Source of the DNA: Candidatus Siliceabacter maunaloa
GTDB lineage: Bacteria; Actinomycetota; Thermoleophilia; Solirubrobacterales; Solirubrobacteraceae
Length of the DNA stretch: 64,000 bases
Direction of reading: 5' to 3'
Assembly (NCBI GenBank): GCA_024330185.1
Contig: JANDLV010000003.1
Location: forward strand, 62,001-126,000
Shown here: positions 1 through 64,000 of the stretch, one piece after another
Position numbering within the stretch: position 1 is the stretch's first letter
Layout of the letters: every line of letters starts with the position of its first letter
The notes under the pieces: generated by a model
Databases searched by the model: none
Told to the model about the DNA's origin: nothing
What the model saw: only the letters and a program-made list of their open reading frames with translations
Made by a program: the position numbers and the translations under genes

Positions 1-411
1 CTGGGGCGCCACCCAGCCCTCCTCCCACGCGCGATCGATGATCGCGTTCTCGAGCTGCTTGATGGACACCGCGTCCCCCTCGCGGATCTCCAGCACGCAG
101 GCGGCCTCGCACGGCGCGGGGCACAGGCGCCCGGTGAACTCCGGGAAGTTGTTGGTCGCGTGGAGCTGGCGGATGGCGTCCTGCCAGCGATCGCGGTAGA
201 CGAGGTCGTTCCAGTCGGGGATCAGGTTGCCCAGCGGGCAGCCGTTGTGGCAGAAGGGCACGCCGCACTCCATGCACCGCGCGCCCTGCTCCGCCAGCTC
301 GTCGTCGGGCCGGCGCTCCAGGAACTCGTGGTAGTCGCCCGAGCGCTCCGCGGGATCACGGTAGACGAAGCCCTCGCGCTCGATCTTGAGGAACGCCCCC
401 AGCTCACCCAT
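1..411 (-). CDS. gltD: Glutamate synthase small subunit, N-terminal part (cut by window edge)
   Basis: This is the beta subunit of NADPH-dependent glutamate synthase. It passes electrons from NAD(P)H through FAD and Fe-S clusters to the large subunit, which makes two glutamates from glutamine and 2-oxoglutarate. Only the first 137 residues are inside the window. They hold the Fe-S ligand region: [17 protein letters not shown] near residues 46-62, then a second cysteine group ([10 protein letters not shown]) near residue 100. The start [14 protein letters not shown] is typical of GltD. The start lies 2 bases after the gltB stop, so the two genes form a coupled operon. The FAD and NAD(P) domains lie outside the window. 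Confidence 0.95.
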
Positions 412-413
412 GG

Positions 414-3400
414 CTACTCGCCGTCCTCCTGGCGCACGGGGGGAGCACCGACCACGTCGACGACCTCGCCCTCGAACTCGTCCGCACGCGGAGGCCTGCC
501 GTTGGTGGCGGCCGACTCCTGCGCGGCCAGCTCGGCCAGCACGCGCTTGTAGTCGGTCGGGAAGACCTTGACGAAGCGGGGCAGGATCGCGTCCCAGCCG
601 TCGAGTAAGCGCCGTGCGACCGGCGAGTCGGTGCGCTCCAGGTGCTCGGCCACGAGCGTGCGCAGCTCGATGGCGTCGGCCTCGTCGAGCTCCTCGATCT
701 GGTCGGCCATCGCACGGTTGATGCGCGAGCGGAAGAGCCCGTGCTCGTCGAGCACGAAGGCCAGGCCGCCGCTCATCCCCGCGGCGAAGTTGCGCCCGGT
801 CTTCCCGAGCACCACGACGCGACCGCCGGTCATGTACTCGCAGCCGTGGTCGCCCACGCCCTCGATGACCGCGCTCGCGCCCGAGTTGCGCACGGCGAAG
901 CGCTCGCCTGCCATCCCGCGGAAGAACGCACGGCCGCTCGTGGCGCCGTAGAGCACGGTGTTGCCGATGATCACGTTGTTCTCGGCCGCGAAGCCCGCGC
1001 CGTCCGGCGGCACGACCGCCAGGGTGCCGCCCGACAGGCCCTTGCCCGTGTAGTCGTTGGCCTCACCGTGCAGGGTGAAGGAGATGCCCGGGGCCAGCCA
1101 GCCGCCGAAGGACTGCCCGGCCGAGCCGCGCAGGGTGACCCTGATGGTGTCCTGCGGCAGCCCGTCCGCGCCGTGGGCGGCGGCGATGTGACTGGAGAGC
1201 ACCCCGCCGACGCAGCGGTGCACGTTGCGCACCGCCGTCTCGATCTCCACCGGCTCGCGGCGCTCCAGCGCCGGCCCGGCCTGCTCGATCAACGACCAGT
1301 CCAGATGATCGTCGAGCACCGGGTCCTGCCCGCGCACGCGCCGGCGTGGCGCGTCGGCGGCCAGCGGCGGCTGGGCGAGGACGTGGGTCAGATCGACGCC
1401 GCGCGCCTTCCAGTGCTCGATGGCCCCGTCGGCCTCCAGCAGGTCGGTGCGCCCGATGAGCTCGTCGACCGACCGGACGCCGAGGGAGGCCATGATCCGG
1501 CGCGCCTCCTGCGCGACCAGGAAGAAGAAGTTGACCACGTGCTCGGGCGTGCCCGTGAAGCGCTTGCGCAGCTCGGGGTCCTGCGTGGCGATGCCGACCG
1601 GGCAGGTGTTGAGGTGGCAGGCGCGCATCATGATGCAGCCCGTCGCGATCAGCGGGGCGGTGGAGAAGCCCATCTCGTCGGCGCCCAGCAGCGCGGCGAC
1701 GATCACGTCGCGCCCCGTCTTGAGCTGGCCGTCGGTCTGCACGGTTATCCGGGAGCGCAGGTCGTTGCGCAGCAGTGTCTGCTGGGTCTCGGCAAGGCCG
1801 ATCTCCCATGGCACGCCTGCGCACTGGATGGAGCTCAACGGCGAGGCGCCCGTGCCGCCGTCGTGGCCGGAGATGAGCACGTGGTCGGCATTGGCCTTGG
1901 CCACGCCCGCAGCCACCGTGCCCACGCCCACCTCGCTGACGAGCTTGACCGACACCGAGGCCCTCGGGTTGGAGCAGCGTAGGTCGTAGATGAGCTGCTT
2001 GAGGTCCTCGATGGAGTAGATGTCGTGGTGGGGCGGCGGGGAGATGAGACCGACGCCGGGCGTGGTGTGACGCACCCCCCCGATGTAGTCGTCGACCTTG
2101 TGGCCGGGAAGCTGCCCCCCCTCCCCGGGCTTGGCGCCCTGGGCCATCTTGATCTGGAGTTGGTCGGCGTTGACCAGGTAGTGGATGGTCACGCCGAACC
2201 GCCCGGAGGCCACCTGCTTGATGGCCGAGCGGCGGTCGTCGGTGAAGCGCACCGGGTCCTCGCCGCCCTCGCCCGTGTTGGACTTGCCGCCCAGGCGGTT
2301 CATGGCCTGCGCGAGGGTCTCGTGGGCCTCGCGCGAGATGGAGCCCAGCGACATCGCGCCGGTGGAGAAGCGCTTGACGATCTCCGAGGCCGGCTCGACC
2401 TCGTCCAGGGGCACCGGCTCGACCGCGCCGGTGGCGAACTTCAGCAGGCCGCGCAGGGTGGCCCGCCGCGACGCGTCGTCGTTGACCATGGCCGCGTACT
2501 CGTCGTACTTGTCGGGCGCCGAGCCGTTCGCGCGGACGCTGTGCTGCAGCGCGGCGATCGTCTCGGGGTTCCACATGTGGTGCTCGCCGTCGCGCCGCCA
2601 CGCGTATACGCCGCCCACGGGCAGGAGCTCCTCGTGGGAGACCGGGTAGGCGCGCACATGGCGGTCCAGCGTCTCGCGGGCCAGCACCTCGAGCCCGATG
2701 CCCCCGATGCGCGAGGCGGTGCCGGTGAAGTGGCGGTCGATCAGGTCCCTCTCCAGGCCGACCGCTTCGAAGATCTGCGCCCCGCAGTAGGACTGCGTGG
2801 TGGAGATGCCCATCTTGGAGATGGTCTTGAGCAGCCCCTTGCCGATGGCCTTGACCACGTTGCGCTGCGCCTCGCCGTCGCTCTCAACGCCCGGTACGCG
2901 CCCCTCGAAGACCAGCTCGTCGACGGAGTCGAGCATCAGGTAGGGGTTGATCGCGCTGACGCCGTAGCCGATCAGCGTGGCCATGTGGTGGATCTCGCGC
3001 GGCTCGCCGGACTCGAGCACCAGCCCACAGCGCAGGCGCGTGCCCGCGCGCACGAGATGGTGGTGCACGGCGCCGACGGCCAGCAGCGAGGGGATCGCCA
3101 CACGGCGCTTGCCCATCCGCCGGTCGCTGAGGATGAGCACGTTGACCCCGATCGCGAGCGCGTCGTGGGCCTCGTCGCAGATCTCGGCCAGGCGGCGCGC
3201 AAGCCCCTCCGGACCGTGCTCCACAGGCCAGGTGATGTCCAGGGTGTGCGCCTTGAAGATGTCGTGATCGACGTGGCGCAGCGTCTCGAGCTCCTGGTTG
3301 CGCAGGATGGGCTGGTCGAGCACGAGCTGGTGAGCGTGCCGGGGCGACTCGCTGAGCAGGTTGACCTCGCCGCCGATCGCGCCGGCCAGGCTCATCACGA

Positions 3401-4991
3401 CATCCTCGCGGATCGGGTCGATCGGCGGGTTGGTCACCTGGGCGAAGAGCTGCTTGAAGTAGTTGAACAGCGGGGGGCACTGGTCGGAGAGCACGGCGAG
3501 GGCCTGGTCGTTGCCCATCGAGCCGATCGGCTCAGCGCCCGTGGCGGCCATGGGCGCCAGCAGCACCCGCAGATCCTCCTGCGTGTAGCCGAAGGCCAGT
3601 TGGCGCAGCCGGGTGGGCTGCACGCCGGTCATGGTCACGTGCGCGGGCTCGAGGTCGGAGAAGTGGACCGTGGCCTCCTCGTGCCAGCGCCCGTAGGGCC
3701 GGCGGGTGGCCACCTGCTCCTTGACCTCCTCGTCCTCGACGATGCGCCCCTGCTCGAGGTCGACCAGGAAGAGCTTGCCCGGCGCCAGGCGGCCCAGGCG
3801 CGCGACGTTGGCCGGGTCGATGTCCAGGAGGCCGGCCTCGGAGCCCAGCACCACCACGCCGTCCCTAGTCTCCACCCAGCGCCCCGGGCGCAGGCCGTTG
3901 CGGTCCAGGGTCGCCCCCACCACGCGCCCGTCGGTGAAGGCCACCGCGGCGGGGCCGTCCCACGGCTCCATGAGGCAGGAGTGGAAGGCGTAGAAGCCCC
4001 TGAGGTGGTCCGGGATGTCGTCGCGGTCCTTGTAGGCCTCGGGGATCATCATCATCGCCGCGTGGGGCAGCGAGCGCCCGCCGAGCATGAGCAGCTCGAG
4101 CACGTTGTCGAAGGTGGCCGAGTCCGACCCGCCGGGGCGCACGATCGGCATGACCTTCTGCAGGTCGACGCCGAACAGCTCGCTGGCGAGCTGGCTCTCC
4201 CGCGCGCGCATCCAGTTGATGTTGCCCATGAGCGTGTTGATCTCGCCGTTGTGGGCGATCACGCGGTAGGGATGGGCCAGCTCCCAGCTCGGGAAGGTGT
4301 TGGTCGAGAAGCGCGAGTGCACGAGGCACATCGCGCTGGCGAAGCGCTCGTCGACCAGGTCGGGGAAGAACCCGCGCAGCTGGTGGGAGATGAGCATCCC
4401 CTTGTAGACCAGGGTGCGGCTGGACGACGAGGCGATGTACAGGTCCGGCCCGCTGGCCAGCTCGCACACGCGACGGATGACGTAGAGCTTGCGCTCGAAG
4501 CGATCCTGGTCGGCTTCGAAGCCCGGCCCGGCGCCCACGAAGAGCTGGCGCATGACCGGGCGGCAATGGTCGGCCGTGGAGCCCACGTGGGTGGGATCGA
4601 CCGGCACGTCGCGCCAGCCCAGCAGACGCTGACCCTCCACGCGCGCGTTGAGCTCGAGCAGCTCCTCGAGCTTGCGCCGGCGGGAGCCGTCACGGGGCAG
4701 GAAGCACTGCAGGACCCCGTACTGGCCGGCGGGCGGCAGCTCGAAGTCGACGGCGTGACGCAGGAACGCGTCGGGCATCTGCACGAGGATCCCGGCGCCG
4801 TCGCCCGTCAGCGGGTCGGCGCCCGCGGCCCCGCGGTGCTCGAGGTTCTCCAGCGCGGTCAGGGCGTGAGCGACCACGTCGTGGCGCGGGTCGTTGTCCA
4901 GCCGCGCGACGAGGGCGACGCCACAGGCATCGTGCTCGTAGCGCGGGTCGTAGAGGCCAGCGGCCTCCGGGCGGCGAAGGTGGAAGCTCAT
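414..4991 (-). CDS. gltB: Glutamate synthase large subunit
   Basis: At 1525 residues this is the normal length for the alpha subunit of bacterial glutamate synthase. An N-terminal glutamine amidotransferase domain begins after a short propeptide, with the predicted nucleophile Cys at residue 23 ([12 protein letters not shown]). It is followed by the central domain, the FMN/2-oxoglutarate synthase domain ([26 protein letters not shown]), the 3Fe-4S cysteine run ([15 protein letters not shown] near residue 1140) and the C-terminal GXGXG beta-helix. Ammonia freed from glutamine is channelled to the synthase site. It heads a gltBD operon and is divergent from the anti-sigma genes; the 420-base spacer upstream contains palindromes and strong hairpins. 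No defect is seen. Confidence 0.98.
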
Positions 4992-5109
4992 CTGTCTGAG
5001 GGCTCCGATGCGGGACGGGTTCGGGTTTCCGTCGTTTCCGTCGTGGGGGAGCGAGGCGGTACGTGAAGGTTAGCAACGGATGTCGCGGACGACCCCGCCG
5101 ACGTCCGAC

Positions 5110-5127
5110 TGTGTGATGTCGCACACA
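5110..5127. promoter_or_regulatory. Palindrome upstream of gltB, candidate operator
   Basis: TGTGTG at 5110-5115 and CACACA at 5122-5127 form a perfect 6-base inverted repeat with a 6-base spacer, about 120 bases upstream of the gltB start. Its position between two divergent transcription units suits a transcription-factor site. The protein that would bind is unknown. Confidence 0.35.
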
Positions 5128-5180
5128 CACGGGTTTTGGTGGCGTTTGGACTCGTCGCGCTGGGGTATCGTTGCCGTCAT

Positions 5181-5289
5181 CGGGAACGATTCCCGTATAT
5201 CCACCGCGTGGTAGTGCCGGACTTCCCTGCCTCGGCACACGCGGTGGCCCCACACTGCGTCGAGGCGCCTTCCCCCAGGCGCCTCGACG
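5181..5289 (+). ncRNA. Candidate structured small RNA (three consecutive stem-loops)
   Basis: No convincing reading frame covers this spacer, but it holds three strong stems in a row. Stem 1 is CGGGAA/TTCCCG (5181-5186 with 5190-5195). Stem 2 is CCACCGCGTG (5201-5210) with CACGCGGTGG (5238-5247), enclosing an inner GTGCCG/CGGCA pairing. Stem 3 is a perfect 13-bp pairing of CGTCGAGGCGCCT (5258-5270) with AGGCGCCTCGACG (5277-5289) around a TCCCCC loop. A TATCGT hexamer at 5166-5171 could be a -10 box for plus-strand transcription. The plus strand is an inference: on the minus strand the same stems would be a gltB leader. I do not recognise it as a known RNA family. Confidence 0.5.
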
Positions 5290-5348
5290 TGTGTCTGGGG
5301 CCGGCGTCCGTGACGGGCGCGTGAAAAGGCGGGGCGCCGGGCAGCATG

Positions 5349-5387
5349 GCGACGTGCTGGGGCGGCGACCCGTGGCCGCCCCGTCGC
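5349..5387 (+). promoter_or_regulatory. Leader hairpin just upstream of the anti-sigma gene
   Basis: GGGGCGGC (5359-5366) pairs perfectly with GCCGCCCC (5375-5382) around an 8-base loop, and outer arms GCGAC/GTCGC extend the stem across an asymmetric bulge. It ends 23 bases before the TTG start at 5410, so it would lie in the 5' leader of the anti-sigma mRNA. Confidence 0.35.
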
Positions 5388-5409
5388 GGAACACCACCCC
5401 CACATCACG

Positions 5410-5820
5410 TTGACTGACAGTCCTGACCTCGAGCTGACCCTGCCGGCGCGCGCCGAGAACGTCGCGATCGTCCGCCATGCCCTTGGTGGCCTCGCCGAGG
5501 TACTAGACGTCGACGAGCAGGCGCTCTCGGACATCCGCCTCGCGGTGACCGAGGCATGCACGAACGTGGTCGTCCACGCCTATCCCGACGGCGAGGGCCC
5601 GCTGCACGTCAGCGCCCTGCTCGACGGCGACGACCGGCTGACCGTGATCGTGCGCGACGAGGGGCGCGGCATCGTGCCCCGGGCCGACAGCCCGGGCCTC
5701 GGGCTGGGCCTGCCACTCATCGCCACGCTGACCGAGGCACTCGAGCTGGGCAAGGACGACGACGAGCACACCGAGGTGCGCATGGTCTTCCGCCTCGCCC
5801 ACGGCGACGAGGACCGATGA
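5410..5820 (+). CDS. Anti-sigma regulatory factor, GHKL ATPase/Ser-Thr kinase fold (RsbW/SpoIIAB type)
   Basis: A 136-residue protein with the HATPase_c fold of anti-sigma kinases such as RsbW. These bind a sigma factor and can phosphorylate a STAS antagonist. Visible motifs are the N-box (VTEACTNVVVHAYP, residues 46-59), a G1 box (VRDEGRGI) and a glycine-rich GLGLGLPLI segment. The start is TTG, since no ATG or GTG fits the conserved N-terminus. Its stop overlaps the next start by ATGA. A STAS protein follows at 6321, giving the classic partner-switching set. The probable target is the SigB/F-type sigma at 10604-11410 (inference). Confidence 0.85.
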   Translation: MTDSPDLELTLPARAENVAIVRHALGGLAEVLDVDEQALSDIRLAVTEACTNVVVHAYPDGEGPLHVSALLDGDDRLTVIVRDEGRGIVPRADSPGLGLGLPLIATLTEALELGKDDDEHTEVRMVFRLAHGDEDR

Positions 5821-6200
5821 GCGCCGTCCCGGCGCCCGACAACCACGCCCTGCTGCGCGTTGCCGCAGGGCCTCTGGTGGGCCCCGTGCTCAGCCGGGTC
5901 GTGGGAATGCTCGCCGCCCGCGCCCAGTGCCCCATCGACCGCTTGGACGACGCCCTGCTGCTGGCCGACGCGGTCGCCGCCCACGCCCCCAACTTCAGCG
6001 TCGAGGGCCGACTCAGCGTGGAGGTGCACGCCGACGTCCAGGGCCTGTCGCTCACAGTCGACGGCCTGCGCCACGACGCGGGCCGCGAGCTGATGGCCGC
6101 CGCGGAGCTGCCCGGGGTGGGCAACGTGCTGCAGCGAGTGGCCGACGAGGTGGACGAGGTCGACGGCGCCGGCCTGCGCATCCGCCTCGGGTTCCGCTGA
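5817..6200 (+). CDS. Second anti-sigma-like protein, partner of the upstream ATPase
   Basis: A 127-residue protein starting at the ATG that overlaps the upstream stop (ATGA). It has the length and layout of a GHKL-type anti-sigma domain (a hydrophobic helix LLRVAAGPLVGPVLSRVVGML, then RLDDALLLADAVAAHAP where an N-box would sit, then a beta region). However, it lacks the E..N pair of the N-box and the DxGxG box, so it is probably catalytically dead. Such degenerate copies often sit beside an active anti-sigma kinase in actinobacteria. The function is inferred from fold-like pattern and context, not from a clear family motif. Confidence 0.7.
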   Translation: MSAVPAPDNHALLRVAAGPLVGPVLSRVVGMLAARAQCPIDRLDDALLLADAVAAHAPNFSVEGRLSVEVHADVQGLSLTVDGLRHDAGRELMAAAELPGVGNVLQRVADEVDEVDGAGLRIRLGFR

Positions 6201-6320
6201 CTTCTCGCCGGGGCACCAGCAGGCTGACCGACGGGGTGTGGGACTTCTTCGAGCATGGCGAGGGCGCCCGGCTTGGCGCGTCGGCGCTGGCCGACGACTG
6301 AGGGATAGACTGCCGCCCCG

Positions 6321-6689
6321 ATGCCGCCCGAGTTCGCCGTCCTGGAGGAGGAGCTGTCCGCCGATCGCCACGTCGTGGCCGTCCGCGGAGAGATCGACCT
6401 CTTCACCGCCCCCGAGCTCAAGCAGACGCTAACCGACGCCATCGAGCGCGGGCGGACCCGCATCGTCGTCGACCTCGGTGAGACGACGTTCCTGGACTCG
6501 ACCGCCCTGGGCGTGCTCATCGGCGCGGTCAAGCGCCTGCGCACCCACGACGGCGCGCTGGCCATCGTCAACACCGACGCGAACATCGCCAAGACATTCG
6601 AGATCACGGGCCTCGACCAGATCTTCACCATCGTCGCCTCGCGCGACGAGGCCATAACGGCCCTCGACGGCGACGCCGCGGTGTCCTAG
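6321..6689 (+). CDS. STAS-domain anti-sigma factor antagonist (RsbV/SpoIIAA type)
   Basis: A single STAS domain of 122 residues. The family signature is clear: VDLGETTFLDSTALGVLIGA (residues 50-69), with Ser60 at the position phosphorylated in SpoIIAA/RsbV. The N-terminal strand carries the usual VAVRGEIDLFTAPEL. The dephospho form should bind the anti-sigma factor and free sigma. It lies 120 bases downstream of the two anti-sigma genes on the same strand. Starts earlier in the spacer have no STAS similarity, so ATG 6321 is chosen. Confidence 0.9.
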   Translation: MPPEFAVLEEELSADRHVVAVRGEIDLFTAPELKQTLTDAIERGRTRIVVDLGETTFLDSTALGVLIGAVKRLRTHDGALAIVNTDANIAKTFEITGLDQIFTIVASRDEAITALDGDAAVS

Positions 6690-6691
6690 CC

Positions 6692-6711
6692 GGCCTCCGC
6701 TTCAGCGGGCC
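6692..6711. terminator. Hairpin between convergent STAS and topoisomerase IB genes
   Basis: GGC/GCC and CCGC/GCGG stems with a two-base bulge and TTCA loop fill the 22 bases between the two stop codons. It probably acts as a compact terminator in both directions. There is no T-run, as is common in GC-rich actinobacteria. Confidence 0.45.
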
Positions 6712-7713
6712 TCAGCCCTCGATCAGCTCCAGCACCGCCCGCTCCACCGGCACCTGGCCGGCGGGATCACCGGGGTCCTCGCCCACGATGGCGACATCGA
6801 TGGCCCGGCCGTCGGTGAAGCGGTCGATGACCCGCGGGTCGATGTAGGACGAGCGCGCGACAGCCGGCGTGTTGCCCAGGTAGCCGGCCACCTCCTTGAC
6901 CGCCCGGGTGACCGCACGCCTACGGGCTGTCTTCGTGCCGTTGGCGCGGCCCGACACCCCGAGCGCGACGGCCGCCAGCACCGTGGCGCCCCAGGTGCGG
7001 AACTCCTTGGCCGACACGTCCCGGCCGGTGCGGTCCTTCAGCCAGGCGTTGACGTCCTCGGAGCGCACGTCGCGCCAGCGACCGCGCTCCTTGTAGGCCA
7101 GGAGCTCCTCCCCTCCGCCGCGGCGGCGCTTGAGCGTGCGCACGACGGCGGCGACCTCGGGGTCCACGACCGCCTGCATGCGGCGCTTGCCCGACTTGGC
7201 CGGATAGTCGAAGATCACGGTCTCCCCGCGCTGGGTGACGTGCTCGCGGCGGATCGTGGCCAGGCCGAAGGAGCCGTTCTCTCCCGCGTATCCCTCGCCG
7301 CCCACGCGGAAGAAGCCGCGGTCGAGCAGGCGCACCGCGGCGGCCAGCACGCCGTCGCGGTCCAGCGTCCCGCGGGCCAGCTCCCGCGCCACCTCCTCGC
7401 GCAGGGCCGGCAGCAGCCGGGCGAAGGCCAGCATCTCGTCGAACTTGGCCGCGTCGCGGCGCACCCGCCAGGCGTCGTGGTAGCGATACTGCTTGCGTCC
7501 CGCCTCGTCGAGCCCGGTGGCCTGGATGTGGCCCTCGGGCGCCGGGCAGATCCAGACCTCCCTCCAGGCGGGTGGGATCACCAGGCCGCGCACGCGCTCC
7601 AGCGTCTCCTCGTCCTCGACCGGGCCGCCGTGCTCGTCGAGGAGCCGAAAGCCCTTCCCTCGCCGGTGGCGGGTGAGCCCGGGGTCGGAGCAGTCGGAGC
7701 GACGCAGGCGCAC
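6712..7713 (-). CDS. DNA topoisomerase IB (poxvirus/bacterial TopIB type)
   Basis: A 333-residue protein of the size of the Deinococcus-type TopIB enzymes. These relax supercoils by a 3'-phosphotyrosyl nick without ATP or metal. The N-terminal DNA-binding domain has GKGFRLLDEHGGPVEDEETL and IPPAWREVWICP. The catalytic domain has the conserved Arg region SAKEFRTWGATVLAA and ends with the active-site Tyr in VARSSYIDPRVIDRF. The start is GTG. It ends convergent with the STAS gene and lies 29 bases downstream of ku, so the two are probably co-transcribed. All key residues that can be recognised are present. Confidence 0.93.
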   Translation of the reverse strand: MRLRRSDCSDPGLTRHRRGKGFRLLDEHGGPVEDEETLERVRGLVIPPAWREVWICPAPEGHIQATGLDEAGRKQYRYHDAWRVRRDAAKFDEMLAFARLLPALREEVARELARGTLDRDGVLAAAVRLLDRGFFRVGGEGYAGENGSFGLATIRREHVTQRGETVIFDYPAKSGKRRMQAVVDPEVAAVVRTLKRRRGGGEELLAYKERGRWRDVRSEDVNAWLKDRTGRDVSAKEFRTWGATVLAAVALGVSGRANGTKTARRRAVTRAVKEVAGYLGNTPAVARSSYIDPRVIDRFTDGRAIDVAIVGEDPGDPAGQVPVERAVLELIEG

Positions 7714-7742
7714 CGCGTGTCCCTACCCGTGACGTCGCGGGG

Positions 7743-8753
7743 TTACGACGCGGCCTTGGAGCGCGAGGGCGCCTTCTTGGCGCCGCCGGACGAGCTCTTC
7801 GCCCCCGACGAACCCTTCCCCCCCGGGGAGCCCTTCGCCCCCGAGGAGCCCTTCGCCCCCGACGAGCCCTTGCCGCCACCCTTCTTCGCGCCCCCGCCCG
7901 ACCCGTCGCCCTTCTTCGCTCGCGTCGGGGGCGTCTTCCCGGCGCTCCCGCCGTTGCCCTCCGAGCCCTCGCGCGAGCGGACCTGGTCGAGGCTGGCCTT
8001 CAGGGCGGCCATGAGGTCGGGCACCGGCTCGGGCTCGTCGGCCACGGGCTGCACCGCGATCTCCTCGCCCTGGGCCTTGCGCTCGATGAGCTCGAGGACC
8101 TCGTCGCGGTAGGTGTCGCGGTACTTGTCGGGCTGGAAGGGGCCGGCCAGCGAGTCGATGAGCTGGCGCGCCATGTCGACCTCGCGCTGCGTCGTCTCGA
8201 TGTCGTCGGCGGCGGGCACCTCGTCCAGGCGGCCCGCGTCGACCACCTCGTCGGCGAAGACCATGGTGGCCATGGCCAGCACCTCGCCCAGAGGCCGGAT
8301 GGCCACGAGCTGCTGCTTGGAGCGGATGACCACCCGAGCGACGGCCACCTTCCCGGCGTCGCGCATGGCCTCGACCAGGAGGCGGTAGGGCTTGGCGCCA
8401 CCCTGGGCGGGCGCCAGGTAGTAGGGGTGGTCGTAGTAGATCGGGTCGATCTCCTCGAGGTCGACGAAGTCCTCGATGTCGATGGTCTTGGTCTTCTTGG
8501 GGTCCAGGGCCTCGAGCTCGCCCGGCTCGACGACCACGTAGCGGTCGGGCGTCAGCTCGTAGCCCTTGACCAGATCCTCGTAGGCGACCTCATCGCCGGT
8601 CGTCGGGTCGACGCGCCGCTGCTGGATGCGCACGCCGGTCTTAGCGTTGAGCTGGTGGAAGCGCACGGTCTTGCGCTGCACGGCGGAGTACAGCTTCACG
8701 GGCACGGTGACCAGCCCGAAGGAGATCGCGCCGGTCCAGATCGAACGGGGCAT
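7743..8753 (-). CDS. ku: Non-homologous end joining protein Ku
   Basis: Bacterial Ku forms a homodimeric ring on double-strand ends and recruits LigD. The core starts with MPRSIWTGAISFGLVTVPVKL, the usual Ku N-terminus, which fixes the start at 8753. KGYELTPDRYVVVEPGELEAL and the DPIYYDHPYYLAP strand follow. Residues 260 onward form a long low-complexity tail of alternating K, G and S with repeats of the GSSGAKG type. Lys-rich tails are known in actinobacterial Ku and help DNA threading, but this one is long at roughly 75 residues. No ligD lies in the window. The gene appears to form a unit with the downstream topIB. Confidence 0.95.
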   Translation of the reverse strand: MPRSIWTGAISFGLVTVPVKLYSAVQRKTVRFHQLNAKTGVRIQQRRVDPTTGDEVAYEDLVKGYELTPDRYVVVEPGELEALDPKKTKTIDIEDFVDLEEIDPIYYDHPYYLAPAQGGAKPYRLLVEAMRDAGKVAVARVVIRSKQQLVAIRPLGEVLAMATMVFADEVVDAGRLDEVPAADDIETTQREVDMARQLIDSLAGPFQPDKYRDTYRDEVLELIERKAQGEEIAVQPVADEPEPVPDLMAALKASLDQVRSREGSEGNGGSAGKTPPTRAKKGDGSGGGAKKGGGKGSSGAKGSSGAKGSPGGKGSSGAKSSSGGAKKAPSRSKAAS

Positions 8754-8821
8754 GGAGGCAGTATGCCCGGGCGGCGGCACCTCTACCTGCGTGCGCACGC
8801 GAGCTTGCACCTGCTACACCG

Positions 8822-8827
8822 GGGTAG
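8822..8827 (+). promoter_or_regulatory. GGGTAG box, candidate SigB/F-type -10 upstream of ferritin-like gene
   Basis: GGGTAG sits 43 bases before the ATG, with GCTTGCACC about 18 bases further upstream as a possible -35. The same hexamer precedes several other stress-type genes here (9943, 20534, 20826, 32170). A purine-rich AGGAGG ribosome site follows before the start. Confidence 0.45.
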
Positions 8828-8869
8828 AAGGCCCCTTCAGAGAACGAAGATCGACACAGGAGGACCGAC

Positions 8870-9379
8870 ATGGCTATTCGCAACGCCGCTCAGGGCATTC
8901 TCGCCGACGAGCGGTCCGAGCAGCGCGAGGAGATCGTCGCCATGCTCACCAAGGGGTACTGGATGGAGCTCGAGACGGTGATGAACTACATCGCGAACTC
9001 GGTGAACCCCGACGGCGTGCGCGCCCAGGAGATCATCGAGTCCCTCAAGACCGACGTCCAGGAGGAGTTGGGCCACGCCCAGCAGTTCGCCGACCGCATC
9101 AAGGAGCTCTACGGGGTGGTTCCCGGCTCCTCGGGCTTCACGGCCGAGCAGACGTTCCTGCAGCCGCCCGCGCACCAGACCGACATCGTGCACGTCATCC
9201 GGGGCGTCATCGAGGCTGAGACGGGCGCCATCGAGTACTACAACGCGCTCATCGAGGCGACGGAGGAGATCGACCCCGTGACCAACGACATGGTCATCGC
9301 GATCCTGCGCGACGAGGAGGGCCACCGCCGGCTCTTCGAGGGGTTTCTGCGCGAATACGAGGCAGAAGGTCTGGCGTAG
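8870..9379 (+). CDS. Ferritin-like diiron-fold protein
   Basis: A 169-residue four-helix-bundle protein of the ferritin/bacterioferritin superfamily. Probable diiron ligands lie in MELETVMNYIANSV (helix 1), QEELGHAQQFADRI (helix 2, ExxH), EAETGAIEYYNALIE (helix 3) and RDEEGHRRLFEGF (helix 4, ExxH). This two-times ExxH layout is known in DPS-like and rubrerythrin-like proteins that store iron or remove peroxide. No haem-binding Met or rubredoxin domain is seen. A strong AGGAGG ribosome site lies 7 bases upstream, and a GGGTAG box suggests stress control. The exact reaction is not decided by the sequence. Confidence 0.85.
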   Translation: MAIRNAAQGILADERSEQREEIVAMLTKGYWMELETVMNYIANSVNPDGVRAQEIIESLKTDVQEELGHAQQFADRIKELYGVVPGSSGFTAEQTFLQPPAHQTDIVHVIRGVIEAETGAIEYYNALIEATEEIDPVTNDMVIAILRDEEGHRRLFEGFLREYEAEGLA

Positions 9380-9431
9380 CCCGGCGCCGGCGCGCCCGGC
9401 ATCCTGGTCGCTGACGCCGACCGGCGCCGGG
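9380..9431. terminator. Inverted repeat after the ferritin-like gene
   Basis: CCCGGCGCCGG at 9380-9390 is the exact inverse of CCGGCGCCGGG at 9421-9431, an 11-bp stem with a 30-base loop. It begins at the base after the ferritin stop and lies between convergent genes, so a bidirectional terminator is likely. Confidence 0.5.
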
Positions 9432-16324: not shown

Positions 16325-19293
16325 GCCGCGTCCGTCCGGCAGATCGACGGGTGCGCGCAGCCGCCCTTGAACGCGCAGGTGGCCGGGCGGGCGGCCAGGG
16401 TGCCCCGTCGCACCTCGTCGACCCCACGGCGGGCCACCGCGACCACATCGTCCAGCAGCGCACGGAAGGTCTCCTCGTCCACGACGTCGCCGTTGACGGT
16501 GCGCAGGTCGGGGTCGGCGCCGCGCACGACCGCGCCGCGGGCCCGGACCTCCTTGTCACGGTAGGCCTGGTAGAGGCCGCCGACGGGCACGAGCCCCAGA
16601 AGCTGCTGGGCGGCACGCAGGTAGAGCGTGACCTGCAGCGCGTGGAGCTCCAGCCATCTCGTGCCCGGGGTGGGCCGGGTGCCCTTGTAGTCGTAGACCA
16701 ACGCGCGACCGGCGCTGTCGACGTCCACGCGGTCGATCTGGCCGTAGACGCGCAGGCCATCGCCGAGGTCCAGGGCGTCCAGCGCGTCACCCTCGCGGCC
16801 GAAGCCCACCTCCAGGTGGGTGGGCGCGAAGACGCTGCCTGCCTGCACCGTGTGGGCGAGCACGCGGTCGAGGTCGGCCTCCAGGCGGCGCAGCAGGGTG
16901 CGCAGGCGCTGGGCGTCGGCCGCGAACGGGTACGCGTCGGCGTGCTGCGCGAGCGCGCGGGCCAGCGCGGCGCGGGCGACCGTCAGGTCTTCGGGGCCCA
17001 GCACCCGGGGTGGGCGGGACTGGATTTCCCGCATGACCTCCTCGAGCAGCCGGTGGGCCAGCGACCCGCGCATCATCGCCTCGGGGTCGGCCTGCGTGGT
17101 GGCGGGACGCAGCCAGCGCTCGACGAACCAGCGCACCCCGCAGCCCGCCAGCGTCTCCAGCGCCGTGCTCGACCAGCCCTCGCGCCCGCGCACCGCGGCC
17201 AGCACGGCGGGGTCCTCCAGCGGCCCCAGCGAGCGCGGCCGCAGGCGCGGGCCGCGGGCCGCGGCGCTGCGCGCGACCTCACGGGCCGTGGGCTCCCCGC
17301 CCCGCGGCCAGGCCGCCGCGCCCAGGGCGCGGCGGCGGGTACCCGCCTCCAGCGACGTATCGAAGAGGTCGCAGACGTCGTCGACGAAGAAGGAGCGCAC
17401 GGCGGGGTCGCCATCGTCGCTGCCGGTGTGCCAGGCCAGCACGAGGCGCTCTTCGGGCCGGGACGCCAGGGCGTAGAAGAGGTAGCGCTCGGCACCCAGG
17501 GCCTCGTCGCCACGGCGCGGGAGGACCAGGCCGATGTGCTGGGCCAGCTCCCGGCGGGCCTCGTCGGCCAGGAACGGCTCGGGCCGTGGCGCGGGAGGGA
17601 AGACGCCCTCCTGCAGCCCGAAGGCCACCAGCACGCGTACACGTCGGGCCCGCACGGCGAGGGGGTCGCTCACCACCACCGCACCGGGCGCCGCGGGCGG
17701 CGCGACGTCGACCTCGAGCCCTTCCAGCGCGGAGACGATGTCGGCGGCGCCGGGCGCGAGCGAGCGGTTGATCCGCGCCAGCGCGGCGAGCTCCTCCAGG
17801 GCACCGCGCACCGCGGCCAGCGCCCGCGCGTCGGCCACTTCCGGCTCGGTGAGCAGCGGCGCGTCCCCGCGGCGGTCGGCCGCGAGCAGCGCGGTGGCCC
17901 GGGCGGCGACCTCGGTGAGGAGGGCGTCATCGGCCGCGGGCGTGCCCCGCTCGGCGCGTACGGTGCTCGCGCGGGCCGAGTCCCGTTGCGCCGCCCCGCG
18001 CAGGCGGTCGAGCTCCCAGAGGGTCGCCCCGCCGTCGGCCTCCCAGGCCTCGCGGGCCGCAGTGGCGGTGTGCAGGTGCTCCTGACGGATGCGGCGCTCG
18101 AGGCGATCGGTGGCCCAGGGCGAAGCGACGCGGCCGGGCGTGCGCAGCCAGGCCAGCAGGTCGTCGGCCGGGCCGTCGGCCAGCGCCGAGCGCAGGAGGC
18201 CGAGCAGGCCGCGGCCCAGCGCCGTGCGCTCGAGGCCAACACGGCGCTCGCAGGCCACCGGGATGCCCAGCGCGCCGAAGACCCGGCCCAGCAGCGGGGC
18301 GACCCGGTCGGGGCTGCGACACACCACGGCGATCTGGTCGCCGGGAACGCCGTCGTCCAGCCGTGCGCGGACCTCGGCGGCCACCAGCTCCAGCTCCGCC
18401 CGCTCGCCACCGCCCTCCAGCAGCGCCACCGCGTCCCCGGGCGCGGCCGCTGGCGCGGGCGCCGCGGGCTCGAACATCCCCCGCTCGAGGTGGTGCAGCG
18501 CCGCCCGGGCGCCCGGCGCGTAGTGCTCCGCACGCGCCTCCAGGCGCGTCACCTCGGCGGCCTCGGGCGCCAGGATGGCGAACGTGGTGGCGCGCCCGGC
18601 GAACGCGGCGCGACCGGCCTCGTAGGGCAGCGAGGCGCAGACCTCGGTGACGCGGCCCAGCGCGACCAGGGCGTCGCACTGCTGGGGCGTGAGGTCGTCG
18701 AAGCCGTAGACGAACACGGGCGTGGCGCCCCAGGCCGCCGGCGTGGCGACCAGCGCGTCGAGCGCCGCCGCGTCGCGCACCTCACGGTCGGTACGCCCCA
18801 GGCGCTCGAGCGCGCGCCGCCAGGCGGCGTACAGGGCCGCCAGCTCCCGCCCGTAGGCGCTGTCGCGGCCCGTCGCGGCGCTCCAGTCGGCCAGAGCCCG
18901 CGCGAAGCGCTGCGGAGTCACCCGCGCGGCCTCCAGCTCCGCGCACAGGTCGCACAACGCGGCTGCGAACCCCGGGGTTGAGGCCGAGGACGCCAGCGCG
19001 GCCAGCGGCGTGGCCGCGGCCACCCTGCGCGCGACGCGCTCCCGGGCCACCGGCCCCAGCAGGGGCGTACGCAACCCCGTGCGCGCGGCGACCTCCTCCA
19101 GCAGCCCGCGGAAGGTCAGGACCCCGACGCCGAAGACGACGCCGCCCTCGACCAGCTCGGCGCGGAAGCGCTCGACGTCGGCCGCGGTGGGCACAACGAG
19201 CAGGGCGCCGCGGGAGCGCGCGTCGCGCACGCCGCCCAGGACGGCGCGCGCCTTCTCGGCGTTGGCGGGGCCGGTGACCAGGCGCAGGGGCAT
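16321..19293 (-). CDS. addB: ATP-dependent nuclease subunit B (AddB-like, PD-(D/E)XK)
   Basis: A 990-residue partner of AddA. The N-terminus MPLRLVTGPANAEKARAVL holds a P-loop-like but non-canonical site, as expected for an inactive-helicase AddB arm. The C-terminus has a RecB-type nuclease (ALVYDYKGTRP) framed by four cysteines suited to a 4Fe-4S cluster: one in LAGCGVRWFVERWL and three in TCAFKGGCAHPSIC. The family role is end processing with AddA and Chi recognition through the inactive helicase fold. It precedes addA with a 4-base overlap. Sequence outside the motifs is divergent, so naming rests on context plus the cysteine/nuclease pattern. Confidence 0.85.
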   Translation of the reverse strand: MPLRLVTGPANAEKARAVLGGVRDARSRGALLVVPTAADVERFRAELVEGGVVFGVGVLTFRGLLEEVAARTGLRTPLLGPVARERVARRVAAATPLAALASSASTPGFAAALCDLCAELEAARVTPQRFARALADWSAATGRDSAYGRELAALYAAWRRALERLGRTDREVRDAAALDALVATPAAWGATPVFVYGFDDLTPQQCDALVALGRVTEVCASLPYEAGRAAFAGRATTFAILAPEAAEVTRLEARAEHYAPGARAALHHLERGMFEPAAPAPAAAPGDAVALLEGGGERAELELVAAEVRARLDDGVPGDQIAVVCRSPDRVAPLLGRVFGALGIPVACERRVGLERTALGRGLLGLLRSALADGPADDLLAWLRTPGRVASPWATDRLERRIRQEHLHTATAAREAWEADGGATLWELDRLRGAAQRDSARASTVRAERGTPAADDALLTEVAARATALLAADRRGDAPLLTEPEVADARALAAVRGALEELAALARINRSLAPGAADIVSALEGLEVDVAPPAAPGAVVVSDPLAVRARRVRVLVAFGLQEGVFPPAPRPEPFLADEARRELAQHIGLVLPRRGDEALGAERYLFYALASRPEERLVLAWHTGSDDGDPAVRSFFVDDVCDLFDTSLEAGTRRRALGAAAWPRGGEPTAREVARSAAARGPRLRPRSLGPLEDPAVLAAVRGREGWSSTALETLAGCGVRWFVERWLRPATTQADPEAMMRGSLAHRLLEEVMREIQSRPPRVLGPEDLTVARAALARALAQHADAYPFAADAQRLRTLLRRLEADLDRVLAHTVQAGSVFAPTHLEVGFGREGDALDALDLGDGLRVYGQIDRVDVDSAGRALVYDYKGTRPTPGTRWLELHALQVTLYLRAAQQLLGLVPVGGLYQAYRDKEVRARGAVVRGADPDLRTVNGDVVDEETFRALLDDVVAVARRGVDEVRRGTLAARPATCAFKGGCAHPSICRTDAA

Positions 19294-19454
19294 CGGCCGA
19301 CAGGGTCGCGCACCGCCCCGACGACCTGACGGACACCGCCTGCGACGAGTCGCGGCTTACTCCTTCCTCGCCCCGACCGGGTGCAGAGAGCGCTCGACCG
19401 ACCTGGTCGGCCTCGCGCTCCTGCTGCCCGCCGGCTGGCCCGGTGGGCGTCGTG

Positions 19455-20477
19455 TCAGGCGGTGACGGCCTGGCGCTCGGCGGCCTGGAGCACGCCGCTG
19501 CGGTTCTTGTGACGCTGCTCGTACTCGCGCACCTCGCGCGCCTGGTCATCGTCACCGTCGCTCAGACGCTTGGTGATCTCGTCGGCGTTCATCTCGTCAT
19601 AGCCGGTCCACGGCTCGTCACCGCGCAGCGAGGAGACCCGGCCGGTGACCGTCGTGCGGTCCTGGTTGCGTCGCTCGTAGCCGTCGACCTTGGCCAGCTC
19701 CATCTGCGAGAGATCGCCGAGGCGCTCGTTGATCTGCTCGGCGGTCAGCGAGTCGTAGTCGGCGATGGCCAGATCGTCTGCGGAGGCCACGGCGCCACGG
19801 ACCTCGCCCTCGGCCTGGGCCACACCGGGTACGCGGCGGGCCTGACGGGCCGTGCCCTTGGCACGCTGGCTCGCGCGCTGGGTGCTCTTGCGCGCCCCGC
19901 GCCCGGCCTCGCGCACCAGCTGACCCGCACCGGTCTCCGCGGGGTCGTAGACCTCCTTGCCGTGCACCTCGCTGTCGACCACCGCGTCGGTCAGCTCCGG
20001 CAGCAGCCCGCGCACCGTGTCGAGCATCTTCTGCTCCTGGTCGCGCAGCTGGGCGGCCAGACGCGCCGTCTTCTTGTCGTCCAGGCGCTCGGCCAAGCGC
20101 TCGAGCGCCTCGTAGGTGGCGATCTCCAGCGCCTCGGCCACGCAACTGTCCTTGGCATTCTTCAGCACCTTCTCCTCGGCGCTGCCTCCACGCACCAGCG
20201 CCAGCGGGGTACGCCCGACGGCCAACGCCTGCCCGGCCACGTTCTGCGCAAGGCCCAGCCCCGTCTTGAGCAGGCTCCGCCCCGCGCCCAGCTCGTCCAG
20301 GCGCTCGCGCAGACGTCGCGCCTGCTCACGGGTCTGATCGTGATGGCTCTCCAGCGCGCTGCGATAGCGCCCCGACGGCGTGACCAGGATCTGGGCCTGC
20401 AGCTCGCGGGTCAGGCCCTGCTCCAGCGCGTGGGCCTCGGTGAGGTACTGGATCAACTTGTTCGACGCGGTATCCAT
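19455..20477 (-). CDS. DUF892 (YciE/YciF ferritin-like) protein with extra C-terminal region
   Basis: A 340-residue protein. Residues 1-170 are a DUF892 ferritin-like four-helix domain (NKLIQYLTEAHALEQGLTREL, ESHHDQTREQARRLRERL, EIATYEALERLAERL, LRDQEQKMLDTVRGLLPEL). A basic linker follows (GARKSTQRASQRAKGTARQ), then a region with two similar motifs, IADYDSLTAEQINERLGDL and WTGYDEMNADEITKRLSDG, joined to VxxYERRNxxRT/VREYEQRHKNRS. That doublet looks like a tandem SAP/helical repeat and is not part of normal YciE/F. AAGGAG precedes the ATG, and a GGGTAG box lies 57 bases upstream, pointing to stress control. Confidence 0.85.
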   Translation of the reverse strand: MDTASNKLIQYLTEAHALEQGLTRELQAQILVTPSGRYRSALESHHDQTREQARRLRERLDELGAGRSLLKTGLGLAQNVAGQALAVGRTPLALVRGGSAEEKVLKNAKDSCVAEALEIATYEALERLAERLDDKKTARLAAQLRDQEQKMLDTVRGLLPELTDAVVDSEVHGKEVYDPAETGAGQLVREAGRGARKSTQRASQRAKGTARQARRVPGVAQAEGEVRGAVASADDLAIADYDSLTAEQINERLGDLSQMELAKVDGYERRNQDRTTVTGRVSSLRGDEPWTGYDEMNADEITKRLSDGDDDQAREVREYEQRHKNRSGVLQAAERQAVTA

Positions 20478-20533
20478 GATGCATAGCTCCTTGATGTGAA
20501 ACGGGCGGCCAACGACCGCCCGGTGCACTCGCG

Positions 20534-20539
20534 CTACCC
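20534..20539 (-). promoter_or_regulatory. GGGTAG box upstream of the DUF892 gene
   Basis: Minus-strand GGGTAG about 57 bases before the ATG at 20477; the same hexamer precedes other stress genes of the window. Confidence 0.4.
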
Positions 20540-20621
20540 CGCTCGCCCCTGCCTCACGCGTTCGTTCACGTCCGCGCCACCAGTGTCGTCCCTCGAAGTG
20601 CGTGCCGTTCGGGGGCGGCCA

Positions 20622-20816
20622 CTAGGCCGAGCTGTCGGGCTCGCCGTCGGTCGGGATGCCCGGCATCGCCTCCTCGCCACGGGGGGTCTCGCCCTCGCCC
20701 TCCGGATCGTTCTCCTCGCCGCCCATCGGCGGCGCTTCCCAGCCCTCCTGGGCCAACCCCGACGGGATCTCCTCCTCGTCGGGGTCACGGTTGCGCCTGT
20801 CGTCGTGCTCTTGCAT
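20622..20816 (-). CDS. Small acidic hypothetical protein
   Basis: A 64-residue very acidic, gly/pro-rich protein (MQEHDDRRNRDPDEEEIPSG then EENDPEGEGETP). No membrane segment or known domain. Many stress-linked actinobacterial loci carry such small disordered proteins. A GGGTAG box 10 bases before the ATG is either its promoter, giving a short leader, or chance. The same strand and stress neighbours (DUF892) support reality. Confidence 0.55.
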   Translation of the reverse strand: MQEHDDRRNRDPDEEEIPSGLAQEGWEAPPMGGEENDPEGEGETPRGEEAMPGIPTDGEPDSSA

Positions 20817-20825
20817 CCTGGCGTC

Positions 20826-20831
20826 CTACCC
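20826..20831 (-). promoter_or_regulatory. GGGTAG box upstream of the small acidic gene
   Basis: Minus-strand GGGTAG ends 10 bases before the ATG at 20816. If it is a -10, transcription would begin close to the start codon, giving a nearly leaderless mRNA, which is common in actinobacteria. Confidence 0.35.
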
Positions 20832-20856
20832 AAGGGCCGCGCGGTCTGCTCGTGAC

Positions 20857-23091
<2,235 letters not shown>

Positions 23092-23148
23092 CGGCCGGGG
23101 CAGGGTAGCGGTCGGTTCCACAGGACGGGCATCGCCTGCGGTCTCTCG

Positions 23149-23997
23149 TCACAGAGCGTCGGGGCTCGGGGGGGCGCAGGCTGTGGTGCCGCGGTCGAGG
23201 CCGCCGGCTCCTGCCTCGGCGTGGGCGACGCCTGCGTCGGCGCTTGCGATGCCACCGCCTGCCGGCGCGGCAGCGGTCAGCGCGCTCCACGTCGCGCCGT
23301 CGGTCTCGCCCGTCCCCGGGAGACCGAGGCTGCGCTGGAAGGCACGCAGGGATCGCTCGGTGGCCGGCCCGAAGCGGCCCTGCGCTCCGACACCGGTCGC
23401 GCCGTGCGCGAGGAGCCGCTCCTGCAGGCGCGCCACCCACGGCGCCTGGCAGGGCCCGCCCGACCCCTCGGCCAGCCGCGGCGCCCCCCGTCGGGCGCCC
23501 GGGTCGGGGCGGCGGTCCCAGATGCCAGCGCGGTAGCGGATGTGCCACCACTCCCCGGGGGCGTCGGACCACGCCTTGGCCCAGCCCAACGGCCTCCCGT
23601 TGTCGTCCAGCCAGGCGCGCATGCGCCGCGTGTCGAGGTCGATCGCGACGCCGGCACCGTGGTTGGACCGCCCGGGGGTCGCGGCGGGGTTGCCCCGTCC
23701 CTCGCGAAACAGCTCGAACAGGCGCCGCTGACGGTCGAGGTCGCGGTAGGCGCTGCCGGGCTTGTCGACGCCGTGCAGCGGCAACCCGTCCGCGTCGGCG
23801 CACAGACGCAGCGTGTTCCACGCGGCTGCGGACTCCTGCGCGAGGGTGTGGTCATCGCGGTCGGGATGCCAGACCGCAGCGAGCTGCGCGGCGGGGAGGC
23901 GCCCGTTGGGCGCGGCGAATGTGGTGGCCGGCAGGGCAGCGAGCACCAGGAGCGCGGTGATCAGCAGCGCGCGCAGAGCAGCGGAAGGCCGTGGCAT
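23149..23997 (-). CDS. Secreted D-Ala-D-Ala carboxypeptidase (M15) with peptidoglycan-binding domain
   Basis: A 282-residue exported protein. Residues 1-28 are a signal peptide (LRALLITALLVLAALPATTFA). The M15/VanY-like domain has the zinc motif SNHGAGVAIDL (His and Asp) and EWWHIRY (Glu and His). The C-terminal half holds a peptidoglycan-binding repeat (LQERLLAHGATGVGAQGRFG, then ATERSLRAFQRSLGL). It should trim the terminal D-Ala or cut cell-wall peptides outside the membrane. It is not overlapped with neighbours; a 24-base gap separates it from the upstream membrane gene. Confidence 0.9.
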   Translation of the reverse strand: MPRPSAALRALLITALLVLAALPATTFAAPNGRLPAAQLAAVWHPDRDDHTLAQESAAAWNTLRLCADADGLPLHGVDKPGSAYRDLDRQRRLFELFREGRGNPAATPGRSNHGAGVAIDLDTRRMRAWLDDNGRPLGWAKAWSDAPGEWWHIRYRAGIWDRRPDPGARRGAPRLAEGSGGPCQAPWVARLQERLLAHGATGVGAQGRFGPATERSLRAFQRSLGLPGTGETDGATWSALTAAAPAGGGIASADAGVAHAEAGAGGLDRGTTACAPPSPDAL

Positions 23998-24020
23998 CGC
24001 AAATGGAGCCGGAGGGTGGC

Positions 24021-24455
24021 TCAGCTCGTGCTGCGTCGTGCGCGCAGCGCGTAGAGCAGCCCGGAGGCGAGGAAGAGGGCGGCGGTGATGGCCAGCCAGC
24101 GTTGGAGGTAGGGCGTTGGCTGCAGCCCGGCGGCCGCCTCGTAGGTGTCGGGCGCGAGCGAGCAGATGAGGGGCACGAACATCAGGAACAGCAGGCCCGA
24201 GAGCATGGCGGGCACGCGCACGTGGTTGGTCGCGCGGCGCGGGCGGTTGCCGCCGGCCAACAGACCCAGCAGCGTGTACAGCGGGAAGAGCACGAGGTCG
24301 TGGGCCAGGGCGGCGCCCACCAGCCACAGCGCGATCTGCGCCGCGCCCGAGGTCTCGGCGATGCGCAGCGCCGCGTAGGCGGTGAGGGCCAGGCTGGCCA
24401 CCAGCGCGATCAGGTGCAAAGGGGTGCTTCCGTAGAGGGCGCGAAAGCGGGCCAC
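24021..24455 (-). CDS. Four-helix membrane protein of unknown family
   Basis: A 144-residue protein with four likely membrane helices (LIALVASLALTAYAALRIA, LWLVGAALAHDLVLFPLYT, MLSGLLFLMFVPLICSL, LAITAALFLASGLLYAL) and a conserved-looking loop RPRRATNHVRVPAML. It starts GTG 3 bases after the stop of the molybdopterin oxidoreductase gene, so it is probably translated with it and may serve as an accessory membrane subunit. No known family is recognised. Confidence 0.75.
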   Translation of the reverse strand: MARFRALYGSTPLHLIALVASLALTAYAALRIAETSGAAQIALWLVGAALAHDLVLFPLYTLLGLLAGGNRPRRATNHVRVPAMLSGLLFLMFVPLICSLAPDTYEAAAGLQPTPYLQRWLAITAALFLASGLLYALRARRSTS

Positions 24456-24458
24456 GGG

Positions 24459-25760
24459 TCAGGTCACGAAGGTCATCCGCGAGACCCACTTCGTGCAGTG
24501 CACGCCGGGAGCAGCAGGAACGATGATGCGAGCGGGGAAGCCGTGATCCAGCGACAGGTCGGCGTCGTTGACGCGCAGCGCCAGCAGCGACTTCTCCGCG
24601 TCGACCTGATCGGCGCTGAACGTCGTCGTGGCGAAGTCACCCTCCCCCTGCAACGACTCGGCGGTCATCTCGGCCGCACCCGGCACCCCGGCCAGCATGG
24701 CTAGGTCGCGCAGGCGCACCCCCGTCCACGTCTGCGTGGTCGACCAGCCCTCCACGCAGGCGATCGGCAGCTCATACGTGTACTGCCTGAGGCCCAGCAG
24801 GTCCTCGCGCGAGAGGGACTGGGCCACCGACCCGTCCGGCCCGACCACCAGCTCCAGGCGGTAGGACGCCCCCGTGTTCTCCGCGGTAACCCCCACCGCC
24901 GCCGCGGGCTTGTTGACCTGGAAGTCGTTGGGCCCGCCGTCGCCGTAGCTGCGGCCGCGCGGGGCGAGCAGCGCCATCGAACGGAACGGACCGCCGAGGG
25001 TCTGACCCGCCGTGAGCACGAACACCAGCGCCGAGCTGCCCGCCACCAAGCCAAGCAGCCCCCGACGCGACAGCGTCGCCTCGCGCGGCGCCACCGGCGC
25101 CAACTCGTCCTCCTCATCCATGCGCTCCTCGGGCCGCGTCTGGTCGATCGGCATGCGCAGCTCGTCCACCAGCCGGCGCGTGCGCAACGCACGGCGCATC
25201 GTGGGCAGCTTGATCGCCACATGCACCACGAACCCCGCCGTGAACACCCACGCCCCATAGAGATGCCCCGGATAGAACGAGAACGGAAACGCGTACCAGT
25301 AGGCGATGTTCATGATCCCCGTCACGAAAAGGAAGACCGCGCCACCCACCAACGCCAGCAGGCTCAACCGCTCCAGCGCCTGGGCCGGCGAGCGAAACGG
25401 CGGCCACGAGAACAGCTTGGGGATCACCGACCACAGCTTGGCCAGCAACACCGGCGTGAGCACCAGGCCGCCGATGACGTGCAGCCCCTGGTTGAGCTGG
25501 TACAGCCACGCCGGCCTGGTCGGCCAGTCGAACAGGTAGAAGCCCAACAGCCCCTTGGTCGACGTGAGATCGTTGCTGCCCAACCGCGGGTTGTACGCCG
25601 CGTAAGACAGAAAGCCGGTGAGCGCCACAACCGTGACCCCCACCAATAACACCAACGCGAACGTCGACGTCAACCACCGTCCACGCAGCGGGCTGCGCCA
25701 GAACCCCCCACGGAACGGCCCGGGCGGCGGGGTCGCCGGGAACAGGCGGCTCAGCTCCAC
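24459..25760 (-). CDS. Membrane-anchored molybdopterin-dependent oxidoreductase fused to cytochrome b561-like domain
   Basis: About 433 residues. The N-terminal half has four membrane helices with histidines suited to haem (LNQGLHVIGGLVLTPVLLAKL and YPGHLYGAWVFTAGFVVHVAI), like cytochrome b561. After a charged linker, a second anchor (RRGLLGLVAGSSALVFVLTA) leads to a sulfite-oxidase-fold domain with the molybdenum-binding Cys in ELPIACVEGWSTTQTWTGV. It likely moves electrons between a periplasmic substrate and the membrane. No ATG is present near the N-terminus; GTG 25760 is the best start. The substrate is unknown. Confidence 0.85.
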   Translation of the reverse strand: MELSRLFPATPPPGPFRGGFWRSPLRGRWLTSTFALVLLVGVTVVALTGFLSYAAYNPRLGSNDLTSTKGLLGFYLFDWPTRPAWLYQLNQGLHVIGGLVLTPVLLAKLWSVIPKLFSWPPFRSPAQALERLSLLALVGGAVFLFVTGIMNIAYWYAFPFSFYPGHLYGAWVFTAGFVVHVAIKLPTMRRALRTRRLVDELRMPIDQTRPEERMDEEDELAPVAPREATLSRRGLLGLVAGSSALVFVLTAGQTLGGPFRSMALLAPRGRSYGDGGPNDFQVNKPAAAVGVTAENTGASYRLELVVGPDGSVAQSLSREDLLGLRQYTYELPIACVEGWSTTQTWTGVRLRDLAMLAGVPGAAEMTAESLQGEGDFATTTFSADQVDAEKSLLALRVNDADLSLDHGFPARIIVPAAPGVHCTKWVSRMTFVT

Positions 25761-25859
25761 GGCGAGAGACCGTAGGCGGAGAAGATGACGATTGCATGAC
25801 AGGCTCCGTTCCCAGTCTCGTAAGCGCGTCGTAAGGGCTGGCACGGAGGATCGCGGATC

Positions 25860-27239
25860 GTGCAGGAGCGAGCCTTCGACGTGGTGATCATCGGCGCCGG
25901 CCCGGCCGGTGAGGTGTTGGCCGGCCGGTTGGCGCAGCACGAGAGAGCGGTCGCCCTGGTCGAGTCGGAGCTGGTCGGTGGAGAGTGCTCCTTCTGGGCC
26001 TGCATGCCCTCCAAGGCGCTCCTGCGTCCGGCGCAGGCGCTCGACGAGGCGCGCCGCGTGCAGGGCGCCCGCGAGGCGGTCACCGGCGAGCTCGATGTCG
26101 AGGCTGTCCTGCGCCGGCGTGACCAGATCGTCCACGACCTCAGCGACGATCACCAGGTCCCGTGGCTGGACGACCGCGCCATCGCGCTGGTCCGCGGGCA
26201 CGGCCGGCTCGACGGCGAGCGGCGGGTGCGCGTGGGTGAGGAGACCATCCTCGCCCTGCGTGCCGTGGTTATCGCAACCGGAAGCGGGGCGGCGGTGCCG
26301 CCGATTCCCGGGCTGGCCGAGTCCCGGCCGTGGAGCAACCGCGAGGCCACGACGGCAGCGCAGGTCCCCCCGCGGCTGCTGGTGCTCGGCGGCGGGGTGG
26401 TGGGCGTCGAGCTGGCCCAGGCCTGGACCGCGCTCGGGTCGACGGTCACGCTCGTGGAGGCTGGGCCGCGCATCCTCCAGCGCGAGGAGCCCTTCGCATC
26501 GCAGGACGTGGTCGCGGCGCTGCGCGAACGCGGCGTGGACGTGCGCGAGGGCGCCACGGTGATCGGCGCCGCGCGCGAGGGCCAGGAGGTCGTGCTGACG
26601 CTGGAGAGCGGCGAGACCGTCGCCGGGGACGAGGTCCTCGTAGCCGTGGGCCGCCGGCCCCTGACCGACGATCTCGGGCTGGAGACCGTTGGCCTGAGCC
26701 CGGGCGAGCATGTGCCGGTCGACGACCGGATGCAGGTTCCCGACCGGCCGTGGCTGTACGCCATCGGCGATGTGAACGGGCGCTCGCTGCTGACCCACAT
26801 GGGCAAGTACCAGGCGCGGGTGGCCGCCGACGCGATCGAGGGCGGGAACCTGCGCGCCACCCGCGACGACGCCGGCGCGCCGCGCGTGGTGTTCACCGAC
26901 CCGCAGGTGGCGGCGGTCGGCCTCACCAGCGAGCAGGCAACCGAGCGTGGGGTCGAGCCGGTGGTCGTCTCGCACCCCACCGCCGGCACGGCCGGCGCGA
27001 GCTTCGTGGGTCGTGGCGCGCCGGGGACGGCGCAACTCGTCATCGACCCGCGCCGCGGGGTGGTCGTGGGCGCTACCTTCACGGGGCCCGAGGTCGCCGA
27101 TCTGCTGCATGCTGCGACCATCGCGATCGTGGGCGAGGTGCCGGTCGACCGCCTCTGGGACGCCGTCGCGCCCTTCCCGACCCGCAGCGAGCTCTGGCTC
27201 AAGCTGCTCGAGCGCTACGAGACGGACACCGGCCGGTAG
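25860..27239 (+). CDS. Pyridine nucleotide-disulfide oxidoreductase (dihydrolipoamide dehydrogenase/mercuric reductase-like)
   Basis: A 459-residue flavoprotein of class I disulfide reductases. FAD motif VVIIGAGPAGEVLAGRLA (residues 7-24), redox pair in GGECSFWACMPSKALLRP (C-x4-C), NAD(P) motif LLVLGGGVVGVELAQAW, and second FAD motif LYAIGDVNGRSLLTHMGKYQ. The C-terminal dimer domain lacks the HxxHPT..E seen in lipoamide dehydrogenase (it ends VGEVPVDRLWDAVAPFPTRS), so the substrate is not lipoamide for certain. GTG start. Its 3' end overlaps the convergent kinase gene by 25 bases. Confidence 0.88.
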   Translation: MQERAFDVVIIGAGPAGEVLAGRLAQHERAVALVESELVGGECSFWACMPSKALLRPAQALDEARRVQGAREAVTGELDVEAVLRRRDQIVHDLSDDHQVPWLDDRAIALVRGHGRLDGERRVRVGEETILALRAVVIATGSGAAVPPIPGLAESRPWSNREATTAAQVPPRLLVLGGGVVGVELAQAWTALGSTVTLVEAGPRILQREEPFASQDVVAALRERGVDVREGATVIGAAREGQEVVLTLESGETVAGDEVLVAVGRRPLTDDLGLETVGLSPGEHVPVDDRMQVPDRPWLYAIGDVNGRSLLTHMGKYQARVAADAIEGGNLRATRDDAGAPRVVFTDPQVAAVGLTSEQATERGVEPVVVSHPTAGTAGASFVGRGAPGTAQLVIDPRRGVVVGATFTGPEVADLLHAATIAIVGEVPVDRLWDAVAPFPTRSELWLKLLERYETDTGR

Positions 27240-28441
27240 GGATCGGCCTCCACGGCGACGCCCTCCTCGAGCGGCAGCCAGAAGCGCACTCGCGTCCCGC
27301 TGTCCGCGTCCTCCAGCCAGATCCGCCCGCCGTGGGCCTCGACGATGGCGCGGGAGATCGCGAGGCCCAGCCCGGCTCCCGCACGGGTGCGAGCGGCCTC
27401 GGCGCCGCCGCGGTACGAGGGCTCGAACACGTGACCACGGTCGGCCTCGCCGATGCCGGGGCCGGTGTCGGCCACCTCGATGTGCAGCCCCCTGGGAGCC
27501 GCCTCGGCCAGCACGGTCACCGAGCCGTCGGGAGGCGTGTGGCGGATCGCGTTCTGAAGCAGGTTGAACAGCACCCGCTGGAGCTTCTCCGGGTTCGCGC
27601 GGGCCGGCTCCAGGGCCGGGGGCACCAGCATGCGCACCTGCACGCCCTCTGCCTCGGCATTGGGGCGCATCGCCTCGACCGTCTCGGCCACCAGGTCCTC
27701 CACGCACACCTGCTGCAGCGTCCAGCGAATCTCGCCGGCCTCCAGGCGCGACAGCTCGAACAGGTCCTCGATGAGGTTCGAGAGGGCGCGGATATGAGTG
27801 CCCATCTGGCCCAGGTACCGGCGCCGCGTGGCGGCGTCCACGATGTCGTCGTCGACGGCCTCGACCAGCAGCTGCAGGGAGGTGATCGGCGTGCGCAGGT
27901 CGTGGGAGACCGCGGCCACGAGGTCGCGCCTGGCTCCCTCGGTGCGCCCGAGCCTGTCGATCGTCGCGTTGGCCGCCGCGGCCAGCTCGGCCAGCTCGTC
28001 GGCCGACCCTGTGGCCGCGGAGGGCTCGCGCGAGCCCTCGCCGACGGCCGCCAGCGTATGGCGCAGCCCGTCGATGTCGCGCATGACCCCGCCGGCGAAG
28101 AGCTGCGCGGCGCGCACCGCCACCACGCCGGCCAGCACCGTGATCACCAGCACGATGGCCGCGTCGTGGGCGGAGACGAACATGAGCAGCGCGCCGGCGA
28201 CCATCGCGACCAGCAGCTGGCCGATCACGATCGCCACCGCGAAGGCGAACTGCCGACGCAGCGGGCCCAGGCGCTCGCGGCGGCGGACGAGGGCGTGCGC
28301 CGCCAGCAGGGAGGCGCAGCCCAGCGTGAGCAGCATCGCCCAGGTGACGAGGCCGTCCTGGACGCTGAACAGGACGGCCACCACGCCGGCCAGGGCGGTG
28401 GCGACGGCCGCCACGAGCAGGAGAGACCGCAGGACGCTCAC
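27215..28441 (-). CDS. Membrane sensor histidine kinase
   Basis: A 408-residue kinase. The N-terminus has about four to five membrane helices and no large extracellular sensor (LRSLLLVAAVATALAGVVAV; LLVAMVAGALLMFV). A HAMP-like stretch follows, then the H-box VAAVSHDLRTPITSLQLLVE, N-box FNLLQNAIRHTPPDGSVTV, G1 VADTGPGI and G2 GAGLGLAISRAIVEAHGG. The GTG start overlaps the response-regulator stop (GTGA), so the two form a pair. The signal may be membrane state. Confidence 0.93.
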   Translation of the reverse strand: MSVLRSLLLVAAVATALAGVVAVLFSVQDGLVTWAMLLTLGCASLLAAHALVRRRERLGPLRRQFAFAVAIVIGQLLVAMVAGALLMFVSAHDAAIVLVITVLAGVVAVRAAQLFAGGVMRDIDGLRHTLAAVGEGSREPSAATGSADELAELAAAANATIDRLGRTEGARRDLVAAVSHDLRTPITSLQLLVEAVDDDIVDAATRRRYLGQMGTHIRALSNLIEDLFELSRLEAGEIRWTLQQVCVEDLVAETVEAMRPNAEAEGVQVRMLVPPALEPARANPEKLQRVLFNLLQNAIRHTPPDGSVTVLAEAAPRGLHIEVADTGPGIGEADRGHVFEPSYRGGAEAARTRAGAGLGLAISRAIVEAHGGRIWLEDADSGTRVRFWLPLEEGVAVEADPYRPVSVS

Positions 28442-29160
28442 GGCTGGAAGCGGTATCCGACGCCCCACACGGTCTGCAGGTGCTCGGGCCGGCCGGGGTC
28501 GGCCTCGATCTTGGCGCGCAGGCGGCGGACGTGCACCGTGACCGTGGACGTGTCGGTGTAGAACGCGTACTGCCACACGAGGTCCATGAGCTGGTCGCGC
28601 GAGAAGACCTGGCCGGGGTGGCGCGCGAGGAACAGCAGCAGGTCGAACTCCCGCTGGGTGAGGGCGGCCTCCTCGCCGCGCACGAACGCGCGCCGGGCCG
28701 CCGGCTCGACGCGCACGGCGCCGACCTCGATCACCTCCTCGGCGTCGGGCGCCGGATGGGCACGGCGAAGCACGGCGTCGACGCGTGCGACCACCTCGGC
28801 CGGGGAGAACGGCTTGACGACGTAGTCGTCGGCGCCCAGGCGGAGTCCTACGACGCGATCGGACTCCTCGCCGCGGGCGGTGAGCAGGATGATCGGCAGG
28901 CGCGTGTGCGCGCTGGGGTTGGAGGGCCCGCGCAAGCGGCGCATGACCTCCAGGCCGTCGATCCCAGGGAGCATCAGGTCGAGCAGGACGAGGTCGGGGC
29001 GTCGCTGGAACGCCAGCGCCACCGCCTCCTCGCCGTCGGCGGCGATGCGCGTCTCGTAGCCTGCCCGCCTCAGGTAGCGGGAGAGCACGTCGGTGATCGT
29101 CGGCTCGTCGTCGACGAGCAGCAACGACGCGCGCACGTGCCCATCGGCGTTGGTGGCCAT
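28438..29160 (-). CDS. OmpR/PhoB-type response regulator
   Basis: A 240-residue two-domain regulator. The receiver starts LLLVDDEPTITDVLSRYLRRAGYE with phospho-Asp in LVLLDLMLPGIDGLEVM and the conserved Lys in YVVKPFSPAEVVARV. The C-terminal winged helix has ALTQREFDLLLFLARHPGQ, SRDQLMDLVWQY and TSTVTVHVRRLRAKIE. It is the cognate partner of the overlapping kinase gene. Its targets are unknown; no direct-repeat binding site is obvious in the 100-base spacer upstream. Confidence 0.95.
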   Translation of the reverse strand: MATNADGHVRASLLLVDDEPTITDVLSRYLRRAGYETRIAADGEEAVALAFQRRPDLVLLDLMLPGIDGLEVMRRLRGPSNPSAHTRLPIILLTARGEESDRVVGLRLGADDYVVKPFSPAEVVARVDAVLRRAHPAPDAEEVIEVGAVRVEPAARRAFVRGEEAALTQREFDLLLFLARHPGQVFSRDQLMDLVWQYAFYTDTSTVTVHVRRLRAKIEADPGRPEHLQTVWGVGYRFQP

Positions 29161-29261
29161 GGCACATCGTCCTGCGCCCGATGCCCCGGGCGCAAGGGGG
29201 ACGGCGAACGTTCACCACCCCGTAAGACGGGGATCGACCCCCGGTGGGGCTCAGCGATCCG

Positions 29262-30023
29262 TCACAGCTCGCCTGTCGGGACCGAGAAGCGGACGCTCGT
29301 CCCGCGTGGCTGGGGCGCAATCCACACGCGCCCGCCGTGAAACTCGACGATCGAGCGTGCGATCAGGAGCCCGAGACCACGCCGTCCGTCGCCGGCATGC
29401 GCAGGCCGATGCTCCGCCTGGACGCGTTCTGCCGTCGAGGCGGGCAAGCCGGGTCCGCTGTCGTCCACCTGGACCTCTATCTCGCCGGCCCGGGCGACCG
29501 CGCCGAGGACGACGACGCCCTTGCGAGGGCTGTGGCGGATCGCGTTGTCGACCAGGTTCAGGATGACGCGGGAGATCTGCTCGGGTTGGCACGCCACAGG
29601 CGGCAGCTCGTCCTGGACGCAGACGCGGATCTCGACCTCCTTTGCGCGCGCGGCTTCGTGCATCGCGTGCGACCAGCGCTCGAGCAGGACCCCGAGGTCG
29701 GTCGGCCGCAGCGTCGGGCCGACCTGCGTGGACACCGGCTCGAGCGTGTCCGGAGGCTCCTCGAGCAGGTCGGTAAGGAAGGTCACATGGGTCTTCATGC
29801 GGGCGAGATACGACGGATCGGCGAGGTCGAAGACGCCGTCGCTCATGCCCTCGATGAGCAGCCGTAGGGCCGTCACCGACACGCGAATGTCGTGCGACAG
29901 GCCGAGGGCGCCCCCATGAGCCGCCTTGCGGCGCGGGCGGGCTTCCCGGCCGGCGCCCTCGCGGGCCGGCCGGTCGAAGACGGTACCCGGCGGCGACTTC
30001 GCCACCTCGTCGATTACGATCAT
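29262..30023 (-). CDS. Soluble orphan histidine kinase, no sensor domain
   Basis: A 253-residue kinase-like protein. After about 48 residues without a membrane helix or known sensor comes the H-box LSHDIRVSVTALRLLIEGM, then ILNLVDNAIRHSPRKG (N-box), VDDSGPGLPAST (G1) and RRGLGLLIARSIVEFHGGR (G2). The H-box has D-I-R-V-S in place of the usual D/E-L-R-T-P, a loss of the conserved proline. The gene is close to the two-component pair but not overlapped, and no receiver follows. It may be a truncated or cytosolic kinase that feeds the neighbouring regulator (inference). Confidence 0.8.
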   Translation of the reverse strand: MIVIDEVAKSPPGTVFDRPAREGAGREARPRRKAAHGGALGLSHDIRVSVTALRLLIEGMSDGVFDLADPSYLARMKTHVTFLTDLLEEPPDTLEPVSTQVGPTLRPTDLGVLLERWSHAMHEAARAKEVEIRVCVQDELPPVACQPEQISRVILNLVDNAIRHSPRKGVVVLGAVARAGEIEVQVDDSGPGLPASTAERVQAEHRPAHAGDGRRGLGLLIARSIVEFHGGRVWIAPQPRGTSVRFSVPTGEL

Positions 30024-30093
30024 CGCAGCCGATCATCGCCGAGGCGACGGTGCCCCGCCAGTCACGAACCGTTGTCGTCGGGCGTAAGGAACG

Positions 30094-30396
30094 CTAAGCG
30101 TCGTGACTGTCATGCCGACCGTCGCGCTGCCACGGCCATCGACCTGAGATCTCCAGCTCGAGCGCGAAGCTCAGGAAGGTCCGGATGAAGACGATGATGG
30201 CGAGCACGCCGGCCCCGGCAAAGGTGGGGTCGACCGCGACCGTGCGGATGATGTCGGCGGCAACGAGGAACTCCAGCCCGAGGAGGATCGCCCGGCCGAT
30301 CCCCTGCCGGTACTTCCCGAAGGCATCGTCCACCCCGCGGTTGCGCGTAGCCAGGACGATCGTGGCGACCAGGATGCCGATGACGATCGTCGCCAC
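30094..30396 (-). CDS. DUF1622 family membrane protein (5' end uncertain)
   Basis: A small three-helix membrane protein with the DUF1622 core: FGKYRQGIGRAILLGLEFLVAADII, then VLAIIVFIRTFLSFALELEI. The GTG at 30396 cuts into helix 1; coding-like sequence (FTSVIETAGKAIDVLG) continues upstream to an in-frame stop, with only an ATA at 30462 where a start should be. Either the start is unusual or the ATG was lost. The function is unknown in the family. Its 3' tail is partly duplicated at 30990-31032. Confidence 0.8.
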   Translation of the reverse strand: MATIVIGILVATIVLATRNRGVDDAFGKYRQGIGRAILLGLEFLVAADIIRTVAVDPTFAGAGVLAIIVFIRTFLSFALELEISGRWPWQRDGRHDSHDA

Positions 30397-30559
30397 GCCG
30401 AGGACGTCGATCGCCTTTCCCGCCGTCTCGATGACGCTGGTGAATGTGTCGCTGTCGCTTATGGGCCGCGCTGACTACCGTCGCGAGCTGACAGAAGCGT
30501 GAACGCGCCCCGCCAGGACCCCGTCCCGCCCGCATGACACGGCGGGCTATCATCCGTCC

Positions 30560-30952
30560 ATGCTGACGCGCGGCCCGGTATCTCCGGCCCTCCACGGCGT
30601 GCTCGACTACGTACTCGGAGCTGTGCTGGTATTGGCCCCCTTCGTTCTCGGATTCGATAACGACACGGCCACTGTCGTGTCCGTCGTGGCAGGAATTGCC
30701 GAGCTCGGGGTCGCCTCGTGCACGGCGTGGTCGCGGGGCATCGTGAAGCTCATCCCGCCCCCGGTTCACGGGGTGATCGATTATGTCTTCACCGTGGCGC
30801 TGATCGCGGCACCGTTCGTCTTCGCCTTCTCCGACGACAGCGCGGCGACCATCTTCTTTCTCGTCGTCGGGATCGGCGGCGTACTGCTGGTCCTCGCGAC
30901 TCGATTCGTCGCGGACGACACGCGAGGCGCCGGAACCGCGGCCGCGCGCTGA
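30560..30952 (+). CDS. SPW-repeat-like four-helix membrane protein
   Basis: A 130-residue protein made of two similar halves: residues 8-47 (ALHGVLDYVLGAVLVLAPFV) and 68-107 (PVHGVIDYVFTVALIAAPFV), each with an HGVxDYV helix and a second helix. This is an internal duplication like that of SPW-repeat membrane proteins. Location is the inner membrane; the role is unknown. The Ser/Pro/Trp motif itself is replaced by P-x-HGV, so membership is by pattern. No overlap with neighbours. Confidence 0.75.
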   Translation: MLTRGPVSPALHGVLDYVLGAVLVLAPFVLGFDNDTATVVSVVAGIAELGVASCTAWSRGIVKLIPPPVHGVIDYVFTVALIAAPFVFAFSDDSAATIFFLVVGIGGVLLVLATRFVADDTRGAGTAAAR

Positions 30953-30989
30953 CGATCTCCCTCCCCCGTTAGCCGAGATCCGACGAGGA

Positions 30990-31064
30990 GTCGCGCTGCC
31001 ACGGCCACCGACCCGAGAACCTCCAGCTCGAGAGCAGAGCACTGACAGAAGCGTGAACGCGCCC
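30990..31064. pseudogene. Remnant of a second DUF1622 gene end plus flank, with internal deletion
   Basis: Bases 30990-31032 match the DUF1622 3' end at 30121-30163 with a one-base frameshift. They are followed almost directly by CTGACAGAAGCGTGAACGCG at 31042, which in the intact copy lies past the other end of the gene at 30488. So this is a second copy from which nearly the whole gene was deleted. No product is expected. Confidence 0.65.
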
Positions 31065-31149
31065 TTCCGGTCACCGGCCGAGCCGCCCGAGGGGGAGCGT
31101 CCCGTGCTAGCCCGGGCCCCTCCCGACCGCCCGCATCCCCCCGGCGGCG

Positions 31150-32133
31150 ATGCTGGATCTCAAGCGGTTGGCGGTCCTGTGCGAGGTGGGCGCCCGCGGC
31201 AGCCTGGCGGCTGCAGCGAAGGCGCTGAGCTACACGCCCTCGGCCGTGTCCCAGCAGATGACGGCGCTGTCGCGTGACATCGGCGTGGCGCTGTTCGAGC
31301 GCACGCCGCGCGGCATGCGGCTGACCGACTCGGCACACGCCCTCATCGCTCATTGCGAGGCGGTGTTCGACCGCCTCGCCCAGGCGCAGGCCGAGCTGGA
31401 GGCGATCGCCGGCGGCGTGGCCGGCCGGGTGCGACTGGGCTCGTTCCCCACGGCAACCGTCGCGTTCACCGCCGAGGCGATCGAGCGCTTCCGTGGGCTT
31501 CACCCGGGGGTCGATCTGCGCTTCGCCGACGGTGAGCCCTACGAGAGCGTGGTCCGCCTCAAGGAGCGCGAGCTCGACATCGCGGTGATCTTCGACTTCG
31601 ACCACTGGACGGCGGCCACCGACTACGACGGCGCAAGCGTGTGCGCCGACTGCGACATCGAGTGCGTCGAGCTCTTCGACGACCCGTTCCACGTCGTCAT
31701 GCCACGCGACCATCCACTGGCCCGCCGCGAGCAGGTCGAGCTCCCCGACCTTGCTGACGAGCGGGTGCTCGGCGCACCGTCGTCGTGCTCGCCCTGGGGG
31801 GCGGACCTCCAGCGTCTCTGCCTGGCGGCGGGGTTCCAGCCCTCGTTCGAGTCGTGCTACCGCACGGCCGACTTCGCCGCGCTCCAGGCGATCGTCGCAA
31901 CGGGCCGGGGCATCACGCTCGTGCCCGGGCTCGCCTTGATATCAGCGCACCCCGGCACCGTCGTGCGGCCGTTGCGCGGTGGCGGGCTCGTGCGCCACGT
32001 CCGTCTCGCAACCCTCGCCGGGGTCGCCCACTCACCGGTCGTGGACGCGATGGCAAAGGTGCTCCTCGAGACCGCCCGGGCTCAGGTGGCTGGATCGCAT
32101 GCGCACCCGAGCTCAAATCTGACGGTTTCGTGA
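31150..32133 (+). CDS. LysR-family transcriptional regulator
   Basis: A 327-residue LysR regulator. The N-terminal helix-turn-helix is RLAVLCEVGARGSLAAAAKA, then LSYTPSAVSQQMTALSRDIG. A linker helix and a two-lobed effector domain (VRLGSFPTATVAFTAEAIERF; ELDIAVIFDFDHW; TGRGITLVPGLAL) follow. The effector is unknown. No divergent metabolic gene sits next to it, so its target is not given by context; the nearest downstream genes are a small membrane protein and a patatin. Confidence 0.93.
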   Translation: MLDLKRLAVLCEVGARGSLAAAAKALSYTPSAVSQQMTALSRDIGVALFERTPRGMRLTDSAHALIAHCEAVFDRLAQAQAELEAIAGGVAGRVRLGSFPTATVAFTAEAIERFRGLHPGVDLRFADGEPYESVVRLKERELDIAVIFDFDHWTAATDYDGASVCADCDIECVELFDDPFHVVMPRDHPLARREQVELPDLADERVLGAPSSCSPWGADLQRLCLAAGFQPSFESCYRTADFAALQAIVATGRGITLVPGLALISAHPGTVVRPLRGGGLVRHVRLATLAGVAHSPVVDAMAKVLLETARAQVAGSHAHPSSNLTVS

Positions 32134-32169
32134 ACACGTCTGCACGCCAGGATGTGATTGACCTATGCC

Positions 32170-32175
32170 GGGTAG
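32170..32175 (+). promoter_or_regulatory. GGGTAG box upstream of the small membrane protein
   Basis: GGGTAG lies 10 bases before the ATG at 32186. It is either a -10 box for a nearly leaderless mRNA, as at 20826, or part of a GTAGGTGA ribosome site. Confidence 0.3.
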
Positions 32176-32185
32176 GTGACCACGC

Positions 32186-32605
32186 ATGATCAAGGGAGCC
32201 CTTGCCGGGTTGATCGGAGTTGCGGCGATGACCGCGGCTCAGACAGCGGAGATGCGCATCACCGGTCGGCGGCCGTCGCTGGTGCCCGGCCAAGTCGCCT
32301 CGAAGCTACTGGGTCTGGAACCCGAGGACGACGAGGCCCTCGCGCGCATCTCGACACGCATGCACTGGGCCCACGGGGTGACCATGGGCACGGTTCGCGC
32401 GGCGATCGGCCGCTCCGGCATCGACGGTCCGGCGGCCGCGGCGGCTCACTTCGCCCTGATGTGGACCGGCGACGCGATGCTCTACAAGCTGCTGGGGATC
32501 GCGCCCTGGCCCTGGAGCTGGAGCCTCGAGGAGCTGGCCCCCGACGTCCTGCACAAGGGTCTGTACGCCGTGACGACCAGCGCGGCCTACGACGCCCTGA
32601 ACTGA
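32186..32605 (+). CDS. Small membrane-associated hypothetical protein
   Basis: A 139-residue protein. The N-terminus (MIKGALAGLIGVAAMTAAQTAEM) and a later helix (AAAAAHFALMWTGDAMLYKLLGI) look membrane-embedded, and the layout resembles small proteins of the DUF1440/DUF6789 kind with a Gly-rich first helix. No catalytic motif is seen. It ends one base into the patatin reading region, so the two are likely co-translated. Function not recognised. Confidence 0.7.
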   Translation: MIKGALAGLIGVAAMTAAQTAEMRITGRRPSLVPGQVASKLLGLEPEDDEALARISTRMHWAHGVTMGTVRAAIGRSGIDGPAAAAAHFALMWTGDAMLYKLLGIAPWPWSWSLEELAPDVLHKGLYAVTTSAAYDALN

Positions 32606-33834
32606 TCGACCCTCCGCCGTCGCACCACCAAGCCGGAGATGGGCAGGGGCGGTCCAAGGGACGGATCGCTCTGGTGCTCGCGGGCGGGGGCGCGCGGGGC
32701 GCTTACGAGATGGGTGTGCTGTCGATGCTGGCGCCGGTCCTGGAGGAGCAGGGCGAGCGGGTGGAGATCATCGTCGGCACCAGCGCCGGTGGGCTCAACG
32801 CCGCCTATCTGGCCGCAAACGCGCACCTGCCACTCAGCGAGGCGGCCGCGGGCGGCATGGAGGTGTGGCGCGGGCTGCGCTATCGCCACGCGATGCGCTC
32901 GCTGCTCTCCCCGGCCTCGCTCAGCCGGCTGGTCCACTTCTTCGCCACCTGCCTGGGCCTTCCCGTCCGCAGGGTGGCGAGCCTGCTGGACACCGCGCCG
33001 CTGCGAAAGACCCTCAACCGACTCATCGACTTCGAGCGCATCGCGGACAACGTCGCCGACCAGGCGTCACCGCTGCGCTCCGTGAGCGTCGTCGCCACGT
33101 CCTACGAGACCGGTCGCAGCATCGTCTTCCACCACGGCGGCGACACGCCTCCTGCCAACGAGGAGCGGGCGATCGACTACGTGGCGACTCATCTCGACGA
33201 AGCCCACGTGCGCGCGTCCGCCGCGATCCCGGTGATCTTCCCCGGCGTCGAGGTCACCGGGCCTTCGTCCTGGTGGGGCTGGTACGGAGACGGCGGGGCG
33301 CGGCTGAACGCCCCGCTGAACCCCGCGCTCGCGCTCGGCGCCGAACGGGTCATCGTGATCGGCCTGAACTCCTCGGTCGCCGCCAAGGACCTCTCGGTGA
33401 CGACTCGGCCCGACCTCTTCGACGGCGCGTCGTCGCTGCTGAGCGTGCTCGCCGACCAGCTCACGGCAGACGTCGCCACGCTGACCACCATCAACGAGGC
33501 GGTCGAGCACGGCAACGAGGGGGCGGGTTCCAGGATCCCCTACATCTTCGTCGTCCCGTCCGATCGCCTGAAGATCGGCCGCATCGCCATCGACGTCTAC
33601 CAGCGCCACTACAAGAGCATCCGAGCCATCCTGCGCTCGCCCAACCTGGCGCTGCTGGGGCGCATCACCGACGCGGCGCGCAACCCGAGGCACGGCGAGC
33701 TGTACAGCTACCTGTTCCTGGCCAGGGAGTTCATGGACGAGCTGATCGAGCTGGGCCGCACCGACGCGCAACGCTGGCTCGACAGCGAGCACGACGAATG
33801 GCCGTGGCGCTTGGGGCGCCCGACCGAGACATGA
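32602..33834 (+). CDS. Patatin-like phospholipase
   Basis: A lipid acyl hydrolase of about 400 residues. Oxyanion-hole motif LAGGGARGAYEMGVL, nucleophile Ser in IVGTSAGGLNAAYL and the Asp of the dyad in WYGDGGARLNAPL are all present. It should cleave acyl chains from phospholipid or glycerolipid. The start is unclear: between the upstream stop and the first motif there is no ATG, and the only in-frame GTG (32674) would remove part of strand 1. The CTG at 32602, overlapping the previous stop, is used here. No signal peptide. Ends 18 bases before an egtB remnant on the other strand. Confidence 0.87.
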   Translation: MIDPPPSHHQAGDGQGRSKGRIALVLAGGGARGAYEMGVLSMLAPVLEEQGERVEIIVGTSAGGLNAAYLAANAHLPLSEAAAGGMEVWRGLRYRHAMRSLLSPASLSRLVHFFATCLGLPVRRVASLLDTAPLRKTLNRLIDFERIADNVADQASPLRSVSVVATSYETGRSIVFHHGGDTPPANEERAIDYVATHLDEAHVRASAAIPVIFPGVEVTGPSSWWGWYGDGGARLNAPLNPALALGAERVIVIGLNSSVAAKDLSVTTRPDLFDGASSLLSVLADQLTADVATLTTINEAVEHGNEGAGSRIPYIFVVPSDRLKIGRIAIDVYQRHYKSIRAILRSPNLALLGRITDAARNPRHGELYSYLFLAREFMDELIELGRTDAQRWLDSEHDEWPWRLGRPTET

Positions 33835-33851
33835 AGCGCCGGGCGGGGTAC

Positions 33852-33959
33852 CTAGGCGGCGATGTGCCCCAGGTCCCAGTTGAGCGGGCTCATGATGGAA
33901 TCGTGGACCGCCTCGAGCTGCGCACGGGAAAGGGGCGACACGAGCTCGAGGGTCTGCCG
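33852..33959 (-). pseudogene. Fragment of egtB (hercynine sulfoxide synthase) N-terminus
   Basis: The last 35 codons before a TAG read like the start of EgtB/DinB-like ergothioneine enzymes: TLELVSPLSRAQLEAVHD then IMSPLNWDLGHIAA, where the His is the first iron ligand. A full EgtB runs for over 400 residues and would go on after HIAA, but a stop follows at once. Upstream sequence in this frame is not EgtB-like. It is the broken end of a lost gene. Confidence 0.7.
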
Positions 33960-34002
33960 GCGCCCCCGGTGAGCAGCGCGCGGCGCCCGTGCGGCGGGTC
34001 GC

Positions 34003-34419
34003 TCATCCGAACCGTCCGCCGGGCCAGGGCACCCCCGCATACCGCTCCAGGACCGGGCCGGCCGGCGGAGCGACGACGCTGAAGACGTCGCTGCGGATGA
34101 CCGTGCCGGGGAACAGCCGCGCGAACGGGTCCTGGTCGAACAGGCGCGGGGACCGCGCGACGGTGATCGCGCCGCCGCAGTACACCTCGTCCAGCGCGAG
34201 GGTGGAGAGACACACCAGCTCGTCGCCGAGCATGGGGATCCACCAGGCCAGCGCGTCGCGCCGCACCTGCTGTACCTCGGGCTGGTCGTACTGGATGCGC
34301 GCCCCCTCGTCGGGCCGTGCGCAGACGTGGACCCAGGCGCCGGGCACCGGGGCGCCCTCGAGGCAGCGGGCATCGATCTGGAAGCACCGGCCCTCCCAGG
34401 TGAACGCAGCCGAGCTCAC
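34003..34419 (-). CDS. Hypothetical protein in the peroxiredoxin operon
   Basis: A 138-residue soluble protein with no domain I recognise. It starts GTG overlapping the peroxiredoxin stop. It has a Trp-rich middle (VRRDALAWWIPMLGDELVC) and ends VLERYAGVPWPGGRFG. The codon pattern is normal for the genome. It is the last intact gene of a three-gene run and is followed by the egtB remnant. Confidence 0.65.
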   Translation of the reverse strand: MSSAAFTWEGRCFQIDARCLEGAPVPGAWVHVCARPDEGARIQYDQPEVQQVRRDALAWWIPMLGDELVCLSTLALDEVYCGGAITVARSPRLFDQDPFARLFPGTVIRSDVFSVVAPPAGPVLERYAGVPWPGGRFG

Positions 34420-34916
34420 GGACCCTCGAAGTCGTCGCGGACGGCCCGCGAGATCGTGCGCATGTTCAGGCGCAGCTCCTGCATCGTCGCCCTCCCCCAG
34501 TACCAGTAGCCGTGATAGACGGCGTGGATCCTCAGATCGGGATGCAGCGTGAACGTCGTCGGGAGGTAGGGGTGGTGCGTGGTGTCGGTTGTCTCCCCGA
34601 GCTCCAGCCTCCCCAGCCAGCGCCGCTCGGCGTCCGAGAGGAACGTGAAGCGTGCGCCGAGCCCCGCGCGAAAAGCCGACTGCACCGCGGGCTCGTCGAC
34701 GCTGACCACGACGATCCGCGTGTAGGCGACCTCGAACTCGTCCTGCAGCCTCGTGAGCTCACGCAGGTAGCGCTGCTCCTTGGGACACCACCACCCCCGC
34801 GAGAAGGCGAGGACGACAGGATCCCCAGCCGCGAGCTCAGACAGCGTGCGCGCACGACCGGTGTGGTCGGGCAGGTCGAGATCGGGGAAGCGCTCCCCGC
34901 GTTGCGGTGTGGTCAT
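34416..34916 (-). CDS. Peroxiredoxin/redoxin-domain protein (AhpC/TSA type)
   Basis: A 166-residue thioredoxin-fold protein. The opening GERFPDLDLPDHTGRARTLSEL and VVLAFSRGWWCPKEQRYLREL place the peroxidatic Cys in GWWCPKEQ. The T-x-x-C of classic peroxiredoxins is changed to GWWC, as in redoxin-family and AhpC-like variants. It has no clear resolving Cys, so a 1-Cys mechanism is likely. It should reduce peroxides in the cytosol. ATG 34916 overlaps the upstream stop (ATGA). Confidence 0.85.
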   Translation of the reverse strand: MTTPQRGERFPDLDLPDHTGRARTLSELAAGDPVVLAFSRGWWCPKEQRYLRELTRLQDEFEVAYTRIVVVSVDEPAVQSAFRAGLGARFTFLSDAERRWLGRLELGETTDTTHHPYLPTTFTLHPDLRIHAVYHGYWYWGRATMQELRLNMRTISRAVRDDFEGP

Positions 34917-35644
34917 CTGCGCTCCTCTCGCTCTCGTGCTTGCTGGATACTCCACGCAGCGTTGATGAGGCCGACGTGCGAGAAGGCCTGGGGGAAGTTC
35001 CCGATCAGGTCGCCGCTCGACGGATCGATCTCCTCGGCGAGCAGGCCCACGTCGTTCATCTTGGCCATGACGGCGTCGAAGACCGCCTCCCCGCGGTCGA
35101 GCTCCCCGGCAAGGGCAAGCGCGTTGGCGAGCCAGAAGGAGCAGATGACGAAGCTGCCCTCACGCGCGCCGGTCCACCGGCGGACGTGGCCGTCCTGCGC
35201 CAGCTCGCGCTCGATCGTGTCGATCGTCCGCCGCATGCGTGGATCGTCGGCGGGGAGGAACCCCATGATCGCCATGAGCAGGACGCTGGCGTCCAGGTTG
35301 TCAGAGCCGAATGCGCCCGTGTAGGCGCCCGCCTCCTCGCTCCAGCCATCCCGTAGGACCGTCTCGTGCACGGCATCGCGCTCTCGCGTCCACCGCTCGA
35401 CGGCCCGCTTGTCGTTGAACGTGCTCTGCAGGACCATCGTGTCCTCGAGGTACACGCGTTCGACCTCATAAGACTGGCTGGGACGGATCGACCAGTGTCC
35501 CGCGCCGGGATCGAGCAGGCGCGCAAAGGCGCTGCGGGAGTCGAAGCGGGGAGCACACCACCAGTCGATCGAGCCGTCGCGACCGACCAGGGCGGCCGAG
35601 TGACAGTCGCCCAGGAGCGCGTAGTCGCCGATCGCCGAGGCCAT
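34913..35644 (-). pseudogene. Glycoside hydrolase family 15 (glucoamylase-like) gene with a large internal deletion
   Basis: The frame is open for 243 residues but the family needs about 600. Residues 1-70 are the usual N-terminus (IGDYALLGDCHSAALVGRDG, then SIDWWCAPRFDS). Directly after LEDTMVLQSTFND the sequence jumps to the C-terminal barrel (WSEEAGAYTGAFGSDNLDAS; LLAEEIDPSSGDLIGNFPQA). The middle, with the acid catalyst Glu and half of the (alpha/alpha)6 barrel, is absent; the base Glu in AEEIDP stays. An inactive protein is expected, yet the frame is kept and couples by ATGA to the peroxiredoxin. Confidence 0.8.
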
Positions 35645-35864
35645 GTGCTCAGCTCGCCGCCGCGGCGACACGCGCCGCTGCCTCGGGTCGGCCAGCCACC
35701 AGGCGGGCGGCGAAGGGCGAGGCCATCGCCATGCTCGTCACGATGGCCATGTGGTCGGGGAGATGAGGGGAAGGACCGGACCGAGAGTGCAGCGCACTCC
35801 TTACAGCGCTCGAAACATGGCCTCCAAGGCTGATGCTTGTTCGGCAGCCGGCTTTGTCTTTGCC

Positions 35865-37019
35865 TCACCCCACGCACGGCCCGGTACCCACCGCCCCGCC
35901 GACGCCCTCCAGAGTCTCCTCGACGATGGCGTTGGGCACGCCGTAGCCGCCGCGTACGTCGCCGCCCACGCTCGTGGCGAAGATGGTGGTGACGACCTGG
36001 CCGTCGGCGTTCAGCGCGGGGCCGCCCGAGTTGCCCGGGCGGATCGTTCCGCGCATGATGGTGATGCGGCGCTGGATCGGCCCGCGGCCGTAGGCGTCCT
36101 GGGTGCGGCTGTCGACGGTCTCCCCCACCCGCCCGGCGCGGACGTCGAAGGGCCCGTTGCCCGGGAAGCCCAGGATGGCCGCCTGGCTCCCCGGGTCGAC
36201 ATCGGCCTCGAAGTCAAGCGCCGGGGCGTCGAGCCCGTTGACCTCGAGCACCGCCACGTCGTTCTCGGGGTCGAAGGCCACCGGGGTAGCCGCCAGCTGT
36301 GGCCCGTCGCCGCCCATCTGCACCGTGGCGTCGTCTACGCCGGCGACGACGTGGGCGTTGGTGACGACCAGCCCGTCGCCGGCCGCCCAGCCGCTGCCCA
36401 CCACGCGCAGGCCGCAGGCGGTGCCCTCGATGCGCGCGACGCTGTCGCGCGCGCCGGTGACGTCGTCGTCGCGCGTGATCGCCTCCCGGGGCGCAGGAAG
36501 GTCGGGCGCCGGGCCGTCGATCTCCGGCAGCGGGTCGAGGCGCGCGAGCGCGTTGAGGATCGGCCCCGACGGGGGCAGCGTTTCGTTGAGCGACTGCAGG
36601 ATGCTCGACCGCTGCACGTCGGCGCGAATGACCGCGGCGCCGGGCAGGTTGAGCGCGGCGGCGCCGGCGACCCAGGCCAGCCCGAGCCCCAGGATCGCGC
36701 ACAGCGCGGCGCCCAGGAGACCGTCGAATACGCCCAGCGCCCCTCCCAGCCGTCCCTGGAGCCGGGCGCCCGCGCCCTCGAAGACGCCCGCCAGGATCGC
36801 GCCCAGGATAACCGCGCCGACCAGACCGAACAGCGGCGAGTAGGGCGAGCTCGAGTCGCCGTCCAGCAGCAGCGGGGCGATCCGCCCGCCCGCGAAGGCG
36901 CCCAGCGCGAAGCCGCCGAGGGCCAGCGCCCCGGCGACGAAGCCCCGCGCGAAGCCGATGATCGCCAGCAGCGCGACGAACACCACGATCGACCAGTCGA
37001 GCAGCGTCACGCAGCCCAT
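35865..37019 (-). CDS. Membrane-anchored trypsin-like serine protease (MarP-like, CvpA plus trypsin)
   Basis: A 384-residue protein with four N-terminal membrane helices of the CvpA/colicin V production type (LLDWSIVVFVALLAIIGFARG and LGGFALGAFAGGRIAPLLL) and an outer chymotrypsin-fold protease. The triad is His in LVVTNAHVVAG, Asp in ENDVAVLEV and Ser in RPGNSGGPALNADGQVV. MarP in Mycobacterium is an acid-resistance protease that activates a cell-wall hydrolase. Divergent from the PBP gene with an 85-base spacer, so both may share control. Confidence 0.9.
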   Translation of the reverse strand: MGCVTLLDWSIVVFVALLAIIGFARGFVAGALALGGFALGAFAGGRIAPLLLDGDSSSPYSPLFGLVGAVILGAILAGVFEGAGARLQGRLGGALGVFDGLLGAALCAILGLGLAWVAGAAALNLPGAAVIRADVQRSSILQSLNETLPPSGPILNALARLDPLPEIDGPAPDLPAPREAITRDDDVTGARDSVARIEGTACGLRVVGSGWAAGDGLVVTNAHVVAGVDDATVQMGGDGPQLAATPVAFDPENDVAVLEVNGLDAPALDFEADVDPGSQAAILGFPGNGPFDVRAGRVGETVDSRTQDAYGRGPIQRRITIMRGTIRPGNSGGPALNADGQVVTTIFATSVGGDVRGGYGVPNAIVEETLEGVGGAVGTGPCVG

Positions 37020-37104
37020 CCTGCCCGATGTGGCGCCTCTTCTCCCGCTCGCGGAGGTCCAACCGGGTGGTCGGGGCCGCTCCTCGGCATGATGTGCACT
37101 GCGA

Positions 37105-38799
37105 ATGCGCCATCCAGCCAGCTCCCTACGCCTGTCCGACGTGCTGGCCGGCCGCGTCGCGCCCGCCGCACTGGTCGCCTTGGCCGCCTTCACCCTCGGC
37201 GCAGCGCTGGGCGCCGCCCACGTGCCCCCCGAGCGCGAGGTCGCCCAGCGCTATCTGGACGCCTGGCAGCGCGGCGACCACGCGACCATGCACGGCCTGC
37301 TGACGCCCGAGGCGCGACGCGCCGTCGGGCCGCAGGAGTTCCGGGCCGCCATCCGCGGCGCCGCGACCACCGCCACGGCCACACGCCTGGAGTTCGACGA
37401 CCTCGAGCTCGCCGACGGCACGGTCAGCGCCTCGGCCGCCGTGCCCACGCGGGTGTTCGGCGATCTGGCCCTCGAGGTGCGCCTGACGGTGGAGGAGGCC
37501 GACGGCGAGCAGCGCATCGCCTGGCGCCCCCACCACGCCTTCCCCGGCCTGCGCCCCGGTGAGCGCCTCTCGCGCGACACGCGGCTGCCCGAGCGCGGGG
37601 CCCTGCTGGCCCGCGACCGCACGCAGCTCGCCGCGGGGCCGCTGCGTACCTCGGAGCTCGGCGTGGCCGCGGCCCCGGTGGTCGGCGAGCTGGGCGCCAT
37701 CCCGCGCGAGCGCGCCGACCGCCTGCGGGCCCTGGGCTGGCCGGCCGATGCGCAGGTCGGCGTCAGCGGGCTGGAGCGCGCCTTCGACGAGCGCGTGGCC
37801 GGCCGGCCCGGCGGCGATCTGCTGGCCGGCGAGCGCGTCCTGGCCTCCGCCCGGCCGAGCCCCGGAGAGGACGTGCGCACCTCGGTCTCCGTGGCGGTGC
37901 AGCAGGCCGCCGTCGAGGCGCTGGCCGGCCGCCTGGGCGCCATCGTGGCGCTCGATCCCGCGACCGGGGAGGTGCTGGCCAGCTCGGGCATCGGCCTGGA
38001 GGGGCTGCAGCCGCCCGGCTCCACCTTCAAGGTCGTCACGCTGGCCGGCGCCCTGGAGGCGGGGATCACCGGGACCGACCGCCGCTACGAGCCGATGACC
38101 TCGGCCACGCTGGAGGGCGTAGAGCTGCAGAACGCCAACGGCGCGCTGTGCGGCGGGACCCTGCTGGAGACCTTCGCGCAGTCCTGCAACTCGGTCTACG
38201 CGCCGATGGGAGCGCAGCTCGGCGCTCAGCGTCTGGTCGAGGCGGCCGGGGACTTCGGCTTCAACGCCCCGCCGGGCGTCGAAGGCGCCGCCGTATCCAC
38301 CCTCCCGCCGGCGGGCGAGATCGGCGACGACCTGGCGGTGGGCGCCACCGCCATCGGCCAGGGTCGTGTGCAGGCGACGGCGTTGCAGATGGCGCTGGTC
38401 TCGGCCGTCATCGCGCGCGGGGGAGTGCTGCCCCGGGCCAGCTTCGAGGTCGGCGGCTCGGGCGTCGAGGGCGAGCGCACCATGCCTGCCGAGGTCGCGC
38501 GGACCGTCGAGCGGCTGATGGTCGCCGTCGTGGAGGAGGGCACCGGCGGCGCCGCGGCCATCCCCGGGGTGCGCGTGGCCGGCAAGACGGGCACGGCCGA
38601 GCTGCGCGCCACCCAGGGCGAGTGCCCACCCGTGTGCGGCAGCGACCCCACCGACACCAGCGCCTGGTTCCTCGCCCACGCGCCGGCCGGGGACCCCGAG
38701 GTCGCGGTGGCCGCGCTGCTGGTGCAGGGCGGCAGCGGCGGGGAGACCGCTGCGCCCGCCGCCGCGGAGGTGCTGCGCGCGGCGCTGGAGACGGAGTAG
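37105..38799 (+). CDS. Class B penicillin-binding protein (transpeptidase)
   Basis: A 564-residue cell-wall transpeptidase. One N-terminal helix (LVALAAFTLGAALGAAHV) anchors it; residues 40-140 form an NTF2-like MecA_N domain (VAQRYLDAWQRGDHATMHGL), then a dimerisation domain (RGALLARDR). The catalytic motifs are SxxK in PPGSTFKVVTL (Ser306, Lys309), SxN as SCN at 360-362 and KTG in VAGKTGTAEL (Lys494). It makes peptide cross-links in peptidoglycan; the overall plan matches PbpA/MecA-type proteins. It is divergent from the MarP-like gene and is followed by the repeat array at 38803. Confidence 0.93.
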   Translation: MRHPASSLRLSDVLAGRVAPAALVALAAFTLGAALGAAHVPPEREVAQRYLDAWQRGDHATMHGLLTPEARRAVGPQEFRAAIRGAATTATATRLEFDDLELADGTVSASAAVPTRVFGDLALEVRLTVEEADGEQRIAWRPHHAFPGLRPGERLSRDTRLPERGALLARDRTQLAAGPLRTSELGVAAAPVVGELGAIPRERADRLRALGWPADAQVGVSGLERAFDERVAGRPGGDLLAGERVLASARPSPGEDVRTSVSVAVQQAAVEALAGRLGAIVALDPATGEVLASSGIGLEGLQPPGSTFKVVTLAGALEAGITGTDRRYEPMTSATLEGVELQNANGALCGGTLLETFAQSCNSVYAPMGAQLGAQRLVEAAGDFGFNAPPGVEGAAVSTLPPAGEIGDDLAVGATAIGQGRVQATALQMALVSAVIARGGVLPRASFEVGGSGVEGERTMPAEVARTVERLMVAVVEEGTGGAAAIPGVRVAGKTGTAELRATQGECPPVCGSDPTDTSAWFLAHAPAGDPEVAVAALLVQGGSGGETAAPAAAEVLRAALETE

Positions 38800-38802
38800 G
38801 AG

Positions 38803-38941
38803 TTTCGCCTTCGGTCTCCGGACCCGGAGAATAAGGCTTTCGCCTTCGGTCCTCTCAAGTTCGGACAGAAGGGTTTCGCCTTCGGTCCTCTCAAGTTCGG
38901 ACCTACGGCGACGTTAGTTAGACAGACCTCCGGCGACGTCA
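38803..38941. repeat. Intergenic repeat array with GAAA-capped hairpins (3 copies)
   Basis: Read on the minus strand, GTCCGAACTTGAGAGGAC followed by CGAAGGCGAAA occurs at 38900-38874 and 38866-38840 (approximate ends) and a short variant (GGTCCGGAGACC, CGAAGGCGAAA) at 38826-38803. ACGTCGCCGG/TAGGTC modules precede them. Each copy can form a GGUCC/GGACC stem and an AAGGC-GAAA-GCCTT-type hairpin. The module edge CGACGTCA supplies the TGA stop of the lipoprotein gene. Another copy is at 59301-59348. Confidence 0.8.
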
Positions 38942-39508
38942 GACGTCGAGGCTGATTTCGGCCTCGACCGGGTCGGTCTCCGGGCCCTCGATGATGAGCT
39001 CGAAGGGCCGGTTCTGCAGCGACGAGATCGGGACCTTGAAGAGGATGAGCGCGCCGCCGATGGGCCCCTCGTCAGCGGGGCTGCCCACCGGCGGGAAGAC
39101 GTCCCCGGGGGCCACGAGCACCGGTTCCTCCACCGGCCAGTCGAACTGGTTCTCGGGGCCCAGCGGGAGCGGGAAGAACTCGTTCTCCTGGCTGTCGAGG
39201 ACCTCGAACTCGGTCGCGGTGGGCTGCGGCTGGTCGCTGGGGTTGTTGGCCCGCAGGAAGATCGCGAACCACGCCTCGCCGGGCTCGAGATCCTGGCGCC
39301 CCGCCGGGAGCCCGCTCAGGTAGGGCTGGTCGGCGGGGTCGGAGGGATTGAGCTGTCGCGAGACCTGCACCTGGTACTGCAGCTCGCTGAGGTCGACGTA
39401 GAGGCCCTCCGTCTCGGCCTCGAGGACCTGGTCGGGCCGACCGCAGGCGGCGAGGGCCATGGCGGCCAGCGCCACGAGCAACAGGAGGACGGGGCGGCGC
39501 AGGCGCAT
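38939..39508 (-). CDS. Putative lipoprotein of unknown function
   Basis: An exported lipoprotein of about 189 residues. MRLRRPVLLLLVALAAMALAAC is a textbook lipoprotein signal with the lipid-modified Cys after LAA. The mature part looks like a beta-sandwich domain (AWFAIFLRANNPSDQ, FEVLDSQENEFFPLPLGPEN, GALILFKVPISSLQNRPFEL) similar in feel to DUF4352-type extracytoplasmic modules. A GTG at 39541 that overlaps the SRPBCC stop is an alternative start. The stop codon is provided by the intergenic repeat element. Confidence 0.8.
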   Translation of the reverse strand: MRLRRPVLLLLVALAAMALAACGRPDQVLEAETEGLYVDLSELQYQVQVSRQLNPSDPADQPYLSGLPAGRQDLEPGEAWFAIFLRANNPSDQPQPTATEFEVLDSQENEFFPLPLGPENQFDWPVEEPVLVAPGDVFPPVGSPADEGPIGGALILFKVPISSLQNRPFELIIEGPETDPVEAEISLDV

Positions 39509-39537
39509 CGAGCCGGTCAGTCTACGGAGCCGTGGGC

Positions 39538-40074
39538 TCACACGTGCGCGTCGAAGCGGAACGCGCTGGCCGGCTTGCGCGGGCCGCCGGCGATGGTGGC
39601 CCGCGTGCCGCGGTCGCGGTCATCCTCGGCGATCGCGCGCAGGCGGCGCAGCGCCCTGCCCCAGCCGCGCTTGGCCCATGCCCTCTGGCCGAGCGCCTCG
39701 GAGAGGCGATCGGTGGCGGTGGCGGCAGCGGTCTGCGCGGTGACCTCGACGCGCGTCACCCCGTCCGCGCCGCTCTCGAGCGACCAGACGGTCGTCGAGC
39801 TGATGCCGTTGAACATGCCACCACGGCCCCGGGCCACGATCCGCCGCGGCGGATCGACCTCGACCAGCGCCATGTCCGCCCAGCCGTAGCGGGTGAGGCG
39901 CCGGGTGCCCTTGAAGCGCGCTCCCGCTCCCGTGCCGTAGCTGTCCTCGCGCGTCAGACGCCAGTCCGTGAGGAAGTGGTCGCAGAACTCGGGGTGGTTG
40001 GCCACGTCGGCGAGGTAGTCGAACAGCTCCTCACGTGGCCTGGCGATGTCGATCGAGACGGTCACGGGGTTCAT
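39538..40074 (-). CDS. SRPBCC (polyketide cyclase/START-like) protein
   Basis: A 178-residue protein. VTVSIDIARPREELFDYLAD, followed by NHPEFCDHFLTDWRLTR, is the typical start of SRPBCC proteins, which form a deep hydrophobic pocket for lipids or ring compounds. The strand ISSTTVWSLESGADGVTRVE supports the fold. The last 50 residues are basic (WAKRGWGRALRRLRAIAEDD) and lie outside the core. No substrate can be named. Its stop overlaps an alternative GTG start of the lipoprotein gene. Confidence 0.85.
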   Translation of the reverse strand: MNPVTVSIDIARPREELFDYLADVANHPEFCDHFLTDWRLTREDSYGTGAGARFKGTRRLTRYGWADMALVEVDPPRRIVARGRGGMFNGISSTTVWSLESGADGVTRVEVTAQTAAATATDRLSEALGQRAWAKRGWGRALRRLRAIAEDDRDRGTRATIAGGPRKPASAFRFDAHV

Positions 40075-40107
40075 GGCGCCCGCCTAAGTCTATGTCGGCG
40101 CGGGAGC

Positions 40108-40401
40108 TCAGGCCGCGCGGCGCAGACGCACCGTGAGTCCGTGCTCGCCATGGCGCACCAGGCGCGTGGCCCGGGGCTGGTCGCGGCGCAGAACCCGGCA
40201 CAGCTCGCACACCACGAAATCACTGCGCGACAGGCCTGCGGAACCCGCAGGGCCCTCGTACAGGTGCACCCGCTCGCCGACCAGCGGCGTGCGCCCGCAG
40301 TCGTCGCAGCGGCGGCGACCCGCCTCCAGCGCGCCCACGCCCTTGCGCAACAGCTCGCGCTCGAGGTCGGCCTCGTCGATGGTGGCGTCGGCGGTCCGCA
40401 T
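40108..40401 (-). CDS. Small zinc-ribbon-like hypothetical protein
   Basis: A 97-residue protein with two CxxC pairs, RRCDDCGRTPLVGERVHLYE and VVCELCRVLRR, spaced like a treble-clef zinc site. The ends are basic and Arg-rich, so nucleic-acid contact is possible. No family is recognised. It is divergent from the FHA gene 110 bases away. Confidence 0.7.
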   Translation of the reverse strand: MRTADATIDEADLERELLRKGVGALEAGRRRCDDCGRTPLVGERVHLYEGPAGSAGLSRSDFVVCELCRVLRRDQPRATRLVRHGEHGLTVRLRRAA

Positions 40402-40511
40402 GGCGGCAAGGTTCGCCGTGCGACGGCGGACTCCTGCGGCGCTGCGGTTTGCGCTTCGCGGCGCTCGTCAGGTACGGTTGCACCCCCCAGGTCGCGGAGG
40501 GAGAGAGCCTC

Positions 40512-41090
40512 ATGCTGGATTCACTCGTGTCGGGCACGCTCGCCGGCACCGGATCGTTCCGTTGTCAGCGCTGTGGTCATGTCGTCACGCTGGCCGCCCC
40601 CCAGGAGACGCTGCCCGAGTGCCCGGGCTGCGGTGCCCAGAGCTTCGAGCGCGCCTCGCTGTTCGGGCCCACGCGCTTCCCGCGCGCCGAGCCCCACGAG
40701 CCGGCGGAGGACACCGCCTGGCTGGGGGCCGCGCGCGGAGAGGTCACCGCCCCCGGGGTGCACATCGCCTGGCAGGACCACGGCACGATCCATGTCGTCG
40801 CGCTCGACAAGGAATGGACGAGGATGGGCCGCAGCCTGGCCGCCGACGTTCGCTTCGATGACCCGACCGTGTCGCGACGCCATGCGCTGGTAGTGCGCGG
40901 CCCCGACGGCGTGCGGGTCCTCGACGACCGCTCGCTCAACGGCGTCTTCGTCAACGGGCAGCGGGTCGAGTCGCGCGCCCTGGCCGACGGCGACGACCTT
41001 GTGGTGGGCCGCTACCACCTGCACGTCCTGGAGGTCACCGAGGTCGACCTCACCATACGCGGTGGCGCACCGCACGTCTCGGCCGGCTAG
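40512..41090 (+). CDS. FHA-domain protein with N-terminal zinc ribbon
   Basis: A 192-residue signalling protein. Residues 17-45 form a zinc ribbon (FRCQRCGHVVTLA and LPECPGCGAQSF). The C-terminal FHA domain has the phosphothreonine-binding core MGRSLAADVRFDDPTVSRRH followed by DRSLNGVFVNGQRVESRALADGDD. FHA domains read Ser/Thr kinase signals. The start is the ATG at 40512 after a GGAGGGAGAG ribosome site. A ParA ATPase follows after 77 bases. Confidence 0.9.
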   Translation: MLDSLVSGTLAGTGSFRCQRCGHVVTLAAPQETLPECPGCGAQSFERASLFGPTRFPRAEPHEPAEDTAWLGAARGEVTAPGVHIAWQDHGTIHVVALDKEWTRMGRSLAADVRFDDPTVSRRHALVVRGPDGVRVLDDRSLNGVFVNGQRVESRALADGDDLVVGRYHLHVLEVTEVDLTIRGGAPHVSAG

Positions 41091-41167
41091 TGGCGACATT
41101 CGAGGTACGCACCGTTCCGGCGGCCGCCGAAAGCGGATGAGCCGGCGCCGGCGGTAGCCTGACCGCC

Positions 41168-41959
41168 ATGGGCGTCGTAATCGCCGTGCTCTCGCAGAAG
41201 GGCGGGACCGGGAAGACCACCACGGTCCGCACGCTGGCCGACGTGCTGCGGCGCGTCAGCCTCGACGTGCTGGCCGTCGATCTCGATCCGCAGGGCAACC
41301 TGTCGGACTACTTCGACGTCGACCCCGAAGCCTCGCCGACCATCGCCGACGTGCTGGCCGGACGGGCCGCGGCCGCCGGGGCCGTACACGGGGGCGTCAT
41401 CCCGTCCAACCTCCAGCTCGCCGAGGCCGAGCTGGCCATCGCCGGGAAGATGGGCCGCGAGCTCATCCTGCGCAAGGCGCTCAAGGATGTGCGGGAACGC
41501 CACGACGTGGTCCTCATCGACTGCCCGCCCAACCTGGGCCTGCTGACCGTCAACGCGCTCGTGGCCGCCGACCACGCGCTGCTCACCGCCGAGGCGCAGT
41601 ACTTCGCGCTGCAGGGCGTGGAGCAGGCGCTGGAGGTCATCACCCTGGCCCGCGACGGGCTCAACCCCGATCTCGAGTGGCTCGGCGTGGTGTTCACCAT
41701 CGCCGACCTGCGCACGAAGCACTCGCGTGAGGCGCTGGCGTCGCTGCGCGAGCACGTCGGAGGCAAGCTCTTCACCGCCAGCATCCGCCAGTCGATCGCC
41801 TACGCCGAGTCGGCGGAGCGCGCCGTGTCGATCCTCGACCACCGCCCCGACCTGGGAGCCGACTACGTCGCGCTGGCCGAGGAGGTCCTCGACCGCCTCG
41901 GGCTCGCCTCGTCGCGCCGTCGCGTTCGCTCGCTCGCCGAGGAGATGGCGGCGGCGTGA
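41168..41959 (+). CDS. ParA/MinD-family ATPase
   Basis: A 263-residue deviant Walker A ATPase: LSQKGGTGKTTTVRTLADVL at residues 8-27, Walker A' VLAVDLDPQGNLSDYF, and Walker B DVVLIDCPPNLGLLTVNAL. Such proteins place chromosomes, plasmids or protein clusters in the cell by ATP-driven surface gradients. No parB or parS is seen nearby, so this is an orphan ParA with another cargo. It is followed by an overlapping L,D-transpeptidase and preceded by an FHA gene, which hints at a cell-wall or pole-linked role (inference). Confidence 0.9.
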   Translation: MGVVIAVLSQKGGTGKTTTVRTLADVLRRVSLDVLAVDLDPQGNLSDYFDVDPEASPTIADVLAGRAAAAGAVHGGVIPSNLQLAEAELAIAGKMGRELILRKALKDVRERHDVVLIDCPPNLGLLTVNALVAADHALLTAEAQYFALQGVEQALEVITLARDGLNPDLEWLGVVFTIADLRTKHSREALASLREHVGGKLFTASIRQSIAYAESAERAVSILDHRPDLGADYVALAEEVLDRLGLASSRRRVRSLAEEMAAA

Positions 41960-42699
41960 GCCTGCGCGTCACCCCCCTGGTCCTCCTGCTGCTCGTCGCC
42001 GGCGCCCTGGCGGGGTGCGGCGGAGACGACGGGGCCCCCGCGCTCATCCGCCCCATGCCCGCCGCCCGGGTGGCGGCGCCCGAGCGCGCGGCGGCGACCC
42101 CCGCGCCCGTCTCGGCGCGCCTGACCCGGCCGACGATGCTCCGCGACGAGCCCGGCGGCAGGATGCTCACCCGCCTGACCAGGCGCACCGAGTTCGACGG
42201 CGCGACGGTACTGGCCGTGGCCCGCCGCGAGGGCGACTGGCTGGGGGTGCGCGCCCCCGAGCGGCCCAACGGGCAGCTGGCCTGGATCCCCGCTGACGCG
42301 GCGAAGCTCGAGCGTCAGCCCTACCGGCTGCGGGTCGATCTATCAAGGCGCGAGCTGGTGGTCCTGGACACCGGCGACGAGGAGGTGGTGCTGCGCGCAC
42401 CCGTGGCCGTCGGCCGGCCCGGGAACGACACGCCAACCGGTACCTTCGGCGTCACCGACCGTCTCGAGCCCGAGAACGCCGCGGGGCCCTACGGCTGCTG
42501 CATCCTGGCCCTGTCGGGCCGCCAGCCCAACCTCGCCCCGGGCTGGGTGGGTGGCGACCGCCTGGCCATCCACGCGACCACGGACGTGGCCTCGGTGGGC
42601 ACCGCCGCCAGCGGCGGCTGCCCGCGCGCCACGAACGAGACGATGCGCGAGCTGATGGAGATCATCCCGCTCGGCGCGCCGGTCAAGATCGTGGACTGA
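41956..42699 (+). CDS. L,D-transpeptidase lipoprotein (YkuD)
   Basis: A 247-residue exported protein with a lipoprotein signal (LVLLLLVAGALAGCGG; Cys near 21). Residues 50-120 form an SH3-like region (TMLRDEPGGRMLTRLTRRTE). The YkuD domain starts LRVDLSRRELVVLDTGDEEV and ends in HATTDVASVGTAASGGCP with the nucleophile Cys222 and its His. It makes 3-3 cross-links in peptidoglycan or links proteins to it. GTG start inside the ParA stop (GTGA). A hairpin terminator follows. Confidence 0.92.
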   Translation: MSLRVTPLVLLLLVAGALAGCGGDDGAPALIRPMPAARVAAPERAAATPAPVSARLTRPTMLRDEPGGRMLTRLTRRTEFDGATVLAVARREGDWLGVRAPERPNGQLAWIPADAAKLERQPYRLRVDLSRRELVVLDTGDEEVVLRAPVAVGRPGNDTPTGTFGVTDRLEPENAAGPYGCCILALSGRQPNLAPGWVGGDRLAIHATTDVASVGTAASGGCPRATNETMRELMEIIPLGAPVKIVD

Positions 42700-42704
42700 G
42701 AGCC

Positions 42705-42732
42705 GGCCGCGGCCGCGGCCGCGGCCGCGGCC
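42705..42732. repeat. GGCCGC hexanucleotide tandem repeat
   Basis: Four and two-thirds copies of GGCCGC begin 6 bases after the L,D-transpeptidase stop. The tract is self-complementary and could slip in replication or form a hairpin. Confidence 0.85.
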
Positions 42733-42745
42733 ACGAGCGCGGCCG

Positions 42746-42765
42746 AGGCCGCCTGCCGGCGGCCT
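42746..42765 (+). terminator. Hairpin after the L,D-transpeptidase
   Basis: AGGCCGCC pairs perfectly with GGCGGCCT around a TGCC loop, about 50 bases after the stop codon. It lacks a T-run but is the strongest stem in the spacer. Confidence 0.5.
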
Positions 42766-42786
42766 GGCGCCTCCTTCACAGATCCC

Positions 42787-42808
42787 AACATCCGTGGCGC
42801 AGGATGTT
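42787..42808. promoter_or_regulatory. Palindrome upstream of the 42848 lipoprotein gene
   Basis: AACATCC and GGATGTT are exact inverse arms around an 8-base spacer, 40 bases before the ATG. The form suits a dimeric regulator site. Confidence 0.4.
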
Positions 42809-42847
42809 ACGCAGTGGTGAACGCATGCCCATCTACGAGAGGAACCC

Positions 42848-43534
42848 ATGCGACGCACCATGACTGTGATCCTCGCCGTCGGCGCCCTGGGCATCACTGC
42901 CTGTGGCGACGACGAGGAGGAGACGACTGCACCCCCCGCCGACAGCGGGGCCACCGAGATGGCCGAGCCGGCCCAGCCGGAGCCCGTCGCCGACATCGAG
43001 ATGCTGACCGGCGTGGACACCGCGGTCGCGCTGGACGCCGGCTTCGTGGAGGCACTCGAGAGCCTCGAGCTGACACCCGCTCCTGTCGGCGATGGCGAGA
43101 TCACCGAGGAGGGCTCGGCCGTGTTCCCGATCACCGGGGGCAACGTGACCTACTTCGAGCCCGGCACCGTGAGCCCGTACGTCCAGGGCCTGGTCGAGCA
43201 CGAGGGCTCGGGCCTGAGCCTGACCTCCGCCGACGGCACCGTGGTCGAGCTGACCGACTTCGAGGTCGACCCCGGCGCGTCCGAGCTGACCGGCACCGTG
43301 ACGGCCGACGGCGAGGTCGCCGCCGAGTCCGCCCCGCTGTTCTTCCTGGACGGTGGGACGCTCGAGCCGCTGGAGGTCATGGAGGCCGACGGCACCGCCG
43401 TGCTCCAGGGCACGACCGTCGAGCTCAAGGCCGAGGCCGCCGAGCTGCTCAACGACACGTTCGGCGTCGACGCCCTCGAGGAGGGCCTGACCATCGGCGT
43501 CGCGACCATCACGGTCGAGCTGCCCGAGGGTTAG
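42848..43534 (+). CDS. Lipoprotein with HtaA-like beta domain
   Basis: A 228-residue lipoprotein: MRRTMTVILAVGALGITACGDD is a signal with the lipid Cys at 19, then an acidic linker. The rest is one beta-rich domain (VFPITGGNVTYFEPGTVSPY, IEHEGSGLSLTSADGTVV-like strand, ELLNDTFGVDALEEGLTIG) that resembles the ends of HtaA haem-related domains. Similarity is partial and the haem ligands cannot be confirmed, so a role in haem uptake is only possible. The mature protein is strongly acidic. A palindrome lies upstream. Confidence 0.75.
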   Translation: MRRTMTVILAVGALGITACGDDEEETTAPPADSGATEMAEPAQPEPVADIEMLTGVDTAVALDAGFVEALESLELTPAPVGDGEITEEGSAVFPITGGNVTYFEPGTVSPYVQGLVEHEGSGLSLTSADGTVVELTDFEVDPGASELTGTVTADGEVAAESAPLFFLDGGTLEPLEVMEADGTAVLQGTTVELKAEAAELLNDTFGVDALEEGLTIGVATITVELPEG

Positions 43535-43765
43535 GCCTCGCGACAGAGCAAATGCGAGGTTGGGGTGCCGGATCGTGGATGCCCAGGGCCACACGATTCC
43601 GCCGTCGATACCGGTCGTATCGACAAGGAATCGGGTGGCTTTGGGCGCCGCGAGACGGTGCCCCGACCCCGCAGTTGCTCTGTCGTGGGCTCTTAGCCCG
43701 GTCGTGTCCCGTCCCCGGTCCCAGGGGCCGGGGGCGGTCTCTCACGGCGACGCCGTCCAGCGGCC

Positions 43766-44514
43766 TCAGCCCGCCGGCGCCGCGCCGGGCGGCAGCGTCG
43801 CCGGGTCGCGGGCGGCCTGGCCGGCGACCCCCGACACCAGCGCGACGGCGGCCGCCGCTCCCACGACGAGCCCGGCCTGGACCGCCAGCGCCAACGCGCT
43901 CGGGCTCATGCCCGCGCTTGCCAGCCCTGCCAGGGCGCCGGCGCACAGACCGGCCAGGACCGCGCGCGGCGATGGCCCGGCGCCACCGGCACGCCGACGC
44001 ACGATGGCCGCCACGCCCAGCACCGCGGCGGCGACCACAGCCCACACGATCGCCCGCTGCGCGGCGTACGGGCCGAGGCGCTCGCCCAGCGCGCCCAGCC
44101 ATTGCCCGGACCATGCTGCAAGCGCACCGTCGATATCCCCCTTGGGCCGTGCGTCGGCGATGGGCCGGGTCAGCGCAGCGCCGAGCGCTCCTGCCAGGGT
44201 CGCGCCCGCCACCAGGGCGGCCCCCAGCGATAGCGCCGTCGGGGCGGGTGCCAGCCCGGGCGGGACCGGCGCCGGATCGGCAGGTCGCGGGACGGCGCCC
44301 GAGACCGTCGACTCGCCGAGGACCGCGTGCAGGTACTCGCAGAGCCACGAGCACCGGGATGACGTGCACGTCGGGACGTCCCAGCGCGCGCTCGATCTCG
44401 AGGTCGCTGGTACCAGCGCTTGCTCTGGGCCGAGCGGCGGTCGTACCAGGCGATCTGCTCCTCCAGGCGCGCCCAGGCGCCGGGGAGCGGATCCCCCGTG
44501 GCGCTGATCTGCAC
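43766..44514 (-). pseudogene. Degenerate SLATT/TIR-like membrane effector locus
   Basis: Three pieces in three frames follow one another on the minus strand. 44514-44406 reads WARLEEQIAWYDRRSAQS, KRWYQ, like the first helix of SLATT/DUF4231 proteins. 44410-44330 reads DLEIERALGRPDVHVIPVLV, like the last strands of a TIR domain. From about 44330 to 43766 an open frame encodes a four-helix membrane protein (AALVAGATLAGALGAALTRP; LAGLCAGALAGLASAGM). The joins are frameshifted, so no whole protein is made, though the membrane part could be intact. The rest of 43535-44791 shows no gene I can support. Confidence 0.45.
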
Positions 44515-44791
44515 CGGATGCGATGCTCGGTTCGACGACCGAGTCCATATCGCACGACGCTACACCGATCGTGGAGAGGATGTCCAGGGTTGGGTGGGCG
44601 TTCCTCCCAGACCGTAAAGCAGAGCTTTGGCATTACGCGACCGGTCGTGCTACAGCTTGCAGCGGTGAGGACGGCCACGCGCAGGACGGCCAGGGACGGG
44701 CTGGGGAACCGAGCTGAGCTTCTCTTCACGACTCGCTTCGAGCCGCGCTGGCGATGAGCACCCGCGGCGGCGCCCATCCGGTGGACGGCCG

Positions 44792-46351
44792 ATGAGCAAC
44801 GGCGGTCGTGATCAGCCAGCCCCGGCGAGGAGCTCGCGCGACGACCTGGCGGGAGCCGGGTGGACGTGCCACAGCCCGGGGACCTTCAAGGCCTTCGTCC
44901 CCAACAGGCCGCCCCTCGCCTGGCTGAATCCGCGGACCCTCTGGGAGTCGCGCAACGACACGGTCGCCGAGAAGCTCGGGGACCCTGTCAACGACCTGCG
45001 GCGTGCCTGGGTCGCGGCGGCCCTCGGTCGCGACGGCGCGAGCCTCGCCATCGACCGGACCGGCGGCGGCGATGTCTCGTTCCTGGTCGTGGGGGACCCC
45101 GGCGAGGGGGACGCCTCGCAGTGGGCGACCGTGCCCGCGCTGAAGTCGGTGTGGGACGACGCCGGGTTCATGGTGCTGGCCAGCGACGTGATCTATCCCG
45201 CCGGCGACGTCGACCAGTACGAGGAGAAGCTCTACAGACCCTACCGCGACTTCATCGGGCCGATCTACGCGATACCCGGCAACCACGACTGGTACGACGA
45301 GCTGTACGGCTTCATGTTCCACCTCTGCGGGCTCGAGGACAGAGCGGCGCCGCAGTGGACCTTCACGCAGGGCATGCCCCGGTGGAAGCGGCACCTGCAG
45401 CGCGTCCTGTGGCGAAGGCCGCGCCGGCCATCCGCCACCGCCGCGGCGGTGCGGGAGTCCTGGCGCCCGCGCGACTCGCAGCGGTCGGGCCAGCGCACCC
45501 CCTACTGGGCGATCGAGACCGAGCACCTGCGCATCGTCGGCATCGACACCGGCATCCGCGGGGACATCGACCGCGATCAGGGACGGTGGCTGCGCGAGGT
45601 CTCCCGGGATCCCGGCCGGCCGAAGATCCTCATCACCGGCAAGCCGATCTACGCCGACAACGAGTACCACCCCGGCCCGATCGAGGGCGGGGGGACCGTC
45701 GACGGGATCGTCCGCGCCCCCGAGCACGGCTACCTCGCCGCGATCGGCGGCGACATCCACAACTACCAGCGCTATCCGGTCGACGTCGGGGGCGGGCGGG
45801 TGATCCAGTACGTCGTCTGCGGCGGTGGCGGCGCGTTCATGCACGAGACCCACAAGATCCCGCGCATCGACCTGCCCGGGGTGGATGAGGAGGACTTCGT
45901 CTGCTACCCGCGCCGGGGCGACTCGCTGTCGCTCTTCAGCAAGCTCTACGACCGCAGGCTCGGGCTCGCACGTGGGTACTTCGAGATCCGCCCCGACGAG
46001 GCCTCGATCCTGATGGGGGAGCGGCTGGGCATCGAACCCGAGCGCGACGGCGACCGGCGCACCATCGTGCCGCCGCGCGCCCGGCGCGCCGCGGAGAAGA
46101 TCCTGCCGCTCCCCGGGCGGGCACGCGGGCCGCTGCACGCGCTCTCCTCGGTCTTCTTCGACTGGAACGACCCACCCATGTTCAAGAGCTTCCTGCGCGT
46201 GGACGTCGGGGACGGCGCGCTGCGCATCCGCTGCCTGGCCGCCACGGGCTGCCTCGAGCACGAGGCCGACCCCCCGGTCGAGGACGAGGTTGTGGCGCAT
46301 CGCGAGGACGACGGCGCCTGGGGGTGGCGCCGGGTGGAGCCCAGTGGTTGA
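44792..46351 (+). CDS. Calcineurin-like metallophosphoesterase
   Basis: A 519-residue enzyme of the binuclear-metal phosphoesterase family. Motifs in order: VVGDPGEGDAS, SDVIYPAGDVDQYEEKLYRP, IPGNHDWYDELYG and ITGKPIYADNEYHP with IGGDIHNYQRYPVD. The GD-x-H of most members is replaced by GDPGEG, so the first metal site differs. No signal peptide or membrane helix is seen, so the enzyme appears cytosolic. The substrate is unknown. It may belong with the lipid-hydrolase genes of this stretch, but no overlap ties it to them. Confidence 0.88.
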   Translation: MSNGGRDQPAPARSSRDDLAGAGWTCHSPGTFKAFVPNRPPLAWLNPRTLWESRNDTVAEKLGDPVNDLRRAWVAAALGRDGASLAIDRTGGGDVSFLVVGDPGEGDASQWATVPALKSVWDDAGFMVLASDVIYPAGDVDQYEEKLYRPYRDFIGPIYAIPGNHDWYDELYGFMFHLCGLEDRAAPQWTFTQGMPRWKRHLQRVLWRRPRRPSATAAAVRESWRPRDSQRSGQRTPYWAIETEHLRIVGIDTGIRGDIDRDQGRWLREVSRDPGRPKILITGKPIYADNEYHPGPIEGGGTVDGIVRAPEHGYLAAIGGDIHNYQRYPVDVGGGRVIQYVVCGGGGAFMHETHKIPRIDLPGVDEEDFVCYPRRGDSLSLFSKLYDRRLGLARGYFEIRPDEASILMGERLGIEPERDGDRRTIVPPRARRAAEKILPLPGRARGPLHALSSVFFDWNDPPMFKSFLRVDVGDGALRIRCLAATGCLEHEADPPVEDEVVAHREDDGAWGWRRVEPSG

Positions 46352-46513
46352 GAATCCAGGACGACGACATCACCACACTTCTACGCAATCCCGCCTCTCC
46401 CGACGCTGACGCGAGCGACCTGCGAGGCATCGACGACGCGATGCGCGCCAGCGCTACCACCGATCTGAAGCTGGCCGACCGGGTGGCCGAGAGGCTCAGC
46501 CGCCGTAGCGGGC

Positions 46514-46542
46514 CTTGTCGGCGACGACGCGACGCCGACAAG
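46514..46542. repeat. Ten-base-pair inverted repeat
   Basis: CTTGTCGGCG (46514-46523) and CGCCGACAAG (46533-46542) are perfect inverse arms with a 9-base loop, 160 bases after the metallophosphoesterase stop and 40 bases before the group II intron domain V. It may be a terminator or part of the intron remnant. Confidence 0.6.
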
Positions 46543-46583
46543 CCGGCACCTTCTCACGCCCACACGCCCTCCGGGGCCTGCTT

Positions 46584-46616
46584 GAGCCGGGTGCGATGAA
46601 AGCCGCACGTCCGGTT
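46584..46616 (+). mobile_element. Group II intron domain V (3' remnant of an intron)
   Basis: GAGCCGGGTGCG, an ATGAAAG cap and CCGCACGTCCGGTT form the catalytic hairpin of bacterial group II introns: the AGC triad in the lower 5' strand, a GNRA-like GAAA loop and a two-base GT bulge in the 3' strand. No intron-encoded reverse transcriptase is found upstream, so only the 3' end of the intron stays. The rest of 46352-47203 holds no gene I can support. Confidence 0.75.
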
Positions 46617-46618
46617 GT

Positions 46619-46810
46619 ATTGGAGGTTCACGCGATTCACCCGTCCGGCCATTTCCCTCGCCTGTGGCCCCTGGGTGGAACGGGCGCCCTTGGGCTTCTC
46701 CCCCGAGCTTCGAACCCCGCCGACCAAGAGCCAACGACGCACGTCAGGGTGAGGACGGGCCTTGAGCACAAGCCCGGGACTACGCTCCCGACATCAGCCG
46801 AACCTCCAAT
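46619..46810. repeat. Eleven-base inverted repeat framing 170 bases
   Basis: ATTGGAGGTTC (46619-46629) begins 3 bases after domain V and is matched exactly by GAACCTCCAAT (46800-46810). The pair may mark the ends of a small mobile piece or a long-range stem. Confidence 0.55.
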
Positions 46811-46910
46811 CCGCGCATCCACTCGTAAACGTGCGACCTCGCGTCGCACCGAAAGCCTCTGATTATGTTGAGCGGATCACCACCCGAAACCGCGCTCTGC
46901 AAGAACAACC

Positions 46911-46928
46911 TATGTGGATTTCCACATA
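46911..46928. repeat. Perfect palindrome TATGTGGA/TCCACATA
   Basis: Two 8-base arms around TT, next to the IS66 remnant. It is low in GC for this genome and could be an IS end or an operator. Confidence 0.5.
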
Positions 46929-46929
46929 A

Positions 46930-47165
46930 CGGGATCTGAGGGGGCGTGGGCGCTGAGCAGGTCGATGAGGTAGGCGTGCAGGGAGCGGCGTTGGAGGCGG
47001 CAGGTGGTGTGGGCGGAGAGCAGGCGGTCGGTGCGCTTGCTCACCGCCGGTGGACTGGCTGCCCAGGCTGAGCTTGCGGGCGATGACGGCGCCGCGCAGG
47101 GCGCGGTCAGGTAGCGGTGGCGACCCCGCCCCGCTGCTGTCCTGACCGACGGCGCACCGGGGCAC
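46930..47165 (-). pseudogene. IS66-family transposase C-terminal remnant
   Basis: Minus-strand reading gives RALRGAVIARKLSLGSQSTGG, the conserved C-terminal part of IS66 TnpC transposases. After a frameshift near 47050 it continues RTDRLLSAHTTCRLQRRSLH then AYLIDLLSAHAPSDP. The catalytic DDE core and the rest of the IS are gone. It shows that an IS66-type element once sat here. Confidence 0.6.
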
Positions 47166-47203
47166 TGACCGCTACTCAGGTCCGCCCCTGCCCCACGTTC
47201 GGA

Positions 47204-47425
47204 TCAGCGGCTTCCGGCCTCGACGGCAGGGGCACGAGGAGAGCCCCCTTGCGCGCCCAAGGTCAGGCTTATCGCAGCAGTGTAGATGGCTATAACATAA
47301 AGGCAGAGGAGGCCCATAGCCAACACTCTACGACGGCCCCTGAGCCGAACCAAAGTCCACCAGCCGACGGCAATAGGACCGACAACGGCCAGCAGCACGG
47401 CCAGGATCGAGCCGATGGCGCTCAT
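47204..47425 (-). CDS. Small two-helix membrane protein
   Basis: A 73-residue protein with two membrane helices (AIGSILAVLLAVVGPIAVGWW and VLAMGLLCLYVIAIYTAAISL) joined by a basic loop (RLRGRRR). It begins 22 bases after the stop of the secreted protein gene and is probably in its operon. Base composition is lower in GC than the main genome, so it is likely foreign. No family recognised. Confidence 0.6.
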   Translation of the reverse strand: MSAIGSILAVLLAVVGPIAVGWWTLVRLRGRRRVLAMGLLCLYVIAIYTAAISLTLGAQGGSPRAPAVEAGSR

Positions 47426-47447
47426 AGCTCGAAAGCTTCCATCGACA

Positions 47448-48203
47448 TCAGTAGTAATAGTATTGACCGTTGCCGTACCTGTCGACCCTCAGTTCAAACC
47501 CGTGGCTCTCTGCGAGCGGGAAGCCCTTGAAAGCAAAGGCCACCTTAAAGGCGACGGCCGATGAGGTGTAGTAATACGGTGCGCCCGCGCCGTTGTTGAA
47601 GAGGGTGCCGCAGGCTTCAGTGGTGACGGAAAAGCCAATCCCGCGGCTGTTGCAGGATGTTCTATCCCAGTACAGGTCTTGGCACATGACGCCGTGGTAC
47701 CAGTAGGAAGCCTCTTGGCGCCAGAACACCCCTCCAGTGGCGTCACTTATATAATACACCGCCGGGCCCGCGGTGTACCATGCGGTGCCGCAGGCATAGC
47801 CGGGACCCGCGTAGCTCCCACCATCACAGGGTCGGCCAGGACTGCCCCCGACGCAGATATTGTCCGGCGCCATGGTGGTGGAGGTGCTCGTCCCTTGGCG
47901 AGTGGCATCGCTGTTGTCGCGCTTTGCGAAGCGAGGCGCCTGGAGGGTGATCCGGAGCAGGCACGGAAGCTCCGGGTCGCGCGCGCGAAGATACTCGCAC
48001 TGCTTTGGGCCCGCCGGGACGGTAAACGTCTCGGAAGCTGAACCGACGGTCGTCTCTGCCGCTGCGGAGGAAGCCGCGAGGAGGAGCGCTGCAGCCTGCA
48101 GAGCCAAGGCTGCGGCCAACCATCGGAGTCTTCCGCTCGATCTCCACTGGGGCCGATAAACGTTTAGAGTTCGCTCGCGAGCAAAAGGTGATGACTGGAA
48201 CAA
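47448..48203 (-). CDS. Secreted Cys/Tyr-rich protein of unknown family
   Basis: A 251-residue protein from a TTG start (no ATG is near). Residues 25-50 form a signal peptide (LRWLAAALALQAAALLLAASSAAA). The mature part has about ten cysteines (CEYLRARDPELPC; CVGGSPGRPCDGG; YACGTAWYTA; MCQDLYWDRTSC), suited to disulfides outside the cell, and ends in GNGQYYYY. It resembles no family I know. Lower GC than neighbours and location in mobile debris point to transfer. The strange Tyr end and pairing with a small membrane protein may suggest a cell-surface toxin or adhesin, but this is a guess. Confidence 0.65.
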   Translation of the reverse strand: MFQSSPFARERTLNVYRPQWRSSGRLRWLAAALALQAAALLLAASSAAAETTVGSASETFTVPAGPKQCEYLRARDPELPCLLRITLQAPRFAKRDNSDATRQGTSTSTTMAPDNICVGGSPGRPCDGGSYAGPGYACGTAWYTAGPAVYYISDATGGVFWRQEASYWYHGVMCQDLYWDRTSCNSRGIGFSVTTEACGTLFNNGAGAPYYYTSSAVAFKVAFAFKGFPLAESHGFELRVDRYGNGQYYYY

Positions 48204-48212
48204 TGTTAATCC

Positions 48213-48265
48213 CCAGACTCGCTTGCCTTTGCCAGACTCGCTTGCCTTTGCCAGACTCCCTTTGG
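48213..48265. repeat. Tandem repeat of a 19-base unit (about 2.7 copies)
   Basis: CCAGACTCGCTTGCCTTTG is repeated exactly at 48213 and 48232 and partly at 48251. It lies just upstream of the secreted-protein start and could alter its expression by copy number. Confidence 0.85.
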
Positions 48266-48316
48266 TTTGGCCCGAGGGTACAGGACATCACGTTACCGAG
48301 TAAGTGGCTCGCACAC

Positions 48317-49177
48317 CTAGGCGAAGCGCAGCACGTCCTCCTCGGCGTAGTGGTCGCTGATGACCTCGGCCGTGGGGAGTCCGGGGAGCTGGAGCGCGTC
48401 GCCGGTGTAGAGCCTCGCGCTGACCGGGGCGAACCCGTCGGCGAGCACGTAGTCGATCTTCGGGCGCCGCGGATCCACCGCAGCGGCGCCCATGTCCTTC
48501 AGCGGCGCGAACAGGGCGCGCACCCGGGCGTCCGCCCGGGCCTGGAGCAGGTCGGGGTGCTCGACGGTGCGGGTGTTGAGGTCGCCGGTCACGATCACCG
48601 GGCCGTGGCGCCGGGCGGCGTGCGCCCGCCCGAAGAACTCCCTTGCCTGCACGACCCGCAGGTCCGCCTCTGCCGACAGATGGGTGTTGAGGACGGTGAA
48701 GACCCGACCACAGCGCTCGTCGCGCAGCCGGGCCTCGTTGAACATGCGCAGCTCGGCGAGCTGGCGGTGGTCGGGGCGTCCCCGGCCACGGGCCGCTCGC
48801 CACAGGGCCCCGATGATGCCCCGCAGCTGGCCGGCGATCAGATAGCGCGACCGCCGGCTGAGCACCTGGAAGCGCTGCGGGATGAGCAGGGCGTTGCCCT
48901 GACCGGGCCGCTGGATGTGGACGAGCCGAAACCGCCCGTTCGCGGCGGCGTGCTTCAGCGCCCTGGCCTGCTGCGAGCCGACCTCCTGGAGCGCGAGGAT
49001 CGGCGCCTCCGACCGCCCCTCGATGACCTCCCGGTAGAAGGGGAGCTCGAGGAACGCGCGCTGCGCGGTCTTGATCCGCGGGTTGCCGGCCGCCGTGTTG
49101 AACGTGATCACGCGGAGGTGGTCGGGCGCGTGCTCGGGCCCCGCCGCGCCGAGGGGGCTTGTCGCAGGCGCGGCCAC
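48317..49177 (-). CDS. Endonuclease/exonuclease/phosphatase-fold enzyme
   Basis: A 286-residue metal-dependent hydrolase of the DNase I/sphingomyelinase fold. Motifs: VITFNTAAGNPRI, LALQEVGSQQARAL (catalytic Glu), VLNTHLSAEADLRV (His), VTGDLNTRT and the final SDHYAEED (Asp-His). No signal peptide is clear, so it acts inside the cell or is released otherwise. It lies 8 bases after the patatin gene at the end of the GMC operon, which favours a phospholipid or sphingolipid-type phosphodiester over DNA (inference). Confidence 0.87.
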   Translation of the reverse strand: MAAPATSPLGAAGPEHAPDHLRVITFNTAAGNPRIKTAQRAFLELPFYREVIEGRSEAPILALQEVGSQQARALKHAAANGRFRLVHIQRPGQGNALLIPQRFQVLSRRSRYLIAGQLRGIIGALWRAARGRGRPDHRQLAELRMFNEARLRDERCGRVFTVLNTHLSAEADLRVVQAREFFGRAHAARRHGPVIVTGDLNTRTVEHPDLLQARADARVRALFAPLKDMGAAAVDPRRPKIDYVLADGFAPVSARLYTGDALQLPGLPTAEVISDHYAEEDVLRFA

Positions 49178-49185
49178 CGCCGGGC

Positions 49186-50667
49186 TCAGTGGTCCCCGGC
49201 CTGGGGAGCGGGGTCAAGGTCCGTGCTCGGGCTCCCGAGCAGCTCGGCGGCCATGACCCGTTCGAACGCGGCGGCGCTCGTCAGCCGGCGGCGCACGGAG
49301 GGGACGTTCATGACGATCGGCAGGGGCAGCGGGCCCGTCCGGCCGGCATCGGGCCGCAGTTGCCCCTCGTCGACCAGCGTCCCGCCGGTGCCCTCGCGCA
49401 GCTCGACGCTCAGGCGCCGCAGCGAGCGCAGCCGCTGGGCGAGCGATCCGTCGCGGGGCGCCTCGCGACGCCCGCGCAGCACCAGCTCGCGTCCGCCGAC
49501 CTCGAAGGCGCCCTCGTAGACCAGCGCGCCGGCCTCCAGTGCGGCGCGCCCGTCGTGCAGCAGGGCGTCACCGACGCCCCGTGCCCGGACCCGCCCGACC
49601 AGGCGCGCCTCCCGGCGCGGTCCCGCGACGAACGCCGCCGCGTCGGGCACCTCGGCGACGAGCTGGATGCGACCGAGGGGGCCGGAGTACCGCTCGCGCC
49701 AGAAGACCCGGACGCCGGGCTCCTCCATCCTCGTCGCCTCCGGCGTCAGCCCGACGCCGCGGTCGCCGTCCATGGTGGCGAGGTAGCGGCGAGCGTCGCG
49801 GTAGCCCATCGCGACCAAAGTCGCCGCGTCGATCCGCCCCAGGAAGAAGGCGGGATCGAGCGGGATCGGGTGGTGGGGCTTGACGACGTGGACGATCACC
49901 GGGTGGCGCTGCCCGTAGGGCGAGTGCCCGGCGCGGATCGCGGCGTTCAGGTCGGCGATGCGGTCGAGCTCCTCGAAGAGCACGCCGTTGGCGCTCTGCT
50001 CGATCATGTGGACGTACTGGTGGAACGGGCCGTCGCGATAGGCGGGGGTGTTGCCGATGCACCACAGGAGCCACAGCTCCTCGGCGCCGCGCTTGACGGC
50101 ACCCATGAGGTTGGCGTCCTTGATCCACACGGCGTCGACGTAGGGGATTCCGCCCCGCCGGACCGCCGGCATGGCCATCGGCAGCGAGATGCCCGCCACG
50201 AGCACGTCGAGGTCGACTTCGCGGTGCCCGATCGCCTCGTTGGTCTTGGCCGCGTGGTTGCAGACGTTGAAGGTCCCCTCGATCCCGCGCGCGGAGCGAA
50301 TCGCATCGACGTCGATACCCAGATGGGGGAAGACGCGATCCACGATCCCGTCGGCGCCGGCGAACCCGGACAGGCGCGGGGCGCGCAGGTACTCGCGCAG
50401 CGCGAGCGGGGACGCGAAGTCGCGCACCCGCAGGCTCCGCCACCGGTCCGACATCTCGCGCGGCGCACGACCCGACAGGAGCATCGCCAGGTTGATCGTG
50501 CCGCCCGATGTTCCGTCGGCGTGAGCGAAGGCGAGCCCTGACTCCTCGAGTGCGCAGAGGACCCCAGCCTGCCAGGCGACGCGCATGCCCCCGCCCGCGA
50601 GGATCAGCGACCGTCGCGGCGCGTCGCGGTCCGCAGGGTCGGCGGCGAGGGCGGGGGTGTGCTCCAT
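49186..50667 (-). CDS. Patatin-like phospholipase (large form)
   Basis: A 493-residue acyl hydrolase. The oxyanion loop is LAGGGMRVAWQAGVLCAL and the nucleophile Ser54 lies in DGTSGGTINLAMLL. The usual DG(G/A) dyad motif is altered here (IPYVDAVWIKDANLMG), so the catalytic Asp is less sure. The C-terminal 150 residues after the patatin core (RVFWRERYSGPLGRIQLVAE) form an added domain. It sits in the GMC operon and should release fatty acids from a lipid that the other enzymes work on. Confidence 0.85.
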   Translation of the reverse strand: MEHTPALAADPADRDAPRRSLILAGGGMRVAWQAGVLCALEESGLAFAHADGTSGGTINLAMLLSGRAPREMSDRWRSLRVRDFASPLALREYLRAPRLSGFAGADGIVDRVFPHLGIDVDAIRSARGIEGTFNVCNHAAKTNEAIGHREVDLDVLVAGISLPMAMPAVRRGGIPYVDAVWIKDANLMGAVKRGAEELWLLWCIGNTPAYRDGPFHQYVHMIEQSANGVLFEELDRIADLNAAIRAGHSPYGQRHPVIVHVVKPHHPIPLDPAFFLGRIDAATLVAMGYRDARRYLATMDGDRGVGLTPEATRMEEPGVRVFWRERYSGPLGRIQLVAEVPDAAAFVAGPRREARLVGRVRARGVGDALLHDGRAALEAGALVYEGAFEVGGRELVLRGRREAPRDGSLAQRLRSLRRLSVELREGTGGTLVDEGQLRPDAGRTGPLPLPIVMNVPSVRRRLTSAAAFERVMAAELLGSPSTDLDPAPQAGDH

Positions 50668-50688
50668 CGTGCCCTGGTCCCCGCAGCG

Positions 50689-50960
50689 CTAGCGCCGCAG
50701 CGTCGAGCGGGTGTGGGCGAAGATCAGGACGAGGCCGACGAGCTCGGAGCCGCCGAAGGCATAGGCGTTGGCGCGCGGCCGTCCATCGACCGCGCGCCCC
50801 AGGCCCCGCGCCGCGATCCCGCAGGCCATCAGCGAGACGAAGAGCCGGTTGGTGGGGGCGCGAGCACCGCGCCCAGCGCTCCCGCGACGACGCACAGCCC
50901 GGTGTAGCCGTAGAAGAACGCGTCGCTCGCCACGCCCAGCGCGCCGCGCCGATGCCTCAC
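50689..50960 (-). pseudogene. Small membrane protein gene with a frameshift at a C run
   Basis: From GTG 50960 (GTGA overlap with the upstream gene) the frame reads VRHRRGALGVASDAFFYGYT through a helix (LCVVAGALGAVLA) and then shifts at a run of five C near 50860. In the next frame it goes on NRLFVSLMACGIAARGLGRA to a second helix (FGGSELVGLVLIFAH). Together they make a sensible two-helix protein of about 93 residues. The shift may be a real mutation, a slippage site or a sequencing error. Confidence 0.65.
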
Positions 50961-51331
50961 CGCGTCCGCCGCCAGTGCTCCGCCGCGAGCAGGCCCGGCA
51001 GGAGATCGAAGAACGCGACGCCCAGCGCGAGCGGCGAGAAGATCCGCCGCCTGACGCCCAGCCCGACCGCCACGGCGGCGCCGAGCTTCTGGAGCGCTGC
51101 CCAGAACACGATGATCGGTTGGCGCCCCGGCCGCAGGAGCGCGTTCAGCAGGCCGCCTCCCACGACCACCATGAACATGCCGACCGTGGCGAAGAGGTGG
51201 CGCGCCGCCGCGTCGTCCTGCGCCCTGAGCGCCCGGAGCAGGCGCGCCGGCGCCAGTGCCTGCACGGCGCCGGAGACCACGGTGAGGGCCGAGATGGCGA
51301 TGAGCGCCCGGCGGATGAGCGAGTCGGACAT
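50957..51331 (-). CDS. Small three- to four-helix membrane protein in the GMC operon
   Basis: A 124-residue protein with helices ALIAISALTVVSGAVQALAP, LFATVGMFMVVVGGGLLNAL, PIIVFWAALQKLGAAVAVGL and a last one around VAFFDLLPGLLAA. No known family is sure; the layout is like DUF4345 proteins. It starts one base after the stop region of the next upstream gene and overlaps the frameshifted gene, so it belongs to the operon and may help the GMC enzyme or a lipid substrate at the membrane. Confidence 0.75.
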   Translation of the reverse strand: MSDSLIRRALIAISALTVVSGAVQALAPARLLRALRAQDDAAARHLFATVGMFMVVVGGGLLNALLRPGRQPIIVFWAALQKLGAAVAVGLGVRRRIFSPLALGVAFFDLLPGLLAAEHWRRTR

Positions 51332-51332
51332 A

Positions 51333-51797
51333 TCAGGCCGCCTTCAGGACGAAGTAGAGGGCGACGGCGACCCACTGCACGGTCCACAGCGACACCCGGG
51401 CCACGTTGAGGCGCATCCACTTCCCCAGCACCACGTGCAGGCGGTCCTGGTCGGTGACGCCGGCCGTGAGCTCCTTGTTGTACGGGAAGATGAACAGCAG
51501 GGTCAGCGCCGTGGCCGCGATCACCGCGCCCAGGTAGACGATCGGCACCCACACGTACTCGCTGCCGGCCTCGCCGACCACGAGGACCGCCGCGGCGGCC
51601 ATCATCGCGACGGTCATGAAGGTGAAGAACCGGGTCGCGTTGCGGACCGGCTCCACGAACGGCAGCCTGTAGGTCTGCGGGGTCAGTTGCGCCGCGAGGG
51701 GGAACGAGAACAGGACCAGCGACCAACCCGTGCCCAGGTACATCGACGCGAACAGCAGCATGAACGCGGCGACGACGATGTCGACGGTCTCGCTCAT
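51333..51797 (-). CDS. Four-helix membrane protein in the GMC operon
   Basis: A 154-residue integral membrane protein (VDIVVAAFMLLFASMYLGTGW; FFTFMTVAMMAAAAVLVVG; VPIVYLGAVIAATALTLLFI; SLWTVQWVAVALYFVLKA). A charged loop between helices 3 and 4 (PYNKELTAGVTDQDRLHVVL) resembles DUF1772/anthrone-oxygenase-like proteins, though that is a weak call. ATG overlaps the stop of the acetoacetate-decarboxylase-family gene. Confidence 0.75.
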   Translation of the reverse strand: MSETVDIVVAAFMLLFASMYLGTGWSLVLFSFPLAAQLTPQTYRLPFVEPVRNATRFFTFMTVAMMAAAAVLVVGEAGSEYVWVPIVYLGAVIAATALTLLFIFPYNKELTAGVTDQDRLHVVLGKWMRLNVARVSLWTVQWVAVALYFVLKAA

Positions 51798-52705
51798 CGG
51801 GGGGCGGACGCGACGCGTCGCGCGCCGTCCTGGGCGAGCGCCGGATCGTTTGGCGGCGGGAGCCAGTCCCGGCCCTGGCCCAGCCCGACGACGCTCTCGA
51901 GCCCTTCCGGGGCCTCGGCGGGCGGGTGGTCGTACTGCAGGAACCAGCTCTCGACGTGGTCGTCGAGCGTGCCGGCTGTCTCGGGCAGCCAGGCGGTGAG
52001 GATCGGACGCTGCGAGATGTCCAGCTCCTTGAGCGGGGCCAGGCGAGGGTGGTCGCCGATGACCAGGCGTGCCGCACGTCTGAACGGCAGGTTGATCCCC
52101 GCCTTGCCGCGGAAGTGGATGAAGGACTTCATCAGCATCCCGCGGAAGGCGCAGTAGTTCACCGCCGCCGCGCTCACCGGCAGGGCCGCGAACCGCGGCC
52201 GGTCGATCTCGATGCGCATCGCGAGCCGGCCGTCGAGGTCGTACTGGCTCGACACCGTGCGCTTGGAGATCACGAAGTCGAGGTTGGCCTGGTGCTTGGG
52301 CATCCCCCAGATGCCCTTGCCCCCCTTGACCGAGATCTCCGTGCTGACCGGTAGGTCGAAGACGTACTGCCCGGTCGCGTAGCGGCGAGTGAGCAGCGCG
52401 GGCAGCAGCGCGGGGCCCGGGCGCTCCCCATGGGTGCAGGCGATGGCGATCGAGAACTCGACGTAGCGCCCGATGTCGGTCACCTCGTAGTTCACGACCG
52501 TGACCACCAGTGCCCCACGGCTGCCCCAGATGCGCAGAGGATGCACCTCCTCGCCGGGGATCAGCTCCGCCGCCCGCCGGGCGTCGATCGGGAAGATCGC
52601 CATCAGCGAGGGCGAGTCCTCGGAGTTGACCGGCAGCGCGAACCGGATGCCGTCGACCAGCGCGCAGCGTCCCGCCTGTCGGCGCAGGCGCTTGGGAATC
52701 CTCAT
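51794..52705 (-). CDS. Acetoacetate decarboxylase family protein
   Basis: A 303-residue protein of the ADC fold. The body carries NSEDSPSLMAIFPIDARRAAELIPG, VTVVNYEVTDIGRYVEFSIA and EISVKGGKGIWGMPKHQANL. In true acetoacetate decarboxylase a Lys forms a Schiff base; GMPKHQ holds a lysine in the conserved E-(x)-x-P-K region, so a Schiff-base function is possible. Members outside solventogenic bacteria act on other keto or hydroxy acids. It lies between an alpha/beta hydrolase and membrane genes with ATGA overlaps on both sides. Confidence 0.87.
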   Translation of the reverse strand: MRIPKRLRRQAGRCALVDGIRFALPVNSEDSPSLMAIFPIDARRAAELIPGEEVHPLRIWGSRGALVVTVVNYEVTDIGRYVEFSIAIACTHGERPGPALLPALLTRRYATGQYVFDLPVSTEISVKGGKGIWGMPKHQANLDFVISKRTVSSQYDLDGRLAMRIEIDRPRFAALPVSAAAVNYCAFRGMLMKSFIHFRGKAGINLPFRRAARLVIGDHPRLAPLKELDISQRPILTAWLPETAGTLDDHVESWFLQYDHPPAEAPEGLESVVGLGQGRDWLPPPNDPALAQDGARRVASAPR

Positions 52706-53748
52706 CTGCCGGCCCCCTTCTCGAGCTCGTTGACGATGACCGGGAAGATGTCCTCGTCGGCACGGCGGCCCATGAAGACGTCGAGGTGCCCGTAGCCGTG
52801 GAGGACGTGCGTGGAGTGACGGCCGGGGGCGTGACGCTCGAACCACTCGTAGCTGCGCTGCTGGCTCTCGGGCAGGAAGCATCCGTTGCGGTCCCCGGCA
52901 AGGAAGGAGAAGCGCGCGTCGGTCTGGGGCGGCCCGGCCACGAAGCTCTCGGGAAGCTCGGGGCGTTCGTCGACCCCGATCAGGTGTCCGGCGCGGACGC
53001 ACGCCAGCATCTGCGCGAAGAACGTGAGCGGCACGTCGCCGAACTCCTCCTTGAGCCACTCGTGGGTCTCGGGGCTGAGGTTCTCGTGGCGCCAGAGCGT
53101 CGGGAATCCCGCCCCGTAGGTGAAGCTCGCCAGCCTGCAGACGTCGTTGTCGCACTCGCGGTGCGTCGCCAGGACGAACCCGTGGAGCAGCTTTGGGAGG
53201 ATCCACGGTGCGCCGCTCACGCCCCACCCGGGGTTGAGGTAGCCCAGAACGCGGGCCGCCGGGGGGATCGCCACGCGCAGCTTGGCCTCCGCGAGCCGCG
53301 GCACGACCGGATGGAGGGTCACCGCGTTGGCGACGACGGTCTTGACCTCGGGGACGAGCCCCGCGACCGCCGACATCACGAAGCTCGTCGAGCCTTGGCA
53401 GTGGATCACCGCCTGGACGTCGTCGGCGCCGGTCTCCTCGACCACCTTGCGCACCGCGTGGGGGTGGTCGAAGACCGCCGCCTGATCGAGCGTCCAGCGG
53501 TTGTGTGCGATGTCGATGCTGGCCCGCCAGTTCTCGAGCCACACGTCGTAGCCCTCGTCGACGAGGACATCGACGAGCGTCCGGCGGTTGGGGGCCCGGT
53601 AGATGTTGGCCCGTACGCCAGCGCCGTGGACGAGCAGCACGGGCCCCTTGGCCGGGGCGTGGCCACCCGTGACGTGGATGAGGTTGCACTCCAGCCCATC
53701 GCCGGCCGTGAACGGCACGACCCGGTCGGCGTGGCCGTTGGCGTTCAT
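52702..53748 (-). CDS. Alpha/beta hydrolase with Cys nucleophile
   Basis: A 348-residue alpha/beta hydrolase. The oxyanion part is PVLLVHGAGVRANIYRAPN and the nucleophile elbow is AVIHCQGSTSF, so the residue at the catalytic place is Cys117, not Ser. EGYDVWLENWRAS recalls PHA-synthase-type lipases, which also use Cys. The acid/His end is HVLHGYGHLDVFMGRRADED. It could be an acyltransferase or esterase for a hydroxy-lipid. Overlaps GMC and ADC genes by ATGA. Confidence 0.87.
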   Translation of the reverse strand: MNANGHADRVVPFTAGDGLECNLIHVTGGHAPAKGPVLLVHGAGVRANIYRAPNRRTLVDVLVDEGYDVWLENWRASIDIAHNRWTLDQAAVFDHPHAVRKVVEETGADDVQAVIHCQGSTSFVMSAVAGLVPEVKTVVANAVTLHPVVPRLAEAKLRVAIPPAARVLGYLNPGWGVSGAPWILPKLLHGFVLATHRECDNDVCRLASFTYGAGFPTLWRHENLSPETHEWLKEEFGDVPLTFFAQMLACVRAGHLIGVDERPELPESFVAGPPQTDARFSFLAGDRNGCFLPESQQRSYEWFERHAPGRHSTHVLHGYGHLDVFMGRRADEDIFPVIVNELEKGAGR

Positions 53749-56165
53749 GGGGACCCCTTCCCGCGTGGCCCGTAGACCTCCCAGAGGTCGCCCGCGAACA
53801 GCGCGCCGAACCGTGCGACGGCGTCGAGCCGTCCGTCGGGCTCGGTGTCGAACGTGGTGAGCTGCTTCACGAAGTCCAGCGGCTCGATGTGGAGCACCCC
53901 CGAGGCGACGATCTGGGCAGCGTCGTCGTCGCCCGCCTCTACGTGCCCGGCGAGCACGCGGGTGAAGAGCGTCGAGGTGTCAGCCCAGACGTTGTCGATG
54001 CCAGGATCGTCCTCGACGACCTTGAAGCCGGTCATGGTCAACGGATGGCCGCTGTCATCGGCGAAGTGCAGGCGGTAGAGCATGCGCTTGTCGCGCTTGC
54101 TCCCCCCGTGGCTCACGAACAGGTTGAAGATGCCCCGCTGGACCATCAGCTCTCCGCCGAGCGCGTCGCAGCGGACGTGGCCCTGTGCACGCGCCACATG
54201 GTCGGGGTCGGCCACGAAGCCATCCACGTCGTCCGCGGTGATCTTCAGGCGGAACATGAAGTGGGTCTCCGTCCGCTTCCCCTCGCGATACCCGCGGTCG
54301 AACTCCTCCTCGCCGAAGGTAACGAAGCCCTTCATCTCCTCGGTGAACGCGACCGAGACGCCGCGGTGCGCCTCGACCGGGGCGGTGGGGTCGGCGGACG
54401 GCTCGGGCGCCCCGACCGGGGCCTTCTTCCGGGGCGGCCGGGGACGCGCCAGATCGGCGGTCCGGCCCTCGAGGATGGCGTCGGCGAAGCGGTCCGCGAC
54501 CGCCGCGATCGTGAGACTCGGATTGGCTCCGACGGGGCCGGGCATGACCGATCCGTCGGCGATGTGCAGGCCGGGATGGCCGAACGCCTCGCCGTTGGCG
54601 TTGACGACCCCCTCATCCCGGTTGCGCCCCATGGGGCAGCCGCCGAGCGGATGCACGGTGATCACCCGGTTGAGATGCCAGAGCAGGTTGTCCAGGAGCG
54701 TCCCTCCCAACCGGTCCGAGACCTCCTCGGAGAGCTTGCGCACGCGGTCGAAGTACTCGGCCGACCGGCCGTGCTTGCGCCAGTCGACCTGGAGCTGGTC
54801 GCCGTCGCGCAGCGTCATGCGCCCGTCCGGGACGTCGCGGCCCATCCCGAGCAGCGGGAGGACGCCCGCCGAGAGCCCGCAGTCGCCGAAGAGCTTCGAG
54901 ACCTCCCCGCCCAGCGACGTGTCGCGGTCGCGGCGCAAGAAGCCGCGCACGAACCCGGCGATGATGCCGGGCGCCGCGCGCCGCATCACGCGAGGCGTGT
55001 CAGCCGCCTGCAGCAGCCAGTTGGCGAACTCGGGAAAGCCGGCGTCCTGGAGGTAGAAGCCCCGCCCGTCACCGTCACCGTCCAGCTCGTCGGGCACCCG
55101 GATCGCGCTAGTGATCACCGGACCGTGCCCGGGGTCGATCACACGCGGCTTGCGCACGGCGCCATCGTCGGTCTGCGTGCAGCGGACCGCGAAGGTCAGC
55201 AGGTCGCCGTTGCCGCAGAAGTGCGTTCCGAGGGCGGGGCTCAACCCGGGAAAGGCGGCGCGGTTGCGCAGCAGGAGGTACGTGGAGCCCAGCGTCCCGG
55301 CCGACAGGACGAGCCGGTCCGCGGTGACCGTCGTCCGTGCCAGCCCCTTCGTGTCGGTCGGCCGGCCCTCGCCGTCGGCGCCGTGGGTGACGAAGTGGAT
55401 CGCGTATCCGCCCTCGTCGCGGGGCTCCAACGCCCGCACCTCGCAGCGGGTGCGGATGTCCGCGCCGGCGTGCCAGGCGGCGGTCAGGTACGTGTAGTCG
55501 ATCGAGTTCTTGGCCCCGAAGTTGCATCCGATGTCGCACTCCCCGACAAGACGGCAGGTCTGCCGCGTCCGCCCGTGGACGTTGGGGCGCGACTCCCGGA
55601 TCGGCTCCCCCGGCACCGGCTCGGCCCCCGCCTCCGGGGCGAAGGTGACCGCCAGGTTGGGCGCAAACCAGTCGCGCCCGAGCTCCTGGGCCGCGGCCTT
55701 GAAGGCGATCGTCTTCGACGTGGCGTCGTAGGGCGCCCGGTCGAACGGGTACGGCGTCGCGCCGAGCATCGCCTCGGCACGCTCGTAGTGGGGCTCGAGA
55801 TCCTCATAGGTGATGGGCCAGTGCTCGTAGCCGGGCCCGGGCTCCTCGCGCACGAACCACTTCGGGTCCTTGCGGATCAGGACGTTGGCGTAGATGAGCG
55901 AGCCGCCACCCAGCCCACTGGCCACGAGCGCCTCCAGCCCCTCGAACGACCAGAGGTCGAACATGCCGTGGAGGCCCGCGCTCGGGTCCCAGAAGTTGTT
56001 CTTCAACCCGAGGGGACTGCGCGGGAACGACCCGGGCGGATACGGCTTCCCGCGTTCGAGCACGAGCACCCGCCGGCCGGCCTCCGCGAGCCGGTGCGCG
56101 GTGACCGAGCCGCCGAACCCGGAGCCGACGACGACAGCGTCGAAGTGTTCACTGGCCATCGTCAC
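53745..56165 (-). CDS. GMC-family oxidoreductase (cholesterol-oxidase-like) with extra C-terminal domain
   Basis: An 806-residue flavoprotein. FAD motif FDAVVVGSGFGGSVTAHRLA (near residue 8), cysteines in CRLVGECDIGCNFGAKNSID as in bacterial cholesterol-oxidase-type enzymes, and the GMC end HPLGGCPMGRNRDEG with VGANPSLTIAAVADRFADA. It should oxidise a hydroxyl of a sterol or long lipid to a ketone. Residues 590-806 are an added domain (MKGFVTFGEEEFDRGYREGK and onward) found with some such oxidases. GTG start overlaps the hypothetical gene; ATG 56159 is also possible. Confidence 0.9.
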   Translation of the reverse strand: MTMASEHFDAVVVGSGFGGSVTAHRLAEAGRRVLVLERGKPYPPGSFPRSPLGLKNNFWDPSAGLHGMFDLWSFEGLEALVASGLGGGSLIYANVLIRKDPKWFVREEPGPGYEHWPITYEDLEPHYERAEAMLGATPYPFDRAPYDATSKTIAFKAAAQELGRDWFAPNLAVTFAPEAGAEPVPGEPIRESRPNVHGRTRQTCRLVGECDIGCNFGAKNSIDYTYLTAAWHAGADIRTRCEVRALEPRDEGGYAIHFVTHGADGEGRPTDTKGLARTTVTADRLVLSAGTLGSTYLLLRNRAAFPGLSPALGTHFCGNGDLLTFAVRCTQTDDGAVRKPRVIDPGHGPVITSAIRVPDELDGDGDGRGFYLQDAGFPEFANWLLQAADTPRVMRRAAPGIIAGFVRGFLRRDRDTSLGGEVSKLFGDCGLSAGVLPLLGMGRDVPDGRMTLRDGDQLQVDWRKHGRSAEYFDRVRKLSEEVSDRLGGTLLDNLLWHLNRVITVHPLGGCPMGRNRDEGVVNANGEAFGHPGLHIADGSVMPGPVGANPSLTIAAVADRFADAILEGRTADLARPRPPRKKAPVGAPEPSADPTAPVEAHRGVSVAFTEEMKGFVTFGEEEFDRGYREGKRTETHFMFRLKITADDVDGFVADPDHVARAQGHVRCDALGGELMVQRGIFNLFVSHGGSKRDKRMLYRLHFADDSGHPLTMTGFKVVEDDPGIDNVWADTSTLFTRVLAGHVEAGDDDAAQIVASGVLHIEPLDFVKQLTTFDTEPDGRLDAVARFGALFAGDLWEVYGPRGKGSP

Positions 56166-57292
56166 GGGCTGGCCGGCTCGCGGCGGGCGAGGACCGCCTC
56201 CTTGACACGCTTGCCCAAGCGTCCGGCAGCCTCGACGACCGCCTTCTGCCGGGGGTCAGGTGGCAACAGGACATCATCGAGAGTCAAGGTCACGCTGGTC
56301 ACCTTCTGTGCGACCGCCCGGTTCCACAGCAGCTCCGACCACTGATGCAGACGGCCGCGTATGGCGAGCAAGGCCGACGCCCTGGTGATCCCGACCGAGC
56401 CCGCGAAGGCCACGAGCGCGGACACGGCGCCGCTGCTCAGGCCGCCTTTCTCGTACCAGTCGACGATCTGCTCAGACATGAAGACGAGGGCGGACAGGAT
56501 CGCGGTCATAGGGAGGATCCAGTGCCGATAGCGTTTCCACACCATCTCGCGTAGCTCGCCGCGCAGCTCGGCGCGCGCACCACGGTCGAGATACGCCTCA
56601 GGCTGCTTGTCGCCGCCGACGAGCTGCCGCCAGATGACCGTCTGGCGCCGCAGGGCGCCGCGAACGTCCTCAACCGGAGGAACGCCGCGCACCTCGATAC
56701 GTCGCGGAACCTCCCGGCACCAGAGATCGAGTTGCTCCCGCACGACGGTCACCCCACCGGCGTTGAGTCGAGACTGCAGGTCGTCGAGCAGCTTCTTCAG
56801 CCGCTCGATCCGCTCAGGACAGAAGACGTCGCGCCAGGCGACCGATGGAGCCTCTTGTGGATGGCGGTAGGAGCGGCAGACCCGGCTGTAGGTGTCGGAG
56901 AGTCCGTTTCCGAGCTCATACGCCTTGCCCGCCCCCTCGTCGGCTGCCCACAGATCCTTCTCGATCTCGATGTGGCACCGTCGGAGCTCCGTGCGAAACG
57001 CTTCCGCTGCTTCTCGCGAAGACGGCGACTCGCGCGCGCACTCGACGAGCCGCTCGAGCGAGGCGCTCCTGGAGCGGACCCCCGCCCGGCGCGCGTCCCC
57101 AGCCGCGGCCCGCAGTTGGAGCTCGACCTGGTCCGCGGGTTCCAGGCTGCTGTGCGCCGGCAGCAGCGTGTCGCTCGAGGGCTCGCCGGTGTCGTCGACC
57201 AGCGCGTAAAGCTCGGCGACCCGCCAGCCCAGCTCGACCGCTGCGACCAGACCTCCCTCCAGTGGATTCGTCGACTCCGTCATCAGTGACAC
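56162..57292 (-). CDS. Hypothetical protein with C-terminal membrane hairpin, head of the GMC operon
   Basis: A 376-residue protein I cannot assign. Residues 1-245 are helical and charged (RAAAGDARRAGVRSRSASLE; ERIERLKKLLDDLQSRLN). Two membrane helices follow (WILPMTAILSALVFMSEQI and SSGAVSALVAFAGSVGIT), then a soluble tail with SVTLTLDDVLLPPDPRQK. The form recalls membrane-hairpin effector proteins but no catalytic motif is seen. Start GTG 57292 or ATG 57283. It overlaps the GMC gene by GTGA, so it is part of this operon. Confidence 0.7.
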   Translation of the reverse strand: MSLMTESTNPLEGGLVAAVELGWRVAELYALVDDTGEPSSDTLLPAHSSLEPADQVELQLRAAAGDARRAGVRSRSASLERLVECARESPSSREAAEAFRTELRRCHIEIEKDLWAADEGAGKAYELGNGLSDTYSRVCRSYRHPQEAPSVAWRDVFCPERIERLKKLLDDLQSRLNAGGVTVVREQLDLWCREVPRRIEVRGVPPVEDVRGALRRQTVIWRQLVGGDKQPEAYLDRGARAELRGELREMVWKRYRHWILPMTAILSALVFMSEQIVDWYEKGGLSSGAVSALVAFAGSVGITRASALLAIRGRLHQWSELLWNRAVAQKVTSVTLTLDDVLLPPDPRQKAVVEAAGRLGKRVKEAVLARREPASP

Positions 57293-57370
57293 GAGTAGCT
57301 ATGTCACGCAGAACATACGGACTCCCGGCTCCTTCGTGGGATTCTCTTTGCGACCCGCGTTGCGCAGCTG

Positions 57371-58222
57371 CTACAGCTCGCGCACCGCGGCCCCATGAGG
57401 TTCGAACGCGACGCGCATGACGTGGGCCCAGCCGTCGGTCTCGCTGCGCAGTGCCTCGACCAGGCCGCCGGTCTGGTGGAAGTGGCACCACACCATCACG
57501 GTGGGGCCCGCGCCGGACACCGTGGCCCCCAGCGCACCGAGCTCTCGGGCGCGCTCCAGCAGTGCCGCCGAGCGGGGGTAGAGGTGAGCCCGGTAGGGCT
57601 GGTGCAGCCGGTCGGAGAGGCTGCGCGAGACCATGTCCCAGTCGCCGCGCTCCAGGCCCAGCGTCAACAGCGCGGCGTGGGCCAGGTTGTGCACCGCGTC
57701 GGCCATCGGCACCTCGCGGGGCAGCGCCTGTCGTGCCTCCCTGGTGCGCACCGGCTCATCGGGGACGACGAGCAGGGCCTCGAGCTCGGGGGGCGGGTCC
57801 AGTCGCGCGGGCCCGCTGGGGACGCAGATGACCACGCCGCCCATCAGCGCCGCGGCCGCGTTGTCGGGGTGGCCCTCCAGCGTGGTCGCCTCGGCCAGCA
57901 CGTCGGCGTCCAGCTCGAACACGGAGTCGGCGGCCAGCAGGCCGGCCACGTAGGCCGCTGCGCTGCTCCCCAGCCCGCCGCAGAGCGGAACGGTGGAGCG
58001 GATGGCGAAGGTGAAGTCGTCGGGTGGGTGCAGCGCCGCGAAGCCGCGGACGGCGAGGTTGCGCCGATCGCGGGCGACGGCCAGGTCGGTCTCCACCGCG
58101 AAGGTCCCGGTCTCGGTCACCTCCAGCTCCACGTGCAGGGCCAGGGCGGCGGCGAAGGCGTCGAAGCCCGGCCCCAGGTTGGCCGTCGACGCGGGTACGC
58201 GCACGAGGCGACGGCGCTGCAT
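57371..58222 (-). CDS. thrB: Homoserine kinase
   Basis: A 283-residue GHMP kinase that makes O-phosphohomoserine from homoserine and ATP. The opening VRVPASTANLGPGFDAFAAA is typical, the ATP loop is TVPLCGGLGSSAAAYVAGLL, and the C-terminal motif is LGATVSGAGPTVMVWC. ATG overlaps the thrC stop by one base (TGATG), so the two are coupled. The gene is the last of the aspartate-family set on the minus strand. Confidence 0.95.
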   Translation of the reverse strand: MQRRRLVRVPASTANLGPGFDAFAAALALHVELEVTETGTFAVETDLAVARDRRNLAVRGFAALHPPDDFTFAIRSTVPLCGGLGSSAAAYVAGLLAADSVFELDADVLAEATTLEGHPDNAAAALMGGVVICVPSGPARLDPPPELEALLVVPDEPVRTREARQALPREVPMADAVHNLAHAALLTLGLERGDWDMVSRSLSDRLHQPYRAHLYPRSAALLERARELGALGATVSGAGPTVMVWCHFHQTGGLVEALRSETDGWAHVMRVAFEPHGAAVREL

Positions 58223-59262
58223 CAGCCGGCGCGTGCGGCGGGGGCGGTCGCCTCGTCCATGACGGCGCGCTCCACGGCGAGCAGTTCGGGCTCGCAGGGC
58301 ACGACCGCCCCGGCCTGATCCAGCGCGGTTTGGGGGTCCTTCAACCCATGGCCGGTCAGCACGCAGGCCACGGAGCGCGCGTCGCCCGGACCGTGGGCCA
58401 GCAGGCCCGCCACCGAGGCGGCGCTGGCCGGCTCGCAGAAGACCCCCTCGCGTGAGGCCAGGAATCGGTAGGCGTCGAGGATCTGCTCGTCGCTGACCGC
58501 CCGCACGGCGCCGCGCGAGGCGGTGAAGGCGCCCATGGCCTCCTCCCAGCGCGCCGGGTTGCCGATGCGGATGGCGGTGGCCACGGTCTCCGGGTGGGCC
58601 ACGCGCGCGCCATGGACCAGCGGCGCGCTGCCGGCGGCCTGGAAGCCGAACATGCGCGGCGCGCTGCCGCGCTCCCGGAAACCCTTCCAGTAGGCGGTGA
58701 CGTTGCCCGCGTTGCCCACGGGGACGCACAGGGCGTCCAGCTCGCCCAGCTCGTCGAGGATCTCGAACGCGGCGGTCTTCTGACCCTCCAGGCGGAAGGC
58801 GTTGACCGAGTTGACCAGGGCGATCGGGTGCAGCTGAACCAGCTCGCGCACCAGCGCGAGGGCTTCGTCGAAGCTCCCCCGCAGGGCCACGACGCGTGCC
58901 CCGTGCATGAGCGCCTGGGCGAGCTTGCCGGTGGCGATGCGTCCCTCGGGGACGATGACCGCCCCGCGCAGCCCGGCGCGGGCCGCATAGGCCGCGGCGC
59001 TGGCCGCCGTGTTGCCCGTCGAAGCGCAGATGATCGCCTCGGCGCCCTCGCGCACGGCGGCCGACACCGCGCAGGTCATGCCACGGTCCTTGAACGAGCC
59101 CGTCGGGTTGGCCCCCTCCAGCTTCAGCCACACCCGGGCGCCGACGCGCTCGGACAGCGTTGGCGCCTCGACGAGCGGCGTCGAGCCCTCCCCCAGGCTG
59201 ACGACCGGGTCGGCGGAGGCGAAGGGGAGTTCGTCGCGGTAGCGCTCGATCAGCCCGGACAC
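58222..59262 (-). CDS. thrC: Threonine synthase
   Basis: A 346-residue PLP enzyme that turns O-phosphohomoserine into threonine. PLP Lys58 lies in NPTGSFKDRGMTCAVSAAV, the phosphate loop in VPVGNAGNVTAYWKGFRE, and STGNTAASAAAYAA is conserved. The length is that of the short bacterial class. It lies upstream of thrB. Between thrC and hom are a SnoaL-like gene and a PIN toxin-antitoxin pair; a dispersed repeat element sits 38 bases upstream of its start. Confidence 0.95.
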   Translation of the reverse strand: MSGLIERYRDELPFASADPVVSLGEGSTPLVEAPTLSERVGARVWLKLEGANPTGSFKDRGMTCAVSAAVREGAEAIICASTGNTAASAAAYAARAGLRGAVIVPEGRIATGKLAQALMHGARVVALRGSFDEALALVRELVQLHPIALVNSVNAFRLEGQKTAAFEILDELGELDALCVPVGNAGNVTAYWKGFRERGSAPRMFGFQAAGSAPLVHGARVAHPETVATAIRIGNPARWEEAMGAFTASRGAVRAVSDEQILDAYRFLASREGVFCEPASAASVAGLLAHGPGDARSVACVLTGHGLKDPQTALDQAGAVVPCEPELLAVERAVMDEATAPAARAG

Positions 59263-59300
59263 CCCGCGGACCCTACGCGAGAGGGCCGCGGGGGCGGGAG

Positions 59301-59348
59301 AAGGCTTTCGCCTTCGGTCCTCTCAAGTTCGGACCTCCGGCGACGTCA
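59301..59348. repeat. Copy of the dispersed hairpin repeat
   Basis: AAGGCTTTCGCCTTCGGTCC and the following TCTCAAGTTCGGACC match the unit in the array at 38803-38941. On the minus strand it starts with the TGA stop of the SnoaL gene, then CGTCGCCGG, a GGTCC/GGACC stem and GAAGGC-GAAA-GCCTTC, a perfect 6-bp tetraloop hairpin. Confidence 0.85.
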
Positions 59349-59798
59349 CTTCAGCTTGCCGGCCATCTTGTCGCCCAGGCCCTGCTTGGGCTCGGCGCCG
59401 AGCTGGCTCATGATGCCCAGCTCGTCGGTGCTGCCCCAGCGCTCGACGATCTGGGCGTTCTCGAAGCGCCCGATCTGAACGCCGCGGACCTCGATCCTCT
59501 TGCCAGTGGGCGCGATGCCCTGGAACTCGCCGTCGTGGGTGCCGGTCAACGTGTAGGCGATGACCACATGGGTGTCGTCGGCGACCATGTGGGCGGGCTC
59601 GATGTGGGCGTCGGGGAACGCAGCGCCCAGTGTCTTGAAGAACGTGCGAAAACCCTCGCGGCCGGGTCCCTGCCCGGGTGCGGGGTCGTGGTCGACGGCG
59701 TCCTGCGCGAAGAGCTGGTCGACACCTGCGTCCAGGTCGCCGGAGTTGATCTTCTCGGCAGCCTGCTCCTGCGTGGCGATGTTGGCGTCTCGGGACAT
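59346..59798 (-). CDS. SnoaL-like/NTF2-fold protein
   Basis: A 150-residue alpha+beta barrel protein of the SnoaL/ester-cyclase type: QEQAAEKINSGDLDAGVDQL, PGREGFRTFFKTLGAAFPDA, VIAYTLTGTHDGEFQGIAPT and the Asp/Glu-rich IVERWGSTDELGIMSQLG. Many of these act on polyketide or stress-linked small molecules; none can be named here. AAGGAG lies 6 bases before the ATG. Its stop codon is part of the dispersed repeat. Confidence 0.85.
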   Translation of the reverse strand: MSRDANIATQEQAAEKINSGDLDAGVDQLFAQDAVDHDPAPGQGPGREGFRTFFKTLGAAFPDAHIEPAHMVADDTHVVIAYTLTGTHDGEFQGIAPTGKRIEVRGVQIGRFENAQIVERWGSTDELGIMSQLGAEPKQGLGDKMAGKLK

Positions 59799-59875
59799 GG
59801 ATCTCCTTGGTGGTTTACGCGCGGATGTCCTGAGGTTCCCCGCGAGGACCGCAGAACACACGAGGAGACGGTCGC

Positions 59876-60313
59876 TCACGCGCCAAGGGCACGGATCGCG
59901 GCGGCGTCCAATGGGTCGACGCGCTCGAGCCCCGGTATGCCGTCGAAGGCGCGGTCGGCACTGACGATCGCGTCGATGCCACGGTTCAGGGCCGCGGCGG
60001 CGTAGACCGCATCGAGCGGGTCGAGCCGGTCGTGGCCGGCGTAGAGGTCGAGGGCTGCGGTGAGGTCAGACCGCGTCACCTCGTGCAGGATGAGCGCGGC
60101 TGCAAGACCCGCAGCGTCGGAGGCGGATCGACCTCGGTGCCGCGTCTGTCGCCAGCGCTGCTGGCAGAACTCCTGGACCAACGCGGTGCTGGCCTCGCCA
60201 CGAACCAGTTCGTCACGCTGGCCGGCCACCAGCGCACGGCATGGCTCTCTATAGGGATGCTTGGCGCCCAAGGCGTAGACGAACACGTTCGTGTCGTAGA
60301 GGAAGCGTCTCAC
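59876..60313 (-). CDS. PIN-domain ribonuclease toxin (VapC-type)
   Basis: A 145-residue PIN toxin. Acidic active-site residues are in FLYDTNVFVYALG (first Asp), ASTALVQEFCQQ (Glu), HDRLDPLDAVYAAAA (Asp pair) and DAIVSADRAFDGI (last Asp). It should cut tRNA or other RNA when not bound by antitoxin. GTG 60313 lies in the antitoxin stop (GTGA overlap). It forms a full pair with the RHH protein upstream and sits between hom and thrC. Confidence 0.88.
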   Translation of the reverse strand: MRRFLYDTNVFVYALGAKHPYREPCRALVAGQRDELVRGEASTALVQEFCQQRWRQTRHRGRSASDAAGLAAALILHEVTRSDLTAALDLYAGHDRLDPLDAVYAAAALNRGIDAIVSADRAFDGIPGLERVDPLDAAAIRALGA

Positions 60314-60597
60314 GGCCCCTGCGGATACATCCGCCGCCATCGTGCGTCGTAGAGGTCGTCCTTCACGTCGTCCCAGTCGGGCTCGCGCTCATACGCCGGC
60401 GCGGGCTGGTCGAGCAGGCCCTGCCACGCGACACGCCGCTGGCGACCACGGCTCACCTCCTCCAGCCGCGCGTCGATGGCGTCGCGGATGATCGCCGCCA
60501 CTGATCTTCCGGTCGCGTCAGCTTCCTGCTGAAGGCGAAGGTAGCGCTCCTCGTCGAGCAAGAGCTGGGTACGTCGGGTCAGGGCGGATATGCGCAT
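60310..60597 (-). CDS. Ribbon-helix-helix antitoxin (VapB-type)
   Basis: A 95-residue antitoxin. The N-terminal ribbon-helix-helix is RRTQLLLDEERYLRLQQEAD, then SVAAIIRDAIDARLEEV; the C-terminal part (DWDDVKDDLYDARWRRMYPQ) is the toxin-binding tail. It should bind its own promoter with the toxin. A perfect palindrome TATGCGCATA covers its start codon. It is encoded just before the PIN gene with a 4-base overlap. Confidence 0.88.
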   Translation of the reverse strand: MRISALTRRTQLLLDEERYLRLQQEADATGRSVAAIIRDAIDARLEEVSRGRQRRVAWQGLLDQPAPAYEREPDWDDVKDDLYDARWRRMYPQGP

Positions 60598-60598
60598 A
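60589..60598. promoter_or_regulatory. Palindrome over the antitoxin start, candidate autoregulatory operator
   Basis: TATGCGCATA is self-complementary and spans the ATG; a related ATGCGCC half-site follows at 60605. RHH antitoxins bind such short palindromes. Confidence 0.45.
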
Positions 60599-60683
60599 CC
60601 GTAGCATGCGCCTCCCCACCCCGCCTCGCCACGCCTCGCCTCGATCATGCGCGCGCCGGCCTCGAAACCCTCATCAGCCCGGC

Positions 60684-61919
60684 TCAGGTGAACTCCTCCT
60701 CGATGACCCGGATCGCCCGGGGGCGCGCGCGGACGAACTCCAGGCGGGCGATGAGCTCCAGGGCGGCGAAGAAGCGCGACTCCGCCAGCGGGTGGACGAC
60801 CATCACCAGGCGGGCCTTCTCCCCCAGCCCCTTCTGCACGACCGACTTGATCGAGGCCCCCTGCATGCCCAGCACCTGGGCGACCTGCGCGAGCACGCCC
60901 GGGCGGTCGGCGACCTCGAGGTGCAGGTAGAAGGCCGACGCCACGTCCTGCACGACCTCCAGCGACGCCGTCGGCTCGGGGGTGGAGGCGGGCGGGATCA
61001 TGGCGCTGATCACGTCGCCCAGCACGGCGCTGGCCGTCTGTGGGCCGCCCGCGCCCGGTCCGGACATGGTGATCTCGGTGATGTCGGGCGACTCCACGGT
61101 GACCGCGTTGTAGGGCCCGTTGACGCTGGCCAGTGGGTGACCCGGATACAGGAAGGCGGGGTGCACGCGCACGTTGAGCCCGCCGTCGACGCGCTCGGCC
61201 GTGCCGATGAGCTTGAGGCTCAGGCCCAGCTCGCGGGCGTACTCCAGGTCGTCGGGAGCGATGTGCTCGATGCCCTCGAAGCGCACCTGGTCGAGGTGGA
61301 CCGGGGTCGCGAAGGCCAGGCGGGCCAGGATGGCCATCTTGGCCGCGGCATCCTCGCCGCTGACGTCCTCGGTGGGGTCCGACTCGGCGTAGCCCAGGCG
61401 CTGGGCCTCGGCCAGCACCGTCGCGTAGGGCGCACCGGTGCGGGCCATCTCGCTGAGGATGAAGTTGGTGGTGCCGTTGACGATGCCGTGCAGGCGCTCG
61501 ACGTGCGCGGCGGCCAGCGACTCCTGCAGCACCCGGATGACCGGCACGACACCGGCCACCGCGGCCTCGAAGCGAAGCTGCACCCCGTGCTCGCGCGCCG
61601 CCGCCCACAGCTCCTCGCCGTGGCGGCTGAGGATCTGCTTGTTGGCGGTGACCACGTGGCGCCCGGCGGCCATCGCGGCCAGGACGTGCTCGCGTGCGGG
61701 GTCCACGCCGCCCATGACCTCCACGATCAGGTCGCTGTCGGCGAGGATCTGCGCGAAGTCGCCCCGTGAGCGCGTGAGCACGCCGGCGACGCGGGGACGC
61801 AGCCCGGTGGTGGCCTCGATCTCGCCGGCGCGCCGCTCGAGCAGCGTGGCGAACGCTCCGCCCACCGTCCCGTGGCCCAGCAGGCCGACACGGAAGTCGC
61901 CCTGACCGGGGGCGCTCAC
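60684..61919 (-). CDS. hom: Homoserine dehydrogenase with ACT domain
   Basis: A 411-residue enzyme that reduces aspartate semialdehyde to homoserine. NAD(P) motif VGLLGHGTVGGAFATLLERR, VMGGVDPAREHVLAAMAAG, catalytic part VTANKQILSRHGEELWAAA and GIVNGTTNFILSEMARTG, and a C-terminal ACT domain (HLEVADRPGVLAQVAQVLGM) for threonine feedback. The GTG start overlaps the stop of the upstream PIN toxin gene (GTGA), so its translation is tied to a toxin gene. It feeds thrB/thrC and methionine. Confidence 0.95.
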   Translation of the reverse strand: MSAPGQGDFRVGLLGHGTVGGAFATLLERRAGEIEATTGLRPRVAGVLTRSRGDFAQILADSDLIVEVMGGVDPAREHVLAAMAAGRHVVTANKQILSRHGEELWAAAREHGVQLRFEAAVAGVVPVIRVLQESLAAAHVERLHGIVNGTTNFILSEMARTGAPYATVLAEAQRLGYAESDPTEDVSGEDAAAKMAILARLAFATPVHLDQVRFEGIEHIAPDDLEYARELGLSLKLIGTAERVDGGLNVRVHPAFLYPGHPLASVNGPYNAVTVESPDITEITMSGPGAGGPQTASAVLGDVISAMIPPASTPEPTASLEVVQDVASAFYLHLEVADRPGVLAQVAQVLGMQGASIKSVVQKGLGEKARLVMVVHPLAESRFFAALELIARLEFVRARPRAIRVIEEEFT

Positions 61920-62302
61920 CACACGGCCACCGAGCGGCCCTGCTTGCGCAGCCGCCCGTCCTTGGTCACGAGCGTGAGGCCGTTCTCGACGGCAGTGGCG
62001 TAGATGAGCCGGTCGGCGGGATCGCCCGGGAACGACGCGGGCAGGCTGACGGCGGTGTCGGCGATCGCCGGCGTGATGGCGATCGTCTGCACCTGGGCCG
62101 CGAGCTGATCGAGCCACGAGCGGATCGGGATGGCGACGATGATGCGCTCGTTGCGCGCCAGCCAGGCGAGCTCGAACCAGGTGATGGCGGCGACGGCCAG
62201 CTCGTCGGCCCGAAGCAGCAGTGCCGCGGCGCGGGCGCTCAGCCGGGCCGGCTCGGCCGACCACCACTGCACGACGTGGGTGTCCAGCAGGACCCTGCTC
62301 AC
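61916..62302 (-). CDS. PIN-domain toxin (VapC-type), coupled to hom
   Basis: A 128-residue PIN toxin. Active-site acids lie in VLLDTHVVQWWSAEP, AAITWFELAWLARN, PGDPADRLIYATAVENG and LVTKDGRLRKQG. The DTH start and the WSAEPARLSARA helix fit the group paired with Phd/YefM-type antitoxins. GTG start overlaps the antitoxin stop, and its own stop overlaps the hom GTG. This places a toxin in the middle of the lysine/threonine gene run. Confidence 0.88.
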   Translation of the reverse strand: MSRVLLDTHVVQWWSAEPARLSARAAALLLRADELAVAAITWFELAWLARNERIIVAIPIRSWLDQLAAQVQTIAITPAIADTAVSLPASFPGDPADRLIYATAVENGLTLVTKDGRLRKQGRSVAVW

Positions 62303-62526
62303 CCGGCGTCCCAGGCGACGCCGGTGCCGAACAACTCCTCGTCGTCGACCGCACTGACGGCGATCCCGGCGAAGCGATCCCGCAGCGCGTGGGGGCCGGT
62401 GGCCGGCGTCAGGCGCGCAACGACGCGGCCGTGCTTGGTGATCTCGAGCTCCTCGCCGGCCGCCACGTCGTCGAGCAGGGTCAGGATCCGAGCCTTCGCC
62501 TCGGTAGCGGTCACTTTTCTGACCAT
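62299..62526 (-). CDS. Phd/YefM-type antitoxin
   Basis: A 75-residue antitoxin. RKVTATEAKARILTLLDDVA then GEELEITKHGRVVARLTPA is the Phd/YefM fold; the C-terminal part (DDEELFGTGVAWDAG) should wrap the PIN toxin. It starts 31 bases after lysA in the same direction and is coupled to the toxin by a GTGA overlap. Confidence 0.88.
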   Translation of the reverse strand: MVRKVTATEAKARILTLLDDVAAGEELEITKHGRVVARLTPATGPHALRDRFAGIAVSAVDDEELFGTGVAWDAG

Positions 62527-62557
62527 GGGGCGAGCATACCGGTCACCCAGGTCGACG

Positions 62558-63862
62558 TCAGGCCTCGCGGGCCAGGAGGTCGTCCAGGGTCTCGCGGCGC
62601 ACAGCGACGCGGGCGTCGCCGTCGCGGCACAGGATCACCGGCGGGCGCGGGACCCCGTTGTAGGTGTTGGCCATAGCGTGGCCGTAGGCGCCGGTGGCGG
62701 GCATGGCGACCACGTCGCCGGGGCGAGGGTCGGCCAGATGGGCGTCGTGGACCAGCACGTCGCCCGACTCGCAGTGCTTGCCGGCCAGCCTGCACGCGGC
62801 CTCGCCGCCGTGGCGGCCCACCACCTCGGCCTCGTAGGGCGCGCCGTAGAGCATCGGGCGCAGGTTGTCGGCCATGCCCCCGTCGACGGCGACCCAGGTG
62901 GACACGTTGCGCTTGACCGTCTGGACGGTGTAGAGGGTCACGCCCGCGTTGGCGGTCAGCGCGCGCCCTGGCTCGTCGAGGATCACCTTGCCCGCGCCCA
63001 GGTGCTCCTCCACCGCCCCCACCTTGGCGTCGACGTAGTCCTCGACCGAGGGCACCTGGTGGGCGGCTGTGTAGGCGACGCCCAGCCCCCCGCCGACGTC
63101 GATCACGGGGAGGTCATCGCCCAGGCCGTGGAGCATGGCGATGGCCGCACGGAAGGGCTCGAGGTCGAGGATCTGCGAGCCGATGTGAAGGTGCAGCCCG
63201 TCGAGCTGGAGGGCCGCAGAGCCGGCCAGGCGGTCGATCGCGCGGCGCGTGTCGCCCAGCGACAGCCCGAACTTGGAGTCCGACTGGCCCGTGGAGATCT
63301 TGTCGTGGGTGTCGCCGCGCACTCCCGGGGTGACGCGCAGCAGCACCCGCTGGCGCACGCCGCGTTCGCGCGCCAGGGCCTCGGTGCGCTCCAGGTCGTC
63401 CAGGCCATCGAGCACGATCAGCCCGATGCCGGCGTCCAGCGCCATGGCCAGCTCGGCGGCCGACTTGGCGTTGCCGTGCAGCAGGATCCGCTCCGGCGCG
63501 AAGCCCGCGCGCAGCGCGAGGTGCAACTCGCCGGAGGAGGCCACGTCGCAGCCCAGCCCCTCCTCGCCCAGGATGCGCAGCACGGCGGTGCACGGGAAGG
63601 CCTTGGAGGCGAAGAAGGTCTCGCTGCGCCCGGCGTGGCGCACAGCGAAGGCGTCGCGGAACGCACGCGCACGCTCACGCAGGTCGCCCTCAGCCACCAC
63701 GTAGGCGGGCGTCCCGAACTCCCGCGCGAGCTCCAGGGCGTCGCAGCCACCCACCTGCAGCACCCCCCGCTCGTCCAGCGCGCTGTGCGTGGGCCACACG
63801 TGGGAGAGCTGGCGGGAGGTCGTGGCGGCGGACACGGGAAGTCGGGGAGTATGCCGGGCCAT
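62558..63862 (-). CDS. lysA: Diaminopimelate decarboxylase
   Basis: A 434-residue PLP enzyme for the last step to lysine. The PLP Lys87 lies in ETFFASKAFPCTAVLRIL, HLHIGSQILDLEPF and DVGGGLGVAY form the phosphate site, and the second-domain Cys/Glu motif is in KHCESGDVLVHDAHL. The start MARHTPRLPVSAATT shares bases with the divergent gene; GTG 63835 is an alternative that would leave room for a promoter. It heads the run lysA, antitoxin, toxin, hom. Confidence 0.95.
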   Translation of the reverse strand: MARHTPRLPVSAATTSRQLSHVWPTHSALDERGVLQVGGCDALELAREFGTPAYVVAEGDLRERARAFRDAFAVRHAGRSETFFASKAFPCTAVLRILGEEGLGCDVASSGELHLALRAGFAPERILLHGNAKSAAELAMALDAGIGLIVLDGLDDLERTEALARERGVRQRVLLRVTPGVRGDTHDKISTGQSDSKFGLSLGDTRRAIDRLAGSAALQLDGLHLHIGSQILDLEPFRAAIAMLHGLGDDLPVIDVGGGLGVAYTAAHQVPSVEDYVDAKVGAVEEHLGAGKVILDEPGRALTANAGVTLYTVQTVKRNVSTWVAVDGGMADNLRPMLYGAPYEAEVVGRHGGEAACRLAGKHCESGDVLVHDAHLADPRPGDVVAMPATGAYGHAMANTYNGVPRPPVILCRDGDARVAVRRETLDDLLAREA

Positions 63863-64000
63863 GCCCGCCGGCTACCGCCCCGACGACGCGCTGCTACCCG
63901 CGGAGCTCGCCCGGCGCGATGGCCTGGCCTACGCTCTGTTTCTGCCCGAGAGCCCGCCCTCGGCCGGGCTGGTCGTGCTCCACGGGGCCGACTCGGCCAA
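63861..64000 (+). CDS. Alpha/beta hydrolase-like protein, N-terminal part (cut by window edge)
   Basis: The first 46 residues are seen: DGLAYALFLPESPPSAGLVV and LHGADSAK, which is the usual first strand and oxyanion turn of small alpha/beta hydrolases (LVVLHG). The catalytic Ser, acid and His lie outside. Its ATG at 63861 and the lysA ATG at 63862 overlap back to back, so one of the two starts is probably wrong. Confidence 0.7.
   Translation, partial: MPAGYRPDDALLPAELARRDGLAYALFLPESPPSAGLVVLHGADSA

What the first reader, a model, noticed from the sequence alone, without database searches (positions are those of the whole stretch)
5181..5289. Three tandem stem-loops between gltB and the anti-sigma genes: candidate small RNA
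Three perfect or near-perfect stems (6, 10 and 13 bp) fill a 110-base stretch with no gene, between two divergent operons where no read-through terminator is needed. A TATCGT hexamer sits 10 bases upstream. Stems of this strength outside coding DNA are rare in the window, and an ANTAR RNA-binding regulator is encoded nearby. The strand of transcription is not decided.
Basis: partly seen in the sequence, partly recalled or inferred. Interest (0 to 1): 0.8.

Follow-up and report, generated by a model that had tools for sequence, protein, structure and literature searches.

The report
Stress-promoter small RNA beside anti-sigma genes
A stretch of DNA between two genes in a soil-type actinobacterium encodes a previously uncatalogued small RNA of about 120 bases, whose folded shape is preserved by matching mutations in related species and which sits behind a stress-response type promoter.

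Summary
The three stems exist as described and are not chance. Searching relatives turned a single-sequence observation into an RNA family: nine genomes of one family-level group (named relatives are Solirubrobacterales/Conexibacter MAGs) carry it in the gltB/anti-sigma gap. On a sequence-only alignment 94% of pair cells are paired, 12 of 27 pairs show double compensatory changes (0 of 500 shuffles reach this), and G-U cells outnumber A-C cells 29 to 3, which fixes the strand as +. All nine copies, including one inverted relative to its neighbours, have a SigB/SigF-type promoter (GTTT-N15/16-GGGNAT, two copies slightly degenerate) just upstream; a SigB/F/G-family sigma factor lies 5-6 kb away. 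So it is a free-standing, probably stress-sigma-dependent sRNA of about 120 nt. It has C-rich unpaired segments; eight of nine copies have the linker ACCUCCCCCACA, with the anti-Shine-Dalgarno core CCUCC (the window's own copy has it shortened). Best mechanism: blocking ribosome-binding sites of target mRNAs, as sigma-B-dependent RsaA does. Structure and strand are shown by comparison; sigma dependence is inferred; targets are unproven; no expression data. It is not 6S, 6C or an ANTAR target. New sRNA family of a known kind.

The parts
5144..5168 (+). SigB/SigF-type promoter GTTT (5144-5147) - N15 - GGGTAT (5163-5168)
   Evidence: Present upstream of all 9 RNA copies at similar distance; exact form occurs only 3 times in the 3.79 Mb genome; same type as Streptomyces SigB-homologue promoters (PMC8346170)
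5175..5297 (+). sRNA body, inferred limits (about 120 nt)
   Evidence: Covariance model, 64 bits at 5202-5294; start inferred from promoter; end inferred from last hairpin
5181..5195 (+). hairpin P1 (5' end)
   Evidence: a hairpin at this place in the nine copies, of varying sequence
5201..5247 (+). hairpin P2: outer 9-bp helix, 5'-side bulge, inner 6-bp helix
   Evidence: covariation in outer and inner helices
5220..5232 (+). C-rich apical loop of P2, GACUUCCCUGCCU
   Evidence: CCUGCY in 8 of 9 copies; mostly unpaired in 8 of 9 copies
5248..5255 (+). linker, here shortened to CCCCACAC; ACCUCCCCCACA in the other eight copies
   Evidence: alignment; accessibility
5258..5289 (+). hairpin P3, loop UCCCCC; likely 3' end / terminator hairpin
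   Evidence: 12 aligned pairs, 5 with double changes; no canonical T-run
5321..5344 (+). separate SigB-like promoter of the anti-sigma operon, GTGAAA - N12 - GGGCAG
   Evidence: GTGAAA-N12-GGG in 10 of 30 orthologues, plus 3 with GTGAAG; same form as Streptomyces SCO6014p
5410..5820 (+). RsbW/SpoIIAB-like anti-sigma factor (neighbour)
   Evidence: NCBIfam/Pfam (HATPase_c_2)
6321..6689 (+). anti-sigma factor antagonist, STAS (neighbour)
10604..11400 (-). SigB/SigF/SigG-family sigma factor, candidate activator (start approximate, within the 10604-12001 ORF)
   Evidence: TIGR02980 256.7 bits, above its cut-off

Best explanation
The locus encodes a free-standing trans-acting small RNA of about 120 nt on the + strand. 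Shown by sequence comparison: a conserved three-hairpin RNA (P1, bulged P2 with a C-rich apical loop, C-rich linker, P3) with compensatory changes and a conserved promoter of its own, found in nine genomes. Inferred from promoter type and neighbourhood: it is transcribed by a SigB/SigF-type stress sigma factor, probably the one controlled by the anti-sigma genes next door. Inferred from sequence only: its C-rich loop(s) and linker, which in eight of nine copies carry the anti-Shine-Dalgarno core CCUCC, pair with G-rich ribosome-binding sites and block translation of target mRNAs under stress; P3 ends the transcript. My confidence is about 0.92 for a real conserved RNA on +, 0.8 for SigB/F-type control, 0.6 for SD pairing given the rest.
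For: Over-stable fold. Nine homologues at E 4e-17 to 4e-9. On a MAFFT alignment not fitted to structure: 94.1% of cells paired, 12 pairs with double changes against a shuffled mean of 3.9, 0/500; slid controls 20-47% paired. Strand: 29 G-U cells against 3 A-C cells. Promoter GTTT-N15/16-GGGNAT (one copy GTTC...GGTCAT, one GGGTAC) before all nine copies. The inverted copy in G008 keeps RNA and promoter together. The anti-sigma operon has its own SigB-like promoter downstream of the RNA. SigBFG sigma factor nearby. Conserved ACCUCCCCCACA linker, mostly unpaired in six of nine copies. Precedents: sigma-B-dependent RsaA pairing with an SD (PMC3961350), SigF-dependent SfdS/F6 (PMC8557902).
Against: No transcript data. 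Only nine copies, in three genera. In the window's own copy the linker is shortened to CCCCACAC and predicted paired (0.04 unpaired), so any seed there must be the P2 or P3 loop; in G112 and G001 the linker is also partly paired in prediction. RBS-like complements TGGGGGAGG-N3-10-ATG are not clearly enriched in genomes that have the RNA (34 in about 34 Mb against 24 in about 39 Mb). No canonical terminator U-tract.
Confidence: 0.6

Rival explanations
1. The structure is a cis-acting 5' leader (attenuator or long UTR) of the anti-sigma operon, co-transcribed with it from the SigB-type promoter.
For: Same strand as, and close upstream of, the anti-sigma gene in 8 of 9 genomes; no strong terminator T-run.
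Against: In G008 the RNA and its promoter are inverted relative to the anti-sigma gene. A second SigB-like promoter lies between RNA and gene in the window, G001 and G107. Most orthologous anti-sigma genes have no such RNA.
Confidence: 0.15
2. A structured sRNA that acts by binding a protein (for example RNA polymerase or an RNA-binding regulator) rather than mRNAs.
For: Very stable structure; ANTAR protein encoded about 5 kb away; the linker seed is lost in the window copy.
Against: No 6S/Ms1-like match in Rfam; no ANTAR A1/G4 hexaloops; the most conserved unpaired bases are a C-rich strand, typical of mRNA seeds.
Confidence: 0.15
3. Untranscribed DNA palindromes, or a bidirectional terminator.
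For: Palindromic repeats do occur in this window (43545-43690).
Against: Single copy in the genome at E <= 0.001; double compensatory changes with G-U on one strand only; conserved upstream promoter; flanking genes are divergent, so no terminator is needed.
Confidence: 0.05

Closest known systems
RsaA of Staphylococcus aureus (sigma-B-dependent, C-rich sRNA; PMC3961350)
   Same: Sigma-B-type control; C-rich segment able to pair with Shine-Dalgarno sequences
   Different: Unrelated bacterium; no sequence or family match; targets here unknown
SfdS/F6 of Mycobacterium tuberculosis (SigF-dependent sRNA; PMC8557902)
   Same: Actinobacterial sRNA behind a SigF-type promoter
   Different: No Rfam match; F6 dominant form is 58 nt; different locus
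6C RNA (RF01066) of Actinobacteria
   Same: Hairpins with C-rich loops; P2 and P3 loops are C-rich in the window's own genus
   Different: No RF01066 match at this locus in any genome tested; the conserved C-rich strand is mainly a linker; different gene context
ANTAR-target RNAs
   Same: Tandem stem-loops; ANTAR gene nearby
   Different: Lacks the paired hexanucleotide loops with A1 and G4

Membership tests
6C RNA (RF01066) | match to the Rfam covariance model at gathering score | tested here: not met
   No match at the locus in window or relatives
6C RNA (RF01066) | two stem-loops with C-rich loops | tested here: inconclusive
   Window and G001 have C-rich P2 and P3 loops; P3 loop is not consistently C-rich in the others
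6S RNA | match to an Rfam 6S model; long rod with central bubble | tested here: not met
   No Rfam hit; three separate hairpins
ANTAR-target RNA | two stem-loops each with a hexanucleotide loop with A1 and G4 | tested here: not met
   Loops are of varying size and sequence across nine copies; definition from PMC8164766
Conserved structured RNA (new family) | compensatory changes beyond shuffles on an alignment not fitted to the structure | tested here: met
SigB/SigF-regulon sRNA | SigB/F-type promoter conserved upstream | tested here: met
SigB/SigF-regulon sRNA | expression lost without the sigma factor | not testable with these tools
   needs RNA data
C-rich, SD-pairing trans-acting sRNA | unpaired C-rich seed | tested here: met
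   Linker mean unpaired 0.79-0.99 in 6 of 9 copies; 0.04 in the window copy, whose P2 loop is mostly open instead; computed, not probed
C-rich, SD-pairing trans-acting sRNA | target mRNAs with complementary ribosome-binding sites | tested here: inconclusive
   Complementary sites exist; enrichment not shown

The most novel reading that the evidence does not exclude
The RNA is a general anti-Shine-Dalgarno decoy: GAUGACCUCC at the P2/linker junction of most copies differs by one base from GAUCACCUCC at the 3' end of 16S rRNA (the rRNA end from general knowledge), so under stress it would compete with ribosomes for many mRNAs at once rather than for a few targets.
Probability: 0.08. Interest if true: 0.75.

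Novelty: new member of a known kind. Interest (0 to 1): 0.55.

Why it matters
No paper on small RNAs of this group of actinobacteria was found in the library searched, and Rfam has no family here. If the promoter reading is right, the locus gives a direct, testable link between a partner-switching stress-sigma system and post-transcriptional control, parallel to RsaA and SfdS but in a distant actinobacterial class.

Tried and rejected
Rfam at gathering and relaxed thresholds on the window and relatives: nothing relevant. 6C search in 61 genomes: six sub-threshold hits, none at this locus; of the four inspected, three look like a tRNA or coding DNA. Covariance search of the whole family (146 genomes), class sample (299) and phylum sample (396): beyond the nine members only weak hits; the eight inspected have no such promoter and look like terminator hairpins or coding DNA; the search scores only a few candidates per genome, so diverged members may be missed. 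Exact linker pattern in named genomes: three Solirubrobacterales/Conexibacter hits, the rest scattered over unrelated phyla and taken as chance. Target enrichment: not shown. Tree of anti-sigma proteins: presence of the RNA needs three changes, one origin not ruled out. Sigma-70 consensus scan: no promoter, as expected for another promoter type. My first promoter scan missed minus-strand loci because loci are not reoriented, corrected.

Full report
Observation. The window at 5181-5289 holds the three stems as described, with correct coordinates. The fold of 5155-5310 is -95.4 kcal/mol on + (z -7.1) and -91.3 on - (z -6.5), with no shuffle as stable. In a scan of 984 stretches of 130 nt across the window the locus takes ranks 3 and 4 by z-score. 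Neither strand matches any Rfam family.

Surroundings. gltB runs leftwards (414-4991). An RsbW/SpoIIAB-like anti-sigma factor (from about 5410) and a STAS antagonist (6321-6689) run rightwards. A SigB/SigF/SigG-family sigma factor (TIGR02980, above cut-off) and an ANTAR-domain protein lie at about 10.6-12.1 kb.

Relatives. The genome's nearest congener holds similar DNA at the same place (L002). Orthologues of the anti-sigma gene were fetched from the family; in all 30 loci examined gltB is divergent from it. Reading the gaps showed clear homologues of the RNA in eight further genomes. A covariance model finds exactly nine strong members among 146 family genomes, E 4e-17 to 4e-9, in three genera; class and phylum samples add no convincing member.

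Structure. On the MAFFT alignment A2, made without structure, the model structure of 27 pairs has 94.1% of cells paired, with 12 pairs and 16 cells changed on both sides, against shuffled means of 3.9 and 4.6 (0 of 500 as high); slid structures are 20-47% paired. The structure was drawn from these sequences, so the paired percentage leans towards it, and relatedness can inflate shuffle tests; the count of pairs with double changes is the more robust measure. G-U cells are 29 and A-C cells 3; as G-U pairs would read A-C on the other strand, the RNA is the + strand. P1 is a hairpin of changing sequence; P2 has a bulge on its 5' side and a C-rich apical loop; P3 is a long GC-rich hairpin followed by a short, imperfect U-containing tail in most relatives.

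Promoter. Upstream of each of the nine copies stands GTTT (once GTTC), a spacer of 15 or 16 bases, and GGGNAT (once GGGTAC, once GGTCAT), 6-12 bases before P1. Streptomyces promoters recognised by SigB homologues have the same form, for example GTTTCC-N13-GGGTAT and GTTTCG-N14-GGGCAT (PMC8346170). GTTT-N15/16-GGGTAT occurs three times in the genome: here, in a stretch I recognise from general knowledge as 16S rRNA, and before a gene that looks secreted. In G008 RNA and promoter are together inverted relative to the anti-sigma gene, so they form one unit independent of it. The anti-sigma operon has its own element GTGAAA-N12-GGGCAG at 5321-5344, found as GTGAAA-N12-GGG in 10 of 30 orthologues and as GTGAAG in 3 more, the form of SCO6014p.

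Mechanism. Shown by comparison: conserved structured RNA, strand, conserved stress-type promoter. Inferred: dependence on the SigB/F-type sigma factor. Inferred with less certainty: pairing with ribosome-binding sites. The linker ACCUCCCCCACA is present in eight of nine copies and mostly unpaired in six; it contains CCUCC. The window's own copy is an exception: the linker is CCCCACAC and predicted paired, while its P2 loop (GACUUCCCUGCCU) and P3 loop (UCCCCC) remain open. Candidate target sites exist but are not clearly more common in genomes with the RNA. Sigma-B-dependent RsaA, which pairs with a Shine-Dalgarno sequence (PMC3961350), and SigF-dependent SfdS (PMC8557902) are working precedents, not relatives.

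Comparison. It fails the tests for 6S, 6C and ANTAR-target RNA. It is a new RNA family of a known kind: what it works like (a stress-sigma-controlled, C-rich, SD-pairing sRNA) is likely; membership in any named family is not supported.

Noticed in passing
window 43545-43690: A near-perfect palindromic hairpin (fold z -12.6) that recurs at 71-91% identity in six other places of the genome and in G007, G015 and G018: a dispersed palindromic (REP/MITE-like) element.
   Followed up: partly
window 5321-5344: GTGAAA-N12-GGGCAG, a conserved SigB-like promoter of the anti-sigma operon itself, suggesting autoregulation.
   Followed up: partly
L133 1501-1525: The only other GTTT-N15/16-GGGTAT of the genome that is not in an apparent rRNA gene lies about 50 bases before a gene that looks like a secreted protein with a signal peptide; possible further member of the regulon.
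   Followed up: no
L065 about 1500-1573 (minus): Two tandem hairpins with C-rich loops, a sub-threshold 6C (RF01066) hit in G008, distinct from the RNA reported here.
   Followed up: partly
L035 (G103) gltB/anti-sigma gap: A member of the RNA-bearing genus g8 whose intact gap of about 199 bases lacks the RNA: loss or relocation.
   Followed up: no

What the first reader, a model, noticed from the sequence alone, without database searches (positions are those of the whole stretch)
38803..38941. Dispersed hairpin element that supplies stop codons of neighbouring genes
The unit CGACGTCGCCGG-GTCCGAACTTGAGAGGAC-CGAAGGCGAAA (split for length) occurs three times here in whole or part and once at 59301-59348. 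In both loci the first bases form the TGA of the upstream minus-strand gene, and each copy can make a GGUCC/GGACC stem plus a GAAA tetraloop hairpin. A repeat that repeatedly lands at the very stop codon suggests an RNA 3'-end signal or a mobile element with a target preference.
Basis: partly seen in the sequence, partly recalled or inferred. Interest (0 to 1): 0.8.

Follow-up and report, generated by a model that had tools for sequence, protein, structure and literature searches.

The report
Mobile hairpin repeats carrying stop codons
The repeat is real: it belongs to a previously undescribed family of roughly 45-letter hairpin elements that have spread through one family of soil bacteria (Solirubrobacteraceae), that bring their own stop codon to the ends of genes, and that can also sit in frame inside working proteins.

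Summary
The core occurs 75 times (54 exact) in the host genome, in 35 arrays of 1-5 head-to-tail units. The full unit (43 nt here, 45 nt in relatives) begins with a stop codon: TRA-CGTCG(N)CC-GNA-stem-CUUG-stem-GNA-GG(N)CGA-AA. A covariance model finds it in 19 Solirubrobacteraceae genomes (E at most 3e-8) and in none sampled outside that family. Nine of 12 tested pairs show compensatory double changes.

Two thirds of copies start at, or 0-15 nt after, a same-strand stop codon (6% for random TRACG sites). The stop codon (and, outside the host, the G before it) belongs to the element. In the sister species 24 orthologous gene ends lack it. Other copies are read in frame as about 15-residue insertions in Lon, HisF, GltB and RNase R, or as N-terminal leaders of CarA and Apt. 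One site, the atpG stop codon before atpD, is occupied in 11 genomes of 7 genera.

Best reading: a new family of translation-tolerant mobile palindromes resembling REP, RPE and MIRU repeats. No REP transposase (Y1_Tnp) was found in nine of eleven element-rich genomes checked. An RNA role at gene junctions is plausible but inferred.

The parts
59306..59348 (-). Complete 43-nt element (single copy)
   Evidence: Covariance model match 72.0 bits, E 1.3e-19; exact core
59346..59348 (-). First triplet TGA of the element = stop codon of the upstream minus-strand gene
   Evidence: ORF 59346-59879 ends here
59346..59879 (-). Gene closed by the element: SnoaL-like protein, 177 aa
   Evidence: Pfam PF07366, E 9.4e-33
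38874..38916 (-). Complete 43-nt element beginning with TAA (not used as a stop)
   Evidence: Covariance model match 70.8 bits, E 3.1e-19
38838..38866 (-). Second, partial unit without the left end (GTCC...GGAC CGAAGGCGAAA)
   Evidence: Exact core; 20 bits
38921..38941 (-). Left-end stub TGACGTCGCCGGAGGTCTGTC; its TGA (38939-38941) is the stop codon of the upstream gene
   Evidence: Sequence; ORF 38939-39541
38803..38824 (-). Right-end piece GGTCCGGAGACCGAAGGCGAAA, 3 nt from the stop codon of the convergent gene
   Evidence: Sequence
38939..39541 (-). Gene closed by the stub, 200 aa, no Pfam match
   Evidence: ortholog in the sister species ends with TAG and has no element there
37105..38799 (+). 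Convergent gene (penicillin-binding transpeptidase) on the other side of the array
   Evidence: Pfam PF00905, E 3.3e-40

Best explanation
This is a family of very small non-autonomous mobile palindromes of Solirubrobacteraceae, called here stop-headed palindromes. The intact unit is about 45 nt, with or without a short C/T-rich tail. It begins with TRA (preceded by G in relatives) and folds into a two-storey hairpin: outer stem UCGNCC/GGNCGA, 3x3 GNA/GNA internal loop, inner stem, CUUG-type loop (shown by covariation). Its sequence limits the damage of insertion. In one sense frame its first codon is a stop, so it can close an upstream gene. A second sense frame of the 45-nt unit has no stop; the third is usually open but closes where the right-hand GNA is GTA (about 9% of copies), and in the 43-nt host subtype a further frame meets TGA. 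The length of 15 codons keeps the reading frame, so copies can persist as N-terminal leaders or 15-residue insertions. Shown: conserved fold, stop codon belonging to the element, gene-end bias with orientation, lineage-specific bursts, empty sites, in-frame intragenic copies. Inferred: that it moves by transposition, possibly as a folded single strand handled by an enzyme provided in trans; that the gene-end bias reflects both target preference and selection; and that older copies at operon junctions act as 3'-end or inter-gene RNA hairpins.
For: 75 core copies in 35 arrays in the host; same architecture with other inner hairpins in relatives, restricted to one family. Covariation: 94.0% of cells paired against 83.5% shuffled, 9 of 12 pairs with double changes, 0 of 500 shuffles as high. 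76 of 114 first copies at or just after a same-strand stop. Stop codon comes with the element: TAA 6 of 18 element stops against 7 of 157 control stops, p 6e-4; G before TRA in 96% outside the host. 24 gene ends empty in the sister species. Ten of 72 copies outside the host lie inside coding sequence, five in each orientation, as added peptides in HisF, GltB, RNase R, MurE and Lon; three in-frame tandem copies in the host's RNase R. N-terminal leaders in CarA, Apt and an AsnC-like protein.
Against: No enzyme was identified. No target-site duplication or exact boundary could be fixed, because no same-species comparison was available. Random insertion plus selection does not by itself explain why copies just after a host stop also point with the gene. 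The shared old sites (atpG-atpD in 7 genera) suggest more than neutral spread.
Confidence: 0.62

Rival explanations
1. A functional cis-acting RNA element at stop codons and operon junctions (mRNA 3'-end stabiliser, processing site, or control of termination and re-initiation) that spread by duplication because it is useful; the founder site could be atpG-atpD.
For: Conserved fold with compensatory changes; G.U without A.C at the most variable pair, favouring the sense RNA; strong sense orientation; the same junctions occupied in several genera; three of six single-hit genomes have their copy at atpG-atpD.
Against: Copies inside coding sequences in both orientations; unrelated host genes; congeners lacking the element at atpG-atpD; none of the 24 host gene ends has a same-orientation copy in the sister species; no divergent-promoter or consistent gene-class pattern.
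Confidence: 0.22
2. Transcription terminators that were duplicated around the genome.
For: Lie between convergent and co-directional genes, almost never between divergent ones; tail slightly T/C-rich, a few copies (such as G022) with TTTTT.
Against: No general U run (T at most 43% at any tail position); AA(A)CC separates stem and tail; in-frame copies inside HisF, Lon and RNase R and copies between atpG and atpD or inside carA and apt leaders would cut essential transcripts.
Confidence: 0.08
3. A GTAG-type REP family mobilised by a RAYT (REP-associated tyrosine transposase).
For: Similar size, palindromy, 3' intergenic position and clusters; known REPs also supply stop codons and occur inside ORFs (PMC3733652); GNAG flanks the inner stem.
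Against: No Y1_Tnp match in the host, G001, G077, G035, the single-contig G030, G074, G010, G018 or G009; no constant GTAG end; head-to-tail arrays. G027 and G008 do have Y1_Tnp genes, not shown to be flanked by the element.
Confidence: 0.05

Closest known systems
CGTC-tagged REPs, including Rickettsia RPE-4/RPE-6 and Neisseria dRS3 (Di Nocera et al. 2013, PMC3733652)
   Same: Small palindrome with CGTC near one end, mostly downstream of genes, some copies inside ORFs in frame, no dedicated transposase known.
   Different: Stop codon TRA before the CGTC; T and C of CGTC appear paired; 3x3 GNA/GNA internal loop; tail AA(A)CC rather than CCA; no AT/TA first two pairs; head-to-tail arrays rather than head-to-head dimers; Actinomycetota, a phylum not in that survey's list for CGTC repeats.
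GTAG-tagged REPs / RAYT system
   Same: Small dispersed palindromes at 3' ends; GTAG REP termini often provide a TAG stop codon to flanking ORFs (PMC3733652).
   Different: No GTAG terminus; no Y1_Tnp found in nine of eleven element-rich genomes checked; the leading stop codon can be TGA, TAA or TAG.
Mycobacterial interspersed repetitive units (MIRU; PMC12548453)
   Same: Apparently mobile repeat at gene junctions, head-to-tail arrays, inserted so that translation of neighbouring genes is kept.
   Different: About half the length (MIRU length from own knowledge); hairpin with covarying stems; also between convergent genes and deep inside proteins; MIRUs are described as inserting at start codons.

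Membership tests
GTAG REP / RAYT system | Unpaired GTAG at one end of the palindrome | tested here: not met
   End is TRACGTC; the GNAG next to the inner stem is internal and its N varies among all four bases
GTAG REP / RAYT system | Associated Y1_Tnp transposase (RAYT) in the genome | tested here: not met
   None in nine of eleven element-rich genomes, host included; G027 and G008 have Y1_Tnp genes
CGTC REP | CGTC motif at one end | tested here: met
   Nearly all copies read TRA-CGTC (84 of 92 with CG after the triplet)
CGTC REP | CGTC unpaired | tested here: inconclusive
   TC can pair with GA in all 60 sequences at U-A and 59 at C-G, but those pairs hardly vary, so covariation says nothing
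CGTC REP | 8-9 bp stem starting with A-T pairs, CCA tail | tested here: not met
   Two stems of 5-6 and 5-8 bp around a 3x3 loop; tail AA(A)CC
CGTC REP | Head-to-head dimers predominate | tested here: not met
   22 of 35 host arrays are head-to-tail multimers
RPE (in-frame protein-coding palindromes) | Copies inserted in frame in conserved protein genes | tested here: met
   HisF, Lon, GltB, RNase R, MurE compared with orthologs
RPE (in-frame protein-coding palindromes) | Sequence relation to rickettsial RPE families | not tested
   No RPE sequences were compared
MIRU | Sits at gene junctions, reading frame compatible with both neighbours | tested here: met
   CarA, Apt and AsnC-like leaders with overlapping stop/start; starts inferred, not measured
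MIRU | Mycobacterial MIRU sequence | not tested
   No MIRU sequence was compared
Intrinsic terminator | Stem followed directly by a U run | tested here: not met
   Tail composition: T never above 43% at any position; a few copies such as G022 have TTTTT
Rfam families | Match to a known RNA family | tested here: not met
   No gathering-level match in the window; no match over the element at E 5 in 16 loci

The most novel reading that the evidence does not exclude
A conserved regulatory RNA at the stop codon between atpG and atpD, perhaps adjusting the gamma:beta subunit ratio of ATP synthase, escaped from its operon and became a self-spreading palindrome whose leading stop codon and translatable frames let it settle at gene ends, at gene starts and inside proteins.
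Probability: 0.12. Interest if true: 0.82.

Novelty: new variant of a known kind. Interest (0 to 1): 0.62.

Why it matters
It would be a REP/RPE/MIRU-like family in a deep-branching actinobacterial class where I found none described, and it combines three separately known habits in one 45-nt sequence: supplying stop codons, sitting in frame inside proteins, and keeping translation across gene junctions. With a single-contig genome at hand (Svornostia abyssi, about 10 copies) it makes a long-standing question testable: whether transposase-less bacterial palindromes spread because they are harmless to translation or because they act as RNA elements. It also warns annotators: short peptides such as VDRRSELARTGGRN or TSPEVAGSGDRR in these proteins are element-derived.

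Tried and rejected
RAYT mobilisation: no Y1_Tnp in nine of eleven element-rich genomes. Known RNA family: no Rfam match. GAAA tetraloop hairpin as the conserved part: rejected, the base after CGAA(A) is mostly C outside the host. Host-derived stop codons (TRA as target only): rejected on TAA enrichment and the conserved preceding G. Shine-Dalgarno role of GGAGG: rejected by inspection, because the N of GNA varies freely. Viral origin: no exact match in viral contigs. A weak fourth site in the window (62494-62560) does not fold and was not counted. Literature: no paper in the held library joins Solirubrobacter with repetitive extragenic palindromic repeats. Exact target site: orthologs are too diverged around the insertions; the closest pair at atpG-atpD (G022 filled, G063 empty) differs by 54 nt net (a 57-nt stretch against TAA), direction undetermined.

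Full report
CHECK OF THE OBSERVATION. The 18-nt core is present three times in the window, against 0.05 expected, and 75 times at up to 3 mismatches (54 exact) in the 3.79-Mb host genome, against 2 for the reversed control. The copies form 35 arrays (13 single, the rest 2-5 units, head to tail, usually 36-47 nt apart). The first unit of an array nearly always reads TRA-CGTCGCCGNAG-GTCC...GGAC-CGNAGGCGAAA; later units usually lack the left end. In the window two units are complete (59306-59348 and 38874-38916); a partial unit, a left-end stub and a right-end piece complete the first locus.

WHAT IT IS BEYOND THE HOST. The exact core is missing from 60 relatives, but the ends recur with other inner hairpins. 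A covariance model built from 24 variants finds the element in 19 genomes of the same family at E at most 3e-8: 74 matches in the host, 22 in G077, 19 in G027, 15 in G001, 7-11 in G035, G030, G010, G074, G018 and G009, fewer in others. In a class-wide sample of 149 genomes all six with E at most 1e-4 belong to that family. Exact-pattern hits in named records place it in Solirubrobacteraceae (Svornostia abyssi, Candidatus Solirubrobacter pratensis).

STRUCTURE. On 60 aligned 45-nt variants, 94.0% of cells in the proposed pairs are standard pairs (83.5% after shuffling), 9 of 12 pairs show changes on both sides, and sliding the partners destroys the signal. The outer stem UCGNCC/GGNCGA and the inner stem flank a 3x3 GNA/GNA loop; the end loop is mostly CUUG, often next to tandem G.A pairs that are replaced by Watson-Crick pairs in other copies. 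At the most variable pair G.U occurs 12 times and A.C never, which favours the sense RNA strand, although some of this is shared ancestry. No Rfam family matches. The conserved CGAAA is not part of a conserved GNRA hairpin.

STOP CODONS. Of 114 first copies, 43 use their own TRA as the in-frame stop of the upstream gene and 33 begin 0-15 nt after a same-strand stop, together 67%; the figure is 0.6% for random positions, 6% for random TRACG sites and 7% for the same places on the other strand. The first triplet is TGA, TAA or TAG in 74 of 79 copies examined outside the 35 host core arrays, and never TGG. The stop codon comes with the element: TAA makes up 6 of 18 element stops but 7 of 157 other stops in the host, and outside the host the base before TRA is G in 96%. 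In the host, convergent genes on the far side also often end within the right end, several at the same offset.

MOBILITY. Twenty-four gene ends bearing host arrays were matched with orthologs in the only congeneric genome searched, G001. None has the element in that orientation, and the proteins usually end within a residue or so of the same place. At one of these places G001 carries its own subtype in the opposite orientation. Ten of 72 copies outside the host lie inside coding sequence, five on each strand. Comparison with orthologs shows added peptides of about 15 residues in HisF, GltB, RNase R and MurE, and in Lon of two species at the same linker but in opposite orientation. The host's RNase R carries three in-frame tandem copies (TSPEVAGSGDRG) at the site where its sister has one, so this site is shared by the two species and has expanded in one. 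At overlapping gene junctions the element forms the N-terminal leader of CarA, Apt and an AsnC-like protein (for example MSNVDRRSELARTGGRN); these starts were inferred, not measured. Gene names in this paragraph and the next are my reading of the translated sequences, apart from the window genes, which were checked against Pfam.

OLD SITES. Several junctions are shared between genera: atpG-atpD, pyrC-carA and hemB-AsnC-like. The atpG-atpD junction was examined in 52 genomes: 11, from 7 genera, carry the element, starting at or within a few nucleotides of the atpG stop codon (in G007 the complete copy follows partial ones). Congeners lack it in three of these genera. Of six genomes with a single strong hit, three (G004, G007, G022) have it there. 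This is either a retained functional copy or an insertion hot spot; I cannot yet tell.

MECHANISM. The most economical reading is a mobile palindrome tolerated by translation. In one sense frame the first codon stops; a second sense frame has no stop in the 45-nt unit, and the third is usually open but closes with TAG where the right-hand GNA is GTA (8 of 92 copies). The 45-nt length keeps the frame. The 43-nt host subtype has TGA in one further frame (used at L036 and L055) and is found mainly at gene ends. That it moves by transposition is inferred from presence/absence and from the insertions; the enzyme is unknown. Y1_Tnp was found in two of eleven element-rich genomes, G027 and G008. A function of the RNA is suggested by orientation, covariation and the old sites, and is untested.

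COMPARISON. Known REPs can supply stop codons and sit inside genes, and CGTC-tagged REPs lack a dedicated transposase (PMC3733652). MIRUs sit at gene junctions in a translation-compatible way (PMC12548453). The present family works like these but fails the defining features of GTAG REPs and several of those of CGTC REPs, so I class it as a new variant of a known kind.

LIMITS.

Noticed in passing
window 62494-62560 (-): The stop codon of a PLP-dependent decarboxylase gene reads TGACGTCGACC, like an element's left end, but the stretch does not fold and scores only 11 bits; a PIN-domain gene follows at 61916-62302.
   Followed up: partly
G000 contigs C46 (end), C49 (start), C31 and C73 (ends): Contigs of the host assembly break inside or close to element arrays; C46 and C49 carry the same array type at their ends and are probably neighbours.
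   Followed up: no
L248 (CAMCUD010000030.1): A public record titled Bifidobacterium breve carries the element and has the same length as contig C30 of the Solirubrobacteraceae genome G010, so the record appears to be mislabelled.
   Followed up: no
L206 and L196: Lon protease of two species carries the element in the same inter-domain linker but in opposite orientations, which suggests independent insertions at a tolerant spot.
   Followed up: partly
L341 440-560 (-), G000:C42: Three in-frame tandem copies inside the RNase R gene of the host, at the site where the sister species has one.
   Followed up: yes
window 7786-7877: Four tandem copies of an 18-nt coding repeat (38-nt reference copies at 18-nt spacing).
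   Followed up: no
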